Notes under the pieces: generated by a model
The model's database searches: none
What the model was told of the DNA's origin: nothing
What the model saw: the letters and a program-made list of their open reading frames with translations, nothing else
Shown here: positions 1-64,000 of the stretch, one piece after another
Layout of the letters: every line of letters starts with the position of its first letter
How positions within the stretch are numbered: position 1 is the first letter of the stretch
Program-made: the position numbers and the translations under genes
NCBI RefSeq assembly: GCF_000317475.1
Contig: NC_019729.1
Span: 62,001-126,000 of the forward strand
DNA from: Oscillatoria nigro-viridis PCC 7112
GTDB lineage: Bacteria; Cyanobacteriota; Cyanobacteriia; Cyanobacteriales; Microcoleaceae
DNA length: 64,000 nucleotides
Direction: 5' to 3'

Positions 1-1089
1 AAAGAACTAATCGGCCCATTTTTATTTGGCGTCGGACTCTTTACCTCCGTCGCCGTCACAGTTGGAGCTTTATTTGAATTAGTCCGCAGAGTAGCAGAAT
101 CCGGTCTCCCCTACGGCGCAGCCATAGAAATTTTTCTCCTGCAAATTCCCTACTTCGTAGTATTGGCTTTCCCCATGTCAATGCTGCTAGCAACCTTAAT
201 GGCCTACAGCCGAATGTCCAGCGACAGCGAACTCATCGCCCTCCGCAGTTGCGGAGTTAGCGTTTACCGATTGATACTGCCTGCTGTGATAATGAGTTTA
301 ATTGTTGCAGGATTCACCTTTGCTTTGCAAGAGTTAGTTGTACCCGCCGCCAGCTACAGAGCAACTCTGACTTTAGACAGAGCCCTGAAGCGAGAAAAAC
401 CGACATTTCAAGATAAAAATATTATCTACACAGAATTTAGCAAACCCGAAAAAGGCGGCGACGAAATCCTCGCCCGCTTTTTTTATGCAGAACAATTTGA
501 CGGCCAGAAAATGAAAGGTTTAACAATTATCGATCGCTCCACCCCAGGCCTCAATCAAATCGTTTCTTCAGAATCAGCTACTTGGAATCCCTCAGAAAAT
601 ACCTGGGATTTTTTCAACGGAACCGCTTATATAGTTTCTCCTGACGGCTCTTACCGCAATATAGTTAGATTTCAACACCAGCAATTGCAACTCCCCCGCA
701 CGCCCTTAGATTTAGCTGCTAGAGCGCGGGATTTCAAGGAAATGAACATTGCCCAAGCTTTAGAGCGTTTGGATATCATTAAAAACAGCGGCGACGAACC
801 GCAAATTCGCAAATTAAAGGTGCGAATACAAGAAAAATATGCTTTTCCTTTCGTGTGCATGGTATTTGGTTTAGTGGGAGCAGCTTTGGGAACTCAACCG
901 CGCCGCTCCGGCCGAGGAACGAGTTTTGGTATTAGCGTAGTTGTGATTTTTACTTACTACGTATTTTCTTTCATCACCAGTTCTATGGGCGTGAAAGCTG
1001 TTTTGACTCCGATTCTTTCGGCTTGGCTGCCGATCGTGTTTGGCTTGGGAATCGGGGGATTTTTGTTGGTGCGGGCAGCCGCTAGGTAA
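1..1089 (+). CDS. LptF/LptG family permease (5' end cut by window)
   Basis: The reading frame is open from base 1, so the N-terminus lies outside the window. The protein resembles the YjgP/YjgQ family, which forms the inner-membrane part of the LptBFG transporter that extracts lipopolysaccharide for transfer to the outer membrane. Visible are N-terminal membrane helices, a periplasmic beta-rich domain in the middle (about residues 120-250 of the fragment) and three C-terminal hydrophobic segments following the stretch KYAFPFVCMVFGLVGAALG. Cyanobacteria usually have one LptF/G-like protein, so LptF and LptG cannot be told apart here. The gene ends with TAG. The family call is firm from the topology and the C-terminal pattern. 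Confidence 0.85.
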   Translation, partial: KELIGPFLFGVGLFTSVAVTVGALFELVRRVAESGLPYGAAIEIFLLQIPYFVVLAFPMSMLLATLMAYSRMSSDSELIALRSCGVSVYRLILPAVIMSLIVAGFTFALQELVVPAASYRATLTLDRALKREKPTFQDKNIIYTEFSKPEKGGDEILARFFYAEQFDGQKMKGLTIIDRSTPGLNQIVSSESATWNPSENTWDFFNGTAYIVSPDGSYRNIVRFQHQQLQLPRTPLDLAARARDFKEMNIAQALERLDIIKNSGDEPQIRKLKVRIQEKYAFPFVCMVFGLVGAALGTQPRRSGRGTSFGISVVVIFTYYVFSFITSSMGVKAVLTPILSAWLPIVFGLGIGGFLLVRAAAR

Positions 1090-1389
1090 GTTTTACCGCT
1101 AACATTGGAAATGGCTAATTCGGAACTTGTACTGCCCTTTCATATCATGTCAGATCGATTGACCGTAATATCTCGGCCGGGCGGGTTTTTGAGATAGTCA
1201 ATTATTGGCAGATATTGGCAGGTTTACCCGCCCCTACCAGATTTCTGGTAATCGAGCGGACATAATATCATTGCCTTCTGCTCCCTGCCCTTCGACTACG
1301 CTGAGGAGAACCGAAGTCGAAGGGCAAAAACCGCCTAGCCTAAGTATTGGGAATTGATAATATCGTTTTCGTGGCCGAACTTCCTTCAT
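1090..1389. other. Intergenic region with two palindromic repeats
   Basis: This spacer separates the permease gene from the convergent gene on the minus strand. It holds a GGGCGGGTTT...AAACCCGCCC-type inverted repeat (about 1178-1238, imperfect here) and a perfect 11-bp stem, GCCCTTCGACT/AGTCGAAGGGC, at 1287-1325. The second could end transcription between two converging genes, but it lacks a clear T run. No coding potential is evident. Confidence 0.5.
1287..1325. repeat. 11-bp stem palindromic repeat
   Basis: The arms GCCCTTCGACT and AGTCGAAGGGC are perfect reverse complements around a 17-base loop, and are followed on the plus strand by AAAAA. The sequence resembles a dispersed intergenic palindrome common in filamentous cyanobacteria. 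It sits between convergent genes, so it may double as a weak bidirectional terminator. Confidence 0.5.
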
Positions 1390-2757
1390 TTAAGGATTAG
1401 AAAAAGTATTGATTTGGCCACCGCCAATGTAGCGTCCCGGAGTCAGGGAGCGGGGTGTAGAAAAAGGTTGAGGTTGAATGGGCTGCACGCCCTGATTGGT
1501 GTTTTGGGGAACAACTCCAAAGTTAGGTGGCTCCGGCAAATTAAGCTGACTCGGTGGAGGTGTTTGAAATTGAGAATTCGCTGAATTGGGAGAGAATTGA
1601 GGGCTAATTATCTTGCTTCCCCCAATCCCACTTGGAAAGGGAGATGGACCGACATTTGGAAGTAGAGGTGTTGGCGAAGGTATGGCTACTGGAAGCGCCA
1701 CAGGTTGAACTTCAGGTGCCAAGCCTGAGCCAGATAAATTAGTTTGGTAGGGATTTTTCGGCAAAGCCACCGTTGCAGCCCCTGCATTAATTTCGGGGAG
1801 GTTCGGTACTCTGGAATTTAACCCGGCCAATGATTCAGGGACTGTAGCTGTCGGTTTTAAGAATTCTTGAGATTCCTTGCTCGCAGTATTTGTCGGAGCC
1901 ACAATTGGGGGAAGTGCTGTGGGAACATTCACAGGATTTGCTTCACCTTGAGCTGTAGCGGTCGTTGGGAGCAAATTTGTCGCATTTACGGCAGCCGGAT
2001 CGGAAGCGGGTCGATCGAGCAATGTAGCCGAGTCTGCTGTTTTCTCAGGCGAAGTCGCTGTTGCCGAAGTGTCAGCAACGACGTATTTTTTCATAGCTGC
2101 TTGCAGCGGACTCACAGGCAGAGAATTTTCGTTTTGTTTATCTGAATTAGCATCACTCGACGCCTGCGATAAAGTTGCTGTCGCTGTACCCCCAGACTCA
2201 GGCTGGATCTTTTTTATCCCGGAAGTCAGTCTCCCGCTGCCAGGTAAACTCAACGCTGATGTTGCGTTTGAACTTGGCAAGCTGGAATTTTGGGGGTTAT
2301 TGTTTCCGGCCTCGACAGCAGGATTTGCTAAATTTGGCAAGGGCAAAAATCCGCTGCTTCCTACCCGCTTGGGGGCTGAAGATGGCTGAGGAGTTTCTAA
2401 GTCCCGATCTCGAAGTTCCTCGAATAAACCTTTGCTTTTTACTACTGATGAATTTAACACGTTCAGTTCAGAAGCAGTAGAGCCATTAAACTTATTGACT
2501 AGCACTGGTAAGCTGTCGATTTCAGCCGCAATGGCTGTATCTTCAGCAGATAGCCCCGATAGCGAAGCTGGAGTGTTTGAGGCTGGTTCTTCTTCGCCAT
2601 CTATGCTCAACCTTTCTGGATTTACAGAGACCTCCCAGATAAATAACCCCCCCGCACACAGCACGGCTAAGGGAGCCCAAACTGCTGGTTGCGTCCAGTG
2701 GCGCAACCGCGCTATTAGATAGCGGACAGATGTAGGAAATTGCTTAAAAATTGACAT
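1390..2757 (-). CDS. Proline-rich membrane-anchored hypothetical protein
   Basis: I do not recognise a named family. The 455-residue protein has a short basic N-terminus, one hydrophobic segment at about residues 27-47, and then a long low-complexity region rich in Ser, Pro, Thr, Ala, Asn and Gln without obvious domains. It ends in a Pro/Gln-rich tail and a small conserved-looking stretch around GRYIGGGQINTF. The layout suggests a single-pass protein with a disordered periplasmic or cytoplasmic tail. The minus-strand frame is long and uninterrupted, and its composition fits a cyanobacterial protein. Plus-strand frames across it are shadows. Confidence 0.65.
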   Translation of the reverse strand: MSIFKQFPTSVRYLIARLRHWTQPAVWAPLAVLCAGGLFIWEVSVNPERLSIDGEEEPASNTPASLSGLSAEDTAIAAEIDSLPVLVNKFNGSTASELNVLNSSVVKSKGLFEELRDRDLETPQPSSAPKRVGSSGFLPLPNLANPAVEAGNNNPQNSSLPSSNATSALSLPGSGRLTSGIKKIQPESGGTATATLSQASSDANSDKQNENSLPVSPLQAAMKKYVVADTSATATSPEKTADSATLLDRPASDPAAVNATNLLPTTATAQGEANPVNVPTALPPIVAPTNTASKESQEFLKPTATVPESLAGLNSRVPNLPEINAGAATVALPKNPYQTNLSGSGLAPEVQPVALPVAIPSPTPLLPNVGPSPFPSGIGGSKIISPQFSPNSANSQFQTPPPSQLNLPEPPNFGVVPQNTNQGVQPIQPQPFSTPRSLTPGRYIGGGQINTFSNP

Positions 2758-3228
2758 AGTTTTGCTTCTATCCGATCGTGCGGATTTAAAACTATTTTTC
2801 CTAGTCTACCACATCAATCTTGATTATTTTTGCTAGCCCGGGGTAAGGGCGATCGGGAGCATCTCGGCTTTTACTGTCGGTGTGCGATCGTCCGGCTCGC
2901 TATATTTATAGACTTTGCTGTGCGGGACGGATCGGAGTCCCAAAAAACGCTTTTTACTTTCTGCAGAGATGCTCCGAGTCCGATCGAACTTTTGATTGAA
3001 AGTTGCGAAAGCTCAATGCAACTGGTGAAAAGCCATAAAGCACTGGTAGAAATATGTCTTGCTTTCCTTAAATCAAGGGGCATAAGATGATAAAATATTA
3101 TGGGATGCGGAGCTCGGGCTGCCTGGTCTGTCAGCAGATCGACCTCAAACCAAAATGTCAAACCAAAATGTCAAGCTAAAATTGGCAATTGCTGAGAATA
3201 ACACCCAAGGAAAGTTGAGAGGAAATTA
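2758..3228. other. Divergent intergenic region with a possible degenerate MITE
   Basis: This 471-bp spacer lies between the divergent starts of the proline-rich protein and pgl, so it should hold both promoters. GGGAGCATCTC (2855-2865) and GAGATGCTCC (2966-2975) form an inverted-repeat pair that matches the ends of the clearer element at 30385-30518. No small gene with a good start was found. Confidence 0.45.
2855..2975. repeat. MITE-like inverted repeat, second copy
   Basis: Terminal sequences GGGAGCATCTC and GAGATGCTCC(G) face each other 121 bp apart. They match the termini of the 30385-30518 element, but the last base of the right arm differs and no clean target duplication is visible. 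The core is different from the other copy. Confidence 0.4.
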
Positions 3229-3948
3229 ATGAAAAAAGTAGTTGAAGTATTAGCAAATCGGGAACAACTAATAGATCGATCGCTGGAGATTGTGCTGTCG
3301 AAAATCTCAGAAGCCATAGCAGAACGCGGACTTTGTACGATCGCCGCAGCGGGCGGAAGCACACCCGAACCGCTCTACAGAGCGCTCTGTGCCCAAGACC
3401 TGCCTTGGGACAAAATTCACGTGTTCTGGGGCGACGAACGCTACGTTCCCCCAGAACACCCAGACAGCAATCAAAGAATGGCGCGCCTCGCGTGGCTCGA
3501 TCGAGTGAATATCCCCGCCAGCAACATCCACCCCATGCCCACAGGCGCCGGCGACCCCGCAGCCGACGCTGCGGCGCACCAAACCGAATTGCAGCAGTTC
3601 TTCAAAGTATCCGACGGCGAGTTTCCTGCTTTCGACATCATTTTATTGGGCATAGGAGACGACGCCCACACAGCCTCTCTATTTCCCGGCACAGCAGCCT
3701 TGGAAGTCCGCGACGCCCTAGTAACTGTCGGCAACAAAGACGGTCAACCCCGCATTACCTTTACAGTCCCCTTAATCAACCGGGCCCGGTGCGTCATCTT
3801 CATGGTCGCAGGAGCCAGCAAACAACCCGCCCTTGCTCAAATTTTTGCCCCCGCAGCCGACGAAATGACTTATCCAGCCAGACTCGTTCAACCAGATGGC
3901 GAGCTTTGGTGGCTGCTCGATGCGGCGGCTGGCGAAGCAGTAAAATAG
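3229..3948 (+). CDS. pgl: 6-phosphogluconolactonase
   Basis: This enzyme hydrolyses 6-phosphogluconolactone to 6-phosphogluconate in the oxidative pentose phosphate pathway, which is the main route for dark NADPH in cyanobacteria. The 239-residue length matches the DevB/Pgl type. Diagnostic stretches are AAGGSTPEPLYRAL near residue 38 and WGDERYVPPEHPDSNQRMAR near residue 66, plus LLGIGDDAHTASLFPG in the C-terminal half. The ATG follows a GA-rich stretch (GTTGAGAGGAAATTA) that serves as ribosome binding site. It appears monocistronic. Confidence 0.93.
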   Translation: MKKVVEVLANREQLIDRSLEIVLSKISEAIAERGLCTIAAAGGSTPEPLYRALCAQDLPWDKIHVFWGDERYVPPEHPDSNQRMARLAWLDRVNIPASNIHPMPTGAGDPAADAAAHQTELQQFFKVSDGEFPAFDIILLGIGDDAHTASLFPGTAALEVRDALVTVGNKDGQPRITFTVPLINRARCVIFMVAGASKQPALAQIFAPAADEMTYPARLVQPDGELWWLLDAAAGEAVK

Positions 3949-4154
3949 CCGACAGGGCCGCAAGCGTGCCAACACAGTCAGCATTATCACTAACTCAATC
4001 TTGCCCATCACAGCTAACGTCACGGCGTCAGCTCAGTTGCTAGTATTAGCGAAGCAATATAAGAATTGTGGCGGTTAAAGTTAAAATTTGACCATATACA
4101 CGAGTATTTTTATGAGGCTGATTTGAAAATCTGGCCGATAGCAAGGAGAAATCG

Positions 4155-4946
4155 ATGATTGTCTGTCCCAATTGCAATCACCAGAACCCCGACGGGGCCA
4201 GCCAGTGCGAGGCTTGCTACACGCCTTTACCTGTTACCGCAAGTTGCTCGAACTGCGGTGCAGCAGTTCAGACAGATGCAGCATTTTGCGGCCAGTGTGG
4301 CTTTAACTTGCGTCCGGGTTCCATAGTTCCAGAAGTTGAGGTAACAGTACCGTCCCCGTCGCCTGTAGGCCCCACAGTGGTATCGTCACCGGCGCCCGAT
4401 TTAGTGCCACCCGATCCCCTGATGGCAATGGAACCTCTAGTTACCCTGAATAAGGGGCTCAACTTGGAAAAAAGTCCCGCCAGCATTCCGACGATTCCAG
4501 ATCCCCCGCCTTCGCCCTCGGTTCCTGTTACAACTGAATCGGTGGCAACACCAGTAAATATCTCTCCTCCGGTTCCGGGCCCACAGCCAGCAGGTGTAGC
4601 TAAAACTCAACTGCAACAGCAGTCGGCGCGCCTGCTGCACGTTCAGACAAATACGCCGATGGAATTGCCTCACAGTCTGTCTGTGGTTCACATAGGCAAG
4701 CCAAATGACTTAGTGCCGCCGGATATTGATGTTTCGGGATTTGCTAATTCTGAGATAGTTTCTCGGGTACACGCAAATCTCCGGGTGGAGGGAGATGCTT
4801 GCTACCTAGAAGATGTAGGCAGTTCCAACGGCACTTACGTCAACAATACTCCGCTACCCAAGGGAAACCGCCACCGGTTGCGACCGGGAGACCGGATCTC
4901 TCTGGGCAAAGGAGACCTGGTTACGTTTTTATTTCAAATCTCTTAG
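4155..4946 (+). CDS. Double zinc-ribbon FHA-domain protein
   Basis: FHA domains bind phosphothreonine peptides, so this is probably a phospho-signal reader. The 263-residue protein begins with two four-cysteine zinc ribbons (Cys4, 7, 18, 21 and Cys31, 34, 45, 48). A Pro/Ser/Thr-rich linker runs to about residue 165, and a C-terminal FHA domain carries VSRVHANLRV and SSNGTYVNN, the usual Ser-Arg-His and Asn-Gly motifs. AGGAG lies just before the ATG. It leads a cluster containing two further FHA genes and a PRC-barrel gene, all on the plus strand. The partner kinase is not in the window. Confidence 0.85.
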   Translation: MIVCPNCNHQNPDGASQCEACYTPLPVTASCSNCGAAVQTDAAFCGQCGFNLRPGSIVPEVEVTVPSPSPVGPTVVSSPAPDLVPPDPLMAMEPLVTLNKGLNLEKSPASIPTIPDPPPSPSVPVTTESVATPVNISPPVPGPQPAGVAKTQLQQQSARLLHVQTNTPMELPHSLSVVHIGKPNDLVPPDIDVSGFANSEIVSRVHANLRVEGDACYLEDVGSSNGTYVNNTPLPKGNRHRLRPGDRISLGKGDLVTFLFQIS

Positions 4947-5028
4947 AGCGAGTTTGGATTGGGCGATCGAAAGTCTAAAATCTAAAATCGCATCTTGAGG
5001 CGCTCTACCAAAACTCAATGCTGCCAAT

Positions 5029-5520
5029 GTGATTAAGCTGACCTTGCTACATCCACTCCAGTCTATACCCGTCCGCAGTTGGATCTTTGAAGACGAGCAG
5101 GTCGTGCGGATCGGGCGCTCGACCGAAAACCACGTCGTTCTTTTTAGCGCTGTGGTTTCTCGTCGCCACATCGAATTGCGGCGCAGCGGCATAACTTGGG
5201 AACTGATCAATTTAGGTACCAACGGCACTTACCTCGATGGTAAGCCGATCGCTAAGGTTCCCGTTGTGGACGGTCTGATCGTTCACTTGGCTCGCTCAGG
5301 TCCGAAAATTCAAATCAACGTAGGCCCGAATCAGTCCTCAGTCCAGTTAGGACAAATTAGCGTCAAGCCAAGGGAGGCTAAGGAAATTCACGCTCCCTCG
5401 GGCGGCGTGCACATTAGCACGATTCCTGTTCCCGACCACAAAGAAGTTGGCACTTCCAGGGAAGAGGAGGAGTTAACCGAGGCAGATAATACTCGCCATT
5501 ATTCGGAAGAAGAATATTAA
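5029..5520 (+). CDS. FHA-domain protein (first paralogue)
   Basis: A 163-residue protein with an N-terminal FHA domain (about residues 20-95), shown by VVRIGRSTENHVV, VSRRHIEL and LGTNGTYLDGKPI. The C-terminal third is acidic and looks disordered. The start is taken as GTG (GTGATTAAGCTG); an ATG two bases earlier reads straight into TGA and cannot be used. The gene at 7040-7492 is a close paralogue with the same N-terminal stretch (LTLLHPIQS-like) and the same GTGATT start. A phosphothreonine-binding adaptor role is inferred from the family. Confidence 0.85.
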   Translation: MIKLTLLHPLQSIPVRSWIFEDEQVVRIGRSTENHVVLFSAVVSRRHIELRRSGITWELINLGTNGTYLDGKPIAKVPVVDGLIVHLARSGPKIQINVGPNQSSVQLGQISVKPREAKEIHAPSGGVHISTIPVPDHKEVGTSREEEELTEADNTRHYSEEEY

Positions 5521-5575
5521 ATCGGCTTCTTTGGACGATCGACATTTTTCAAAGGCGGCACTCAGGAGTTTATTT

Positions 5576-6313
5576 ATGAGTACATCACCACAGATTGTTA
5601 GGCGCAGCGAACTGCTCAACCGCCGCACGATCGACCGCAGAACGGCGGAAGAGGTCGGCAGGGTAGATCGGATTTGGCTCGATGCTCACTCCCAACGGGC
5701 GATCGGCTTTACTTGCAAGTCGGGACTTTTGGGCAGCAAAAAAACTTGGTTCGCTTGGGCGCAAGTTGATACGGTGGGGGAAAATGTTTTTGTCACCATT
5801 AACCCGGAACTGCCGGAATTGCATCAGCCGGAACAAGCTGTTTGTCCGATCGGGCTTGAGGTGCTCACGGACGCTGGGAATCAGGCAGGTGCAGTGGTTG
5901 ACTACCTATTTGATGTCCGCACGGGTTCAGTCACCCACTACCTATTTAAATCGAGCGGCTGGCGCGGTGTTTTAGACGGAATTTACTTGTTACCTGTGGC
6001 AGCTATTTCGACCATCGGCAGCAAGCGGGCGATCGTCTCTGAAGCTGCTGTATCGGAGCCAGTGCAGTACGCGGAGGGGCTGCACAAAAAAGTCGGTCTG
6101 GTAGCAGAGTTTTTACATGAAGATTTCGACAGAACTCTCAAAAATGTGGCAGGCGTGAAGCGGGGCGCTCAAAGTCTGGCGGAAAAATTTCAAGATAAAG
6201 CTCTCGAAGTCAGGGATGTAGCTCAAGAAAAAGTTGCAGAGTTGAAGCGGCAAAGGCAAGAATCTGTCCCGCCAGAGCCGAACCCGGAGCCGCCCGAGTC
6301 AGATTTGAGCTGA
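5576..6313 (+). CDS. PRC-barrel domain protein
   Basis: About 245 residues from the ATG at 5576, which has CAGGAG eight bases upstream; an in-frame TTG at 5531 is less likely. Two PRC-barrel modules are visible: one around RRTAEEVGRVDRIWLDAH, and a second around VLTDAGNQAGAVVDYLFD. A C-terminal amphipathic helical tail (KFQDKALEVRDVAQEKVAEL) follows, with a Pro/Glu-rich end. PRC barrels occur in photosystem assembly and RNA-processing proteins and often serve as adaptors. Its position between FHA genes suggests a shared pathway, but no specific function is shown. Confidence 0.8.
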   Translation: MSTSPQIVRRSELLNRRTIDRRTAEEVGRVDRIWLDAHSQRAIGFTCKSGLLGSKKTWFAWAQVDTVGENVFVTINPELPELHQPEQAVCPIGLEVLTDAGNQAGAVVDYLFDVRTGSVTHYLFKSSGWRGVLDGIYLLPVAAISTIGSKRAIVSEAAVSEPVQYAEGLHKKVGLVAEFLHEDFDRTLKNVAGVKRGAQSLAEKFQDKALEVRDVAQEKVAELKRQRQESVPPEPNPEPPESDLS

Positions 6314-6416
6314 AGTTTGGCCTTCCCGCTCGCCCTGCGACTAATTGCCGATCGCATTTTGGGGCGGCGCGCGCGAGGAAGGTCGATCGGTATTTTCCCT
6401 ATGAGAGATTGAGGCG

Positions 6417-7043
6417 TTGTCGCTCAAAATTCCAGTGCTGCTCAAAGCATTGTATTTTAAAGGTATCGCATCAATAAGGAAAATGTTAGCAACTCAAAAC
6501 GACCTATGCTGTTTGATACAATCAACAAGTATTTTATCGAGAGACGCCAGGATTAATAATTGGTTAACTTCTTTCTTTATAAACAGCGAGTCGTTGAGCA
6601 GTAACTGTCGCCCGATCGAGAAGTCGAATCAGCGGAGCAACCAGCGCGGGTCTGAGTTAAATTCTCTGGTTCGTCAACGGGAAAAGGATTATTTAGCCGA
6701 TCGAATTGAGCGGCTCATCCATCGGCACAATCGTTCCCTCACAGACCAAATTAATCAAGCGGTTTTAACCGCTGTCCATCACTGGGAAGTTCACCCGATT
6801 AATAACATCGTGTTTGGTTGTTACCGAGGACAGCAAAAATTTGCGCCTGGGCCAAAAGCTAACCGTCAAAAGTTTGTTCAAATGCCTCAAGCAGCCAAAA
6901 GTTCGACTTTTACGGTAGAGCGATGGGATAGTGGCGCACTGACGACGCCTTTAAAAAGCAAATTTATTGCAGTATTGTACCAAAAAATCTCTCTGGAAGT
7001 ATCCCCGTTTCTGTCTGGCGGTGGAGTGTCAAAACATCAGTGA
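6417..7043 (+). CDS. Doubtful hypothetical protein, possibly a decayed gene
   Basis: The open frame allows about 208 residues, or 186 from the ATG at 6483, which has AAGGAAA before it. Only the middle (ADRIERLIHRHNRSLTDQINQAVL, split here as two parts: ADRIERLIHRHN and RSLTDQINQAVL) looks like a natural helical protein. The first third is rich in Ser, Asn and Cys, while the neighbouring frame over 6507-6650 gives more protein-like stretches (MLFDTINKYFIERRQD, LVNFFLYKQRVVEQ) broken by stops. That pattern fits a frameshifted or decayed gene. Its stop overlaps the next gene's GTG by four bases, which favours a real coupled gene. No family was recognised. Confidence 0.35.
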   Translation: MSLKIPVLLKALYFKGIASIRKMLATQNDLCCLIQSTSILSRDARINNWLTSFFINSESLSSNCRPIEKSNQRSNQRGSELNSLVRQREKDYLADRIERLIHRHNRSLTDQINQAVLTAVHHWEVHPINNIVFGCYRGQQKFAPGPKANRQKFVQMPQAAKSSTFTVERWDSGALTTPLKSKFIAVLYQKISLEVSPFLSGGGVSKHQ

Positions 7044-7492
7044 TTACCTTAACTCTTTTACATCCTATCCAGTCTGTCCCGGTTCAAAGTTGGTGTTTTG
7101 AGTCAGAACCGGTGGTTCGGATCGGTCGATCGAACGACAATGATGTAATTATTTACAGCGCTGTAGTTTCCCGCCACCACGTAGAACTGTGGAATCACGC
7201 TCATGGCTGGGAAATTATTAATTTTGGTGCTAACGGCACTTATGTAGATGATAGACCGATCGCTCAGGTGTCCTTGGTGGACGGGATGACAATTCGCTTG
7301 GGCAATTCCGGGCCAAAAATCAGGATTCGGGTGGGCGCAACGAATCAACCGGGTAAAATAATCAAGCCACCGCAGCGCGAACTCCGCCAAAAAGACGAAG
7401 TTTCAAAAGACAGGTCAACAGCTTGGCCTGGGGGCGTGGGAATAATCGAAGACGATGAACTTGGAGGGCTGACTCAAATCGATCTTGACTGA
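7040..7492 (+). CDS. FHA-domain protein (second paralogue)
   Basis: This 150-residue protein repeats the plan of the FHA gene at 5029: VVRIGRSNDNDVI, VSRHHVELW, FGANGTYVDDRPIA and an acidic C-terminal tail. It starts with GTG, overlapping the upstream stop as GTGA. The two paralogues differ mainly in the tail, so they probably arose by local duplication and may read different phosphopeptides. The family supports phosphothreonine binding; the ligand is unknown. Confidence 0.85.
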   Translation: MITLTLLHPIQSVPVQSWCFESEPVVRIGRSNDNDVIIYSAVVSRHHVELWNHAHGWEIINFGANGTYVDDRPIAQVSLVDGMTIRLGNSGPKIRIRVGATNQPGKIIKPPQRELRQKDEVSKDRSTAWPGGVGIIEDDELGGLTQIDLD

Positions 7493-7637
7493 CCGGCAGC
7501 TATCTATCTATCCCTGCTGGCTAGTTCCAACAAAGCGACAGATGCCCAATTCGAGCGTCTAACTAATATTGTGGTAAGTGGCCTGATTTGTGCCTAAATA
7601 TCCCTACACATTAATTAACAGCTCCTCTAGTGGGATT

Positions 7638-8216
7638 TTACCCTTCTAAAGATAAGATTGGGGGGAGAGCGATCGATATTAGCTCACTTTCGCTGCTTGC
7701 CCAGCGGCGGTAATCTAAGAGCAACTGGTACATCAACCTCTGTTTGACGCTCAGCAGTACGCTCTTGAGCAAAGCATTCCCCGTTGTTTCTAAAATGGGT
7801 TTGGGCGTCAGCCAAAACGGCGGCGGTAGTTCTACTTGCACTTCCAAATCCGCTTTTCCCTTCAAGTATGCTACCCCGCTGCTTTGGTGTACACAAAGCT
7901 TTCCTTTGAGATTGAGAGCAAAGCGATCGTTGATATAACCCACGCCCCGAATTTCGCAGGCGACGGACTCCAAATTGATTGTGCCGTCCGCCTGTGCCCA
8001 CACCCTCATGTCTACTGTGGGTTGAATGCTCAGCATCATAAATTGTAACGGTCGCATTTTTAGGCGGAAACAGTCATCGCTTAGCTGTTGTGTGCGACTT
8101 CGATCGACAAGGGCGTTCACCAGTCGCCTCGGCTGGCGCAGATAATGTTGAATGGGAACCCGTTCCTCTGGTACGGCGAGTTCAACGAATTGGGAAGCAT
8201 TAAAGCGGGTATACAT
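7638..8216 (-). CDS. DUF1997 family protein
   Basis: A 192-residue protein of a family found in cyanobacteria and plastids. The central region FMMLSIQPTVDMRVW followed by ESVACEIRG and LPPPFWLTPKPILETTGNALL matches the typical DUF1997 layout, a lipid-binding-like beta fold with a C-terminal helix. No signal peptide or membrane helix is seen. It faces pheA divergently across a 208-bp spacer. The molecular function is unknown. Confidence 0.75.
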   Translation of the reverse strand: MYTRFNASQFVELAVPEERVPIQHYLRQPRRLVNALVDRSRTQQLSDDCFRLKMRPLQFMMLSIQPTVDMRVWAQADGTINLESVACEIRGVGYINDRFALNLKGKLCVHQSSGVAYLKGKADLEVQVELPPPFWLTPKPILETTGNALLKSVLLSVKQRLMYQLLLDYRRWASSESELISIALPPILSLEG

Positions 8217-8424
8217 GAGAAAATATCAAAATATAGGATTCCTAAGCATATCTTAATAAAGTATCACCTTTTTTAAGGTGACATACGTCGAGCCCTAAGT
8301 CACGAACCCAGCCATGTCAACCGAGAAATCACCGATAAAAGCTTTCGGGACATAGATAATTTTTCATCATACTTCCTAGCTGATGAGAGTAAAGCAAACA
8401 TTTGTAACCTAAAATTGCCTCTAA

Positions 8425-9372
8425 ATGAAAATTTCGTTAGCGCAGCCCTCGAAGAGGATCGCACATCTCGGCCCTGTTGGTACAAATGCAGAAACAGCGG
8501 CTCTAGCTTATGTCAATTGGTTGAGCCTGGAAACTAACTTGGAATGCACCCTGTGTCCTTATTCCACCATTTCTCAAGCACTAGAGGCATCTGCCGTAGG
8601 GCAGGTTGACTACTCAGTGGTGCCCGTCGAAAATTCGATCGAAGGCAGCGTGACTGTCACCTTAGATACACTCTGGCGACTGGATCAACTCCGCATTCAA
8701 CACGCCTTAGTTTTGCCAATTTCCCACGCGCTAGTGTCTAAGGCTAAAAATTTTAACGAGATCCACAAAGTTTACTCTCACCCGCAAGCGCTAGCTCAGT
8801 GTCAGGTATGGTTGGGGCAGTTTATTCCCTCAGCTCAATTAATTCCGGCGAATTCTACCACGGAAGCATTGCAATATCTGGAAGATAGAAATGTAGCAGC
8901 GATATCTTCGCCAAGAGCTGCTGAACTTTACCATTTGCCAGTGTTAGCTCAACCCATTAATGATTATCCCGATAATTACACTCGATTTTGGGTACTCAGC
9001 AGGAGTTTTGGAGAAATCGCCAACGTAGAACCAGGGGAGCGCTCATCCCTTAAATCCATTACACAATCTGCTTCTAAGTTGATCCTCGATGCTTCACCGT
9101 CTAATTGCACCCATACCTCACTAGCTTTTAGCGTACCTGCCAATAGGCCGGGAGCGCTGGTAAAACCTTTGCAAGTATTTGCCAGTCGCGGTATTAATTT
9201 AAGTCGGATTGAATCTAGACCGACTAAAAGATCGCTCGGAGAATATATTTTCTTTATGGACGTTGAGGCTAACGCCTGCGAAGCATTTGTGCGATCGGCA
9301 CTGGAAGAGTTAAAAAATCACACCGAAACTTTAAAAATCTTTGGCTGCTACAGCTTACTGTCGGTAGTATAA
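8425..9372 (+). CDS. pheA: Prephenate dehydratase
   Basis: Catalyses prephenate to phenylpyruvate in phenylalanine synthesis. The 315-residue protein has the catalytic PDT domain with AHLGPVGTNAETAALAY, VVPVENSIEGSVTVTLDTL and the TRF triplet in NYTRFWVLSR (near residue 190). A C-terminal ACT domain with INLSRIESRPTKRS carries the ESRP motif that binds phenylalanine for feedback inhibition. There is no chorismate mutase domain, so this is the monofunctional form. The start ATG is preceded by a weak ribosome site. It is likely transcribed alone or with the pentapeptide gene 50 bp downstream. Confidence 0.95.
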   Translation: MKISLAQPSKRIAHLGPVGTNAETAALAYVNWLSLETNLECTLCPYSTISQALEASAVGQVDYSVVPVENSIEGSVTVTLDTLWRLDQLRIQHALVLPISHALVSKAKNFNEIHKVYSHPQALAQCQVWLGQFIPSAQLIPANSTTEALQYLEDRNVAAISSPRAAELYHLPVLAQPINDYPDNYTRFWVLSRSFGEIANVEPGERSSLKSITQSASKLILDASPSNCTHTSLAFSVPANRPGALVKPLQVFASRGINLSRIESRPTKRSLGEYIFFMDVEANACEAFVRSALEELKNHTETLKIFGCYSLLSVV

Positions 9373-9422
9373 TTTCTTTTTATGTACTATACTTTTTAAG
9401 TAAAACTTAGGAGGCTGGGGAG

Positions 9423-10067
9423 ATGAATGCTGATGAACTTCTCAAGCGATACGCAGCCGGAGAAAGAAATTTTCATGAAACCAACTTGAAAGAGGCTTCT
9501 TTGCGAGAAGCTTTCCTAATTCACATTAATCTAGCCTGCGCGAATCTCCAAGAAATAAATTTTTCTATGGCAAACCTAAAAGAGGCAAACTTAATAGGTG
9601 CCAAGCTCAAGCATGCTTGCCTGGTGATGACAAACCTCAATGGGGCTAACCTGATGGATGCAGATCTAACTTTCGCAAGATTAACAGGATCTGACCTGAT
9701 TGAAGCAAACTTGGAAAAAGCCAACTTGAGCGACACCAAAATGATTGGTGTTAATTTGAGCGGAGCCTCCTTGTACGCCGCAAACTTGATGGAAGCGAAT
9801 CTCCTAGATGCTTGCTTGGAGAATGCAAACCTCGAAAAAGCCAATCTAACCGAGGCTAAACTGCGGGGAGCGAGTCTGATCGAAGCTAACTTGAGAAACG
9901 CTTTTTTGTGTGAAAGTAACCTTGAGGGCGCAGACTTGAGAGGAGCTGACTTGAGGGGTGCTAATTTGAGCGGGGCATTTTTGTGCGGCGCTAATCTCGA
10001 AGGAGCTAAGCGAGATCAGAAAACAATTTTCAGTGGGACAATACATTTTTGCGTCAGACAAGTTTGA
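9423..10067 (+). CDS. Pentapeptide-repeat protein
   Basis: A 214-residue protein built from tandem A(N/D)LxX repeats from about residue 20 to 200 (for example ANLKEANLIGAKL, ADLRGADLRGANL). Such repeats fold as a right-handed quadrilateral beta helix. The first about 20 residues (MNADELLKRYAAGERNF) are the short leader common to cyanobacterial members. A strong AGGAGG lies 9-10 bases before the ATG. No membrane segment or enzyme domain is attached, so the role cannot be assigned; a scaffold or protein-interaction function is typical. Confidence 0.85.
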   Translation: MNADELLKRYAAGERNFHETNLKEASLREAFLIHINLACANLQEINFSMANLKEANLIGAKLKHACLVMTNLNGANLMDADLTFARLTGSDLIEANLEKANLSDTKMIGVNLSGASLYAANLMEANLLDACLENANLEKANLTEAKLRGASLIEANLRNAFLCESNLEGADLRGADLRGANLSGAFLCGANLEGAKRDQKTIFSGTIHFCVRQV

Positions 10068-10100
10068 GATCTCGCAATATATAACCGCAGAATCAGACAA

Positions 10101-11039
10101 CTAAGGACTAAAAAATATACTATTTACTTGGCTGAAAGTGAAGTCTATTTGCTGCTGTACCTTAGCAAAATGAAGCTGCATCTTGAGGATCTCTTTCTTG
10201 GAATTAGCTTGAGCAATCTTACTTTCCAAAGCCAGCAAGTTGCGGTTGAGATTTTCTACTCGCACAGTTTGGTAGTCTAAGTCAATTTTTAGTTCTGCAG
10301 CGCGATCGAATTGAACCTGCTTGCGAACCGCGGCGAGGCGGACTGAATTTTCATCCTGTGTCTGAAGAGCTAGCAAAGCTCGCTGCTGCCACTGGTTGGC
10401 TTGAGATTCAGCTTGATTGTACAGCCACTGAATCCGCAGTTGGGCGGAAATCGCACTGCCAACAGCCTGACGCAGTTCTTTGAGAGGTTCCTGAATTTCT
10501 AAGATTAATAATTCCCAAAGATTCATCAGTTCGCTGGTAAATTCTTCCCGTTCTACAGAGGCTACCAGTGCTTCTAACAGCAACAAATTTGGTTGCATTT
10601 GCTGCGTAATTGTCTCAAATATTAACTGTGCTTCGGACATTTGCCGATCGTAATTTTTTTCTGAGACTGCACCGGATGAGTGCTTTAATATTTTTTCCGC
10701 GCTGTCTAACTCAGCTTCTGAATCTGAACTTGAAGCTACAAATGCCTGTAATTTTTCGCGGGCGATCGAATTCAGCTTTTGTCGAAGCAAATCGCAGGCC
10801 GCCCGCTGCACTGGCCCTGTTTCGCTTTGACAAATCTTGATGACTATTTTTAAGCCGGCATCGCCGTAATTCAATGTCTCTCTCAGGGCGGCAATTCGAT
10901 GTTCGCTGACAGAACTAGACAGCCGATGTTTCACTCCTGCTAGTCCGCCGAGCACTACACCGCCCACAGGAGGTGGCAGTTGACCGCCTCTAACTGCATC
11001 GTATGGTTTCGGTTGGTCGTGATTTTCTAACACAAGCAT
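10101..11039 (-). CDS. HEAT-like / PspA-like fusion protein
   Basis: The 312-residue protein appears to join two modules. Residues about 25-95 (VKHRLSSSVSEHRIAALRE, YGDAGLKIVIKICQ, VQRAACDLLRQKL) match the HEAT-like segment seen at the N-terminus of many cyanobacterial WD-repeat and regulatory proteins. The C-terminal half is a long coiled coil with NQWQQRALLALQTQDENSVR and VENLNRNLLALESKIAQAN, which closely resembles the core helices of PspA/IM30 (Vipp1) membrane-remodelling proteins. The N-terminal amphipathic helix typical of PspA is absent. The fusion is inferred by eye; a role in membrane stress is a hypothesis. Confidence 0.65.
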   Translation of the reverse strand: MLVLENHDQPKPYDAVRGGQLPPPVGGVVLGGLAGVKHRLSSSVSEHRIAALRETLNYGDAGLKIVIKICQSETGPVQRAACDLLRQKLNSIAREKLQAFVASSSDSEAELDSAEKILKHSSGAVSEKNYDRQMSEAQLIFETITQQMQPNLLLLEALVASVEREEFTSELMNLWELLILEIQEPLKELRQAVGSAISAQLRIQWLYNQAESQANQWQQRALLALQTQDENSVRLAAVRKQVQFDRAAELKIDLDYQTVRVENLNRNLLALESKIAQANSKKEILKMQLHFAKVQQQIDFTFSQVNSIFFSP

Positions 11040-11247
11040 TTACTGCTATAAGGAACCTATCCGAACCTGTTGGAAGTTAAGAATTCAACAGATACCAGTT
11101 CCAAAAAATAATGGAACTGTAAGCGCGCGATCCAAACCCTTAGTTCATCAGTCAATCGAAAATCGAAAATCGAAAATCGAATGATTTGCGTGTAATTCTT
11201 TTTTCAATGCAGGTCAAACCGATCGTGCTTTTTCCTAGGCAAATTGG

Positions 11248-11889
11248 CTACTTGAGGGTATCTTTAAGTACAGTCCTGGCTGCCAAGTGATTGCGAGTAG
11301 AAGTCAAAATTTCGGTTTCGCGTTCCAATCTCGCAGCAGTATCTTGCAATTCTAAAAGAGTTTGCTGTTCTGTCGCTGCGCCGTAAAGGTAGCTGGCTAC
11401 CCAGTAGGACAATTCTGTAGGCAAACTGGGAATGTCTTCGGGCAGGTCGATCGGCTGATCCATCAATTTGCTGGAGAGGCGAACTACATCTCTGAGCAGT
11501 TGTTCGACATCTTTTCCCAAAGGTCTGAGGTCTTGTTGCGGCGGTGCGTCTTCGATCCATTCTACTAGACCGACTAAATACGGTTTTTCCCGAACGGCGT
11601 CGAGCACTCGGAACCGCTGCTGGCCGAGAGTCATAATTTTCATGCGATCGTCGGGGAGGCGCTGGCAGTGAATCACTTCGGCGCAACAGCCAACGGCAGA
11701 GACTTTGTTTTGGTTGGGGTCCCACATGAGTACACCGAAACGCCGATCGCCCTCCAGAATCGTATTCATCATGATTCGATAGCGAAACTCGAAGATTTGC
11801 AGCGGGAGTGGCCTACCTGGAAATAGAACCACTTCCGGCAACGGAAATAAGGGGAGTTCGCGAACTGCTACAGAGGAAGAGGATGCCAT
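11248..11889 (-). CDS. LON N-terminal-domain protein
   Basis: A 213-residue protein consisting mainly of the substrate-binding domain found at the N-terminus of Lon protease, seen in LPLFPLPEVVLFPGRPLPLQ and FEFRYRIMMNTILEGDRRFG. It has no ATPase or protease domain. Stand-alone LON-domain proteins of this length are widespread in cyanobacteria and are thought to act in protein quality control, but their partners are not established. It lies downstream of the ribosomal cluster on the same strand, after a 408-bp gap and a terminator, so it is probably expressed separately. Confidence 0.85.
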   Translation of the reverse strand: MASSSSVAVRELPLFPLPEVVLFPGRPLPLQIFEFRYRIMMNTILEGDRRFGVLMWDPNQNKVSAVGCCAEVIHCQRLPDDRMKIMTLGQQRFRVLDAVREKPYLVGLVEWIEDAPPQQDLRPLGKDVEQLLRDVVRLSSKLMDQPIDLPEDIPSLPTELSYWVASYLYGAATEQQTLLELQDTAARLERETEILTSTRNHLAARTVLKDTLK

Positions 11890-12297
11890 TGTCGCTCAAA
11901 AGTGACGGTACTTGCGCTTATTTTTCTTACTTTAACTGATTAAAGGCAATTCCGGGGCAGGAGCGATCGGGCTTTTTCGCTCGCAACGGGAGCGACGGCG
12001 AGCTATCTCCGGTGCTGGCAGCTTGACAAAGGCGTTATTTCGTCAAAATGTTAAATATACCTTTTTGCTAAACTCAGTGTTCCTGAAGGCGATGATAGCG
12101 ACTGCTAAAGGATGGTTTTTGTAGCGATCTCGCCTTAATTAAGAATAATTATTTAAGTTCGTGCCGGAGCAGAAATTATTGCTGATTATTAAGTAATAAC
12201 TAATATCTCATAACTAATGACTAGGAAAATTTCAACAAAAAGAAGGAACAATTTATTTAATCTTTGTTCCTTCTTTCCGAGTTTTCGATAAGTCAAT
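11890..12297. other. Spacer with rpsJ terminator
   Basis: This 408-bp gap between rpsJ and the LON-domain gene contains a strong stem-loop at 12240-12275 just after rpsJ. The rest is AT-rich, with no open frame that looks coding, and should hold the promoter of the LON-domain gene. Confidence 0.5.
12235..12275 (-). terminator. Rho-independent terminator after rpsJ
   Basis: On the minus strand a 12-bp perfect stem, AAGAAGGAACAA/TTGTTCCTTCTT, is followed by TTTTTG, 22 bases after the rpsJ stop. Stem and T run fit an intrinsic terminator for the str cluster transcript. Confidence 0.75.
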
Positions 12298-12615
12298 CTA
12301 CAGCTTGACTTCGATATCTACGCCGGCGGGCAAATCCAGTTTCATCAAAGCGTCAATTGTTTTGGCCGATGGCTGGTGAATGTCGATGATGCGGCGGTGC
12401 GTGCGGGTTTCAAAGTGTTCGCGAGAATCTTTGTCTACGTGGGGCGATCGCAGCAAGCAGTAAATCCGCCGTTTTGTCGGTAGGGGAATCGGGCCGATCG
12501 CAGTGGCGGCTGTCCGATTTGCTGTATCTACAATCTTTTCGCAGGATGCGTCTAGAATGCGCCGATCGAAAGCTTTGAGGCGGATGCGAATTTTTTGTTG
12601 TTGGATAGCTGCCAT
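12298..12615 (-). CDS. rpsJ: 30S ribosomal protein S10
   Basis: A 105-residue protein with the normal S10 length. It shows [15 protein letters not shown] at the start, [20 protein letters not shown] with the exposed loop, and the terminal [17 protein letters not shown]10 is part of the small-subunit head and also the NusE antitermination factor. It is last in rpsL-rpsG-fusA-tuf-rpsJ, the usual cyanobacterial order. Start ATG at 12615. Confidence 0.97.
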
Positions 12616-12731
12616 TTTAGTTTCTTGAATTTTCGAGGTTCAGTTTGTTGTCTGTTGTCTGTCCTCTATTTGCAGTTGTTTTTGGGCTAACTGCTAACTT
12701 CGGACTCATGAGTAATGACTAATCACTAAAT

Positions 12732-12769
12732 AGCAGAAAAGCCTGATTAAATTTGGCGGCTTTTCTGCT
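12732..12769 (-). terminator. Stem-loop between tuf and rpsJ
   Basis: The arms AGCAGAAAAGCC and GGCTTTTCTGCT form a perfect 12-bp stem, read on the minus strand soon after the tuf stop. The following sequence, ATTTAGTGATT, is a poor T run, so this may act as a partial terminator or RNA-processing site that sets tuf above rpsJ expression. Confidence 0.5.
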
Positions 12770-12790
12770 ATTTAAGCTGTTATCGGAGTC

Positions 12791-14020
12791 CTACTTGAGG
12801 ATTTTGGAAACAACGCCGGCGCCGACGGTGCGGCCGCCTTCGCGGATAGCGAAGCGCATTCCTTGTTCGATCGCGATCGGGTGAATCAACTCAACAGTCA
12901 TTTTGATCCGGTCACCGGGCATCACCATTTCTGCTTCGCTACCGTCATCAGCGGTGAATTGTGCGATCGTGCCGGTCACGTCAGTGGTACGGACGTAGAA
13001 TTGAGGGCGGTAGCCAGAGAAAAAGGGCGTATGCCGGCCGCCTTCTTCCTTCTTGAGGATGTACACTTCAGATTCAAACTGAGTGTGAGGCATGATGCTT
13101 TTCGGCTTGGCAATCACCATTCCGCGTTCAATATCCGTCTTTAAAATCCCCCGCAGCAGTAGACCCACGTTGTCGCCGGCAATGCCTTCTTCCAGAGACT
13201 TGGTGAACATTTCCACACCAGTCACCGTAGTGCTGCGAGTGTCCTTAAGACCCACCAATTCCACATTTTCGCCGACTTTAATTGTGCCGCGCTCAATCCG
13301 ACCAGTAGCAACAGTACCCCGACCAGTAATCGAGAATACGTCTTCTACAGCCATCAAGAAAGGCTTGTCAACTTCGCGTTCTGGGGTGGGGATGTAAGAA
13401 TCTACTTCTTCCATCAGCTTGTAAATTTTGTCAACCCAGGGATTTTCGCCCTTCTGGATTTTGGGGTTAGCAATCATAGCTTCGAGAGCTTGCAATCCAG
13501 AACCTGTCACAATGGGGATGTCATCGCCTGGAAAATCGTAAGAGCTCAGGAGTTCGCGGACTTCCAGTTCCACCAATTCTAGTAGTTCTGCGTCGTCTAC
13601 CATGTCTTCTTTGTTCAAGAACACAACCAAGCTGGGAACGCCAACTTGTTTAGCCAGCAGGATGTGTTCGCGAGTTTGAGGCATGGGGCCGTCTGCTGCT
13701 GATACCACTAAGATACCGCCGTCCATTTGAGCTGCACCGGTGATCATGTTTTTCACGTAGTCAGCGTGTCCGGGGCAATCAACGTGGGCATAGTGCCGAG
13801 TTGCGGTTTCGTATTCGACGTGAGCAGTATTAATCGTAATACCCCGTGCTTTTTCTTCAGGTGCGGCGTCAATTTCGTCGTATTTCTTAGCCTTTGCCTG
13901 ACCTAGTGCAGAGAGAGTCATCGTAATCGCAGCGGTCAAAGTTGTTTTGCCGTGGTCAACGTGACCGATCGTGCCGATGTTTACGTGGGGTTTATTCCGT
14001 TCAAATTTTGCGCGTGCCAT
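12791..14020 (-). CDS. tuf: Elongation factor Tu
   Basis: GTPase that delivers aminoacyl-tRNA to the ribosome. The 409-residue length is the cyanobacterial norm. The G-domain motifs are present: GHVDHGKTT (P-loop, near residue 19), [12 protein letters not shown] (G3) and NKEDMVDD (G4). Domains 2 and 3 follow, including [13 protein letters not shown] and the C-terminal [13 protein letters not shown]. It lies between fusA and rpsJ with short gaps. The start ATG at 14020 has upstream sequence made mostly of heptamer repeats. Confidence 0.98.
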
Positions 14021-14122
14021 TCTCGATTTGTTCCTTGTTTCTTTTAGCGATTTTAGATTTTAACATTTTAGATTTTAGACTTTGGATTTCATCCAAAATC
14101 CAAAATCTAAAATTCAAAATCG
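14021..14122. repeat. Heptamer-type repeat tract between fusA and tuf
   Basis: The spacer is made largely of imperfect TTTTAGA/AAAATCT-type 7-base units (for example ATTTTAGATTTTAACATTTT). Its centre, GGATTTCATCCAAAATCC, can form a small hairpin. The same heptamer recurs in many spacers of this window. Confidence 0.5.
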
Positions 14123-16195
14123 TTAGTTACCTTTGTTCTTAGCGATGATGGCTTCAGCCACATTTCGCGGCACTTCTTCGTAATGGCTGAATTCCATTGT
14201 GAAGATGCCTCGACCTTGGGTTTTCGAGCGGATGTCGGTGGCGTAACCAAACATTTCTGCTAGTGGAACTTTTACAGAAACTTTGGCTATCCCCTGATCC
14301 GTCTCTTGACCTTCGATCTGACCCCGACGCGAGTTGAGGTCTCCGATGACGTTCCCGATGTAATCTTCGGGAACTTCAACCTCTACTTTCATCATAGGCT
14401 CTAGCAGCACTGGCGACGCCTTCATCACGGCTTCTTTGATCGCCATTGAACCGGCGATCTTAAATGCCATTTCTGAGGAGTCTACGTCGTGGAAAGACCC
14501 GTCTACCATAGTAGCTTTGAGGTCAATCACGGGATATCCTGCTACAATACCTGATTCGCACGCTTCTTTCATCCCTTGTTCTGCCGGGCCGATGTACTCT
14601 TTGGGTACAGTGCCACCAACAATTTTGGAGACAAATTCAAAGCCGCTGCCGACTTCGGTGGGTTCTAGTTCGATCACGACGTGACCGTACTGACCTTTAC
14701 CGCCGCTTTGGCGGATAAATTTACCTTCGGCGCGGACGGATTTGCGAATCGTTTCGCGGTAGGCTACTTGTGGCTGACCCACGTTCGCTTCTACTTTGAA
14801 TTCCCGCAGCATCCTGTCTACCAGGATTTCCAGGTGCAGTTCGCCCATACCGGCGATGACTGTCTGGTTGGTTTCAGGGTCAACGTTGACTCGGAAGGTG
14901 GGGTCTTCTTCCGAGAGCGACTGGAGGGCTTTGGAGAGCTTCTCCATGTCTTGTTTGGTTTTGGGTTCGACAGCCACCGAGATGACTGGCTCTGGAATAA
15001 ACAGAGATTCCAGAATCACTGGCGCTCCTTCTTCGCAGAGGGTGTCGCCGGTGAAGGTGTCTTTCAAACCCAAGGCTGCTCCCAAGTCTCCGGCGCGCAG
15101 TTCCTCAACTTCTATCCGATCGTCGGCTTTGAGGACAATTAAGCGAGAAACCCGCTCTTTTTTGTCTTTGGTGGAGTTGAGAACGTAGGTGCCTTTTTTG
15201 AGGATACCCGAGTAGACCCTAACGAAGGTCAGCCGGCCGTAGGGGTCAGCCATGATTTTGAATGCCAGGGCTGACAGGGGCGCGCTGTCGTCTGCAAATC
15301 GTTCTGCGGTGTCGCCGTTGGGCAGGAGTCCTTGAATTGGGGGAACTTCCAAGGGCGACGGCAGGTAGTCGATGACTGCATCCAACAACAACTGAACGCC
15401 TTTGTTTTTGAAAGCCGAACCGCAGAGCATGGGGACGATCGTACCTTCGACAGTGCCGTGACGCAGGGCCAAGCGGATTTCGTCTTCGGTTAACTCTTCG
15501 CCTTCAAGGTATTTCTCCGTGAGGGCGTCGTTGGTTTCTGCTACGGACTCGATCAGCTTGGTGCGGTATTCTGCTGCTAGCTCTTTTACTTCATCGGGGA
15601 TTTCTACTTCCTCGATATCGGTTCCCATGTCGTTGTTGTAGATATAGGCTTTCATTTGCACTAAGTCTACAATTCCCCGGAAGTTTTCTTCACTGCCGAT
15701 CGGGATTTGGATGGGTACGGCGTTCGCTCTCATTCGATCGCGAATTTGGGCGTAGACTTTGTAGAAGTTTGCGCCCATCCGATCCATTTTGTTGACGAAC
15801 ACGATCCTCGGTACTTTGTACCGATCGGCTTGTCGCCAAACTGTCTCGGATTGCGGCTGCACTCCCCCTACCGAGCAGAACACTGCGATCACTCCGTCGA
15901 GCACTCGCATCGAGCGTTCGACTTCGATCGTGAAGTCTACGTGTCCGGGAGTGTCGATGATGTTGATTTTGTAATCTTTCCAACTGGTGGTGATAGCAGC
16001 GGCAGTAATCGTAATTCCCCGCTCCCGCTCTTGCTCCATCCAGTCAGTGACTGCTGTTCCCTCGTGCACTTCACCCATTTTGTGAACCATGCCTGAATAG
16101 AACAGAATTCTTTCAGTTGTTGTTGTTTTGCCCGCGTCTATGTGGGCTGCGATGCCGATGTTGCGAGTTTTTTCTAGCGGGACGGTACGTGCCAC
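14123..16195 (-). CDS. fusA: Elongation factor G
   Basis: Translocation GTPase. The 690-residue protein has the G domain with [35 protein letters not shown] and [10 protein letters not shown], followed by domains II-V, ending with [15 protein letters not shown] and the C-terminal helix. The initiation codon is GTG, fixed by a near-perfect Shine-Dalgarno (AAGGAGGT) seven bases upstream. It is the third gene of the str cluster. Length and motifs are those of canonical bacterial EF-G, not the EF-G2 type. Confidence 0.98.
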
Positions 16196-16540
16196 AGCTA
16201 CCTCCTTAATCTTGTGTTGCTGTTATAATACTACTATACTACACAGTAACCCTATTTTGCACTCCCCAGCGACTTACAAAAGTCTCTGGAGCTTATTGTT
16301 ACATTTTAATATTTTTTGCAAGATTTGTTTACAAAAATATTAAGGATGCGACATGGAGGATTTAGAGAGTGCGTGAATTTTGAGTGCGTCAATTTTGATT
16401 TTGGGAGTTTTGAGTTTGCTTCACGAATCGCAACTGCGCCAAGAGAAGCAATCTCAACACTCAAAACTTACACTTTCCAATTTCTCACCCGATGCTTTTA
16501 TACCGCACGATCGCGCTCTTCTCCATGCCCGATTTTGCAG
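16196..16540. other. Long rpsG-fusA spacer
   Basis: A 345-bp gap between rpsG and fusA holds the fusA ribosome site (AAGGAGGT) and, on the minus strand, an AT-rich TATAGTAGTATTATAAC stretch that could serve as a -10 region for a separate fusA promoter. No coding frame was found. Confidence 0.4.
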
Positions 16541-17011
16541 TTAGTACCGGTAGTGAGCAAAAGCCTTGTTAGCTTCGGCCATGCGGTGTGTTTCTTCGCG
16601 CTTGCGAATAGCACTGCCTGTTTCGTTAGCTGCATCCATCAGTTCGTTGGCTAGCTTGGCGGCCATCGAGCGGCCGGTGCGGGCGCGGGCAAATCTGATC
16701 AGCCAGCGGAGGGCGAGGGTGGTACCGCGATCGGAACGCACTTCCATCGGCACTTGGTAGGTAGCGCCACCTACCCGGCGGGCTTTGACTTCGACCAGAG
16801 GTGTCGCGTTTTTGACTGCTTTTTCAAACAAGTCTAACGGTTCAGCCCCTGTCCGTTCTTGGATGGTTTTGAGGGCGTCGTAGACGATGCTGGAGGCAAC
16901 GGATTTTTTGCCGTGCTGCATGATCCGTCTCACCATCATGCTTACCAACCGGCTGTTGTAGGTTGGATCTGGTGGAACTGGACGTTTTTGAATAACTGTG
17001 CGGCGAGACAT
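16541..17011 (-). CDS. rpsG: 30S ribosomal protein S7
   Basis: A 156-residue protein that nucleates assembly of the small-subunit head by binding the 3' domain of 16S rRNA. Conserved stretches are [16 protein letters not shown] at the start, [31 protein letters not shown] and the C-terminal [20 protein letters not shown]. The length is the bacterial standard. Second gene of the str cluster. Confidence 0.97.
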
Positions 17012-17156
17012 AGTTCTACTTGGGATTTTTGATTTTGAATGACTGAGTTTGGGGTTTTGGGATCACATCTCGATTTATGACGATCGAGCGTGCAATTGAG
17101 CGGCGCGATCGGATTTATTTTTGCTTCCCAACCCCGACGAGCGGACGAGTTCCGTG

Positions 17157-17537
17157 TTATTTTTTCTCTTTAGGACGCTTGGCCCCGTATTTGGAACGAC
17201 CCTGCTTGCGGTCTTTCACCCCAGCGGTGTCTAATGTACCCCGAATGATGTGGTATCTAACTCCGGGCAAATCTTTTACCCGACCGCCCCGGATCATTAC
17301 TACCGAGTGTTCTTGCAAGTTGTGACCGATCCCAGGGATGTAGGCGGTCACTTCAAAACCAGAGGTCAGCCGTACCCGAGCCACCTTCCGCAGCGCCGAG
17401 TTAGGTTTTTTCGGGGTGGTCGTGTACACTCTGGTGCAAACTCCGCGGCGCTGGGGGCAACTCTTGAGAGCTGGCGATTTGGTTTTTTTCTGCGTTTGTT
17501 CCCGTGCTGAACGGATGAGTTGCTGAATAGTGGGCAT
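17157..17537 (-). CDS. rpsL: 30S ribosomal protein S12
   Basis: A 126-residue decoding-centre protein that leads the str cluster. [38 protein letters not shown] and the [20 protein letters not shown] stretch are typical. Both streptomycin-sensitive-type lysines are present (in TPKKPNSA and GRVKDLP). Upstream, at 17538-17993, is a divergent promoter region. Confidence 0.97.
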
Positions 17538-17993
17538 GAGTTACGGCATTTCTAGCTTTTTGCTGAATATAGTGATTTGGCTGTATCCGCACTGAAAGTC
17601 CCTTCCCCTCTGGGGGGACGGGATGAATGAAAATAGTTATGGGTAAGTGAGGATACCAGACTCTGTATTGTACACGACGCGAGTTTCTTTGGCAAGAAAT
17701 TTGCGCGACCCGCGCTCAAACTTCCTTTCTTGCTGCCAGTTGTCCGGGGGCGATCGCAACGGGCGAATGGTATGTGACATCCTATAATTTAGGCGCAACT
17801 ATGATGATTGTCACAGCCGTCAGAAAAATTTATGACGATCGCCATATCGCGCTTTTTCGATCGAATTACCATTGTTTAGGAGAGGCGCATTAACTCCAGC
17901 CTGCGATCGCATCACAGTCTATAGCCGATCTACATCACATAAAGTTATCTAAAATTGCCGGATAATAAGAAATCTACATTGAGTTGACGGCAG
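17538..17993. other. Divergent promoter region upstream of rpsL
   Basis: This 456-bp region separates rpsL (minus) from a small plus-strand gene. It contains several GATCG-rich stretches and no open frame that looks coding. The str cluster promoter should lie here, but I cannot define it by eye. Confidence 0.4.
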
Positions 17994-18197
17994 ATGACAA
18001 CCAAAGCTTATATTCCTGAATATAAAATTTCCGAACTTTACTTGAACATTTGGAAATCCGGTAAGATCGATCGGACTGTGTTCCAACAAATTCAATACGC
18101 AATTAATTCTCACAGTTTAAAAAGTTCAGAGGAGCGAAAAATTGTCAGCAGGCTGCTGTATGCAGTACGGCGGGGATGGGTGTCAGTGATGGACTGA
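17994..18197 (+). CDS. Small conserved-looking hypothetical protein
   Basis: A 67-residue basic, soluble, probably helical protein (KISELYLNIWKSGKIDRTVF, then LKSSEERKIVSRLLYAVRRG). The clean ATG start, the amino-acid composition and the absence of a better frame suggest a real small gene. It resembles short cyanobacterial proteins of unknown function, but I cannot name a family. Confidence 0.6.
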   Translation: MTTKAYIPEYKISELYLNIWKSGKIDRTVFQQIQYAINSHSLKSSEERKIVSRLLYAVRRGWVSVMD

Positions 18198-18415
18198 GTT
18201 ACTTGGAAATTTTGAGTCATGGCGAGAGATTGCTGCGTGACTCCCCGGGCGTAGCTGCGTCAATGAGTTTTGAGATTGCCACCCACCTGCCACCCACAGA
18301 GCACAACCCACAGGGGGTGCATGAGTTGTAAGCTAAAATATCCTCCATAAAATGAGAGGACTCCCCAATAGATGCACCGCTCTTAAAAGTAAATATTAAG
18401 GTAAAAGGACAGGGT

Positions 18416-19267
18416 ATGTTTAATTCTACAGAACTGCTGATTGAGGCTTTCATAGAACAACTTCAGAACGGTTACAGCCGCACTTATGGAGGCTACAAAT
18501 CAGACTATGCTGACATTATTGCCTGGGTGGGGGCAATGGCGTTAGAAAACATTGCCAACAGCGACGCTCTTTATCACAATGTAGAACACGCCATTTGCAT
18601 TAGCTTAGTCGGTCAAGAAATCTTGCGGGGAAAACACATTCGCAAGGGCGGAGTTTCCTGCGAAGATTGGCTGCACTTCATCATTTCTTTGCTGTGTCAA
18701 GACATCGGATATGTCAAAGGAGTTTGCCGGCAAGACCAAGAATCAGAAGGATTGTATGCTACGGGAAAAGATGGCATGAGAATTGCACTTGCTCCCGGTG
18801 CAACCGCGGCTAGCTTAGCTCCTTACCGAGTTGACAGAGCTAAATTGTTCATTGACGAGCGCTTCGGCAACCACAAGCTAATTAATGCGGAGATAATTAA
18901 ACAGAATATAGAACAGACTCGTTTCTCGGTGCTTGACGGTAACACTGACGATGATGCAGTTAATTACTCTAGTTTAGTGCGCGGTGCTGATTTGATCGGT
19001 CAGCTAAGCAACCCGCAATATTTGCAGAAAATTGGCGCGCTGTTTTACGAGTTGGAAGAAAGCGGTGCTACTAAAGTTTTGGGCTATCGACATCCGGGCG
19101 ATTTGCTGCAAAGCTACTCTAAGTTTTACTGGAGTGGCATTTATCCTCACATCAGCGAATCTCTAGGTTACTTGCAGTTGACGCAGGAAGGCAAACAGAT
19201 TGTGGCTAGTTTGTACGCTAACATATTCCGGATGGAACACCAACGTGGCGATTCTGAGGTTGCTTGA
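18416..19267 (+). CDS. HD-domain metalloprotein (Npun_R2479-like)
   Basis: A 283-residue protein resembling the cyanobacterial Npun_R2479 family of HD-type proteins. Visible metal-ligand-type residues are in DALYHNVEHAICI (His-x2-Glu-His) and LLCQDIGYVKGVC, where an HD-like Asp is retained, with later GNHKLINAEII and SLVRGADLIGQL. HD proteins are metal-dependent phosphohydrolases, but the substrate is unknown. AAGGACAGG lies before the ATG. It stands alone between the small gene and the Fur gene. Confidence 0.75.
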   Translation: MFNSTELLIEAFIEQLQNGYSRTYGGYKSDYADIIAWVGAMALENIANSDALYHNVEHAICISLVGQEILRGKHIRKGGVSCEDWLHFIISLLCQDIGYVKGVCRQDQESEGLYATGKDGMRIALAPGATAASLAPYRVDRAKLFIDERFGNHKLINAEIIKQNIEQTRFSVLDGNTDDDAVNYSSLVRGADLIGQLSNPQYLQKIGALFYELEESGATKVLGYRHPGDLLQSYSKFYWSGIYPHISESLGYLQLTQEGKQIVASLYANIFRMEHQRGDSEVA

Positions 19268-19512
19268 CGGAAGGATAAGGGAAATGCAGCAAGTTTTGAA
19301 TGCGTGAGATTGCTTTCCTAATAATTTCTTCGCTAACATTCCTTGCAGCGGTATTAAGGGGAAGCGAAAGACGGCGAGTTTTTAATGGGTGAGATTGGTT
19401 TCCTAAGAATCACTTTGCTAGCATTACTTGCAACGCGATTTCCCTACCTGAGTTCAATAGTGACCAATTACCAATTACTAATTCCCCCTTACCCAAATGT
19501 ATTTCATCCAAC

Positions 19513-20028
19513 TCAACTAATTTCCTCCTCAATTTTTGAATGATATCTCGGACACAACCAATTACTCGGCACCAAAGAAGGCCATCCCTCCCGCAGCGCT
19601 TCCAAACAAACAGCTCGCACAGTTAATTGACAGTCAAGCAGTTCGACCCCAGCTTTTTCAACTTGCTTTTTGCCAATTTTTAAAATGGATTCATCGCTAA
19701 ATTCAAAGGTTTTGTGACACTGAATGCAAACCAGGTGGTGGTGGTGGTGCAATTCGGGAAAATTCAGTTCGTAATGTTTGTGCCCTTCTGCTAATTCTAG
19801 TTCACGCAAAATTCCAATTCTTGCTAATAAATGCAGGGTTCGGTAGACAGTAGACAAGCCTATTCGTTCTCCTTTATTCTGCAAAGTCCTGTATAACTCT
19901 TCCGCACTTAAATGATTGCCTTGTGGCAGATTTTGAAAGACGCTCAAAATAGTTTCTCGCTGGGGAGTTAGGCGGCAACCTCTCTGGTTGAGTTCGACTT
20001 TGAGTGAGTTAGCACTGTATAAATTCAT
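19513..20028 (-). CDS. Fur-family regulator, Zur/FurB-like
   Basis: A 171-residue DNA-binding metalloregulator. The winged helix covers residues 1-85 (RLTPQRETIL, LSAEELYRTL, GLSTVYRTLHLL). Then come the metal and dimer region with a run of five histidines at 94-98 and the CxxC at Cys101/Cys104. The layout is closest to the cyanobacterial FurB (Zur) or PerR subfamily rather than iron-sensing FurA. The second structural CxxC near the C-terminus is replaced: Cys141 is followed by a GWPSLVPSNWLC insert with the next Cys at 159. Subfamily assignment is tentative. It lies next to the relic antenna gene. Confidence 0.75.
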   Translation of the reverse strand: MNLYSANSLKVELNQRGCRLTPQRETILSVFQNLPQGNHLSAEELYRTLQNKGERIGLSTVYRTLHLLARIGILRELELAEGHKHYELNFPELHHHHHLVCIQCHKTFEFSDESILKIGKKQVEKAGVELLDCQLTVRAVCLEALREGWPSLVPSNWLCPRYHSKIEEEIS

Positions 20029-20152
20029 GTCGGAAAAAATAAAAAAGTTGAACGATGATTGTCATGGATTATCTGTTATTTATTCGGGATATTTTTGAGA
20101 TTCTCCTCAAGTATATTTTTCGCGATCATCTATCTAATTTTGGACTCCCCCT

Positions 20153-20455
20153 TTAGTCCAGGGTAATCTGATAGCCACCTATCCCTCTTGCTAAAAGTGG
20201 AACTGAAAAAGTTGTTTTCGGTATTGATGCGTAATTTTTGTGAAGTTTAGAGCAATGTTGCGGATCGGCCTTGGTAAAACAAGTCTTAGGTTCAAAGTCA
20301 GTGCAACCGATCGCATCTTCAATACAAGCAACGCACGGGCGCACTGTAAATGTGAGGCGGTAGTCCTTAGTAAAAAAATCCCAATAACAAGGAATTTGAT
20401 ACAAGCGCTTGATTTGATGCACTCCTTCTGGCAATGTTACTGACAGACTCCACAA
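20153..20455 (-). CDS. Uncertain hypothetical protein or gene remnant
   Basis: About 100 residues from a TTG; the frame stays open to about 20497 without a better start. Several cysteines (RPCVACIEDAIGC, FEPKTCF) and a patterned sequence make it look natural. There is no convincing start or ribosome site, and it follows the antenna-gene relic, so it may be part of the same decayed region. No family recognised. Confidence 0.3.
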   Translation of the reverse strand: MWSLSVTLPEGVHQIKRLYQIPCYWDFFTKDYRLTFTVRPCVACIEDAIGCTDFEPKTCFTKADPQHCSKLHKNYASIPKTTFSVPLLARGIGGYQITLD

Positions 20456-20505
20456 AAATAATGAAAGTGGCGATACATAAATATTAGAAAAAGACAGTCA
20501 TACGG

Positions 20506-20691
20506 TTATTGTCTCAAGGTTGACCGAAATCTGAACGGCGTTTGGAGGTGAAAAATAGGAATTGCACCATCGATTTTCTGTGTGTAACTGCGCTGTAACA
20601 GCGACGAAAGATTTTCAGCAACTGGGCGGATGAAAGTCTGTTTCGCAATTTCTAATTCTCCGGGCTGGCGATCGACCGATGTCAACGGCAA
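20506..20691 (-). pseudogene. Possible short coding remnant
   Basis: A 61-residue open frame (SVDRQPGELEIAKQTFIRPV and onward) starting just after the PsaL-like remnant, in another frame from the hypothetical downstream. The sequence reads like protein, but no family is evident. It is listed because the whole 20153-21515 stretch looks like decaying coding DNA. Confidence 0.2.
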
Positions 20692-20700
20692 GCCGAGCAG

Positions 20701-21515
20701 TTAATTGACAAAACCTCGAACAATGGCATCTATACCAAAAAAATTTTCTAGCAGCAAATAGCCGAGAAAAGCAGCAGAGATGCCACCGATGGCAAAACCA
20801 CTCGGGAATCAACTCCCATATTCGGGAGTTTTATGCCAATAGAATGACTTGTCTTGTTCCAGATTTGGGCGATCGCCAACACAAAGGGCGATCGCCCAAA
20901 TCAAAATCAATGCCAGCGTCGCCAGCAAACCCGTCAGCCGTGTCAACCCTTTTTCCTGCAACCGAATCAACGCGGCAACTGATCCTACTAGGAAATCTCC
21001 GTCAGCTAAACTCATAAACCACCGAAATACATAGCTTTGGCCAACAAGAAGGTAGCGACACCCAGCAAAACTAGGCGGATGCCCAAGATGGTGGTCATTG
21101 TGTCTGCGTCTTCCCATGTGTAGCCAAAGAAAGAATTTCTTGCTTCGAGGGTGGCTGACCCTTTGAGGGAGTGAAAGATGCCGCCGAAGCCGACAAAGGC
21201 TGAGCTGATTAGGTGAATCGCGCCAACGGCGAAGTACGGATCGGTATCGACAATTTTGCCTCCCGCACCCCCGCCCAAGCCGAGTCTGGCTGGGTTTGGC
21301 AACAGGATTAAGCCTTGTTCGTACATGGGCAATGGTGGGTTAAAGCGGGAAAGCTCTAATAGGGTACAGGCTGCCGCCCACAAGACTATGAAGCCGGCGT
21401 GGGCGACGTGGGTACGGAGCCAACGGCCGGAAAGGTTGATTAAGCGGGCGTTGTCCACCCACCAGGGAAATGATGTTCCTTCGGCTGGGAAGGATTTTTT
21501 TGCCATGCTGGTCAC
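20701..21515 (-). pseudogene. Relic of a CP43'/IsiA-PsaL fusion antenna gene
   Basis: Residues 1-167 (21515 to 21012) are an IsiA/PsbC-type chlorophyll-antenna N-terminus: [72 protein letters not shown], and finally AKAMYFGGL with a stop. The reading then continues in another frame as a PsaL-like tail: ADGDFLVGS, LATLALILIWAIAL and, after an in-frame TGA near 20809, FAIGGISAAFLGYLLLENFF then DAIVRGFVN ending at 20701. PsaL-fused antenna proteins are known in some filamentous cyanobacteria. Here the middle antenna helices and the first PsaL part are missing, with at least one frameshift and one stop, so it should be non-functional. Confidence 0.8.
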
Positions 21516-22054
21516 GGCGATTTACCTCTTGAAAAAGATGCCAGGGGAGTTTTAAGCAATTACAGGTTATTGATATAGATAATCAACAATTTTAGTGCTT
21601 TCGTCAAGGGGTATTTGAGAAAAATTTTCACTGATTTGAGTTCAGGTATGTAAACGAGTAGGAAAAAACATCGTCATATCACGATTATGGCTGTTTTTGG
21701 CGCTTGACCGGAATTTTGCTTCTCGTTAGCAAAAATAGCAGCTAAAGGAATAGCTCTCAATTTATTGATAAATAATTTTATTAAGGAGTATGATGGCTAG
21801 AGTATTGTTTAAGTAGCGATCCAATCCTCTCGGAAAAGACTAGGTAGAAAAAGAAATCCGGTACTTTCCCATGGACAAGCTTCTCTAAAAGTACGGTTAG
21901 AGGGGGTGCGGGATTGTTTTTTTCCGAATCAAGAGAGTTAATGCCTACTTGTTGACATATTCATCTCAAACTCCAAACAACCAAGCCTGAGAGCATTTGC
22001 TCTCAGGCTTTTCTAGCGGAATTTTTAACTGCTTGTTGCATTTGGCACTCTAGC
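21516..22054. other. Spacer with structured stretch of unknown kind
   Basis: This 539-bp gap between rpaA and the antenna relic has no coding frame. From about 21780 to 21960 the plus strand shows a GTACTTT...AAAGTAC pairing and the stretch GTACGGTTAGAGGGGGTGCG, followed by a strong terminator at 21983-22012. It could encode a plus-strand small RNA or be a remnant of a structured RNA element. Confidence 0.35.
21983..22012 (+). terminator. Strong stem-loop terminator
   Basis: The arms AAGCCTGAGAGC and GCTCTCAGGCTT form a perfect 12-bp stem with an ATTT loop and TT after it on the plus strand. It lies 43 bases beyond the rpaA stop, so it may also serve rpaA, although the minus-strand T run is poor. 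Confidence 0.65.
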
Positions 22055-22795
22055 TCAAGCAGAGGATTTGGTTTCTTCAGCTACTTGCTCGTTGTTGGGT
22101 AACTCCAGGCAATACCCAGCCCCGTATACGGTTTTGATGTACCGAGGATGGCGGGGATCGGGTTCCATCTTGGTTCTCAGGTGTCTGATGTGTACGCGAA
22201 TAGTTTCGATGTCGTCGTCGGGGTCGTAACCCCACACTTCTTTGAGAATTTCGCTGGGAGAGACTGTCTGACCGTGGCGCTGAAGCAAGCAGTGCAGCAA
22301 CTCAAACTCTAGGTGGGTCAGTTTGACTGTCTGAGCGTACCAAACAGCTTCAAACCTTTCGGGGACAAGGGTCAGCGGGCCGTAATTCAGAATTTCGGAG
22401 TGTTTGGCAGCTTGGGGGATGCGGTCTGTGCGCCTTAGTAGAGCTCGCACTCTGGCTAGCATCTCTTCTAGTTCAAAGGGTTTGGTCAGGTAGTCGTCGG
22501 CGCCGGAGTTGAACCCTTCTACTTTGTCTTGAGTTTGACTTAAGGCTGTCAACATCAAGACGGGAATGTCTGAGGTGCGCTCGTCACGCCGCAAACGCTG
22601 ACATACTGTGAATCCGTCTACTCTAGGCAGCATGAGGTCTAGCATGATCAGGTCGGGGAGCAGTTGTATTGCTAGTGCCTGACCTTTGATGCCGTCTTCT
22701 GCCTGGGTGACTTCGTAGCCAGCCATTTCTAGGTTGACGGCTACGAGTTCGGCGATCGCCGCGTCATCATCAATAACAAGTATCCGGGGCATCAT
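22055..22795 (-). CDS. rpaA: Response regulator RpaA (circadian output / phycobilisome-associated A)
   Basis: A 246-residue OmpR-class regulator. The receiver domain has the acidic pair in LVIDDDAAI, the phospho-acceptor Asp in [15 protein letters not shown], and Lys in [10 protein letters not shown]. The C-terminal winged helix includes [33 protein letters not shown] and [15 protein letters not shown]. The whole matches RpaA rather than RpaB or ManR; in particular the linker [20 protein letters not shown] is characteristic. RpaA is phosphorylated by SasA and drives clock-controlled gene expression in Synechococcus; the same role here is inferred. Confidence 0.92.
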
Positions 22796-23388
22796 TATTT
22801 ATCTCACCGCTAACCGAATGGCAGATCCTACAGCCTTCTGGGGGTTCCAGGTAACTTTAACGAACAATTTTGTAATTTTAAGCTTCATTAAGGATTATAA
22901 GGTTGATTAAGAACTTTCGGTGCTCTGTAAATATTCTTGTACTAATTATAAGCCATAAGAGCGAATATCAGAAAACAGTTTGCCCCAAATCTTGCTGGGG
23001 GCAGATTCTCGGTCGGCAAGAACAGCCTTAACTTTTGCAGGGTGCGCCTGGGGCTTCACAGGATCGCCCTAACGGTAGTCCGCGTCTTCCATGACCCTGT
23101 TAACCGTTAACTGTAAATTTTTTAATTGAGTTAATTTTGCTTAAAAAATTTTTGTGCTTTTTGAGGGGTAGCGCTTGCTTTTTTGGGGTATTGACGGTAT
23201 TATTAAATAATCTTAATAGAAGTATTTATAAAATAAATAAATAGTATTGCGAGCATTTAATGCGGTCGTATAAAAGTCAAATAATCAATCCCGCAACCTG
23301 AAAATTTTTGGTCAATTTTTTGCCTGTGGGGCTAATTTTTTTCTCGCCCTGGAAGCACCAAAATAACCGATAAAAACAGCTTGCATAC
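22796..23388. other. Long rpaA upstream region
   Basis: A 593-bp AT-rich stretch between the FTR1 stop and the rpaA start, both on the minus strand. It should hold the rpaA promoter and the FTR1 terminator. A GCCCC...GGGGGC hairpin occurs at about 22982-23003. No coding frame was found. Confidence 0.4.
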
Positions 23389-24351
23389 CTACTGAGGGCG
23401 AGTTTCCGATCGAGCTGGCTGAGTATTTTGGTTGGGAACACTCGCCTTAGAGCCTAGTTTTTGGAAATAAAGACCGCCGATGGTGGCTAAGAATATTGTG
23501 TAAGCGGCTGCTTGGACGAGATAAAGTCGATCTCTGTATCCAAACAGTGCTTTGAGAAGCACTCCCGGAAATTGTCGATCGGGCAAAATTGCGGCTGCAT
23601 TCCACACCATAGGCCCTAAAATACAAGAGTGGACTGGTGCGAGGCGATCGTAATAAAAACAAATCGCTGCATACTTGCTATTCATCTGCGACAAAATCCC
23701 AGCCGCTTGGTCAAAATGTTTGAGTGCAGATACTGCCAAACCTGCCACGATCAACAGCAACAAAATCCCCATAAACTTGAAAAACAGGCGAATATCAATT
23801 TTGACACCCCACTTGAACAGTAGCGCGCCAATGATTGCCGCTCCAGTCAAACCGCCCAAAGCTCCCAAAGCGGGACTCAAACCTTGTTGAAATTGAGCGC
23901 TGACAAATATAACTGTTTCAAAACCTTCGCGCAGTACCGCAATAAAAATTAAGCCAAATACGCCCCAGCCGGCCTTGCTATTTTCTGTCAAAGCTGCTGT
24001 AACTGCTCCTTCAACTTCTGCTTTGAGAAAGCGAGCTTGCTGAGTCATCCAAATTAGCATCCAGCTTAGCATTGCGATCGCCACAAGCCCCAACACGCCC
24101 TCTAATAGCTGTTTAATTACTGGTGCGTAAGGCTGCTCTGATGTTGATAGTGCTGCCAGCAATCCATTGAATAGAGCGCCCACAAAACCGCTAGCAGCAA
24201 TGCCGGCTGCGACACCTGCATAAACCCAAGAATTGAGGTGAGTTTGCTCGGCTTTTTTGAGGCAAGCTAGTACAATCCCGACGACTAAGGCGGCTTCTAC
24301 GCCTTCGCGCAGGGTAATTACAAAAGTCGGTACAGCTTCGCTAAAATTCAT
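23389..24351 (-). CDS. FTR1-family iron permease
   Basis: A 320-residue multi-pass protein of the Ftr1/EfeU type that moves ferric iron across the inner membrane. Both signature REGxE motifs are present: TLREGVEAALVVG near residue 14, and AVLREGFETVIFV in the fourth helix. About seven hydrophobic segments fit the family. A ferritin-like gene lies 116 bp upstream on the same strand, consistent with uptake and storage of iron being expressed together. The regulator could be the Fur system, but no Fur box was defined. Confidence 0.9.
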   Translation of the reverse strand: MNFSEAVPTFVITLREGVEAALVVGIVLACLKKAEQTHLNSWVYAGVAAGIAASGFVGALFNGLLAALSTSEQPYAPVIKQLLEGVLGLVAIAMLSWMLIWMTQQARFLKAEVEGAVTAALTENSKAGWGVFGLIFIAVLREGFETVIFVSAQFQQGLSPALGALGGLTGAAIIGALLFKWGVKIDIRLFFKFMGILLLLIVAGLAVSALKHFDQAAGILSQMNSKYAAICFYYDRLAPVHSCILGPMVWNAAAILPDRQFPGVLLKALFGYRDRLYLVQAAAYTIFLATIGGLYFQKLGSKASVPNQNTQPARSETRPQ

Positions 24352-24467
24352 TTTTTATAATTATGGGGCATGGGGCATGGGGCATGGGGGATGGGCATGG
24401 GGCCTCGGTCATTGGTCATTGGAAATAACAACTCACCACTAACCAACAACCAATAACAATGATTAAA
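24352..24467. repeat. Tandem ATGGGGC-type repeat
   Basis: Between the FTR1 and ferritin-like genes lies a run of imperfect 7-base units (GGGGCATGGGGCATGGGGCA and on), then TCATTGGTCATTGG. These are short tandem repeats of the type common in cyanobacterial spacers. Confidence 0.6.
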
Positions 24468-24902
24468 TCAACTATAATCCCGCAGCATTTTTTTCAATTC
24501 TACTTGGTGCAATTCTTCTTGTCCAATTAGATTGCGGGCATATTCTTCCAAATAAACGCTGGAGTCAGTCACAACTTCAAGTAAAGATTTATACTTTTTG
24601 AGCGCTTTTTTCTCGTGATTTAAACTTTCTTCCAACAAGTCTTTCACCGAGTGTTTGTAGGTTTCTTCGATGGGAGCAATTTTCTGACTGGGATGCCCCT
24701 CTAAACCGGTGAGAATTTCTCCTGCTTGTTGGGCGTGGAGTAGGGATTCCGTTGCTTGTGCTTTAAAAAACTGCACGATGGGAATCCGGTTTGGTCCAGT
24801 CACCATTAGTGCATAGTGAGTGTAGCGCACGACACCTGCTAGTTCCCATTCCATGATGGTGCATAGCAGTTCCTGAGTTCTTTTTTCGTCAAGTTCTTTC
24901 AT
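24468..24902 (-). CDS. Ferritin-like / bacterioferritin-type protein
   Basis: A 144-residue four-helix protein. Iron-ligand type residues are seen as Glu/Tyr in MEWELAGVVRYTHYALM, Glu-His in ATESLLHAQQ, Glu-His in LNHEKKALKKY and GQEELHQVEL, giving two E-x2-H motifs of a ferritin-type diiron site. The length is at the short end for bacterioferritin. The downstream FTR1 permease supports a role in iron storage or oxidation. Confidence 0.8.
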   Translation of the reverse strand: MKELDEKRTQELLCTIMEWELAGVVRYTHYALMVTGPNRIPIVQFFKAQATESLLHAQQAGEILTGLEGHPSQKIAPIEETYKHSVKDLLEESLNHEKKALKKYKSLLEVVTDSSVYLEEYARNLIGQEELHQVELKKMLRDYS

Positions 24903-25018
24903 TTGTTGTTTTAGATGTAGAATGCCTTAGAGGGCGCTTTTTATAATATCACATTTAAGTTAAAAATGAAAAGTAAGGTGCTGATGGCGCGCTTTACCGG
25001 AGAGATGTTGTATGTGAG

Positions 25019-25735
25019 CTAGGGGTTAAATTCTAAGGTTCCCGTAGGATCAAAGACTACAGTAAACTTAGCGACTGGTGCTGCACTGTTACTGCTGCTA
25101 GTTTCGGAAGATTTCAGCAGATTTGGCAAAGGAGTTTCTTTGGTGTAATCCTTGGCTGGTTGATTGAGCGGCTCGAAATTGCCGTAGCTTGCGGGGCGGA
25201 ACGCCATCGCCCCATCTTGACTTGTACTGACTCGATAGACTAGATTTTGATTGAACTTAGGGCTAGTTTGCCAACTTCGATCGATGCGATCGTAGACTTT
25301 TAGATCTAACTCATCTAGTTTTACGCGATCCGTAATTTCTGCTGTCTGATTTGTTGCATCCACCGCCTGAACTTCCTGCTGGCCTGCTGATAGAAGTACA
25401 GCTTGGAGATTATAATCTGTAGGGCTACTCGCAATAGCCGTTTCAGTAGAGGTATTAGTGAAACGTACAACGTCTGGAGACTTGTCAGGCAAATTTTTGG
25501 GGTTGTCAACAGCTAAACTGGAATTATTTGCAGCCGGAACCGCACTGTTACTCGCAATAGCTGGTTAGCCCACCCCCTTAGCAACAGCATTAGCGGGATT
25601 TTGCCCCTCAATTATCAAAGACTTGAGGTGAAAACCGCGAAACTTTTCTTTTTGGCTAACGCGCCACATTGCGATGGGAAAAGCCATAAAGAAAAGAGTT
25701 AAAACTCCGACGCTAACCCAAACTATTTTGTGCAT
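25019..25735 (-). pseudogene. Membrane-anchored protein gene interrupted by an in-frame TAA
   Basis: From the ATG at 25735 the frame gives an N-terminal membrane anchor (KIVWVSVGVLTLFFMAFPIA) and a short luminal or periplasmic start, then meets TAA at 25565-25567. The same frame continues after the stop without a break (PAIASNSAVPAANNSSLAVD) into a 157-residue domain ending at 25019, so this was one gene of about 238 codons. The function is unknown. It overlaps the preceding small membrane-protein gene by 13 bp. A sequencing error could also explain the stop. Confidence 0.6.
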
Positions 25736-26055
25736 CTCTCTGGCGTTGACCAAAAGGCTAAAGTACGCATTTGTGGCAAGATTTTATCGGCAACCTGCTG
25801 CAAGGGAAAAGCCAAGTGTCCCGTATAAACCATTACCACTAATGCCAACATTGCACCCATGCCGTGAAGGGTTCCCATCCAGCGCTGCCAAGGGCTCGGA
25901 TGCAGTAGGTTAACTAAAGGTAAAAACAGAAATAAACCAGCGGATAAAAAGCTAAGTCCGTAGACAGACACTTGATCGATATCTAACTGTTTGGGAAATT
26001 CAGATGGAACTAAATCGGTAGTTGAGTCTTGGGTTGAGTGCTGCACCACTGGCAA
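25723..26055 (-). CDS. Small three-helix membrane protein
   Basis: A 110-residue protein with hydrophobic segments at about residues 32-52, 65-82 and possibly near 85 (VYGLSFLSAGLFLFLPLVNL, WMGTLHGMGAMLALVVMVY). It has a polar N-terminus and a basic C-terminus. It overlaps the start of the interrupted membrane-anchored gene, so the two probably form one transcript with it first. No family recognised; the iron genes downstream suggest, but do not show, a link to metal handling. Confidence 0.6.
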   Translation of the reverse strand: MPVVQHSTQDSTTDLVPSEFPKQLDIDQVSVYGLSFLSAGLFLFLPLVNLLHPSPWQRWMGTLHGMGAMLALVVMVYTGHLAFPLQQVADKILPQMRTLAFWSTPERCTK

Positions 26056-26678
26056 ACCTCCTGTCGGTTGTGCGGAAAATTACTTGAGAATAAGCGCATT
26101 AGTATTTTGAGTTTCTTGATAATGCAGATCGTGCGGGCAAAGCCGATCACACTTTGGCGCGAGTGACAACTGCCAACCTACTACTAAGTATATTGAGTCG
26201 CAATAATTCGCACTTTTTAGTTTCTACAACACGCAATTATTTGGGTTTTACTGGCTATCTGCTAATTTCACTGCTGCGATCTTTAAAAATTTAATGCTAT
26301 TTATTATCAACAGTTCAGTGTAAAGCCAATGATAGAATTTCAGTAAATTCTTTATATTTTTTTAATACTTTTGTTTGAGCTTGACGGTGAATTCAATTTT
26401 GCAGTTGAATCCGTAAACAAATATTGATAATTTTTATCAAAAAGCTTGAATGTGCGAGTTGTTTGTAAAATATCCGAATAATTCTTCAGGATGATTTAAT
26501 GTAAAATTTCTCATCCTCAAAATTCTGCTTTTGAGGCGCTAATCTATATGGAATAAGCGATCGCCCGCCGCCAATCCCCCGATCGCTCGATCGCATTAAT
26601 GCCCCCAGAGGGGGTTTTAAATTTTTGTAAAAAATAGTTGACTAAAGAGTTGGAAGTTCTCTCGTTTGGGATACATGA
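26056..26678. other. Divergent region upstream of cbiM
   Basis: A 623-bp AT-rich spacer between the small membrane-protein gene (minus) and cbiM (plus). I looked for a cobalamin riboswitch and a NikR-type palindrome and did not find a convincing one. The only clear element is the CCCCC-AGA-GGGGG stem-loop followed by TTTT at 26602-26618. Confidence 0.45.
26602..26618 (+). terminator. Stem-loop with T run upstream of cbiM
   Basis: CCCCCAGAGGGGG followed by TTTT lies 61 bases before the cbiM start. It resembles a small intrinsic terminator and could act as an attenuator of the metal-transport genes, since no plus-strand gene precedes it. The loop of three bases is short. Confidence 0.45.
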
Positions 26679-27608
26679 ATGCACATACCTGATGGTTTCC
26701 TTTCACCGCCAGTAGCCATTGCCACCGGCATAGCAAGTGCAGCAGTAATTGCAGTTGCCTTAAATCGAACCCGCGCCAGTCTTGGACTTCGACAAGCCCC
26801 AATCATGGGCTTAACTACAGCTTTCGTGTTTGCAGCCCAGATGATCAACTTTCCCGTAGCCGGCGGCACCAGCGGCCACTTGTTGGGAGGGGCGCTCGCA
26901 TCCGTCGTGTTGGGGAGCCCTTGGGCGGCAACTTTAGCGATGAGCACAGTTTTTATAATTCAGAGCGTCTTGTTTGCCGACGGGGGCATCACCGCCTTGG
27001 GAGCCAATATTTTTAACATGGGGCTAGTTGGGATTTGGGTGGGCTGGTGGCTGTTGCAGCCATTGCAGCAACTCTTGGGAGGTTCCAGAAATCGTTTGCC
27101 CCTAGCCGCGGGCCTCGCCGCCGCCCTCAGCGTCGTGGCTGCTTCGATTTGTGTGGCGATCGAACTGGCAATTTCTGGTACAGTAGGACTCAATATCGCA
27201 TTGCCAGGAATGGTAGGCGTACATATTTTAATTGGCATTGGCGAAGGGGTAATTACAGGCGGCGTTTTAACTTATCTCGTCAAAGTGCGGCCGGATTTAC
27301 TGCCGGGAGAACAGCCGCAATTGCAGAAATGGGTAGTGCCAGTAATCGGAGTGTTATTAATTTCCGGGGTGCTTTCGCTGTTCGCTTCAAGTTGGCCTGA
27401 CGGGTTAGAAGCGGTAGCCGAAAAATACGGCTTTAAAGATAAAGAAGCTGTGGCGATCGAAAATCCCACTCCTTTAGCAGATTACACAGTTAAAGGATTA
27501 GAAGAACAGCCTATTGGTACTAGCATTGCTGGACTTTTAGGATCTGCCTTCAGCTTCGGCGCGGCTTTTGGAATTGCTCAGTTGGTGGTAAAACCTAAAG
27601 ATGTCTAA
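26679..27608 (+). CDS. cbiM: Cobalt/nickel ECF transporter substrate-binding subunit CbiM with PDGLE domain
   Basis: The S-component of a group-I ECF importer. The N-terminus is MHIPDGFLS, whose His2 is a metal ligand in the family. Six or more membrane segments follow, with INFPVAGGTSGHLLGGALA and IGEGVITGGVLTYL. The C-terminal part (WPDGLEAVAEKYGF, near residue 245) is the PDGLE domain that replaces a separate CbiN/NikN. At 309 residues it is the fused form. Co2+ and Ni2+ cannot be distinguished by eye. Its end overlaps cbiQ by eight bases. Confidence 0.9.
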   Translation: MHIPDGFLSPPVAIATGIASAAVIAVALNRTRASLGLRQAPIMGLTTAFVFAAQMINFPVAGGTSGHLLGGALASVVLGSPWAATLAMSTVFIIQSVLFADGGITALGANIFNMGLVGIWVGWWLLQPLQQLLGGSRNRLPLAAGLAAALSVVAASICVAIELAISGTVGLNIALPGMVGVHILIGIGEGVITGGVLTYLVKVRPDLLPGEQPQLQKWVVPVIGVLLISGVLSLFASSWPDGLEAVAEKYGFKDKEAVAIENPTPLADYTVKGLEEQPIGTSIAGLLGSAFSFGAAFGIAQLVVKPKDV

Positions 27609-28257
27609 ACTCTCCATACCTTTTCGATTGCGAGTGTCTCTCACAATTGTGATTGGCATGGGCTTTCTGAAGACAGGCGCTTGGCTGTGGCTGGGAATTT
27701 ATGGGGCGATCGCACTTTTTTGGTCGTTTCGGCTCAGGGCTCCGGTGCGAACCCTAGCGCAACTGTTGGGAGCAGAATTGCTTTTTCTCTCGTTATTAGT
27801 GCTGCCCCAAGGTTGGGAACGCGCCAGTTTTCTGTTGCTGCGTTCCCTAATTTGCCTGCTAATTATGAACAGCTTCCTGCTAACTTTGCCACCCCACAGT
27901 TTCGGAATCGCCCTCAAAGGATTACCCCTACCAGCAGGTTTGCAAGAGATTGTACTTTTAACAGGACAATACTTAGAAATCCTGCTGGCCGAAGTCAACC
28001 GCATGAAAATATCTGCCCAACTCCGGGGCTTGTCCGGTACCGGAGGATGGCTGCGTTACGCCAGTGCTTCCATGATCGGAGCGCTTTATTTGCGAAGTCT
28101 CGATCGGGCAGAAAGAGTACACGCAGCCATGCTAATTCGCGGCTATCAAGGAAGTTTGCCCGCCGACTCAAAATCGACACCTAAAGAGCGACTCTGGCTG
28201 ACAATAACAATTTTAATAGTAGCCGGATTAACAATAGCTTCTTACGGTTATTCGTAA
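27601..28257 (+). CDS. cbiQ: ECF transporter transmembrane protein CbiQ
   Basis: A 218-residue T-component that couples the substrate-binding subunit to the ATPase. It has four or five hydrophobic segments and a cytoplasmic region with RMKISAQLRGLSGTG and ERVHAAMLIRGYQG, the two Ala-Arg-Gly-type coupling helices of the family. The start ATG lies within the end of cbiM, indicating translational coupling. It is on the short side for the family, as expected for the cyanobacterial type. Confidence 0.85.
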   Translation: MSKLSIPFRLRVSLTIVIGMGFLKTGAWLWLGIYGAIALFWSFRLRAPVRTLAQLLGAELLFLSLLVLPQGWERASFLLLRSLICLLIMNSFLLTLPPHSFGIALKGLPLPAGLQEIVLLTGQYLEILLAEVNRMKISAQLRGLSGTGGWLRYASASMIGALYLRSLDRAERVHAAMLIRGYQGSLPADSKSTPKERLWLTITILIVAGLTIASYGYS

Positions 28258-28439
28258 TTGGGCATTGGGCATTTAACTGGTTCCCCGGCTCTGCCTGGGA
28301 ATCGATATCCAGTGGCTCTGCCTCGCTTCTTGCGGAGGAAAATTGCAGGCAAAGCCGACAGATCTGCGTTCCCAGGATCTGCCTGGGAACGAGTTGAAAT
28401 TATTCAATCTCAAATCTAAAATCTCAAATCTAAAATCGG
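28258..28439. repeat. Palindromic TTCCCAGG/CCTGGGAA repeat
   Basis: The cbiQ-cbiO spacer contains two copies of a palindromic family: GTTCCCAGG-ATCTG-CCTGGGAAC at 28368-28390, and a less perfect one near 28280-28303. A related copy lies inside the membrane-protein gene at 59715-61493. It is followed by AAAATCT heptamers up to the cbiO start. Confidence 0.6.
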
Positions 28440-29174
28440 ATGACTAATCTCAAATCCGCACCAACAATCGAAGTGCAAGACTTAATATTTGGCTATCCCG
28501 AACAAAAGCCAATATTGCGGGGAATTTCTTTTAGCTTGCAACCGGGAGAAAGAGTTGCTCTACTAGGCCTGACAGGTGCTGGTAAAAGCACTTTGCTCGA
28601 AAACTTGATCGGATTAAAAATGCCTCAAGCGGGCGAGATTAGAGTGCAGGGAAAAAAGCTGGAAGAGGCGACTTTATCGCAGGCGCGCAGGCAGATTGGA
28701 TTTTGCTTTCAAGATGCTAACGACCAGCTATTTATGCCGACTATTTTAGAGGATGTCATGTTTGGGCCGCGCAATTACGGAGTGCCGCCGGGAGTTGCGC
28801 GCGATCGAGCTTTATCGCTATTAGACGAATTTGGTTTAGTAGAATTTGCCAACCGTTCGGCCCACGAACTTTCGGGAGGTCAAAGAAGATTAGCAGCCTT
28901 GGCAGCAATTTTAGCATTAGAGCCGGCAATTTTAATCTTAGATGAGCCGACTAACGGACTCGATCCGTCGTGGCGGCGTCATTTGGCTAAGGTTTTGTCC
29001 CAATTGCCGATCGAGGTAATTTTGATCGCGTCCCACAATTTGAATTGGATCGGGAAAACGACTCAAAGGGCGTTAGTTTTGGCTGACGGTCAGATTCAGG
29101 TCGATCGAGAAACGCAAGAATTGCTAAAAGATCGATCGACTCTTGAATATTACAATTTGCCGCCTGATTGGTAA
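28440..29174 (+). CDS. cbiO: ECF transporter ATPase CbiO
   Basis: A 244-residue ABC ATPase that powers the metal importer. It shows Walker A LLGLTGAGKSTLLENL near residue 40, the Q-loop at IGFCFQDANDQLFMPTI (EcfA-type 'DANDQLF'), the signature HELSGGQRRLAALAAI and Walker B LILDEPTNGLDPS. The repeat-filled 182-bp spacer from cbiQ does not rule out a common transcript. Confidence 0.92.
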   Translation: MTNLKSAPTIEVQDLIFGYPEQKPILRGISFSLQPGERVALLGLTGAGKSTLLENLIGLKMPQAGEIRVQGKKLEEATLSQARRQIGFCFQDANDQLFMPTILEDVMFGPRNYGVPPGVARDRALSLLDEFGLVEFANRSAHELSGGQRRLAALAAILALEPAILILDEPTNGLDPSWRRHLAKVLSQLPIEVILIASHNLNWIGKTTQRALVLADGQIQVDRETQELLKDRSTLEYYNLPPDW

Positions 29175-29289
29175 TTAGCCATTAGTCATTCCTGCCGTAA
29201 ATAAAGCCGTCATAACTGCAAGCTAGTGCTTTATTTATGAGCTATTTGCTGACTATTCTGTCGCAATTAAAGGCAATATATAGCTGTAA

Positions 29290-30294
29290 TTAAAGCTCGA
29301 ATTTGCGAACAGCCTCATTGTACAGATGAATAGCTAAATCGCAAATAATTTGTTCATTTTTAAAGTCACTTCCTAACTTCTGTTTCGCCGTTTGAACACA
29401 CATTTTCATCAACTCGGATGAACTTTCGACGTGCAGCGCGATCGCCCTTTGCTTTTGTTCAAAACCGACCTCGATTTCCGCGAGCCTTTTGACCGCTTGA
29501 AAATTCGCAGATTGCTCTAAATTTGCCGCCATTTTTTCCTGCTTTTTCCTTTGCACTTCCTCGGAAAAACCCGCAGCAATGAGTCCTGCAGGTAAAGCAA
29601 AAATTCCGATTCCCAAAAATGCTAATATTGCTCCTAAAAATTTCCCTAAAGGAGTGATTGGATAAATATCACCGTAACCGACAGTAGTTAATGTCACAAC
29701 TCCCCACCACATTGCATCGGGGATGCTCGCAAAAGTTTCTGGATGCGCCTCGTTTTCAACAAAATACATGACGCTAGAGGCAAATATTAACAGAATAAAA
29801 ACTGCAAAGGCAGTGGCAATTAACTCCTCTTTTTTAGCGTACAATACTGCTCCCAGAGTTCTGAGAGACTCTGAATAACGGCTCATTTTTAGCAACCGCA
29901 ACAAGCGCAGTAGGCGAATTAAATTAACGAAGCTTAAATTAGGAAATAACAGCAATGAGTAAAACGGTAAGATTGAAATTAAATCGATCAGACTTAGCGG
30001 TGTAAGACCGTATCTCAATCTTCCCCAAAACGGGTGGCTGTATCTGCTATCGACTGTACACACCCACAACCTCAAAAGATATTCTATGGTAAATACTAAG
30101 GATGAAACAATTTCGATATTTTCCAAGATTAGCTGTTGTTCTTGCGACAATGTAGGTGAAGTAGAAGCAATAAAAGCTGCGACGTTGATCGCAATTAAAC
30201 AAGTGATAAAAATATCGTCGGCTAAACTGTAAAAATTGCCGAGTTCGGATTTTTCTAAAATTGCATATATTTGACTTTTGATTTGTTTCGGCAT
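29290..30294 (-). CDS. Voltage-gated-type potassium channel
   Basis: A 334-residue protein of the ion transporter (Kv-like) superfamily. Six membrane segments are suggested: S1 near residue 25, S4 with a regular arginine pattern (IRLLRLLRLLKMSRYSESLR), and a pore with selectivity filter TLTTVGYGDIYP. The C-terminal cytoplasmic tail is a coiled coil (KKQEKMAANLEQSANFQAV and following). TVGYGD is the potassium filter, so K+ conduction is well supported; gating behaviour is not known. It is monocistronic. Confidence 0.88.
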   Translation of the reverse strand: MPKQIKSQIYAILEKSELGNFYSLADDIFITCLIAINVAAFIASTSPTLSQEQQLILENIEIVSSLVFTIEYLLRLWVCTVDSRYSHPFWGRLRYGLTPLSLIDLISILPFYSLLLFPNLSFVNLIRLLRLLRLLKMSRYSESLRTLGAVLYAKKEELIATAFAVFILLIFASSVMYFVENEAHPETFASIPDAMWWGVVTLTTVGYGDIYPITPLGKFLGAILAFLGIGIFALPAGLIAAGFSEEVQRKKQEKMAANLEQSANFQAVKRLAEIEVGFEQKQRAIALHVESSSELMKMCVQTAKQKLGSDFKNEQIICDLAIHLYNEAVRKFEL

Positions 30295-30679
30295 CTGATT
30301 TTCTCCTAAAAAATGAACAATTAACCCTCGCGCTTTACTACAGTCTAAGCAATTAGATTCAAAAAATTAAGCAGGAGTTAGCCTGGGAGCATCTCAATGA
30401 AAGCAGCCCTCCGCTAGAAATAGGAGTTAGGAGTCAGGAGTCAGAAGCCAGGAGAAAAGAGTCAGAAGTCAGAAGTCAGGAGCCAGAATCAGTATTTTTA
30501 CAAATATGAGATGCTCCCGTTAGCCTAAAGTTAAAAATTGGTTTCTTCAGAGAGGCTCTTGTTACGAAATTCAATATTTATCAGGGAAAGTGGGTTGTTT
30601 GGGGCAACGGCGTTCTAGTAAAATTTAGAGTTGATCTGGAAAGAATTTCCAACTATTACTGGGTTTGCAGGCAAAAATC
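30295..30679. other. Spacer with MITE-like element
   Basis: This region upstream of the divergent channel and dehydrogenase genes contains the MITE-like element at 30385-30518. The rest is AT-rich and should hold the two promoters. Confidence 0.4.
30385..30518. mobile_element. MITE-like element with terminal inverted repeats and 8-bp direct flank
   Basis: The 134-bp element begins GGGAGCATCTC and ends GAGATGCTCCC, a perfect 11-bp inverted pair. It is flanked on both sides by GTTAGCCT (30377-30384 and 30519-30526), an apparent 8-bp target duplication. The core carries imperfect GTCAGAA/GTCAGGA tandem units. It is non-coding, so it would have moved by a transposase elsewhere. A less preserved copy lies at 2855-2975. 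Confidence 0.65.
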
Positions 30680-31687
30680 ATGAAGGTAGCCGTATTCAGC
30701 ACCAAATCCTACGATCGCACATTTCTGGAAGCAGCGAATGTCGGCGGCAAACACGATTTAGTTTTTTTTGAACCGCGTCTGAACCTGGAAACCAGCGTTT
30801 TGGCTGCTGGATTTCCGGCAGTCTGCGCGTTCGTGAACGACTCGTTGGACGCGAAAACGCTGCTGGGCATTGCCGAAAAAGGCGTCCGCTTGCTGGCCCT
30901 GAGATCGGCGGGATTCAATCACGTCGATTTAGCAGCAGCGAGGGATTTAGACCTAACTATACTGCGAGTTCCGGCTTATTCTCCCTACGCAGTGGCAGAA
31001 CACGCAGTCGCTTTGATTTTGTCCCTCAACCGCAGAATCCATCGGGCCTACAACCGCGTCCGCGAAGGCAATTTCGCCCTAGACGGCCTGTTGGGTTTTG
31101 ACCTCCACGGCAAAACGGTGGGAATTGTCGGAACAGGCAGAATTGGCGCAATTACTGCCAAAATTCTGCACGGATTCGGGTGTCGCCTGGTGGGATACGA
31201 TGTTTACCAAAATCCGGATTGCCTCGCCCTAGGCATGGAATACGTCGCACTCCCGGAACTGTTCGCCGCCTCTGATATTGTCAGCCTCCACTGTCCGCTG
31301 ATACCGGAAACTTACCATTTAATCGGTGCAGAGGCGATCGGGCAAATGAAACCGGGGATGATGCTGATCAATACCAGCCGCGGTCAGTTGATTGACACTA
31401 AAGCTGTTACCAAAGCACTGAAATCTGGTATAATTGGCTACCTCGGCTTAGATGTTTACGAACAAGAGACGGATCTGTTTTTTGAGGATTTGTCAAATCA
31501 CGTCATTCAAGACGACGTTTTTCAGCGTTTGCTGACTTTTCCAAACGTCCTGATTACCGGACACCAAGCTTTTTTTACCGAGGAAGCTTTGAAAAATATC
31601 GCCGAAACCACGATCGGCAACATCACCGACTTTGAACAAGGACGCCCTTGCCCCAATCAAATCGACCTCGATCGACTGAAAAAATGA
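30680..31687 (+). CDS. D-2-hydroxyacid dehydrogenase (D-lactate dehydrogenase type)
   Basis: A 335-residue NAD-dependent enzyme that interconverts 2-oxoacids and D-2-hydroxyacids, closest in layout to fermentative D-lactate dehydrogenase. The NAD fold motif is [20 protein letters not shown]. The catalytic Arg lies in [14 protein letters not shown], the Glu in [12 protein letters not shown] and the His in [13 protein letters not shown]. An ATG at 30680 is preferred over a TTG five codons upstream. In cyanobacteria this enzyme supports dark fermentation. Substrate choice is inferred. Confidence 0.88.
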
Positions 31688-31883
31688 GTCAAAAGACCGA
31701 TTTGGCAGCGAAGGCAATTGTTTACAATCAAGTCATATCGTTATTTTTGCTTGCAATTTGTGAGACTCTGCCTTAGTCTCATCAATTAGTCCCTGCAGCG
31801 CGGATGCTGTGCTAATTGCCGGAGAATTATACTGGCAGCAATTCACAGCCTGCAATTTTACCTGACAACGGAGTAAGTATCCA

Positions 31884-32321
31884 ATGACACAAGCTAACTT
31901 TTCGGACGAGACACAAACAATCACTGAAGTGGTGAGAGTAGATCTGGTGGAGGACAAACCGGGGGTCATGACTACAGTGACAACCACAGAAACACCGACG
32001 AGCCAGTTCCAAGATATTAAAGACCAAGTTATTACAATTTTGTCAGAACTTCCAGCCTATCTCTCTAATTTTTTTGCTGACTACCAAAGGCCCCTCATAA
32101 CTGTTGGTTTAATTTTGGCAGGCGGTATTAGTATTAAGGTAATGCTGGGAGTTTTAGGTGCTCTTAACGATGTCCCTTTGGTAGCTCCAATTTTTGAGTT
32201 GATTGGCATGGGATATACGGGTTGGTTTGTTTACCGCTATCTGCTCAAGGCTTCCGATCGCCAAGAGTTGTTAACGGAAATTGATTCTTTAAAAGAACAA
32301 GTTGTAGGTAAAGATTCTTAA
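31884..32321 (+). CDS. CAAD-domain (CURT1-like) thylakoid protein
   Basis: A 145-residue protein with a Thr/Glu/Asp-rich N-terminus of about 50 residues, two hydrophobic helices (LITVGLILAGGISIKVMLGV and APIFELIGMGYTGWFVYRYL) and a C-terminal amphipathic helix. This is the layout of the cyanobacterial aminoacyl-tRNA synthetase appended domain family, related to CURT1, which sits in thylakoids and curves membranes. It stands alone here rather than fused to a synthetase. Confidence 0.85.
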   Translation: MTQANFSDETQTITEVVRVDLVEDKPGVMTTVTTTETPTSQFQDIKDQVITILSELPAYLSNFFADYQRPLITVGLILAGGISIKVMLGVLGALNDVPLVAPIFELIGMGYTGWFVYRYLLKASDRQELLTEIDSLKEQVVGKDS

Positions 32322-32462
32322 ACGGATGTTGAAGGAAGGGGGAAGAGGGAAGACGGAAGAAGGAAGAAGGAAGAAGGAAGAATGAGGATTTTTCCCGCTC
32401 TCCCTTCTCCAAATCTCGGACTCCTCCCTCTCCCCCTCTCCCTTTCTCCCACTCTCCCGCTC
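32322..32462. repeat. GA-rich and CT-rich short-repeat tract
   Basis: The spacer between the CAAD gene and aroA is made of imperfect GGAAGAA units followed by a CTCCCTCTCC-rich part, so the two halves can pair. A similar tract lies at 46970-47040. Apparent reading frames across it are repeat translations. Confidence 0.5.
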
Positions 32463-33818
32463 TCAATTTGGATGGCAAACTTGTTGCAAAGTGGCGGTAA
32501 AGTCGGGGTAGGAAATGGCAGCAGCTTCTGCCCGGTGAATGTTAGTAATACCTGTGGCATTGAGGGCTGCGATCGCCAAACTCATCGCTATTCTGTGGTC
32601 GGTGTAGCTGTCAACATCCGCGCCGGTCAAAGGAGTTCCCCCGGTAATTTCTAAACCGTCGGGTAACTCGGAAATTTGAGCTCCCATGCGGTTGAGTTCC
32701 GCAGCAGTCACGGCCAGCCGATCGCTCTCTTTGACGCGCAACTCGGCCGCATCTCGAATTATTGTAGTACCGGACGCAAAGACCGCCGCTACGGCCAAAA
32801 TCGGAATTTCGTCAATCAGCCGGGGAATTAAGTCGCCCGCAATGGTGCATCCCCGCAATTGGCCGGAACTGCGAACCAAAATATCCGCTACAGGTTCTCC
32901 GGCGGCCTCTCGCTGATTTTGCAGTTCAATGTCGGCGCCCATCATTTCCAAAGCTTCCAAAATGCCTGTACGAGTTGGGTTGACGCCGACATTTTCGACT
33001 ACGAGTTCCGAACCGGGGACGATCGCCCCAGCAACTAGCCAAAATGCCGCCGAACTAATATCCCCCGGTACAATCACATTCTGTCCTTGCAGTTGTGTCG
33101 GCCCAGTAACTGTCACGCTGCAAGTTTCTGGATCGACGCTCAATTGGGCTCCAAACGCTCGCAGCATCCGCTCGCTGTGATCCCGCGACAGAGCGGGTTC
33201 TGTGACTGTAGTTTCTCCGCTTGCCATCAAACCGGCGAGCAAAATGCAAGATTTAACTTGAGCCGAGGCGATCGGAGAATGGTAGTGAATCGGTTTTAAC
33301 TGCTGTCCCAGTATCGCTAAGGGAGCTAAAGAATTACTTTTTCGGCCCCAAATTTGCGCTCCCATTTGTTGCAGCGGTTTAATGACGCGCGACATGGGGC
33401 GCGATCGCAGAGAACTGTCACCCGTTACCGCATAAAAACGCCCCGGATGAGAGGCTAAAATTCCCAACATCAGCCGCATCGTCGTGCCGGAATTGCCCGC
33501 ATCCAAGACTTCCACAGGCTCCTCTAAATCGCCAATTCCGACGCCCCGGACTGTCACCCGTTCCGCGTTGAGTTCAGAAACTTTGGCTCCCAGAAGCGAG
33601 AAACATTTAGCCGTGCTGCGGGGGTCTTCTCCTAGCAGCAGTCCCTCAATTGTAGTTTCACCTCGGGCGATCGCACCCAACATCAAAGCTCGGTGAGAAA
33701 TCGACTTATCGCCCGGAACTCGAATCCTCCCCGCCAGCGACAAGCCCGAGGCAGGTTTTTGAATTCTTAAAGTTTGGCTTTTGTCAAGAAGCGTAGTAGT
33801 TATAATGTCAGCTTGCAT
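32463..33818 (-). CDS. aroA: 3-phosphoshikimate 1-carboxyvinyltransferase (EPSP synthase)
   Basis: Sixth step of the shikimate pathway, joining shikimate 3-phosphate and phosphoenolpyruvate. The 451-residue length is normal. Diagnostic stretches are [20 protein letters not shown] at the start, [32 protein letters not shown] and [17 protein letters not shown], containing the substrate-binding and catalytic residues. It is on the minus strand and apparently monocistronic. The sequence pattern fits the cyanobacterial class; no comment on inhibitor sensitivity is possible by eye. Confidence 0.96.
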
Positions 33819-34256
33819 TGAGATAAACTATGATTGGATGGCGTTAGCTATCCTACCTTTTTCCCAGTCCTAAGTCAGTCGTCTTTTGTACGGCAGGCGG
33901 GTTTTTTCCCAATGTGCCCGGTTAACTTAAAGGCTGATTAAACTCGCCCGGAGACTCGGCTGTCACTTGTCGGCGACACGGGAGTGCGGACGCAACGGCA
34001 CGGATTTCACTTTAATTTCATCTTAATTTTACCAATATTATCCGTGTATCTGCTTAGATTTCATCTACCGCTCTCAGTTATCGACCAGATGATTGAATTG
34101 TGACTAAACAATTTTCGATTTTCGATTGCCAGTTGTAGATTTTGCATTTTTTTAAGCAAAAGCTCCGGAATTTGGAACTCAGCTAATCTAAAATCTAAAA
34201 TCTAAAGCTTAAAATCTCAAACCGCCCGATCCACAACAACTCCTACACTTTTGTTT
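33819..34256. other. Divergent spacer upstream of aroA
   Basis: A 438-bp region between aroA (minus) and a plus-strand hypothetical. It contains several AAAATCT heptamers near 34185-34215 and no coding frame. Both promoters should lie here. Confidence 0.4.
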
Positions 34257-34760
34257 ATGCTGACGCATCACCGCAAGCCTGTAAGTTTATCGCTGGTATC
34301 CACAGATTTACCGTTGTGGTCAGTTGTTGAAACCGCTGGTACGCTTTATCAAAAAGACCGCGATCGCTTTCACTTGTTGTTGCACGAACCAGCAATAATC
34401 GATCGCCAATTTTCCGATGGCTCCGACGAATCTGCCGAGCAAGTTACAATCTTGCCCCCAACTACAAAACCCCGGTTGCTCTGGCTAGAAGTTTCGCCCT
34501 ATCGAGTCATTATGACCATGCAAGGAAACGGCAAATACAGTTACCGCCACTGCTGGGAACGAGGAATGTACGGGCTGAGCCGTTATTGGCTTCAGGGCGA
34601 ATCGCTGGCGACTCCCGAACAGTTGCGACTCCGCAACTTCACTCGCAACTTGACGCTGACAGGAAAGCCGGAACCGGAACACTTGCGGTTAGAATATGAG
34701 TTGTGGTCGGAGAAAGTGCAACTCGGTCGCTATATTTTGAATCTAGAAATTCATCACTAA
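34257..34760 (+). CDS. Conserved-looking hypothetical protein
   Basis: About 167 residues from the ATG at 34257 (a TTG two codons earlier is possible). The protein is soluble and rich in Leu, Arg, Tyr and Trp, with stretches WSVVETAGTLYQKDRDRF and YSYRHCWERGMYGLSRYW. It resembles small cyanobacterial proteins of unknown function, but no domain was recognised. The composition and length make a real gene likely. Confidence 0.6.
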   Translation: MLTHHRKPVSLSLVSTDLPLWSVVETAGTLYQKDRDRFHLLLHEPAIIDRQFSDGSDESAEQVTILPPTTKPRLLWLEVSPYRVIMTMQGNGKYSYRHCWERGMYGLSRYWLQGESLATPEQLRLRNFTRNLTLTGKPEPEHLRLEYELWSEKVQLGRYILNLEIHH

Positions 34761-34826
34761 ACTGGGTAATGGGTAATGGGGAATTAGTAGATGCTATAGC
34801 CTTTCTCAGGTAAATTAGGTGTTCCC

Positions 34827-34874
34827 GGCCAAATAGGGCATCGGCCAAATAGGGCATCGGCCAAATAGGGCATC
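34827..34874. repeat. Three tandem copies of a 16-bp unit
   Basis: The unit GGCCAAATAGGGCATC occurs three times in perfect tandem array. It lies 3' of the hypothetical gene and has no coding meaning. Such arrays vary in copy number between strains. Confidence 0.8.
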
Positions 34875-35000
34875 GGCGCTTCCTTGTCTTTCTCCGAATT
34901 CTATAGCGCGTACCTCACTTCCTTGAATACCGCTATAGATGAAGGCGATGCCTTCCTCAAACTCAAAACTCACGCATTCAAAACTCAAAACTCTTAGCGT

Positions 35001-35480
35001 TTAGCGATTGCTCTTACAATAATTAATCAGTTTGCTAGTCAAAGCGTCTTGATTTGCGGCTGCTTGATTCGCCTGTTGGCCGGCTCTAATAATATCTGCT
35101 TGAGCTGTTTGGATTTGCTCTCGACCTTCTATACTTGTAGAAGCGAGATTTCCAGCCTGAAGACTTTTGCTTATGTCGCCGAGTGCTTGACTAATTTCCT
35201 GGAAGGATTTAACCGATGGCTTCTGAATTTCTTTGAGGGTTGGATCTGTTATTCGCAGAGCCTCAAGTTCATTCGCTATCAGGTTAAAATTTTTAGCTAA
35301 ATTGTCGGTAGTTGCAGCATCATTCCTGTCTTTATCAACATCAATGAGAGCGTTGCCTTTGTTGACAATTTTAGTAAACTTAGTACACTGGACAGCTCGG
35401 CTATCGCTGCAACTAACCGTCAGCGTACAGCAAGCAACAACTATCAGCAGGATGGCAATCTGTTTGCGAAAAAAGTACAT
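35001..35480 (-). CDS. Putative lipoprotein
   Basis: About 159 residues from the ATG at 35480, chosen because it begins a signal peptide: FRKQIAILLIVVACCTLTVS followed by Cys, a possible lipobox (TVSC). Upstream in-frame codons are repeat-derived. The mature part is helical with repeated heptads (LAKNFNLIANELEALRITDP, FQEISQALGDISKSLQAGNL) and resembles small cyanobacterial helical lipoproteins of unknown role. It is flanked by a tandem duplication on the 5' side. Confidence 0.7.
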   Translation of the reverse strand: MYFFRKQIAILLIVVACCTLTVSCSDSRAVQCTKFTKIVNKGNALIDVDKDRNDAATTDNLAKNFNLIANELEALRITDPTLKEIQKPSVKSFQEISQALGDISKSLQAGNLASTSIEGREQIQTAQADIIRAGQQANQAAANQDALTSKLINYCKSNR

Positions 35481-35534
35481 GAATCCTCGGTTGCAAAAAA
35501 AAGTAGATTCTGGGATTTTGTCGTAGAGTGCGTC

Positions 35535-35875
35535 ACTCGATTGTCGATTGTCGATTGTCGATTTTCGATTTAGTTGCGACATAGAATCAAAGGAGCTGGA
35601 ACTTTGGTCTAAAATTAGGGATTGTCCACAAGGCGAGTGTACGCGGCACAGTATCCGTTTTTGGGTGTGTCAGCGGGTCGATCGATATATCGACTGTCGA
35701 AAAACTTTACTCGATTGTCGATTGTCGATTGTCGATTTACTTGGGACATAGAATCAAAGGAGCTGGAACTTTGGTCTAAAATTAGGGATTGTCCACAAGG
35801 CGAGTGTACGCGGCACAGTATCCGTTTTTGGGTGTGTCAGCGGGTCGATCGATATATCGACTGTCGAAAAACTTT
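35535..35875. repeat. Tandem duplication of a 167-bp unit
   Basis: Two copies, 35535-35708 and about 35709-35875, are nearly identical with an offset of 167 bp. Each begins with GTCGATT heptamers, contains ATAGAATCAAAGGAGCTGG, and ends in ATATCGACTGTCGAAAAACT. Differences are confined to the heptamer region. It lies between the lipoprotein and the membrane HTH-like gene and is non-coding; open frames across it repeat each other. Confidence 0.8.
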
Positions 35876-35928
35876 CGCGGCATTCAGACACGCTCTACTA
35901 AGCTAAACTACGTACCTGTTTAGGAACT

Positions 35929-36606
35929 ATGGTCAAAAACAGCAATAACCTAAAAAAGGGAAGCATTTGGGGATATCTTACCCTGCTTTTGCCTATTTCC
36001 TTGACGGCGGTTGCCAGTTTCGAGTCGGGAAGGATGTTTTGGGCGATCGCCACCACAGCGGGCATTGCTTGGGCTTGCAGGCTCTACCAGCAGCAGCAAA
36101 AACATAAACTCGCTCATTTAGACTCGGTTTTCTACAAGTTGATCAAGGAAAATCAAGGGCGAGTGACGGCTTTGGATTTGGCGATGAATGCGAAACTCCC
36201 CGGAGAAAAGGTTCAAGAGTATCTCGACGAACGAGCTTCTGAGTTTGCCGCAGATTTTGAAGTGACGGAACAAGGCGGAATTTTGTATTATTTTCAAATA
36301 GCTCCAACTGTCAATCACAGCGAAACACCTAATGCGGGAATAGCTGTTCAAGAGCCTGCCACAAATCGGGAAAAAGCACAAGATAAAAAACCAAATTTAT
36401 TCCCCATTCCTCAAACCAAGACTCCTGAAAAGCCCAAAATCTCTTTTACCCAGACGGAACTCTCCCGCAGGTTCAAAGTTCACGCAACTACGATCGGCAA
36501 GTGGAAACTTAAGCCGGAGTTTGCTCAGTGGAGCCGGGAAAAAGATCCAGAGGATCTCGCCTGGGAATATTCTACAGAAAAAAAGCGATTTTATCCCAAA
36601 GATTGA
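35929..36606 (+). CDS. Membrane-anchored protein with winged-helix-like and C-terminal HTH-like regions
   Basis: A 225-residue protein. Residues about 13-55 hold one or two hydrophobic segments (IWGYLTLLLPISLTAVASF, MFWAIATTAGIAWA). A compact region follows (LIKENQGRVTALDLAMNAKL, AADFEVTEQGGILYYFQI) with the shape of a winged helix. After a Pro/Lys-rich linker comes a C-terminal HTH-like stretch, LSRRFKVHATTIGKWKLKPE. A membrane-tethered nucleic-acid-binding role is an inference from shape only. Recognised family: none. Confidence 0.6.
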   Translation: MVKNSNNLKKGSIWGYLTLLLPISLTAVASFESGRMFWAIATTAGIAWACRLYQQQQKHKLAHLDSVFYKLIKENQGRVTALDLAMNAKLPGEKVQEYLDERASEFAADFEVTEQGGILYYFQIAPTVNHSETPNAGIAVQEPATNREKAQDKKPNLFPIPQTKTPEKPKISFTQTELSRRFKVHATTIGKWKLKPEFAQWSREKDPEDLAWEYSTEKKRFYPKD

Positions 36607-36941
36607 GTTCCTCCGGTATTCGCCAAAATATCTCAAGAAACCCGGTTTATACGACGCTCTGCGCTTAGTAACGAAGAATTTGGGAAGAAAGCGGGTTTCT
36701 GAAATATGAGCGCGTCCTGGACTAATTTTACTGCGGTTGACCGCTAGCATCCAGGATACAAGCCCCCGGATTCATCCGTGGGGTTAATTCTAAAATCTAA
36801 AATCTAAAATCTAAAATCTAAAATCTAAAATCGATTGACCGATCGACCTGTGTAGGTTATTTTAAGTAAAATCGTGTTTTGCTGAGTCTGCCAAACAAAA
36901 ATCGGTAAATTCGATCGTCCTATCGGTGACTTTTTTCTCCT
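36607..36941. other. Spacer with AAAATCT heptamer run
   Basis: A 335-bp gap whose centre (about 36788-36835) is a near-perfect run of seven TCTAAAA units. The rest contains no coding frame and should hold the promoter of the monooxygenase-like gene. Confidence 0.5.
36788..36835. repeat. TCTAAAA heptamer array
   Basis: About seven tandem 7-base units (TCTAAAATCTAAAATCTAAA...) end just before the gene-proximal region. The same unit occurs as shorter runs near 4970, 14060, 28400, 34185 and 48065, so it is a dispersed short tandem repeat family of this genome. Confidence 0.8.
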
Positions 36942-37241
36942 ATGTCCAAAACAACCTTGCGAGTAGTCGCCCGCCTCGTGGCGTTTCCCGACAAAGTAGC
37001 AGAACTTAAATCTCTGCTGCTGAGCATTATAGAACCAACTCGCAAAGAAAAAGGCTGCATTAAATACGAACTCCTGCAAAATCAAGCCGATCCCACAGAT
37101 TTTACCTTTGTTGAAGAGTGGGAAAGTGCAGATTTGCTCGATCTACATCTCGGTTCAACTCACATTCAAGACGCCGTGCAGAAATTAGACGGTTTGGCCG
37201 TTGGGCCTCCAGATATCCGCCGCTATGAATTGTTAGCTTAA
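36942..37241 (+). CDS. Antibiotic biosynthesis monooxygenase / quinol monooxygenase-like protein
   Basis: A 99-residue single-domain ABM protein (ferredoxin-like fold). The pattern LRVVARLVAFPDKVAELKSL, EKGCIKYELLQNQADPTDFT and VEEWESADLLDLHL fits the YgiN type. Members oxidise quinols or act in small-molecule metabolism, or detoxify. The ATG start is at 36942. The substrate is unknown, and some members are not enzymes. Confidence 0.8.
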   Translation: MSKTTLRVVARLVAFPDKVAELKSLLLSIIEPTRKEKGCIKYELLQNQADPTDFTFVEEWESADLLDLHLGSTHIQDAVQKLDGLAVGPPDIRRYELLA

Positions 37242-37354
37242 TCGGGTTTTTATAGCAATTTGATTAAGGTTTTTGAATTAGCTTGACCCCCTAGCTCCCC
37301 TTAGTAATGGGGGGAAAAGTGAAAGTTAAAATTGTAGTAAATTCATAAAATTTT

Positions 37355-38164
37355 ATGACATTAGCAACAATAAAACAGTTATTTATTTATCCAATTAAAG
37401 GGCTGACACCGCAAGAAATGTCGGAGTTTGCTTTAACAGCAGGACACGGAATTAAGGGCGATCGAGCTTTTGCCTTAATGTTTGCAGATAATCTGGAAGC
37501 TGCAAAGATGCCCGCCCAAAATGTCCCTTGGATGAGCAAAAAAAATTTTGCGGTTCAAAACGATTGGCCTCTGTTAGCAGCTTTAGAATGTGATTATCAA
37601 CCGGAAACGGCCGTTTTAACAGTCAAGCGTGAAGGAGTTGCAGTGTTATCGGCAGAAACGAACACAACAGCGGGGCGCGATCGCATCGGCAGTTTTTTCA
37701 CAGAATATTTGGCGGCAATTGAACCCACAAAAGAAGCGAGACACCCGCAGTTTGCACCTTTGCAATTAGTCGGCGACACCAGCGGCGAAACTCGTTATCC
37801 CGATCGAGAACCAGTACACATTTCTTTACTCAGTCAAGCCACATTAGACCAATTAACAGAAATTGCTGTTCAAAACATTGACGTGGGCCGATTTCGCCCG
37901 AACATTGTGTTAGAAGGTATGGCAGCTTGGTCAGAATTTGAGTTGATCGGAAAACAGTTTCAATTAGGCACGGCGCGCATAGAAGTTACAGCACGAATCG
38001 GTCGCTGTGTCAATATAGAAGTGAATCCAGAAACGGGCGATCGAGATATTTCCCTACTCAGTTTACTCCAAAAGGAATTCGGTCACGCACAAACTGGAGT
38101 TTTAGCCAAAATTATCAACAGCGGCACTGTTAAAATCGGCGATGTTTTGACTTCTGATTATTGA
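37355..38164 (+). CDS. MOSC-domain protein
   Basis: A 269-residue protein with an N-terminal beta-barrel MOSC_N domain (IKQLFIYPIKGLTPQEMSEF, HGIKGDRAFAL) and a C-terminal MOSC domain with VGRFRPNIVLEG and IGRCVNIEVNPETGDRD, where the Arg-Cys pair is conserved. MOSC proteins bind molybdenum cofactor and reduce N-hydroxylated substrates or transfer sulfur. No partner Moco gene is nearby. The stop codon lies at the very edge of the tnpB element on its 3' side. Confidence 0.82.
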   Translation: MTLATIKQLFIYPIKGLTPQEMSEFALTAGHGIKGDRAFALMFADNLEAAKMPAQNVPWMSKKNFAVQNDWPLLAALECDYQPETAVLTVKREGVAVLSAETNTTAGRDRIGSFFTEYLAAIEPTKEARHPQFAPLQLVGDTSGETRYPDREPVHISLLSQATLDQLTEIAVQNIDVGRFRPNIVLEGMAAWSEFELIGKQFQLGTARIEVTARIGRCVNIEVNPETGDRDISLLSLLQKEFGHAQTGVLAKIINSGTVKIGDVLTSDY

Positions 38165-39571
38165 CACTCTCCTGGCTAAAGCCGAGGAGATTCTTGATTC
38201 GCAGAATCGACTTGCCGGTGCAGAATTACTTCAACATCGGTAGCGGTCAATTCTCCACAAGCGTTCGGATCTAAGATCCAAGTTCCGACGTGCCCCGCCG
38301 TACTCAATCCCCGACTCAGGATATTTTTAGCTGCGTTCCAGTCACGATCTAATACGCATCCACACCGACAAGCGTGGGTTCGCGTTGAGAGACTTTTCTT
38401 AACAATTGTTCCGCAACTAGAGCATTCTTGACTTGTTCCGTTAGCTGGTACGGCAATCGTAATTCTTCCGAATACTTTGCCAAAATATTCCAGCCAAATT
38501 CGGAACATATACCAAGAAGCGTCGTTAATCGATTTTGCCAGACAGTGATTCTTCACCATATTTTTAATCCTCAAATCTTCGTAGACTACACAGTCGTTAG
38601 ACTGGATGACGCATCTTGCCAACTTCACGGCAAAATCTTTACGCTGTCTGCTGATTTTGAGGTGGCGCTTCCCTAGAATCGCTCTAGCTTTTTTCCGGTT
38701 TTGCGAACCCTTGACTCGTTTTGAAACTCGTTTTTGGGATTTCTTCAACCTGCGTTCTCCCTGGCGGAGGAAACGCGGGTTATCAACTGCAACGCCATTT
38801 GAGTCAGTGTAAAACTCTTTAAGTCCTACATCTAACCCGATGGTGTTACCCGTGATTTCAATCTTTTCAGAACGGTCAACTTGAATGCAAAACTGGACAT
38901 AATATCCGTCTGCCCGTCTCACCAAACGTACTCGTTTGATTTGACTGCGCTGAGAGAAATGTAAGTCGCGCGTTCCTTTTAACTTGAGCTTTCCGATTCC
39001 TTGCTTGTCGGTAAAAGTGATTGATTTCCGGTCGTCTGCCAGACGCCAGCCCGTAGTTTTGTACTCGACGGAGCGGTTGTGTTTCTGGAATTGCGGGAAT
39101 CCTTTTTTTCCTGGGACTTTCTTTTTACAGTTGTCGTAGAATCGGGAGATTGCCGACCACGCTCTTTCTGAGCTCGATTGTCGAGCCATGCTATTCAATT
39201 CGTCGCAAAACGGAAATTCCTTAGCTAAAACAGCGCTATACTTGTTCAATGCGTATTTATCAACTTTTTCGTTTTCCATCCAAAACCGCAGTGCTTTGTT
39301 TCGGATGAACTGCACTGTTCTAATTGCTTCGTCTACAGCGTCAAATTGCTGTTTTTTCCCGTATGCTTTGAACTCAAAAACTAACATGACTTCGACCTCA
39401 TCACGATAGTCTTATGCTACCAGAGTCGGCTTAATATCCCTCTAGTTGTTCACCCAGATTTACATGGTTTTACTTGACAGCGCCATCCTGAGAGCTCAGA
39501 AAATAGACTGGGAGGCTAAAGCCTCCTTGTCCCTTTCATCCCCGGACTAAAGTCTCGGGGTTTTCAGGGTA
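38161..39571 (-). mobile_element. IS200/IS605-type element with tnpB only
   Basis: The element carries one gene, tnpB, and no tnpA. Its 3' end has the imperfect hairpin CTCCTGGCTAAAGCCGAGGAG (one-letter runs split: CTCCTGGCT / AAAGCCGAGGAG) at 38169-38189, overlapping the tnpB stop as in family members. Its other end has hairpins at 39511-39526 (GGAGGCTAAAGCCTCC) and 39540-39560. Exact ends are estimates: the right end probably at the TTGAC (38161-38165) and the left near 39571, where the Uma2 gene breaks off. In known elements a guide RNA runs from tnpB through the 3' hairpin into flanking DNA. Confidence 0.7.
38176..39387 (-). CDS. tnpB: TnpB, RNA-guided nuclease of IS605 type
   Basis: A 403-residue OrfB/TnpB protein. 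The RuvC-like acidic residues are D186 in GLDVGLKEF, E270 in VVYEDLRIKN and D347/D349 in VLDRDWNAAKNIL. The zinc-binding CSSCG...CRC pair lies in between, near residues 318-342. Such proteins are guided by an RNA made from the element's 3' end to cut the donor or target site, favouring element maintenance. It is intact, has an ATG start and normal length, so may be active. It has no TnpA partner here and would need one in trans to move. Confidence 0.9.
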   Translation of the reverse strand: MLVFEFKAYGKKQQFDAVDEAIRTVQFIRNKALRFWMENEKVDKYALNKYSAVLAKEFPFCDELNSMARQSSSERAWSAISRFYDNCKKKVPGKKGFPQFQKHNRSVEYKTTGWRLADDRKSITFTDKQGIGKLKLKGTRDLHFSQRSQIKRVRLVRRADGYYVQFCIQVDRSEKIEITGNTIGLDVGLKEFYTDSNGVAVDNPRFLRQGERRLKKSQKRVSKRVKGSQNRKKARAILGKRHLKISRQRKDFAVKLARCVIQSNDCVVYEDLRIKNMVKNHCLAKSINDASWYMFRIWLEYFGKVFGRITIAVPANGTSQECSSCGTIVKKSLSTRTHACRCGCVLDRDWNAAKNILSRGLSTAGHVGTWILDPNACGELTATDVEVILHRQVDSANQESPRL

Positions 39572-40042
39572 TTATTTATAATACGGAATCCGCACGATCC
39601 GCTCATATACCCAAAACTTCCCAGGCCTTTGCGCCGATTCGACTTCTGAGTACGATAGTGGGGTTGTGTCCCGCTCTTGTGAACCGTCTCCCGATGCGAA
39701 CTCCAAAGCAATCATCGGAGCCATGAATTCCCGCCACAGCACGTAAGAGCGACGAATCTGATTTCCTAGTCTGGGTGGCACGTTCGGCACGTAGAACCAA
39801 TCAGGAGCTTCTGCTCCCTTTTCCAGCGGGTCAGTTTCTCGCCAGTAGATGCCACAGTCTTGCCCTATAGCATATTGCCCATCGGGATGAAGCCCTTGCA
39901 ACACCGACCCGATAGAATCAGTCAAAATAATGCTCTGGGGATGCTCCTGAAAATTCTTCACAAAAGTGCCATCTTCCTCTGGCAGTTGAGTGTGGTCGGG
40001 GAAGGGAGAGGGAAGGACAATCTTTTCAGTTGCCGGGGTCAT
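39572..40042 (-). pseudogene. Uma2-family endonuclease gene truncated at the tnpB element
   Basis: A protein of about 157 residues beginning MTPATEKIVLPSPFPDHTQLP (ATG at 40042). It shows Uma2/DUF820-type stretches GIYWRETDPLEKG, FYVPNVPPRLG, RSYVLWREFMAPMIALEFAS and GKFWVYERIVRIPYY, and ends there with a non-family Lys and a stop. Members are usually 190-240 residues with a PD-(D/E)XK core. The break lies at the estimated tnpB-element left end, and the missing part is not found on the other side, so a deletion must have occurred. Confidence 0.6.
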
Positions 40043-40082
40043 GCTACCTCTCAAGTATTGCAGCTTACCTGAATATTTTAAC

Positions 40083-40952
40083 TCATCCTGCTTCCGGCAC
40101 TCTCACCTTATTACCAATCAAGTTCAGAAAACTCGCTCCAAAATGTTGAATCTCCAAAAAATTAGCATAAGCAGGAGTTGACTTGTAAACTCTAAAAGTC
40201 CGCATAATTCCTAAAGTCGCCGCGCTTTCCAGCGGGCCGATAAAGCTAGTATCCCTATCCAAAAAATGAGACTGCTTAGCCCAGTGTGCCATCTGTTCCG
40301 CATTCAAAAAATAGCAGCCGGAATGAGGATTCAACGCCCGCTCGAAAGCGATTGTTTGTTCCATGATTTTTCCCATTAACTGCCGCTGCTCCTCTACATT
40401 TTGAAACGGAGAAGTCGCTGAGTCTGCTAAATCACCATCAACATATGCTTTAAAAACCGCGCCTTTAGGCGAGATTTCATAGCGATTAGGTTGCAGCAAA
40501 TTGGCATTTCCTCCGTGATGCGTAAACCACTTTAATTTACTAAAAAACCACGGATCGTGCAGAACTAAATCATCTTCCAAATAACAGAAATAATCGTATT
40601 TGTTAAGACACGCTCGCAAAACTGCTTGACACTCAAACCCCAACAGCAGCGGTTCGCATTTTGTAGCGTGGTGCATAAAACATCTGGGCTGCACTGGGAG
40701 TTGAGGCAACAGATGATAACCTTGAGTAGTGCAAACAACAATGTCAATTTCGTGCTGTTGAGATTGATTTGCTGGGATAGTTGCACATTCGCTAATATCA
40801 ATCATGGACTGAGATTTGCCGTACAAAGCTTGCAGCGATGTCACGCAAGCGGTTAAAGCATTTAGTCGCGGTTGCGGATCGTTTCGCTGGGAAGCGTGTT
40901 TCCCGTCGCCGCTGGGATTGTAAAAGTGAGCAATAGTGAATAGAATTCGCAT
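40083..40952 (-). CDS. Putative glycosyltransferase of the GT-A type
   Basis: A 289-residue soluble protein. The stretch YDYFCYLEDDLVLHDPWFF resembles the metal-binding DxD-like motif of GT-A glycosyltransferases. The N-terminal RILFTIAHFYNPSGDGKHA and the C-terminal NPHSGCYFLNAEQMAHW and TFRVYKSTPAYANFLEIQHF are unusual, so no family was named. It lies next to the methyltransferase-glycosyltransferase gene on the same strand (75-bp gap), and both probably act on a glycan. The substrate is unknown. Confidence 0.55.
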   Translation of the reverse strand: MRILFTIAHFYNPSGDGKHASQRNDPQPRLNALTACVTSLQALYGKSQSMIDISECATIPANQSQQHEIDIVVCTTQGYHLLPQLPVQPRCFMHHATKCEPLLLGFECQAVLRACLNKYDYFCYLEDDLVLHDPWFFSKLKWFTHHGGNANLLQPNRYEISPKGAVFKAYVDGDLADSATSPFQNVEEQRQLMGKIMEQTIAFERALNPHSGCYFLNAEQMAHWAKQSHFLDRDTSFIGPLESAATLGIMRTFRVYKSTPAYANFLEIQHFGASFLNLIGNKVRVPEAG

Positions 40953-41027
40953 TGGTGTGGAGTAACAATTAGAAATTAAACAATAAAACAGAACGATCGC
41001 ACAATAACCCTCTAAATCTTACCGCAT

Positions 41028-42701
41028 TTAGTCACCAAATAACTCCGGCAGGCGATCGCGCAGCTCAGCATTTAAACGCGGCAACTCGTCTCGCATTTGT
41101 AAGTACCAATCTCGCCGCTGCCGGTAGTGCCCGCACAGCAAGCGGTTGTCCCGCACCCATTCGTAAGCATTCGCGGCTATTTCCCGGCGCCGAGAAGTGT
41201 CAGATATCAGCGAATTTAGTTTGGTTTCAAACTCTTTTTCATATCTATAAATCAATCCGGTTTCACCTTCGACAATCGAATGTTCGTACACGGTCGGACT
41301 TGCCAAAACCGCTACTCCCCGCGCTGCACATTCAATAAATTTTAAGTCGGATTTCGTTTCGTTAACCGGGTTGGAAACAAGCGGGAGCAAAGCTATATCG
41401 CAACTGTACATAATTTCTTGATACCGTTCGTAACTGCAAAATGGTTCAAATTCTTTTTGCTGTATTTCCAACGCTTCAAAAAATCTGCGGTCGTGGATTA
41501 CTTTAACTCGAATCCGGTGCTTGTGTGCGATTAAAACTCGATTGAGCGCTGCCATAATCGGCTGCCAATCTTTTTCGCGGTTGAGCGCGCCAAAAAAGAT
41601 GGTGACGGTATCTTCTGCCGGGTAAATTCGCGGCGGAGGTAGATAGGCTAATTGATTGGGAAATACGGCAACATTGGGATTGTATTGTCGCAAAATTTTT
41701 GCTAGCGGTTCCGTAGAAGTTTGAACGCAGTGACAGCCGCGGTAGCTGAGGTAATTATTGTCGGCGTATTCGCGGCGGCGGACGGGATTGTCGTCAATTT
41801 CAGCTACTATTAAATAGCCTTGTTGCAGGAGTTCTTTGAGTTGGGGAATATAGCCGGGATATTGCATGATTGTCCGCTGCCAGATGAAGACTTTTTCTTC
41901 TCCAGACAGCGGCGGAACTAATTCTGCTGTTTTCACGGCGGATACTGTGCGGACACCGGGAATTGTAGCGCTAAATTTGTCCGGTTCCAAAACTCGCACG
42001 CGATCGCACCCTGTAGGAGCCATAATGATAGTCTGAATCAGCAGTCTGCGCGCAGGTACGGCCGATTTGGTCGATCGCGCGATATAATGTTCAGCACCTG
42101 TTTCCGTAGCAAAGCTGCTCGATGTGAGCTCTAAAGCATTTACCATTGGATTGAGCAATTCCTGAAAGCGGACAAAATTTTCGGTTTTGTGTCCCTTTCC
42201 TTGAAATTCATAAACCTGCAATCCGGCTCGAGCAAATAGTGATTTAATACTTTCTAGGGTAAACCAGTGCTGCATCTTACTGTCGGGATTCTCCCACTGT
42301 CCCCGCAACAGATTGACAATCCGCCGCCAGTATTGAACGTTGGGGATTCTGGCGAGAATTTGCCCCTCTGGATTCAGCAAAGCAGTGTACTGCTTGAGGA
42401 CTTCCCAAGGGTTTTTGAGATAGGGTAGCAAGTCGCCAAAAATTAAGCAATCGACGGTTCCGGGAGCGATGTCGAGACTTTCGATGGCAATTTCTTCAAT
42501 ATCGGCTACCGTCACCCAGTTTAGCCGATCGACCGCAATTTTAGCTTTTTCTCGATCGCATTCAATGCCAATATACTGACAATGAGGATTGATCGGCTTG
42601 TACTCTTGGCCCATCGCACCCGTACCGCAGCCAATTTCAACAATGACTTTAGCATCCGGCGGTAGCAGCTTCAACAGGTCGTGGTTGACGCGATCGATCA
42701 C
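41028..42701 (-). CDS. Methyltransferase-glycosyltransferase fusion
   Basis: A 557-residue two-domain protein. Residues about 15-200 form a class I SAM methyltransferase, with motif [17 protein letters not shown] and a later [17 protein letters not shown]. Residues about 260-545 are a GT-B-type glycosyltransferase, seen in [19 protein letters not shown] and in [20 protein letters not shown] with the donor-binding Glu pattern. The start is taken as GTG at 42701, since an in-frame TAA lies seven codons upstream. Methylation of a sugar as cap or decoration is an inference from the fusion. Confidence 0.8.
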
Positions 42702-42751
42702 TTTGTCTAAAATTCCTGATTAGTTGATCGTAAAATAAAACAGAGCAACCC

Positions 42752-42994
42752 ATGCCGACAGACAACCAGCCGAAGGTTAGCATTGCGATGCCAGTATACA
42801 ATGGCGATCGGCACATTTGTCAAGCACCAAATTTTCTGTTGCCAACTCTTTCTCTTCCCTCTCTTCTCTTCCTCTGCGTTCTCTGCGCCCTCTGCGGTTC
42901 ATTTAATCTTATTCACCCATCCTACAAGGATTGCTATATCTTAGCAACTATCGAGCAAAATTATAATTTATTCTCAACCCATACCCTCATTTAG
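42752..42994 (+). pseudogene. GT2 glycosyltransferase gene fragment joined to repeat DNA
   Basis: The first about 25 codons, DNQPKVSIAMPVYNGDRHIC, are an N-terminal GT2 start closely similar to the GT2 core in the large gene downstream (QPKVSICIPTYNGEAFIGEA). The frame then runs into the dispersed CTCTGCG-rich repeat seen also at 61501-61545 and ends without a GT2 core. It is best read as a remnant of a duplicated gene, cut by a repeat insertion or deletion. Confidence 0.55.
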
Positions 42995-43070
42995 CGCGAT
43001 TGAGGAACTCCATTAATTCTGCTTTTTTCCCAAAAATCAACACAACAATTTACTGAATACAGTATCAACT

Positions 43071-46000
43071 ATGAACCCAAATCTAGGAATGAACATCGCC
43101 GGCTACATTAACGGCGAATTTGGCGTAGGAGAAGGTGTCAGAGCCAACATCAGAGCTGCCGAAGCCGCCAACATTCCCTTCAATATCAACAACTTTACCC
43201 GCAGTCCCCACCGCAAACAAGACACCACCTATCAAAATTTTAGCCAAGACAATCCCCATCCCGTAAACTTAATTCAAGTCAACGCCGATGAAGTTGCAAC
43301 CTTTATCAAACATACAGGTTCCACCTATTTTGAAAACAAATACAATATCGGCTTTTGGGCCTGGGAACTTCCCGCATTTCCCCCAGAATGGCAGCCAGCA
43401 TTTAATAACTTTCACGAAATATGGACTTACAGCAACTATTGCGCCGAGGCCATTTCCGCAGTCTCGCCAATTCCCGTTATCAAAATCATGCCCAGTATTG
43501 CTCTCCCCGCACCTTCCCTGAACAGAGAAGCACTGAATTTACCTAAAGATAAATTTATTTTCTTGTTTGTATTCGACTTTTCCAGCCGCATCGAGCGCAA
43601 AAATACTTTAGCGACCATTCAAGCATTTAAACAAGCTTTTGGCGAAGATGACAGCGTATTATTGATTGTCAAATCTTCTAATTCCAACAAACATTTAGAG
43701 CAGCAAAATTTATTAAAGTCTGCCATCGCCAATTCTTCAAATATCAAACATCTAGACGGGTATTTGTCCAAAAATAAACTTAACGGTTTGCTGTATAATT
43801 GCGACTGTTACGTATCGCTGCACCGCTGCGAAGGATTTGGCTTAACAATGGCTGAAGCCATGTTTTACGGCAAACCCGTAATTGCCACAGGCTATTCATC
43901 AAATACAGAATTTATGAATGTCGGCAACAGCTATTTAGTCAAGTATAAGTTAATCCCAATTGAGAAAGATTGCGGGCCTTACAAAAAAGGCAATGTTTGG
44001 GCCCAAGCGGATGTCGAACACGCTGCTGACTTAATGCGGTACGTCTTCAACAATTACCGGGAAGCTCAACAAATTGGATCGATAGCGGCCGAGGAAATTA
44101 AGACTTTACTCAACCCGCAATTTACAGGTAATAAAATTAGAAAACGTCTCGAATATATTGCCGAGATTACCGATAACTTTCAAAGCATACCTCTGTCAGG
44201 AACAGCCACAGCGAAGTCTGCCAAAATAAGGGCTAACTTGCCACAATCAAAGCAACAAAGTCAATCAAAAGGAGAACTGCCAAACGAGCAGCCGAAGGTT
44301 AGCATCTGCATTCCGACATACAACGGAGAAGCATTTATTGGGGAAGCAATCAAAAGTGCTTTGGCCCAAACCTACGCTAACATAGAACTGATTATATCCG
44401 ACGACGGCTCCACAGACCGCACAATTGCGATCGCCCAATCATTCCAATCAGAAACATCAGTCGATTTCCGCATCGTACTGCACCGCAACTACGGCTTATC
44501 ACAAAACTGGAACTTCTGCATATCCCAAGCAAAAGGTCAATACATTAAATTTCTCTTTCAAGACGACTTGCTCGCCCCCGAATGTATTGAAAAAATGGTC
44601 GCACTCGCCCAAGAGAACCAAAAAATAGGTATGGTTTTTTCCCCGCGCGGTATCACCATAGCTGACAATGAATCTAACCCGATTTTGCGGAGAGCAGCCC
44701 AATCAATTAAAGATTTGCATAAAAGTTGGTCGAATTTAAAATCTATTCAGCCAGGAAAAGAATTACTGGCAGATACTAACTGCTTGAACAACCCGATCAA
44801 CAAAATTGGCGAACCGAGTACCGTCTTAATTGCCGCGCGAGTATTTGAAGAAATAGGATTGTTTGATTCGGGATTATCTCAGTATGTAGACTTAGATATG
44901 TGGTGGCGAATCATGGGGAACTATCACATCGGATTTGTAGATGAAAAACTGTCCTCACTGCGGATTCATCCCGAACAACAAACTTGGAAAAACTTCGCGG
45001 CTGGGGAAAATCATAAGGATGTAGTAAGATTTTACAAAAAACTACTAAATAGTCCTGATTACAGTTTCCTGGATCGACAAATCAAACAGACAATCCGCCA
45101 AAAGCTGGCATTGAGAACCCAGCCGAGTTTATCGGAATTGTCAGCACTGCTTGAGCAATACAATAAATTACCCTCAAAACAGCCTCTTCTAGCGCTGCGC
45201 CTATACCGCCAACAGCTAGCTGAATATTGGCTGAATTTGCCAGCGAAAAAATTAGAAACAGCTTACTCGAAAGACATGGGTAAAGCTCATAAATTGCTAC
45301 TAGATAGCGCCCTCAAAAATGAAACTTTAACTGAGGAAGAACAAAGTTTTGTCCAGCAGTTATCCTCGAAACTTGCTGAAGGAGGGGAAATTGCTGAGAA
45401 GATGCAATATCTCCTCGCGGCGATGCTGTACGGCGACGCTTATCAGTTGCCGCTTGAGTATAATAATGCAGCGATTCCCCAGTGGTTTTTTGACGATTTT
45501 TTGAAATTTATATTTCAGTCTCCCGGTTATTTTAAACAAAACTGGGAAGTAGAAAGGTACTCTGAATATTTCCAGCAGTTAATCAAGTACGTCGCAGCTA
45601 ATATCGCCAGTTTTCCCGATTCAGAAGTTTGGCGTTATTTGGCGGCTTTTATTGCGAAAAATGTGAGCTTCCAAGCTTTGTATTTGAGCGAGGGAAATCC
45701 GATCGAGATATTGAGTCAGCGAGCTGATATTCTGGAATTTTATTTGAAAAATATCGGCTGTCAAATAGAATGGAGTTTTTCTCAGAGACAAGCTGAAAGA
45801 AATAAAATCCGAGTTGGCTTTTTGCTTGATAAAATTAGTGATGAATCCGAAACTCGTGCTGCAATTCCGAGTTTTGAATATTTAGACAGAAGCAAATTTG
45901 AAATTATCGTGTACCATTTCCAGGTACAAGACGAGCGACTGGGGAAATATTGCGAAAATTGCGCCGACAAACTGGTGCAACTGTCAGAAGATTTGCCGAA

Positions 46001-46976
46001 TCAAGTTCGAGAAATGCGATCGCACGATTTAGATATTCTGCTAATCTGCACCAATACCACCGACACTTCCCAACCAAGCGCGCTGCTGTGCCTGCACCGA
46101 CTAGCGCGGGTGCAAATAGCTACCGGTGCATCAACCCCCGCCACCACCGGAACCCGAAATATCGATTATTTCATTGCGGGAGATTTGACATTGCCTGCAG
46201 GTGCAGCAGCAGATTATCGCGAAAAATTAATTAGTTTAGAAGGGTCGGGAGTTTGTTTAAGCTATACTGTAGGGTCGGCACCTGCCAAAGTTGAACCGAC
46301 TCGCAGCAGTTGGGGAGCCACCGACGAATCTGTAGTGTTCGTGTCCGGCGCTCAAGCTTTGACAATTACCCCAGAATTGAGAGAAACTTGGGCAAAAATT
46401 ATTGCTGCTGTACCGAATTCTATTTTAGTTTTGTATCCCTTTAGTTCCCGCTCAGAAAACTATCCGACGGTTCCTTTTTACAACCAAATTCGAGCGCTTT
46501 TTGCCGAATACGGTATTGACAAAAAGCGCTTAGTTGTGATTAAGGCGCTGCCATCTCGCGCAGATTGCATAAAATGTCTGGAATTGGCTGATATATATTT
46601 AGACTCCTATCCATACAGCAGTGCCTGCTCCTTAGCAGAACCGCTGTTGGTGGGGTTGCCTGTAGTGGCAAGAAAAGGGCAAACAACTCGATCGCGACAA
46701 TCAGCCGCAGTGCTCGAAGAACTGCTACTTCCGGAAATGGTAGCAGACAGCGAGAATTCTTATTTAGATCTGAGTACAGCACTGGGAACCAACCCAGAAC
46801 TGCGCCAGCACTACCGCGATCGAATCCTGCAAAAAATGGCGGCCAACCCCAAATATCTCGACAGTCGGGCTTGCTCGACCCAACTCGGAACACTCTTTGA
46901 AAGACTATTCCGAGAGTCAAGGAAGAAGGAAGTTCAGCAACTAAGCAGTGTACGGGATTTAACGGATGGATGTTGA
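43071..46976 (+). CDS. Three-domain glycosyltransferase: GT4-like, GT2 and GT41 (SPINDLY/OGT)-like
   Basis: A 1301-residue protein. Residues about 1-370 are a GT4-type enzyme with LHRCEGFGLTMAEAMFYGKP (Glu-x7-Glu motif). Residues about 400-640 are a GT2 enzyme with IPTYNGEAFIGEAIKSAL and IELIISDDGSTDRTI. Residues about 910-1290 resemble the catalytic part of O-GlcNAc/HMW1C-type transferases: DLDILLICTN, LARVQIATG, ADIYLDSYPYSSACSLAEPL and LVGLPVVARKG. Between 690 and 900 a helical, TPR-like spacer is suggested. GT41-like enzymes modify protein side chains, so this may build a glycan and attach it. The neighbouring exporter makes a secreted protein target plausible, but it is not shown. Confidence 0.8.
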   Translation: MNPNLGMNIAGYINGEFGVGEGVRANIRAAEAANIPFNINNFTRSPHRKQDTTYQNFSQDNPHPVNLIQVNADEVATFIKHTGSTYFENKYNIGFWAWELPAFPPEWQPAFNNFHEIWTYSNYCAEAISAVSPIPVIKIMPSIALPAPSLNREALNLPKDKFIFLFVFDFSSRIERKNTLATIQAFKQAFGEDDSVLLIVKSSNSNKHLEQQNLLKSAIANSSNIKHLDGYLSKNKLNGLLYNCDCYVSLHRCEGFGLTMAEAMFYGKPVIATGYSSNTEFMNVGNSYLVKYKLIPIEKDCGPYKKGNVWAQADVEHAADLMRYVFNNYREAQQIGSIAAEEIKTLLNPQFTGNKIRKRLEYIAEITDNFQSIPLSGTATAKSAKIRANLPQSKQQSQSKGELPNEQPKVSICIPTYNGEAFIGEAIKSALAQTYANIELIISDDGSTDRTIAIAQSFQSETSVDFRIVLHRNYGLSQNWNFCISQAKGQYIKFLFQDDLLAPECIEKMVALAQENQKIGMVFSPRGITIADNESNPILRRAAQSIKDLHKSWSNLKSIQPGKELLADTNCLNNPINKIGEPSTVLIAARVFEEIGLFDSGLSQYVDLDMWWRIMGNYHIGFVDEKLSSLRIHPEQQTWKNFAAGENHKDVVRFYKKLLNSPDYSFLDRQIKQTIRQKLALRTQPSLSELSALLEQYNKLPSKQPLLALRLYRQQLAEYWLNLPAKKLETAYSKDMGKAHKLLLDSALKNETLTEEEQSFVQQLSSKLAEGGEIAEKMQYLLAAMLYGDAYQLPLEYNNAAIPQWFFDDFLKFIFQSPGYFKQNWEVERYSEYFQQLIKYVAANIASFPDSEVWRYLAAFIAKNVSFQALYLSEGNPIEILSQRADILEFYLKNIGCQIEWSFSQRQAERNKIRVGFLLDKISDESETRAAIPSFEYLDRSKFEIIVYHFQVQDERLGKYCENCADKLVQLSEDLPNQVREMRSHDLDILLICTNTTDTSQPSALLCLHRLARVQIATGASTPATTGTRNIDYFIAGDLTLPAGAAADYREKLISLEGSGVCLSYTVGSAPAKVEPTRSSWGATDESVVFVSGAQALTITPELRETWAKIIAAVPNSILVLYPFSSRSENYPTVPFYNQIRALFAEYGIDKKRLVVIKALPSRADCIKCLELADIYLDSYPYSSACSLAEPLLVGLPVVARKGQTTRSRQSAAVLEELLLPEMVADSENSYLDLSTALGTNPELRQHYRDRILQKMAANPKYLDSRACSTQLGTLFERLFRESRKKEVQQLSSVRDLTDGC

Positions 46977-47216
46977 GGGAAGAAGGAAGAGGGCAGAAGA
47001 AAGATTTTCCCACTCTCCTACTTTCCCCTTCTGGCACTACCATTCTGAGACCCGCGGGGAACCCCTCGCTAGGTAGAGCGTCAAGAAATAGACAGCAATA
47101 GCGCTAGCCCGCTGACGGTCTGCTATCATCGGGAAATTGAGGGGTTAGTGGTTGTCGCTCTTTTCCTGCCACAGCTAAATTAAAAGGGGAAGCGCAAGTC
47201 AGTTGGAGATAAAAAA
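46977..47216. other. Spacer before the export operon
   Basis: A 240-bp gap containing a GGAAGAA-type tract followed by CT-rich sequence, and then the likely promoter and ribosome site of the isomerase gene (GGAGATAAAAAA before ATG). No other gene. Confidence 0.35.
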
Positions 47217-47966
47217 ATGACAGGACTTTTTCAAATAGGCGATAAATTACTGCAAGCTCAGGATATGCCATCGCTCCTGAAGCGGTACCAGTTGATGCCG
47301 CAATTCTTGCGCGGTGTAATAGTAGACCAAGCGATCGCATCCTTTAGTTGCAGCGACGAAGAACGCCAATCCGCCGTCGAGAATTTTCTGGCACAAAACC
47401 AACTGACAGCCCCCGAAGCCAAAGAAGCTTGGCTGCGCGGCCAAAACATGACGGAAGAAGAACTTCAAGAGATGGCCGTCAGGCCCTTGCTGATCGAAAA
47501 ATTTAAGCAAGCCACTTGGAGACCTAAAGTAGATAATTATTTTTTAACCCGCAAAGCCAGCCTAGACCACGTAGTCTATTCCCTGGTACGCACCAAAAAT
47601 CCAGCACTGGCAAACGAACTTTACTTTCGCATCCTCGAAGGGGAACAAACCTTTGCTGAAGTGGCCCGCGACTATTCCGAAGGGCCCGAGTCCAAGTCAG
47701 GCGGCTTGTTGGGCCCAGTACCCCTCAGCCAGCCCCACCCGGCAATCAGCAAACTTTTGTCCGTCAGCCAGCCAAATCAACTCTGGACGCCGCGTCCTCT
47801 GGCAGAATGGATGGTAATTATTCGACTAGAAAAGTTCATGCCGGCCCAGCTCGATGAATCGATGCGGCTGCACTTGATTAACGAACTATTTGAAAGCTGG
47901 CTCGCCGAACAGATATCGCAAATAGGCCCGCTACAGCCCCTCTCCTCCGTGTCTTCAATATCATGA
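47217..47966 (+). CDS. PpiC-type peptidyl-prolyl isomerase
   Basis: A 249-residue protein with an N-terminal helical region and a C-terminal parvulin-like rotamase domain: VVYSLVRTKNPALANELYFR, GEQTFAEVARDYSEGP and ESKSGGLLGPVPLSQPHPAI. No signal peptide is visible, so it may act in the cytoplasm or on the export substrate. It starts a three-gene set with an ABC exporter (133 bp downstream) and a HlyD-type adaptor. PpiC genes next to such exporters recur in cyanobacteria; assistance of substrate folding is inferred. Confidence 0.82.
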   Translation: MTGLFQIGDKLLQAQDMPSLLKRYQLMPQFLRGVIVDQAIASFSCSDEERQSAVENFLAQNQLTAPEAKEAWLRGQNMTEEELQEMAVRPLLIEKFKQATWRPKVDNYFLTRKASLDHVVYSLVRTKNPALANELYFRILEGEQTFAEVARDYSEGPESKSGGLLGPVPLSQPHPAISKLLSVSQPNQLWTPRPLAEWMVIIRLEKFMPAQLDESMRLHLINELFESWLAEQISQIGPLQPLSSVSSIS

Positions 47967-48064
47967 CCATCAAGCAATTTGGTCAGGGGCCCCCGGATTT
48001 ATCCGTGGAGACTTGAAAAAGCGTAGCATCCTGACAAAAAGCCCCTGGATTCATCTGTGGATTC

Positions 48065-48095
48065 AATCTAAAATCTAAAATCTAAAATCTAAAAT
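48065..48095. repeat. AAAATCT heptamer array before the exporter gene
   Basis: Four tandem TCTAAAA units end within a few bases of the ABC exporter ATG, so any ribosome site overlaps the repeat. The preceding bases repeat a GGATTCATC(C/T)GTGG unit twice. Confidence 0.6.
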
Positions 48096-48098
48096 TGG

Positions 48099-51000
48099 AT
48101 GACTTCTTCCGCTGTTTCCCTATCCCAAATTCAGGATTTCCTAGCTCAAACACCTCCCTTTGACCGACTGTCAGAGACGGCTCTGTCAGCCTTGGTGGCT
48201 AAATGCCAACTCCTCGGCTACCGGACGGGGCAACCCCTGTTTGAACGGGAAAAAATGCCGACTCAGGTGGCAATTATCTATCAAGGCCAGGCCCGGCTGC
48301 TGGGCTTTGACCAGCGCTCGCAGCGCCACGTAAGTTTGCGCTTGGTGCAGTCGAAGGAAATCCTGGGCTGGGCTGGCTTGCTCAGGGGAGTTCCCTGCGA
48401 AACGGCGATCGCCTCTACAGATGTAATTGCGATCGTCCTACCTGCCGAAGATTTCCTGAGCGTACTGGAAAAACAGCCGACATTTGGAGAAGCCTTTCGC
48501 GAACACTGTTCCTTGAGCGAAGTATTTGAACTGTTGAGCCTGGAGTTGCAGCGCCAAGCCGACGGCACTTCCAATCTCAAGGAACTTACCCTGCAAGCTT
48601 GGCAAGACGCGACAGTTGTCAACGTGCCAAACGGCAACAAAAAAACTCAAGACCTCGCCAAAGAGCTAGATGCCGATCGAGTTTGGCTCGTCAGCAGCGG
48701 CGTCTTGGGCGACTTTCCCACCGGCAGCCGCTTCTCTGTGGAAAACGCAGCCAAATCCTTAAAAGTAGAAGGCCGCCTCGGCGCCCGCTTGGTAGGTTTC
48801 CGGGAACCCCCAGAACCCCAACCCGAAACAGACCCATTAAATGGCACGACAGATCTAGTAGACCCCGGGCAGCAGAATCCGCCCGGAAAATTGCTCGAGA
48901 TTCTACCGGGCCCAGACCGCCCCCCAGAACCCAAAACCGACCAACCAAAGGATGCGCCAAGATACCCTGTTTTCCGCGCTAAAGGGCAGATTGACGGCCC
49001 GCTAGCTTGCTTCCAGATGTTGAGCAAGTATTTCGGCCTCAAATTTCGCCGAGATATCATCCGCAAAGTTCTAGAAAATCAGTTAAAAACCGCTGGTTCT
49101 ATCAGTATGCAAGCTTGCGGGGCGATCGCCCAAAGCATCGGGCTCACGCCCCAATTGGCGCAAGTGCCAGCAGAAGCCATCAACCGCATCAAAGCCCCGG
49201 TAATGATTAAATGGCAAGATAGTTTTGCCATTATTTACAGCATCACCGAGCAAGAATTGGTGATGGCAACCCCGGAACAGGGGCTGATGCGGAAGCGGAT
49301 ACCTCAATTTAAAGAAATCTGGGGAGAATCAGGAGAAGTCCTGCTGCTGCAAGCTCCGCAAGTCGAACAAAAAGAGCAGTTCAGCTTCTGGTGGTTTGTG
49401 CCGGCTCTCATGGAACACAAGACAGTGTTTTTTGAGGTGTTGCTCGCTTCGTTTTTTGTACAGTTATTTGGTCTTGCCAACCCATTAATCAGCCAAGTAA
49501 TTATTGATAAAGTATTAGGTCAGCGCAGCATTGACACCTTGGATATTTTGGGGGCATTTCTGTTAGGTGTTGCCCTGTTTGAAGGACTGCTCAACGGTTT
49601 GCGTACCTTTTTGTTTATAGATACCTCAAACCGCATCGATGTCAAATTGAGTGCGGAGGTAATCGACCACTTGCTCCGGCTGCCCCAGAATTACTTTGAC
49701 AACCGGCGGGTCGGAGATTTGGTCTACAAATTCAGCATGATGGGCCAGATTCGGGAATTCATGACGAGTACAGCTCTGACAGTGGTTCTCGATGCGGTAT
49801 TTTCGGTGGTTTATGTCGCCGTTATGCTCTCTTACAGCGTGCAGCTAACGTTTGTATCTTTGGCAGTGGTACCGATACTTGGGCTGATGATTGTTCTAAT
49901 CAATCCGCTGGTGCTGCGCCTGATCAAACAGAGAAATATGCGTTTTGCTGACTCTCAATCTTATCTAGTGGAAGTAGTCAGCGGGATTCAAACTGTTAAG
50001 GCTCAAAATATTGAATTGAAATCCCGCTGGGAGTGGTCGAGCCGCTACGCAAAATACATTACAGCCAGTTTTAAAACAATTATCACGGGAACTACCGCAG
50101 GTACGATTAGCGCCTTTTTAAACCAGGTGGGTAACTTGGCTCAGTTGTGGGTGGGAGCTTATTTGGTACTGGGAAATGAGATTACTTTGGGTCAGTTGAT
50201 TGCTTTCCGAATTATTTCCGGGAACGTGACGGGTTCGCTGCTGCGTTTTGTGAGCGTGTGGCAGAGTTTCCAAGAAGTCTCGATGTCGATCGATATGCTC
50301 AAGGATGTGGTCGATACGCCGACGGAAACCAGCGATGAAGACCGCAGCAATATCCCGCTGCCCGCAATTCAAGGGCAGGTTACCTATGAGGAGGTTTCCT
50401 TCCGATTTCTGGAGAGCGGCCCACTGCAATTGGCTAATGTGAATTTGGAATTTCCCGCTGGCAGTTTTGTGGGAATTGTGGGGGGAAGCGGTTCCGGTAA
50501 AAGTACGGCGATGAAGCTGTTGCAGCGTCTTTATCCACCGCTGTCGGGCCGGATTTTTGTTGACGGGTACGACATTTCTAAGGTGGAACTGTACTCGCTT
50601 CGCAGCCAACTTGGGGTGGTATTGCAAGATACTTTGCTGTTTAACTGTACTGTTCAGGAAAATATTGCTCTGAGCAATCCCGATGCGAGTACGGATGAGA
50701 TTGTGCGAGCTGCGAAATTAGCGGTAGCTCACGATTTTATTATGGGCTTGCCTGCTGGGTACAATACGGTGGTTGGAGAGCGGGGTGCGTCGCTTTCTGG
50801 GGGTCAAAGGCAGCGTTTGGCGATCGCCCGCACGATTTTGCAAAACCCGAAACTGCTGATTTTGGACGAAGCTACAAGCGCCCTCGACTACCATTCCGAA
50901 CGCCAAGTTTGCAATAACTTAGCAGAAGCTTTCGCCGGTCGCACGGTGTTTTTCATTACTCACCGCCTGACTACAATCCAAAACGCCGACATAATTATTA

Positions 51001-51107
51001 TGATGGATCAAGGTTCTGTAGTCGAGCGGGGAACTCATAAAGAATTAATGGCTCTTAAAGGGCGTTACTACTGCCTCTTCCAACAACAAGAGTCATCGAA
51101 TACCTGA
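48099..51107 (+). CDS. ABC exporter with cNMP-binding and degenerate C39-like domains
   Basis: A 1002-residue protein. Residues about 15-150 form a cyclic-nucleotide-binding-like domain (FDRLSETALSALVAKCQLL, QPLFEREKMPTQVAIIYQG, LGWAGLLRGVPCETAIAS). Residues about 300-425 are a C39-peptidase-like domain, but the catalytic Cys is lost (AKGQIDGPLACFQML lacks the DCG) and no clear His remains. Membrane helices run from about 428 to 720. The ATPase domain has Walker A GGSGSGKSTAMKLL (near 793), signature LSGGQRQRLAIARTIL and Walker B LLILDEATSALD. The gene encodes the inner-membrane part of a type I-like system, with a HlyD adaptor 52 bp downstream. Confidence 0.88.
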   Translation: MTSSAVSLSQIQDFLAQTPPFDRLSETALSALVAKCQLLGYRTGQPLFEREKMPTQVAIIYQGQARLLGFDQRSQRHVSLRLVQSKEILGWAGLLRGVPCETAIASTDVIAIVLPAEDFLSVLEKQPTFGEAFREHCSLSEVFELLSLELQRQADGTSNLKELTLQAWQDATVVNVPNGNKKTQDLAKELDADRVWLVSSGVLGDFPTGSRFSVENAAKSLKVEGRLGARLVGFREPPEPQPETDPLNGTTDLVDPGQQNPPGKLLEILPGPDRPPEPKTDQPKDAPRYPVFRAKGQIDGPLACFQMLSKYFGLKFRRDIIRKVLENQLKTAGSISMQACGAIAQSIGLTPQLAQVPAEAINRIKAPVMIKWQDSFAIIYSITEQELVMATPEQGLMRKRIPQFKEIWGESGEVLLLQAPQVEQKEQFSFWWFVPALMEHKTVFFEVLLASFFVQLFGLANPLISQVIIDKVLGQRSIDTLDILGAFLLGVALFEGLLNGLRTFLFIDTSNRIDVKLSAEVIDHLLRLPQNYFDNRRVGDLVYKFSMMGQIREFMTSTALTVVLDAVFSVVYVAVMLSYSVQLTFVSLAVVPILGLMIVLINPLVLRLIKQRNMRFADSQSYLVEVVSGIQTVKAQNIELKSRWEWSSRYAKYITASFKTIITGTTAGTISAFLNQVGNLAQLWVGAYLVLGNEITLGQLIAFRIISGNVTGSLLRFVSVWQSFQEVSMSIDMLKDVVDTPTETSDEDRSNIPLPAIQGQVTYEEVSFRFLESGPLQLANVNLEFPAGSFVGIVGGSGSGKSTAMKLLQRLYPPLSGRIFVDGYDISKVELYSLRSQLGVVLQDTLLFNCTVQENIALSNPDASTDEIVRAAKLAVAHDFIMGLPAGYNTVVGERGASLSGGQRQRLAIARTILQNPKLLILDEATSALDYHSERQVCNNLAEAFAGRTVFFITHRLTTIQNADIIIMMDQGSVVERGTHKELMALKGRYYCLFQQQESSNT

Positions 51108-51159
51108 TATCTAACAACTCACAACTGATAACTAACAATTAACAACAGATAACTAACAA

Positions 51160-53166
51160 ATGGCCATGAAATCGGTAATACTTTCTGAGCAACCAGTCAT
51201 TCTAGAAAAACCAGCGATTTGGTCGCACTTGTTTTTGTGGATGATCATGCTGATGACCACTTCAGGTGTAGTTTGGGCTTATTTTGCTAGCGTAGAGCAA
51301 GCTGTCCCCGCTGTCGGCCAATTGGAACTCAAAGATGGTGCTAGAGACATCCAAGCACCTGCTACGGGCGCTGTGGTGAGACTTCACGTTGAAAATGGCG
51401 ATCGTGTGGAAAAGAACCAGCCTCTGCTCACTTTCAACCCCCTTGCACCCAGTGCCGATTTAACATCGATTCAGAAAACTAAAGAAGCTCTGGAAAAGGA
51501 AAATAAATTTTACGAAGATGTTGTAAGCGGCAAAATTCAAGGCGCTATTCCTTCTAACCTAGAATCAACAATCAAGGACAGACAGAACCTCACGGCACAA
51601 AATCAAGTGCTGCAAGCTTTGATTGACGAACTGTACCTCAATCGGGGAGCCAGCGGAAATTTTGATGCAGCCCAGCAAGGACTTTATGTTAATTATCGAT
51701 CGGAATTTCTGTCTCGCGTCGCTGCCGCTCAAGGCCAAGTTCAGGAGTTGGAAAAACAACTGAAGCAAGCTCAGGATGCTGAGAAAGCTGCCGGCGATCA
51801 AATGATAGTCGCACAGCAACAATTGGGTTTTGCCCAGAACCAATTAAATTATGCCCAGCAGCAGTTAGCTTCTTCGCAAGAGCAAGTAAAATCCGCCCTG
51901 GCTCAGAGAGATTTGGCCCAAGAACAGTTAGCGAAATCGCAACAAGTATTGAAGTCGAATCAAAACATTCTAGGCCGACTCGCCCCCCTGGTGGAGGAAG
52001 GAGCCATCGCTGAACTGCAAAAAGAACGTCAAGAACAAGATGTTTTCAGAGGCCAAAGCGACGTTCTCAAACAGCAAGATCAAATCAAACAGCGCGAAGG
52101 TGAAATCAACTCCCGTAAAGGTGAAATTAACACGCGCCGAGGTGAGATAAATACGCGCCGAGGCGAAATTAACGCGCGTCAAGGTGACATTCAAAAAATT
52201 AGTGCTGAAGTACAGCGCCAGCAAGGAGAGCAAGCGCGCATTCAGGAGTCCATCGCCCGCGCCGAAGAACAGTTGAAAAACACCAAGGATTCCTGGGCGA
52301 AAGAACTTTATACCAAAATTGCTGAAAACCAGAAACAAATTGCCAGCAGCGATTCTCAGCTAAGCCGCTTCAAAGTCGAAAACTTGAAAAAGCTCTCCGA
52401 AGTGAACGCTCAGCTAGAAAAGGCTCAACAAAACCGCGACACTCAAGTGATGAAGTCTCCGGTATCTGGCGTTATCTTCGATTTGAAACCTTCTACAAAG
52501 GAGAAAGCTAAGTTGGATATGGCGAAAGATCCGATATGCCAATCCATTATTAATACGGTGCTGAAACCGGGCGAACCGCGCCCAGCACGCTGCGAAGAAG
52601 CTTATTACGAAGCGCAGCAAACTGAAAAGCTGCTCAAAGTTTTGGATGACGAAAACGGTCTGGAAGCAGTTGTTTACCTGGAAAACAGCAATGTGGCTCT
52701 GGTATTGGATGCTTTGAGACAGAAGCGGGATAAGTTGGAGCCGTATCACGGCAAACAATTGGATGGAGAAAAGATTGACTGCGAACCAGGGAAAAGTTGC
52801 GTGTGTCCTGAGAAGGAAGTTAACAGAGAGAAACTGGGTTTGACGAAATACCAATGCGTGCCTGTGGAAGTGAATGTTGAAGCTTTCCCCGCGATGGAGT
52901 TTGGTACTGCTGAGGGTGAAGTGAAAGAGATTAGCAGCGATGCTGAGCCTCCTACCGAACTGCGGAAATACTACGCTTTCAAAACCAAAATTAAGCTCAA
53001 GAATCAAAAGTTTGTTTTGAATAAGAACAAGCCGAATCAAGTGGAGGTGAATTTGCAGTCGGGAATGTCCGTGAGTTCTAATATCAATATCGGCAAGCGG
53101 ACTGTTTTGCAGATGTTTATCAACCGATTTACTGGCAAATTGGATACGTTCAAGACTGTTAAGTAA
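51160..53166 (+). CDS. HlyD-family membrane-fusion protein, long coiled-coil type
   Basis: A 668-residue adaptor that should span the periplasm between the ABC exporter and an outer-membrane pore. One N-terminal membrane segment (LWMIMLMTTSGVVWAYFASV) is followed by a lipoyl-type half (AVGQLELKDGARDIQAPATG). Long coiled coils then include five 7-residue GEIN(S/T)R-like repeats at about residues 313-345. After the coils come a Cys-containing insert (IDCEPGKSCVCPEKEVNREK) and the C-terminal beta barrel with GMSVSSNINIGKRTV. No TolC-type gene is in the window. Confidence 0.88.
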   Translation: MAMKSVILSEQPVILEKPAIWSHLFLWMIMLMTTSGVVWAYFASVEQAVPAVGQLELKDGARDIQAPATGAVVRLHVENGDRVEKNQPLLTFNPLAPSADLTSIQKTKEALEKENKFYEDVVSGKIQGAIPSNLESTIKDRQNLTAQNQVLQALIDELYLNRGASGNFDAAQQGLYVNYRSEFLSRVAAAQGQVQELEKQLKQAQDAEKAAGDQMIVAQQQLGFAQNQLNYAQQQLASSQEQVKSALAQRDLAQEQLAKSQQVLKSNQNILGRLAPLVEEGAIAELQKERQEQDVFRGQSDVLKQQDQIKQREGEINSRKGEINTRRGEINTRRGEINARQGDIQKISAEVQRQQGEQARIQESIARAEEQLKNTKDSWAKELYTKIAENQKQIASSDSQLSRFKVENLKKLSEVNAQLEKAQQNRDTQVMKSPVSGVIFDLKPSTKEKAKLDMAKDPICQSIINTVLKPGEPRPARCEEAYYEAQQTEKLLKVLDDENGLEAVVYLENSNVALVLDALRQKRDKLEPYHGKQLDGEKIDCEPGKSCVCPEKEVNREKLGLTKYQCVPVEVNVEAFPAMEFGTAEGEVKEISSDAEPPTELRKYYAFKTKIKLKNQKFVLNKNKPNQVEVNLQSGMSVSSNINIGKRTVLQMFINRFTGKLDTFKTVK

Positions 53167-53527
53167 TTCGGTTAACCGCTATAAATAAGCAGGGTGCGCA
53201 CTGCGCACCTTACCGATGTAAGGAATGAGAATTAAATAACTTACACTCTTGAAAGTGGGGAGTAGGGGTTGGGCCTTCCTAGCCCGCCCTTTTTGGACGG
53301 GCGGGACGCCCATCCCACCATAACAATTAAAATTGTAAGTTATTTAATTCGCGATCCTAAGTAAATACAATCTCCTCGATAGAATTAGGTGGTTAAAACA
53401 CCTCAAAAGTCAAACTTTCGGCGGTTAGACTAAGCTTCAACGAACTTCGTTCGCTGACTAAAAAATAAAGAGTATTTAAGCCGGGTTGATATAAAATGGT
53501 GATGGCAATCGGTGCGATCGCACATTC
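53167..53527. other. Spacer with 122-bp inverted-repeat element
   Basis: A 361-bp gap downstream of the export operon. It contains a small GC-rich palindrome (GGTGCGCACTGCGCACC near 53192) and a 122-bp element with perfect 17-bp inverted ends at 53229-53350. No coding frame. Confidence 0.5.
53229..53350. repeat. 122-bp element with 17-bp inverted ends
   Basis: Terminal GAATTAAATAACTTACA (53229-53245) is repeated as its exact reverse complement at 53334-53350. The interior holds CGCCC/GGGCG palindromes. No direct flanking repeat was identified. This is MITE-like in shape, and non-coding. Confidence 0.6.
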
Positions 53528-55432
53528 ATGAAAAAATTTATTTTATTTACTCTATATCTGATTCCTGTCCTCTTATTAATCGGATTTGTAGCGAATTTTA
53601 GCGTTAACGTTCCCGTTGATGACGAGTGGAGGTTAGCTAGCCTTTTTGAAAAAATAGCTCAGGGAAATGTAACTTTTAACGATTTTTGGGCTTTGCACAG
53701 CAACCACCGGATACTTTTCCCGAAAATAATTATTGCAGTGCTGGCTTTTGCTTCCAGATGGAATATTAATTATCAGTTGTGTCTCAGCATAGGTTTGGCT
53801 GCGATAACTTTTCTGGCTATGTACAAGTTATCCTCGATGCAAGTTAAGAATGTTGGGGATGATTTGTGGCATTTAGCTAATATTTTAACTTGTATTTTGG
53901 TTTTCTCTCTAGTTCAGCACGAAAACTGGCTTTGGGGATTTCAATTAGCGTGGTTTATCGTAAATTTGTGTTTTGTAGCTGCGGTTTATGCGTTGGTTTC
54001 AAATCACAAATTATTGCCGAATATAGCCGTTTTCAATCGGATGAAACAGAGATGTTGCACCAATATCGATAAGCTATTTAGGAACGGGCAAGATGCCCGT
54101 TCCACAAAAATTCAATGTTCTTGTGGAACGGGCATCTTGCCCGTTCTTGAGAATGATGCAACACCTCAGATCGAACAGAGTAGGGACACGGCACTGTCGT
54201 GTCCCTACTATATTCAAATATCGATTGCTGCTTTATTCTGCTTTATTGCTAGTTTTTCCCTCGCGCAAGGCTTGCTGTCTTGGTTGGCTGCAATTCCGGC
54301 TGTGGCGGCTTTAGAAGGAAATGCGGTAGAAAAAAGAAAAAGATTGATTCTATGGATATTGCTGTTTGCTGCAACTTGTGCTGTTTACTCAATTGATTAT
54401 CATCCCAGTCGGAAAACAAGTATTATTTCATTGTTGAATAAGCCACTTGTGGTAATTGATTACTTTTTGAGTCTGTTGGGTTCGCCAATTGTGCGATCGT
54501 CTGGAATTTCAGCATTAGTTGGATTGCTAATATTTGCAATTTTCTTATTTTTGGGATTCCACTTTGGAAGAAAGATTACCGAGCATCACGAGGCTTTACC
54601 TTGGCTGTCAATAGGTTTATTTTCGGTTTTATCGGCTCTGTTTATTACTGCTGGTAGGGCGGAATTTGGGGCGATTCAGGCGCTCGAATCGTCGAGATAT
54701 ACGACGAATTCGATTTTGCTGTTAATTGCTGTGGTTCAGCTAGGGCAATTGTTTGTCCGAGGTAACGATCGAGAAACAAAAGCAACGTTAAACCACAAAT
54801 ACATTTTTTTTTATCGGATGTTGGCAGGGCTGTTAATTGCTACAATTATTGTTAACTCTCAACAGGCGATCGCCCAAACTCGATCGGCACTTCTTTACAA
54901 ACAAGGCGCTCAAGATTGTTTGCAGTTAATCAACTATCTGCAACCGTCTGATTTTTTTGATAATTCGCCGGAAAGCTGTTTGAGGGTGCTGAGCAAAAAA
55001 ACTTGGCTGGTGAGAGAAGGCGCGGCAATTATCGACAAAATAGGTTGGAAAAAGTTCGCGAAAAATGTAGAGTTTATTTCTAATACCGAGAAAGTTTACG
55101 GCTATTTAGACCAACCTCAAACCAGCGATAAATCGGTGACTGTCAAGAAAAATTCTGCTGTCAAGGCTTCCGGTTGGGCGGTTTTGCCAGGAAATTTGAA
55201 ACAACCAAATATTGTACTGCTATCTGTCGGCGATAAACAATCTTTTTTTGCTAACGCTTATGTAAATTTGAACAGTCCCGACATTGCTAAGAGTTTAAAA
55301 TCTGAGTTGTACAACAATGCAAGGTGGGCTGTTGATTTGTCGGATAATAATTTGCCGATCGCCCAAACCGAAATTAAAGCTTGGGTGTATAATCCTGTTG
55401 ACAACCAGTTTGTCCAGTTGCGCGGAGGATGA
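53528..55432 (+). CDS. Polytopic membrane protein with in-frame palindromic repeats
   Basis: A 634-residue protein with about ten or more hydrophobic segments and a soluble C-terminal domain (about residues 510-634). It is related by layout to the gene at 59715-61493. A region of about 55 residues (RNGQDARSTKIQCSCGTGIL and on) is encoded by two palindromic repeats: a perfect 26-bp inverted pair at 54082-54146 and an 11-bp pair at 54180-54208. It lies between two membrane segments. The family resembles uncharacterised GT39/PMT-like or glycan-related polytopic proteins. Its GT-rich context suggests a role with lipid-linked sugars. Confidence 0.7.
   Translation: MKKFILFTLYLIPVLLLIGFVANFSVNVPVDDEWRLASLFEKIAQGNVTFNDFWALHSNHRILFPKIIIAVLAFASRWNINYQLCLSIGLAAITFLAMYKLSSMQVKNVGDDLWHLANILTCILVFSLVQHENWLWGFQLAWFIVNLCFVAAVYALVSNHKLLPNIAVFNRMKQRCCTNIDKLFRNGQDARSTKIQCSCGTGILPVLENDATPQIEQSRDTALSCPYYIQISIAALFCFIASFSLAQGLLSWLAAIPAVAALEGNAVEKRKRLILWILLFAATCAVYSIDYHPSRKTSIISLLNKPLVVIDYFLSLLGSPIVRSSGISALVGLLIFAIFLFLGFHFGRKITEHHEALPWLSIGLFSVLSALFITAGRAEFGAIQALESSRYTTNSILLLIAVVQLGQLFVRGNDRETKATLNHKYIFFYRMLAGLLIATIIVNSQQAIAQTRSALLYKQGAQDCLQLINYLQPSDFFDNSPESCLRVLSKKTWLVREGAAIIDKIGWKKFAKNVEFISNTEKVYGYLDQPQTSDKSVTVKKNSAVKASGWAVLPGNLKQPNIVLLSVGDKQSFFANAYVNLNSPDIAKSLKSELYNNARWAVDLSDNNLPIAQTEIKAWVYNPVDNQFVQLRGG
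54082..54146. repeat. Perfect 26-bp palindromic repeat inside a coding sequence
   Basis: Arms 54082-54107 and 54121-54146 are exact reverse complements; each arm is itself a palindrome (GAACGGGCA/TGCCCGTTC). A second small palindrome follows at 54180-54208 (GTAGGGACACG/CGTGTCCCTAC). The translation stays open through both, adding about 40-55 residues. Confidence 0.85.
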
Positions 55433-55435
55433 GGA

Positions 55436-56197
55436 GTGAAAATTTCTGTGATTATACCAGCTCACAATGAGGAGGGCTGTTTGTACGGTACTGTGCGGGC
55501 GATCGCCCAGACGCTCGATTTAGAAGGCATTCCGCACGAAATTTTGATTGTCAATGACAACAGTGTCGATCGAACTATTGATATTTGCCAGGAGTTGTCA
55601 GAGACTTTTCCCACAGTTAGATACATCAACAATCAACCTCCCAACGGTTTCGGATTTGCCGTGCGCCGGGGATTGGCGGAATTTGACGGAGATGCTGCCG
55701 CAATTGTGATGGCGGATGCTTCCGACGATCCGATAGATTTGGTAGCAGGATACCGCAAGTTGCAAGAAGGATATGATTGCGTTTTTGGTTCCCGCTTTAT
55801 CAAAGGCGGCTTTGTGGTTGATTATCCAATTCACAAGTTAGCAATTAACCGCTTAGCAAACTGGTTTGTCAAAAGTATTTTCGGCTTGCGGTACAGCGAT
55901 GTCACCAATGCTTTTAAAATTTACCGCAGAGAAGTAATTGAAGGCGTACAACCTATTTTGAGCCATCATTTTAATTTGACAGTCGAACTGCCTTTAAAAG
56001 CAATTGTTCGGGGTTTTTCCTATACGGTAATTCCTCTGAGGTGGTACAATCGGACTGCTGGTATTTCTAAGCTAAAAATCAAAGAGATGGGCAGTCGGTA
56101 TTTGTTTATTGTCTTGTATGTATGGCTGGAAAAACATCTGTCTCGCGGCGACTACCACCGGACTAGAAAGATAGCAAAATTAAAAGTGAATGCCTGA
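55436..56197 (+). CDS. Family 2 glycosyltransferase, polyprenyl-phosphate type
   Basis: A 253-residue GT-A enzyme. Motifs: SVIIPAHNEEGCLYGTVRAI at the N-terminus, ILIVNDNSVDRTIDI, VMADASDDPIDLVAGYRKL and TNAFKIYRREVIEG. The layout is that of dolichyl/polyprenyl-phosphate sugar transferases, without C-terminal membrane helices. It starts with GTG, four bases after the stop of the membrane-protein gene, and overlaps the epimerase gene by eight bases, so all three are probably co-transcribed. The sugar is unknown. Confidence 0.85.
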   Translation: MKISVIIPAHNEEGCLYGTVRAIAQTLDLEGIPHEILIVNDNSVDRTIDICQELSETFPTVRYINNQPPNGFGFAVRRGLAEFDGDAAAIVMADASDDPIDLVAGYRKLQEGYDCVFGSRFIKGGFVVDYPIHKLAINRLANWFVKSIFGLRYSDVTNAFKIYRREVIEGVQPILSHHFNLTVELPLKAIVRGFSYTVIPLRWYNRTAGISKLKIKEMGSRYLFIVLYVWLEKHLSRGDYHRTRKIAKLKVNA

Positions 56198-57254
56198 GAG
56201 AATTTTAATTGTTGGTGGTGCCGGTTTCATCGGCAGTTGTTTGGCAATTGGGCTGAAAAAACTGCACCCGGAATGGCAAATAATTTGTTTAGATAACCTG
56301 CGTCGCCGGGGATCGGAATTGAATCTGCCTCGGCTTAAAAGTTGCGGGATTCAGTTTGTTTACGGGGATATTCGCACAGCGGCAGATTTAGATCCAGTTG
56401 CATTGAATGCTGACTGCATTATAGATTGTGCTGCGGAGCCTTCTGTGCTGGCTGGTTTTAGTTCGCCACAGTACGTTTTGCAGACGAATTTACTGGGCAC
56501 TGTGAATGTTTTGGAGTTGGCGAGACAAACGGGTGCTAGTTTGCTGTTTTTGTCTACGAGTCGGGTTTATCCGATCGCCAGTGTCAAGTCTGTTAAGCTG
56601 TTAGAGTTGCCGAATAGATTTGCGATCGCCCCCGAGCAAACTTTACCCGGTATATCGCAGTTGGGCATATCAGAAGACTTCCCATTAAAAGGACACCGTT
56701 CGCTTTACGGAGCAACTAAATTAGCTTCAGAATTGCTGATTGAGGAATACAGGGAAGCATACAATGTGCCGGCAATTATTAACCGCTGCGGGTTAATTAC
56801 CGGGGCTTGGCAAATGGGTAAAGTCGATCAGGGAGTTTGCGGTTTGTGGGTGGCGGCTCACTATTTTCAAAAGTCGCTGAGTTATATCGGTTTTGGTGGC
56901 AGCGGGAAGCAAGTTAGGGATTTGCTGCACGTTGAAGATTTGTTGAGGTTAGTTAATTATCAATTAGAACATTTTGCTGAATTTGACGGCGAAGTTTTTA
57001 ATGTTGGTGGCGGTTTGATCAATAGTCTTTCTTTGGTTGAGACAACTGATTTGTGCCAAAAGATTACCGGGAAATCGATTTCAATTAATCCTATTTTGGA
57101 GGAACGCGCGGGGGATATTCCGATTTTTATTACTGATTCTTCTAGGGTGATGGAGAAAACAGGATGGCGGCCTGTTATTAGGCCGGAAGCGGCTTTGCAG
57201 GATATTTATGATTGGATTGCTGCTAATGAGGTGGTTTTAAGTTCGATTTTATAG
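56190..57254 (+). CDS. NAD-dependent epimerase, CDP-paratose 2-epimerase-like
   Basis: A 354-residue short-chain-type sugar epimerase. It shows the NAD motif GGAGFIGSCLAIGLKK, catalytic Tyr-x3-Lys in YGATKLASELL and the stretch INRCGLITGAWQMGKVDQGV with LSYIGFGGSGKQVRDLLHVE. These closely resemble CDP-paratose/tyvelose 2-epimerases and relatives. It makes or rearranges a nucleotide sugar for the adjacent transferase. Exact substrate is inferred only from similarity. Confidence 0.8.
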   Translation: MPERILIVGGAGFIGSCLAIGLKKLHPEWQIICLDNLRRRGSELNLPRLKSCGIQFVYGDIRTAADLDPVALNADCIIDCAAEPSVLAGFSSPQYVLQTNLLGTVNVLELARQTGASLLFLSTSRVYPIASVKSVKLLELPNRFAIAPEQTLPGISQLGISEDFPLKGHRSLYGATKLASELLIEEYREAYNVPAIINRCGLITGAWQMGKVDQGVCGLWVAAHYFQKSLSYIGFGGSGKQVRDLLHVEDLLRLVNYQLEHFAEFDGEVFNVGGGLINSLSLVETTDLCQKITGKSISINPILEERAGDIPIFITDSSRVMEKTGWRPVIRPEAALQDIYDWIAANEVVLSSIL

Positions 57255-57338
57255 GGATTTTTTAACCGCAGATGCAGGCGGATAAACGCGGATAAACGCA
57301 GGTGTATCGCTCTGCCTGAATCTGACTGCAAATGCGAG

Positions 57339-58028
57339 TCATGAGTCTCTGCCTCTATTGTTTTTTTTCGATGCTTTAACAAACATTTGACCTCCTAAAA
57401 ATTGCCACAAAACAGGTAATTTTAAGTAAACTTTTAAAAGCCAGGGCGAGGCAGGTCTGCCTTTGGTCGAAAATGGTAAAAATCGGGGTATAATTAGCTC
57501 GATTTCAAAGCCGACGGTTTGTAAAAGTTCTTGCAGCGATAAGTGGGTAATGGGTAATTGATGATCGATAAAATCATAATATTCTTTGAACGAATATTTG
57601 AAATTGGGTTGTATCACTAAGAGAGAACCGCCTGGCTTAAGCGCCTCAAAGCAAAATGAAATAATTTGGATTAGTTCTTCTTTATTGCGGAGATGTTCAA
57701 AAAAGTTAGAGATAAATATTCGGTCAAATTTTTCGGAAAAAGCTGGGATTTGGTCAAGATTTAAAACATCAATGTTCAGCACTTTTACATCAGGATTTGC
57801 AAATAACTTTGAATCGGGATTGAGGTCTATTAAACATTTTTTTTCTGCCACGATTTGATTTATAAACTCGCAGTAACCGCCGCCAATATCTAAAACTGCT
57901 GATTCTGGAGGAACATAATTTTGTAAAAAATCTTCAATTAAAACTTTCCAGAGTGCCACCTTCGCTTGCCTTTGTCGGGAATCAAAGCGGTTGGCATACA
58001 ACTTTTTGAGATATGTGTCAGTTTTCAT
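57339..58028 (-). CDS. Class I SAM-dependent methyltransferase
   Basis: About 229 residues from the ATG at 58028; an upstream in-frame start gives a repeat-like extension. Motif I is SAVLDIGGGYCEFINQI, followed by an acidic loop at VLNIDVLNLDQ and IFISNFFEHLRNKEELIQII. The form is typical of small-molecule or sugar methyltransferases (Methyltransf_23-like). It lies on the minus strand facing away from rfbC, with starts about 50 bp apart. The substrate is unknown; a sugar is likely from context. Confidence 0.78.
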   Translation of the reverse strand: MKTDTYLKKLYANRFDSRQRQAKVALWKVLIEDFLQNYVPPESAVLDIGGGYCEFINQIVAEKKCLIDLNPDSKLFANPDVKVLNIDVLNLDQIPAFSEKFDRIFISNFFEHLRNKEELIQIISFCFEALKPGGSLLVIQPNFKYSFKEYYDFIDHQLPITHLSLQELLQTVGFEIELIIPRFLPFSTKGRPASPWLLKVYLKLPVLWQFLGGQMFVKASKKNNRGRDS

Positions 58029-58078
58029 AGTAAAATAGCAGAGACAGAGTATGAGTTTATCACGCGATACAGCCAACT

Positions 58079-58624
58079 ATGAATGTTATATCTACCGAAA
58101 TACCGGAAGTTCTGATCGTTGAGCCTAAAATTTTCGGAGACGATCGCGGTTTCTTTTTTGAGAGTTTCAATCACAAAGCTTTTGTCGAAAAAACAGGCGT
58201 GACGGCCGAATTTGTTCAAGACAATCATTCCAAATCTTCTAAAAATGTCCTGCGCGGTTTGCACTACCAAATGCAGCAGCCTCAAGGCAAATTGCTGCGG
58301 GTAGTTGCAGGCGAAATATTTGACGTAGCGGTGGATATTAGAAAAAGTTCGCCGACTTTTGGCCAGTGGGTGGGCTGTTTGCTGAGTTCAGAAAATAAAC
58401 GGCAATTTTGGGTGCCGGCGGGATTTGCACACGGTTTTTTAGTGGTTTCCCAGACGGCTGAAGTTTTGTACAAAACTACAGACTACTATGCACCAGCCCA
58501 CGAGCGGTGTATCCTGTGGAATGACCCGGATTTGGCGATCGACTGGCCGCTAGATGGTGCCCAACCAATCTTATCAGCTAAAGACCAAGCTGGACAAACG
58601 TTGAAAAGAGCTCAAGTGTTTTGA
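58079..58624 (+). CDS. rfbC: dTDP-4-dehydrorhamnose 3,5-epimerase
   Basis: A 181-residue cupin-fold enzyme that makes dTDP-4-keto-L-rhamnose. The signature LRGLHYQMQQPQGKLLRVVA contains the catalytic His; GEIFDVAVDIRKSSPTFGQW and VPAGFAHGFLVVS are also typical. Length is standard. rfbD follows with its start two bases after the rfbC stop, consistent with one operon. rfbA and rfbB are not in the window. Confidence 0.95.
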   Translation: MNVISTEIPEVLIVEPKIFGDDRGFFFESFNHKAFVEKTGVTAEFVQDNHSKSSKNVLRGLHYQMQQPQGKLLRVVAGEIFDVAVDIRKSSPTFGQWVGCLLSSENKRQFWVPAGFAHGFLVVSQTAEVLYKTTDYYAPAHERCILWNDPDLAIDWPLDGAQPILSAKDQAGQTLKRAQVF

Positions 58625-58626
58625 TC

Positions 58627-59499
58627 ATGAAAATTTTACTCGCAGGCGGCAGCGGACAGCTAGCTCAAGAATTGCAGCCGATTTTATTATCTTCGGGAGA
58701 GGTTATTGCGCTCGATCGCACTCGCCTCGATTTATCCCAACCCGAAAGCATCCGTCAAGCCATGGCTGAAATTCAACCGGATTTAGTCGTCAATTCGGGT
58801 GCTTACACTGCGGTAGACAAAGCGGAAAGTGAACCAGAATTAGCATATGCAGTCAACTGTATTGCCCCAGGAATTTTTGCAGAAGAATGTGAAAAACTGG
58901 GAGCAAGTTTGATTCACTTTTCCACTGATTATGTATTTGACGGCAGCCACGGTTCTGCTTATTTGGAAACAGATTCTACGAACCCGCTGGGAACTTACGG
59001 CAAGTCTAAATTAGCAGGCGAGGTAGCAATTCGGAAAGCGGGAAACCGACATATTATTATTAGAACCGCGTGGGTTTACGGCAACGGTGGCAAAGGTAAT
59101 TTTGTCAAAACCATGCTGAGGTTGGGAAAGGAAAGGGAAGAAATTAGAGTAGTAGCAGATCAGATCGGAAGTCCTACTTGGACTGGGGATTTAGGTGCGG
59201 CGACTTCGCAAATTATTCCTCTCCTTGGGTCAGAAACTTTTGGCACTTACCACTACACTAACAGCGGTGTTTGTAGTTGGTACGATTTTGCGATCGCCAT
59301 TTTTGAGGAAGCAGCAACACTCGGCCTTCCCCTAAAAGTTCAGCGCGTAATTCCCATCACCACCTCCGAATATCCGACACCCGCCAAACGCCCCGCTTTT
59401 TCTGTTCTCTCTACGGTAAAAATATCAGCACTTCTGGGTACGTATCCTCCCCACTGGCGGCAAGAACTCAGAAAAATGCTGGCAAGAGAAGTGAAATGA
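58627..59499 (+). CDS. rfbD: dTDP-4-dehydrorhamnose reductase
   Basis: Reduces dTDP-4-keto-L-rhamnose to dTDP-L-rhamnose. The 290-residue protein has the NAD(P) motif LLAGGSGQLAQELQ, the VVNSGAYTAVDKAESEPELA stretch, HFSTDYVFDGSHG and the catalytic YGKSKLAGE. ATG at 58627 is preferred to a TTG two codons upstream. With rfbC it gives the last two steps to dTDP-rhamnose, which probably feeds the local glycan. Confidence 0.95.
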   Translation: MKILLAGGSGQLAQELQPILLSSGEVIALDRTRLDLSQPESIRQAMAEIQPDLVVNSGAYTAVDKAESEPELAYAVNCIAPGIFAEECEKLGASLIHFSTDYVFDGSHGSAYLETDSTNPLGTYGKSKLAGEVAIRKAGNRHIIIRTAWVYGNGGKGNFVKTMLRLGKEREEIRVVADQIGSPTWTGDLGAATSQIIPLLGSETFGTYHYTNSGVCSWYDFAIAIFEEAATLGLPLKVQRVIPITTSEYPTPAKRPAFSVLSTVKISALLGTYPPHWRQELRKMLAREVK

Positions 59500-59714
59500 A
59501 AAATTGAGTCAAGTTCAAAACATGAGGGCGGGTTTTGTACAGATTTATTTGCGATATGCCAATTATTAATCCTAATCCCGCCCCTTGTATCTTGAAAGAG
59601 CTACATTTGAATTTACTGTTGGGTGCGGGCGGGTTTATTAGATTATTGGTCTTAGGTAGAAATTATTGGTAAAACCCGCCCCTACTAATCCAAATATTTG
59701 TGTTTACAAATCCC
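59500..59714. repeat. GGGCGGGTTT/AAACCCGCCC repeat spacer
   Basis: The rfbD downstream spacer holds a GGGCGGGTTTA...TAAAACCCGCCCC-type inverted pair (about 59627-59684) and further GGGCGGG pieces. A degenerate copy of the same family lies at about 1178-1238. Confidence 0.5.
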
Positions 59715-61493
59715 ATGAAAGTCAAGTCAGAATATGTTTTAATAGTTGCATCAGTTCTCGGCATTCTAATACCAGCGTCATATATTTTGTACTTGATATC
59801 CCAAGCGGGAGACTTGTCTAATTTTGATTATTGGTGGATGACGTGGCATTTTTATTCAGTAGACGGTTTCTCTACAAATCCTTTGAATTGGATATTTCGG
59901 GCGAACGAGCATTTTGTCTTGATTCCGGCAATTATTTATGCGTTGAATATCGTTGTCACCAAAGGTTCAAATATTGGTTTATGTTTAGTTGCCTGGTTCT
60001 TGGCTTGGATTCAGTGTCACGTATTAATTGCTCTGCTGCCGTTAAAAGTGAGGCGTTTTCCCCTGCAATTTATCTCGCTACTCCTTTGCATTTCTATTTT
60101 TAATTTTACTCCGGCGGCGGCTCACAATTGGATGCGGGGATTCAGCGGGGTTCACTGGATAATTGCTAATTTATTTGTGATTTGTTCTATATTTTGTTTG
60201 CAAGCCTATGTGACAGCTTTGTTAAATGAAAGGGAAAAAGAGCCTGCCGATCTTCATTCCCAGGCTTTGCTTGGGAACACGGAAGGGAAACAAAATAAGT
60301 GGGTAATTGGCAGCATTATTTTTGGTATTTTAGGCTGTATTAGTTACAGCACTCCTTTAGCTTTGTGGCCGATATTGTGTGCTGCTGCTGTTGTGCTGCG
60401 GTTTCCTCGGCGAATAACTTATTTGTATTTCATTGCTGCAACTACGGTGATAGGGATTTATTTTTTAACTTATAAAACTCCATCTTATCACCCTTCTTTA
60501 ACTAAAATTAACCCGCTGAAAACTCTCGAATATATTCCCACTTATCTCGGCGCAATTTTTAGCGAAAATATTATTGTTGCTTCAATTATTGGTATAATTG
60601 GTTTGATTGCAGCGACGGGTTTTGTGGGTTATTGGCTATTTGTAAAAAAGGTCGATAGCCCGGATTGGCTGCCTTGGCTATCAATCCAACTTTACACGCT
60701 GCAAACGGCATTAATGGCCGCTGTCAGCCGATCGGGATTTGGCGTCGAACAAGCCACCGCTTCCCGCTACGCCACACTCCCAGCTTTGTTTTGGATGAGC
60801 ACAATTGTGCTGACAGTATTGTGGGTGCGCGAGTTGCAGCCAACACCAAGAATTCAAGGGCGTTGGCTGACACCGCTGTTTGCAGTCGCCACAGTTGCGA
60901 TTATTTTAATGTACGGGGTGGGAGGCGAAACTGCAAGGGCGATCGCCCACAGAGCAACCTATCAACCGTTAGTAGCATTATCACTGCAATTAGGCATCAC
61001 CGACGTAACGCTAATTAAAGACCGCGTAGGCAACAAACCGGCCGCTTTTATCGGGTTAATCGACGCCTTAAAAACTAACAACTTAGTTCCATTTAACCGA
61101 GACATCAAAAAACACAATTTCTGTGCAGCATTAGACACAAAAATCGCTCCCAACTTACTGTCAGCACCCAAAGACGGAGTACCCGGATATTTTGATACAG
61201 TAACTAAACTCGCACCCGCCGCCTCCAGAGTAATTGGCTGGGTAGGAGACCCCGAAAACAATGTAAAATGTATTGCCATTCTCAACCAAGAAAATGTCGT
61301 TCGAGGTTTTGCCATTTCAGGATTTCCCCGCCCCGATTTAGTTAAATTATTTGGCCCTTCCTACGAATTCGCAGCTTGGAGAGGATACGTTCAAACATCA
61401 CCAACAGATAAATTATTGACAGCCTATGCCTCATTTAAAAACCGCGAAGGTTGGGTAGCCTTGCGAAACTCCCAAGCGATCGATAAAAACTAA
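59715..61493 (+). CDS. Polytopic membrane protein, paralogue-like, with in-frame palindrome
   Basis: About 592 residues from the ATG at 59715 (a GTG five codons upstream is possible). It has ten or more hydrophobic segments followed by a C-terminal soluble part from about residue 430. It shares its layout with the 53528 gene: compare TYLGAIFSENIIVASIIGII with that gene's middle, and YATLPALFWMS with its YTTNSILLLIA. The insert EPADLHSQALLGNTEGKQNK lies between two membrane helices and is encoded by a TTCCCAGGC-TTT-GCTTGGGAA palindrome at 60257-60277. Function is unknown; glycan context is suggestive. Confidence 0.7.
   Translation: MKVKSEYVLIVASVLGILIPASYILYLISQAGDLSNFDYWWMTWHFYSVDGFSTNPLNWIFRANEHFVLIPAIIYALNIVVTKGSNIGLCLVAWFLAWIQCHVLIALLPLKVRRFPLQFISLLLCISIFNFTPAAAHNWMRGFSGVHWIIANLFVICSIFCLQAYVTALLNEREKEPADLHSQALLGNTEGKQNKWVIGSIIFGILGCISYSTPLALWPILCAAAVVLRFPRRITYLYFIAATTVIGIYFLTYKTPSYHPSLTKINPLKTLEYIPTYLGAIFSENIIVASIIGIIGLIAATGFVGYWLFVKKVDSPDWLPWLSIQLYTLQTALMAAVSRSGFGVEQATASRYATLPALFWMSTIVLTVLWVRELQPTPRIQGRWLTPLFAVATVAIILMYGVGGETARAIAHRATYQPLVALSLQLGITDVTLIKDRVGNKPAAFIGLIDALKTNNLVPFNRDIKKHNFCAALDTKIAPNLLSAPKDGVPGYFDTVTKLAPAASRVIGWVGDPENNVKCIAILNQENVVRGFAISGFPRPDLVKLFGPSYEFAAWRGYVQTSPTDKLLTAYASFKNREGWVALRNSQAIDKN
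60257..60277. repeat. TTCCCAGGC/GCTTGGGAA palindrome inside a coding sequence
   Basis: A 9-bp arm palindrome with a TTT loop (one mismatch in the arms). It belongs to the same dispersed family as 28368-28390. The reading frame continues through it. Confidence 0.7.
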
Positions 61494-61585
61494 AAAATCT
61501 CTCTTTCTCCTCCTCTGCGCCCTCTGCGCCCTCTGCGGTTAATAAAAAAATCTCATTGACAACACAAATGAAATAGAATAGCCCT
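61494..61585. repeat. CTCTGCG-rich repeat and cluster spacer
   Basis: Contains CCTCTGCGCCCTCTGCGC-type repeats (about 61505-61540) found also in the GT2 fragment at 42752-42994. Confidence 0.5.
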
Positions 61586-62560
61586 ATGCCAAAACACCTC
61601 AGCTTCGTAATCCCCGTTCACAACGAAGAAGCCACCCTAAAATTACTGTTTGAAAAAATCAAACTTGTCATGTTCCAAACAGGAATTGACAGTTACGAAG
61701 TCATTTTCATAGATGACGGTAGCCGCGATTATTCGTGGCAAGAAATCACAGATTTAGCCAGCCAACATCCCAAACTCATTAAAGCGATTAAACTGCGCCG
61801 CAACTTTGGCAAATCCGCCGCACTTTCAGCAGGATTTCGCAATGCAGCAGGGATAATTATCTTTACTCTCGATGCTGACCTTCAGGATGACCCCGCTGAA
61901 ATTCCCAAATTCTTACATCATTTAGAATCGGGATTTGATTTAGTTTCCGGTTGGCGAAAACAGCGAAACGACCCGCTTTCTAAAACTTTACCTTCCAAGC
62001 TGTTTAATGCCGTTGCGTGTTTGCTGACTGGGGTGCAAATGCACGATATGAATTGCGGTTTTAAAGCTTATCGCAGGGAAGTTTTGCAGTCGATTAAATT
62101 GTACGGGGAATTGCACCGCTACATTCCGGCTTTAGCAAACAATTTAGGGTTTAGAATTGGCGAAGTAGTTGTGGAACATCATCCGCGCAAGCACGGAAAA
62201 TCTAATTACGGCTGGGAACGTTATGCGCGGGGTTTTATTGATTTGTTGACGGTGTTAGCCACGACGCAGTATTTGCACAAACCGGGTCATTTGTTTGGGG
62301 GTTTGGGGTTGTTTTTTGGCTTGGTTGGAACTGTTTCGCTGAGTTATTTGATAGTTATTTGGTTTCTGAATTTGGCGGGGATGAATTTTGGGCCGATCGG
62401 GAATCGACCTTTGTTGTTTTTTGGGATTTTGTGTACAATTCTGTCGGTGCAGTTGATTTCTTTGGGAATTTTAGCTGAGTTGATGGCGCGGAATGTGGAT
62501 GCTGATTATGTGGACAAGCAAATTAGCGAAATTATTGATGATTCTGGTTTTGATATTTAA
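61586..62560 (+). CDS. GT2 glycosyltransferase with C-terminal membrane helices (GtrB/ArnC-like)
   Basis: A 324-residue protein. The GT-A domain has VIPVHNEEATLKLLFEKI, VIFIDDGSRDYSWQEI, KLRRNFGKSAALSAGFRNA, LDADLQDDPAEIPKFLHHL and NCGFKAYRREVLQSI. Two or more C-terminal hydrophobic helices (FGGLGLFFGLVGTVSLSYL and FFGILCTILSVQLISLGIL) match the polyprenyl-phosphate glucose/mannose synthase type, which makes lipid-linked sugar donors for membrane glycosylation. ATG start at 61586. Confidence 0.9.
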   Translation: MPKHLSFVIPVHNEEATLKLLFEKIKLVMFQTGIDSYEVIFIDDGSRDYSWQEITDLASQHPKLIKAIKLRRNFGKSAALSAGFRNAAGIIIFTLDADLQDDPAEIPKFLHHLESGFDLVSGWRKQRNDPLSKTLPSKLFNAVACLLTGVQMHDMNCGFKAYRREVLQSIKLYGELHRYIPALANNLGFRIGEVVVEHHPRKHGKSNYGWERYARGFIDLLTVLATTQYLHKPGHLFGGLGLFFGLVGTVSLSYLIVIWFLNLAGMNFGPIGNRPLLFFGILCTILSVQLISLGILAELMARNVDADYVDKQISEIIDDSGFDI

Positions 62561-62689
62561 CCGCAGATTAAGGCTGATTAACGCTGATTAACGCAGATAA
62601 ATCGGCGATTGAAATCGTTTGTATACAAGCAAAGTCTACCTCTGTACACTAAGATAAAAGTCTGATTTGGATTTAACAATTTTTACATA
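62561..62689. repeat. AACCGCAGAT/GATTAACGC repeat spacer
   Basis: The 3' spacer after the GT2 gene has imperfect GCTGATTAACGCTGATTAAC units following AACCGCAGATT. A related run lies at 57260-57300 with GATAAACGCGGATAAACGC. Dispersed short repeats. Confidence 0.5.
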
Positions 62690-64000
62690 TTACCTAATTT
62701 TATACAGTATCCATTTGCCTTGTTTGTCGGCGATTTCCCCTTGAATATTTGGGTGCCAGTCAGTACGAGTCAGGATATAATCGGCATGATAGTTTTTGGC
62801 TACTTTGACTAAATCCGCACTGCTGCGGCGGATGAAAAAGTCATTTCCTCCCCAAATCATTTGCGGGTTTAAGGGAACTCCTAAAACGGTTTCCATGCGA
62901 TTTTGCCACTCTTTGATGCCTTTTTCGGTAAAGGGGAAGTTCTTGAAGTTGACGACAATCGCTCTTTCGGAGAAAAACTGGAAGCTGGTAACTGAGGGTG
63001 GAATTAATACGAGTGAATCGCGGCTGCTAATTTGGGAAAATCTCACCGCTAATCTGCTTAAGTCGTCCCTGGGAACGGCATTGATATTAATTCTTGTTTG
63101 AAATACATTTAATATAGGTTTGGGCAGAATTCCTGCTACTCCAAAAACTAAGGTGGCGGTAGTTATTAAGGCTAATGTGTGAGTTACAGTCTGTTTGATA
63201 GATGTAGCTAGGGATGTTTTTTCTAAAATGAATGGGAAGGCGAGGATTGAGAAAAAAACAGGGATGCTAATTATTCTATCGCCCATAATTTCCCATGAAT
63301 CAGTCACCGGATATATCAAGCTGAAAATTACCGTGCCTGCTGCTAAAATCCACAACAATATATTATATCGTTTGGGAAATACGTATTTTTTTGTCTGCCA
63401 AACTGATAATCCTAGGAAAATGATACCCCTAAAAGGCAAAGTTAGTACAGCTAACAGCAACAAGCTAATAGCTATTTGTTTTTCTCTGTAAAGTTGAGCG
63501 ACCGTCAAAGCTACAGCAATAAATATAATTATTTGAGCAAAAGGTACGGTTCTAGCTAACTGTAGTTTTGCGATAAAAGCCAAAGGGTAAACTTCAACAA
63601 ATACGTAATTGAGAAATAATGCAACAATTGACGTGCCCACAATTACATAAAAATTAACTTTGTCTTTTTTTGGCAATAAATCGGAATTTTTGATGCACAG
63701 CAAGCCACCAATTATGAAACATATAAAGTTGAACCAATTCCCAAAATCCCAATTTGACGGGAGGATGTGGTGGGGGTTGCGGACTTTCGCGTGAATGTAG
63801 ACAAAATCAGCGTTGTCGATAGTGTGAGTGCTGGTAGTACCTGTTAATAACATCGGTACGTAAACGATACTTGCCATTGCTGCTAAAAGTGCGATCGCCA
63901 AAATCAATGTTTTGAAATTCCGCTGTTTTACAGATTGAATTACCAAAACGGGAACCATCATCAATCCTGGCAACAAACCAACTAAAAATTGCAGCACACA
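62690..64000 (-). CDS. Polytopic membrane protein (5' end outside window)
   Basis: The open frame continues past base 64000 on the minus strand, so the start is missing. The visible part, about 437 residues, has eight or so hydrophobic segments (for example LATSIKQTVTHTLALITTAT) and a C-terminal soluble portion ending DWHPNIQGEIADKQGKW. It resembles the DUF6798-like or GT39-like polytopic proteins and ends about 130 bp after the plus-strand GT2 gene, convergently. Probably part of the same surface-glycan region. Confidence 0.65.
   Translation of the reverse strand, partial: CVLQFLVGLLPGLMMVPVLVIQSVKQRNFKTLILAIALLAAMASIVYVPMLLTGTTSTHTIDNADFVYIHAKVRNPHHILPSNWDFGNWFNFICFIIGGLLCIKNSDLLPKKDKVNFYVIVGTSIVALFLNYVFVEVYPLAFIAKLQLARTVPFAQIIIFIAVALTVAQLYREKQIAISLLLLAVLTLPFRGIIFLGLSVWQTKKYVFPKRYNILLWILAAGTVIFSLIYPVTDSWEIMGDRIISIPVFFSILAFPFILEKTSLATSIKQTVTHTLALITTATLVFGVAGILPKPILNVFQTRININAVPRDDLSRLAVRFSQISSRDSLVLIPPSVTSFQFFSERAIVVNFKNFPFTEKGIKEWQNRMETVLGVPLNPQMIWGGNDFFIRRSSADLVKVAKNYHADYILTRTDWHPNIQGEIADKQGKWILYKIR

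Follow-up and report, generated by a model that had tools for sequence, protein, structure and literature searches.

Two genes in the 64,000-nucleotide stretch of Oscillatoria nigro-viridis PCC 7112 analysed here (the window) raise the question of how palindromic repeats come to be translated in one and the same loop of two related membrane proteins. Gene A (53528–55432, forward strand) encodes a multi-pass membrane protein of 634 residues, and gene B (59715–61493, forward strand) encodes a paralogue of 592 residues, whose start candidates are GTG at 59700 and ATG at 59715 and whose frame is open to 61493. An initial, sequence-only reading had described different palindromes in the two genes, and had proposed that they were inserted independently, which would suggest either that the loop tolerates inserts or that repeats are recruited to this gene family. 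Adjoining A is a family-2 glycosyltransferase gene (55436–56197, forward strand; Pfam Glycos_transf_2, E = 2.6 × 10−22), the presumed partner polyprenyl-phosphate-sugar synthase of A, and A and B lie in what seems to be a cluster of sugar-polymer genes.

A profile comparison of 26 A with 29 B sequences using hhalign gave a probability of 98.1% (E = 7 × 10−14) and placed the two insert loops opposite each other, as the sequence-only reading had supposed. These alignments comprised 26 of 30 A loci (alignment A1, omitting L012, L017, L024 and L028) and 29 of 30 B loci (alignment A2, omitting L058). Judged by these profiles, A and B are distant paralogues with palindromes read in homologous loops. 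Both resemble sugar transferases. The A protein had no significant match in Pfam, and its model gave weak Foldseek matches to PglB, AglB, AftA, AftB and ArnT (best E = 0.068). The B model (mean pLDDT 58; Foldseek E no better than 0.011) aligned in VIA-align to ALG3 (Z 15.1, 286 residues, rmsd 4.5), PglB (Z 13.7, 312 residues, rmsd 5.0) and ArnT (Z 9.6), and ranks 1–23 were all GT-C enzymes save one, GPI transamidase; the program warns that helical models in general often reach Z 13–14. The models thus point to a GT-C membrane fold for B alone, and A is probably a GT-C glycosyltransferase on the basis of its weak Foldseek matches and its homology to B. D32 of A and D38 of B are invariant in the sequence alignments of 26 A and 29 B sequences and are candidates for the acidic catalytic residue that GT-C enzymes carry in the first external loop. 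In both models the insert loop has a pLDDT below 50. We infer that this loop probably lies on the cytosolic side, which requires helix 63–75 (A) or 69–82 (B) to be non-spanning; a count of loop-side charges gave net charges compatible with either side of the membrane.

Compared with the empty site found in 20 orthologues from the same genus, A contains an in-frame insert of 189 nt, or 63 codons (54023–54211, forward strand), so that its loop DNA measures 246 nt rather than 57 nt. The palindromes originally noticed are part of this insert, but its true extent is larger: it is composed of a dispersed element of about 118 bp (54044–54161, forward strand), recognized from BLAST hits in its own genome, a second palindrome (R2) and short flanks. 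Within the element are two opposed REP units of family R1, copy 1 at 54082–54102 on the forward strand (read NGQDARS) and copy 2 at 54126–54146 on the reverse strand (read GTGILPV). The R1 inverted pair (54082–54110 and 54118–54146) is 29 nt long and 97% complementary, and its perfect outer 26 nt correspond to the 26-bp pair first reported at 54082–54146. R2 (GTAGGGACACGG..., 54180–54208, with no strand assigned) is read RDTALSCPY. It belongs to an 86% complementary pair (54173–54193 and 54195–54215) whose perfect 11-nt core (54180–54190 and 54198–54208) confirms the reported 11-bp pair. A 221-base query from A produced 130 BLAST hits in its own genome, some of them both strands of one place; the best hits outside the A locus span about positions 31–147 of the query, and the precise ends of the R1 element in this genome are approximate. 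Two of the six frames of the element are stop-free, one of them being the frame read in A.

The corresponding loop of B, between helices 144–175 and 190–210 (60234–60281, forward strand), contains the decayed repeats R5 and R4. R4, TTCCCAGGCTTTGCTTGGGAA (TTCCCAGGC...), lies at 60257–60277 with no strand assigned, is read SQALLG and has one arm mismatch. It is the palindrome previously noticed in B, and it represents a family separate from R1 and R2, so the claim that A and B hold different repeats was upheld. Allowing up to three mismatches, R4 occurs at 60 sites genome-wide, this one included, compared with 1 site for a backwards-read control pattern. Dispersed repeats of the PCC 7112 genome were matched by 19 of the 28 B loops. 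The R4/R5 insert was found in most same-genus species, often in decayed form, and by this sequence evidence it is old. Genomes are designated here by G numbers, PCC 7112 being G000. In G009, G015 and G018 the order in the B loop is R5-R4-R3, with younger repeats often beside older ones, and R3 has the forward orientation in a number of B loops but the reverse one in G003, G004 and G014.

The sequence-only reading had called for a genome search for the repeats. The search covered the window together with 40 stretches of 20 kb each (864 kb in all), and copy numbers scaled from this sample are estimates. Including the window copies, this sample held 21 R1, 8 R2 and 8 R4 cores, and a single first-order Markov shuffle of the same sequence contained none of these cores, which argues that the palindromes exceed chance. 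At most 14 of at most 77 repeat hits fell inside ORFs of at least 120 residues (with 30-residue margins), which make up 74% of the sample; both values are upper ones, as R1 and R1b differ by a few bases and may share hits. The genome also contains 18 Y1_Tnp matches, 17 of them above the cut-off. Small dispersed repeats are reportedly known from cyanobacteria, a 2008 work by Elhai and others naming very small mobile repeated elements in its title. The many dispersed copies, the inverted-repeat structure (R1 and R2, and R4 by its own sequence), the empty sites and one apparent target duplication in G026 are all features of REP/MITE-type non-autonomous mobile repeats, and such elements are the best explanation for the palindromic segments of A and B.

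Comparison among relatives separated filled from empty loops. The same genus supplied 28 A loops, of which 8 hold a filling and the other 20, at 57 nt, are empty; G003, with only a fragment of A, and G027, without a B match, are absent from the loop counts. When searched against about 860 kb of the PCC 7112 sample with A and B excised, 19 of the 20 empty loops had no match and that of G028 had one of 17 nt, taken as chance, while six of the eight filled loops had 14–59 matches. The filled loops of G026 and G007 had 0 and 1 match in this sample; the G026 element was later located in the G026 genome, and an R2-like unit in G007 was identified by eye. The A insert of PCC 7112 is shared only with G015 and G020, the latter being M. 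vaginatus HSN003 (locus L212), and insertion points inside the loop vary between species. By sequence comparison, the fillings of the A loop are unrelated dispersed families. Frames are open in 55 of 56 same-genus orthologues, every one of the 28 B genes and all but one of the 28 A genes, and the sole broken frame, in G009, changes at a nine-A run ahead of the repeats. We count at least seven separate acquisitions, and probably nine, numbers that are only estimates owing to a weak tree backbone (support 33–69) and possible recombination; R2 in G017, G022 and G009 and forward R3 in B may derive from recombination. In other species, repeats are also found in two nearby loops of A, 107 and 352. 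A second family in the A352 loop, GATTGCTTCGTNNCTCGCAATGAC, is common in G024 only (14 sites, 2 of them inside the loop); five other genomes searched have one site each, which in G012 and G018 is the A352 loop itself.

G026 provides the clearest view of a single insertion. Compared with its sister G011, its A loop has 129 extra nucleotides, which we read as a 121-bp element and an 8-bp duplication, AAAAATAT. The element had 51 hits in G026, 43 in G017, 31 in G011 and 1 short hit in G020, often with both strands counted, and 0 hits in G000 and G018. Over 118 nt only one of its six frames is stop-free, and that is the frame actually read. The duplication is AT-rich and has three flank mismatches. 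The best-scoring script split was an 11-bp duplication with four mismatches, slightly ahead of the 8-bp split, which we prefer because it agrees with the element ends seen in the genome hits. The G026 event is an apparent near-clean insertion with target duplication.

These comparisons refine the original claims. That the loop tolerates inserts is borne out by the 20 empty A orthologues and several independent arrivals. Independent insertion likewise holds as several events, but not as a simple pair of insertions, as the B insert is old and widespread and that of A is confined to three species. The earlier reading had proposed checking whether all species share the same inserted residues: A does not, whereas B nearly does, and its residues are still repeat-derived. 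An assembly artefact was rejected on the basis of the near-identical A insert with matching flanks in G000, G015 and G020. A single old, diverged insert was rejected for A in view of the empty sister species and the G026 element that has no counterpart in G000 or G018, but is kept for B R4/R5.

The inserts look weakly constrained. In the pairs involving G020, dN/dS was 0.88 and 0.65 for the inserts compared with 0.33 and 0.32 elsewhere in the gene, and pN/pS of the B loop was 0.53 compared with 0.20. The conclusion that the repeat-derived peptide would be made rests on the frame and the substitution pattern. Insert sites of at least eight residues numbered three in 560 residues of A and two in 592 of B, and none was found in nine nearby window genes (3,571 core residues, 9–21 sequences each, with matches below 55% identity excluded); the exception among local controls was the gene at 43071–46976 (1,301 residues), with four. 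Similar repeats are read in frame in hydantoinase, radical-SAM, LpxB-like and sulphite-reductase-like genes, and in both of those unrelated genes that were compared the loops also vary between species. The A/B family is thus no special target of repeats, contrary to the suggestion that repeats are recruited to it. Reductase-like orthologues in G007, G010, G011 and G014 have one TAG within the match. The weak cases in this list of other genes are L129 and L102, one of them a repeat-rich DUF4347 protein and the second with repeats at the N-terminus, possibly untranslated.

We consider it very likely that REP/MITE-type repeats insert widely and persist only where they keep the frame and fall in a tolerant loop. 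Insertion would be fairly random across the genome, and selection would purge insertions that shift the frame, bear stops or fall in folded parts, so that survivors would accumulate in short, weakly constrained loops. Resident repeats would then decay, duplicate in tandem and receive further insertions, and the loop would become a small composite of repeat-derived peptide, translated yet mostly dispensable. Recurrence in one loop is most simply explained by tolerance. It might instead reflect a targeted site, if elements or their transposases favoured AT-rich DNA or nesting in older repeats, as the AT-rich apparent duplication in G026 and the later repeats beside older ones in the B loops of G009, G015 and G018 could suggest. 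We regard targeting as unlikely, given that unrelated families with different ends occupy the loop, that insertion points vary and that the same families also hit unrelated genes and for the most part lie outside ORFs.

It is improbable that the inserts were recruited as useful, adjustable cytosolic linkers for a partner glycosyltransferase or a varying surface polysaccharide. Retention of the in-frame insert in three species, the apparent sugar-polymer cluster and the fusion of A and its GT2 neighbour into one frame in G007 are consistent with such a role, and the three synonymous and no nonsynonymous changes between the G000 and G015 inserts, few as they are, would in isolation fit constraint. 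Against it stand the 20 of 28 A orthologues that do without an insert, the raised dN/dS in the G020 pairs, the decayed and unrelated sequences at one place and the similar inserts in unrelated enzymes. Bypass or removal of the hairpins at the RNA level, as with the byp elements of yeast mitochondria, is hardly credible despite the strong hairpins within coding sequence. Skipping would make insert length and stops irrelevant, but all seven to nine acquisitions keep the frame (for seven, the chance from length is about (1/3)^7, or 5 × 10−4), and the lone broken frame, in G009, changes before the repeats. Insertion with survival in tolerant loops is therefore our preferred explanation. A doubtful extension of it is that Microcoleus continuously remodels its proteome by taking up unrelated palindromic repeats in frame, with some loops, such as those of these GT-C paralogues, serving as standing acceptors in which repeats accumulate, duplicate and are replaced from species to species, so that lineage-specific cytosolic linkers would arise and alter partner docking or polymer output.

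Intragenic palindromic repeats as a kind are already known, and what is clearly new is a multi-family series at one loop. Among the literature searched, which has limited coverage, we found nothing on intragenic repeats that recur in Microcoleus and no paper matching the repeat peptides as text strings. The sequence-only reading had called paired insertion in paralogues unusual, which is too strong given precedents in Rickettsia and in recB of Xanthomonas. The parts of the work of Di Nocera and others (2013, PMC3733652) considered here describe intragenic GTAG/CGTC REPs translated as monomers, dimers and clusters, distinct REPs at roughly equivalent positions of recB in Xanthomonas campestris and oryzae, and REPs at different sites in both uvrA genes of Opitutus; the cyanobacterial passages among these parts name no intragenic case. 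R2 and R3 begin with GTAG, which is absent from the start of R1 and R4–R7 as written, and unlike the cases in those parts, ours recurs in one loop across many species and several families. With one gene present in filled form in some of them and in empty form in others, the 28 species amount to a natural insertion experiment that bears on the conversion of selfish DNA into protein and on the places at which proteins tolerate it. In Rickettsia, palindromic elements (RPEs) of different groups lie near the same site of orthologues, and the R. japonica study, in the portions drawn on here, did not decide between insertion hotspots and the divergence of a single ancient insert (PMC3767692). For one loop this genus answers that question in favour of repeated independent arrival, to which the empty loops, the apparent target duplication and the unrelated families, one of them in both orientations, all point. 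Our repeats resemble RPEs, as portrayed in parts of PMC3767692 and PMC10969869, in the way they behave: they are short dispersed palindromes in ORFs of unrelated genes, they keep the frame, and different groups occupy neighbouring positions of orthologues. Unlike the RPEs described there, they occur in a free-living cyanobacterium, belong to clearly unrelated families in two paralogues, and come with empty sites, one apparent target duplication and support for several independent insertions.

A profile comparison of 26 sequences of gene A (53528-55432, forward strand) with 29 of gene B (59715-61493, forward strand) put the homology of these two membrane proteins at 98.1% (E 7e-14) and set their repeat-bearing loops opposite each other, in agreement with the sequence-only reading, in which both appeared to carry repeats in the same loop. 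Alignment of gene A with homologues that lack the insert, which that reading had proposed as a check, found the loop empty (57 nt) in 20 of 28 same-genus orthologues and filled in eight; the loop counts leave out G027, in which gene B had no match, and G003, whose gene A is a fragment lying at the end of a contig. The R1 element and R2 (R1 to R7 denote dispersed palindromic repeat families) were common to the A loops of the window's genome, G000, and of its relatives G015 and G020, and two or more R2 units were present in those of G017, G022 and G009. The G007 A loop held a decayed R2-like unit, assigned by eye. That of G026 contained an element of ~121 bp flanked by what appears, on comparison with G011, to be an 8-bp target duplication, AAAAATAT; the top computed split was 11 bp with four mismatches, and we preferred the 8-bp split with three mismatches because it fits the element ends found among genomic copies. 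Searched against ~860 kb of their own genomes with A and B excised, six of the eight filled loops gave 14-59 matches, the G007 loop one and the G026 loop none; 19 of the 20 empty loops had no match in the own-genome sample, and the remaining one had a 17-nt match. For gene B, 19 of 28 loops matched the own-genome sample (A and B excised), and most of the other nine appeared by eye to be decayed R4/R5 or R3, G023 having none of these. R5-R4 occupied the B loop of most species, R3 was found there in either orientation, forward or reverse, and G006 and G007 carried an R1 element and an R6/R7 array, respectively.

The search of the genome for these repeats, likewise suggested by the earlier reading, showed them to be dispersed: nine core patterns gave 77 matches in 864 kb, window included, and 0 in one Markov shuffle. 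Palindrome R4 occurred at 60 sites genome-wide versus 1 for its reversed control. A 221-base query from A gave 130 matches in the genome, and the G026 element 51 in G026, 43 in G017, 31 in G011 and one short match in G020, counts that often include both strands of one place; the element had no match in G000 or G018. Seventeen Y1-type transposase matches exceeded the Pfam cut-off in the genome, none of them singled out as the mover of a repeat family. Two more R4 palindromes lie at 28281-28389 of the window, their starts 88 bp apart.

A tree built on 1146 A and B columns supported the tip clades G000+G015 (99), G011+G026 (99; with G017, 100) and G007+G014 (100), but not its backbone (33-69). 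R2 is present in G017, G022 and G009 though their close relatives are empty, a pattern that needs parallel insertion or recombination; we scored it as one acquisition. Counting shared states once, the sequences suggest about nine acquisitions (gene A four, gene B about five), and would suggest seven if the decayed G007 A unit is omitted and R3 is counted once.

All 28 B orthologues and all but one of the 28 A orthologues had a frame open through the loop; each locus was represented by its longest open frame, and a broken gene would therefore appear short. The exception, G009 A (L012), breaks at nine consecutive A immediately upstream of a threefold R2 array, which may reflect real slippage, phase variation or a sequencing error. 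Within a 118-nt stretch of the G026 element, only one of the six frames is stop-free, and it is the frame read; two are stop-free in the R1 element, one of which is read. The dN/dS of the A insert in G020 was 0.88 against G000 and 0.65 against G015, compared with 0.33 and 0.32 for the rest of the gene, G000 and G015 differed in the insert by three synonymous and 0 nonsynonymous changes, and pN/pS in the B loop was 0.53 versus 0.20 elsewhere in the gene, all insert comparisons resting on small numbers of changes. Thus, from the open frames, the choice of frame and the substitution pattern, the insert peptide is probably translated under weak constraint.

The sequence-only reading had offered recruitment of repeats into this gene family as one explanation. 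This was not supported, as in-frame repeats in the sample also lie within unrelated genes, among them hydantoinase A/B, radical-SAM, LpxB-like and nitrite/sulphite-reductase-like genes; the A/B family is not special as a repeat carrier. At most 14 of the 77 matches, 4 of these 14 being in A and B, are internal to open reading frames, although such frames make up 74% of the sample. Of 15 same-genus loci of the reductase-like gene (L098:14918-16495 and orthologues L181-L195), 9 have R1 peptide of the GILP type in an inter-domain loop, as several tandem units in G013, G010 and G006, and the LpxB-like loop is likewise variable among relatives. A hydantoinase A/B fusion gene (L123:12624-16376) carries two repeat families in frame, VGAVPPCPP at about residue 260 and CGTGILPV at about 651. 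A 2192-aa protein, kinase-like by eye (L130:10727-17305), carries, besides an R3 segment, tandem copies of another peptide, SHRQDATSSHRQDACATSGHGEDAT, apparently also repeat-derived. We also surveyed 12 window genes with at least 8 orthologues each in 20 neighbourhoods for sites with inserts no shorter than 8 aa. Nine had none (3571 core aa), A had three (106, 165, 352), B two (194, 318; numbered from a 59700 start), and a large multi-domain glycosyltransferase gene (43071-46976) four among relatives. In A, site 107 holds R3 in G004, and the loop at 352 holds R1-like units in seven species (L018, L019, L020, L023, L024, L025 and L027; doubled in G019) and a different repeat-like sequence, GATTGCTTCGTNNCTCGCAATGAC, in L015, L016, L017, L021 and L022, with 14 GATTGCTTCGTNNCTCGCAATGAC sites in G024. 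The A insert loops would be cytosolic if the short helix 63-75 does not span the membrane, as in the ArnT register; charge counts favour neither side.

The carrier genome is cyanobacterial (8.27 Mb), and most of the 30 named loci with a gene A relative belong to Microcoleus, Tychonema and other Oscillatoriales. A and B appear to sit in a gene cluster for a sugar polymer, which includes a family-2 glycosyltransferase (Pfam) and neighbours that, from their translations, we take to resemble a sugar-nucleotide epimerase, RfbC and RfbD. Neither A nor B had a significant Pfam match, and their models, both built on shallow alignments, had mean pLDDT values of 51 and 58, respectively. GT-C glycosyltransferases filled VIA-align ranks 1-23 save one for the B model (ALG3, Z 15.1; PglB, 13.7; also OST, Pmt4, EmbC, AftA and ArnT); although helical models often reach Z 13-14, we kept the assignment because the list is uniform. 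Foldseek agreed weakly (the best E values were 0.068 with A and 0.011 with B). In G007 (L028), gene A and the next family-2 glycosyltransferase form a single 916-aa open frame, which supports the idea that the two work together. Given this fusion and the GT-C-like matches, they are therefore likely to be a GT-C transferase and polyprenyl-phosphate-sugar synthase pair.

Intragenic palindromic repeats have precedents in the portions of the literature consulted: the Rickettsia RPEs (PMC10969869, PMC3767692), intragenic GTAG/CGTC REPs in many bacteria (PMC3733652), and two Xanthomonas recB genes with differing REPs at about one site (PMC3733652). Over RPEs and GTAG/CGTC REPs, A and B add a genus-wide, multi-family series in both orientations in one loop of two paralogues, and this series comes with empty sites as well as, in one case, an apparent target duplication.
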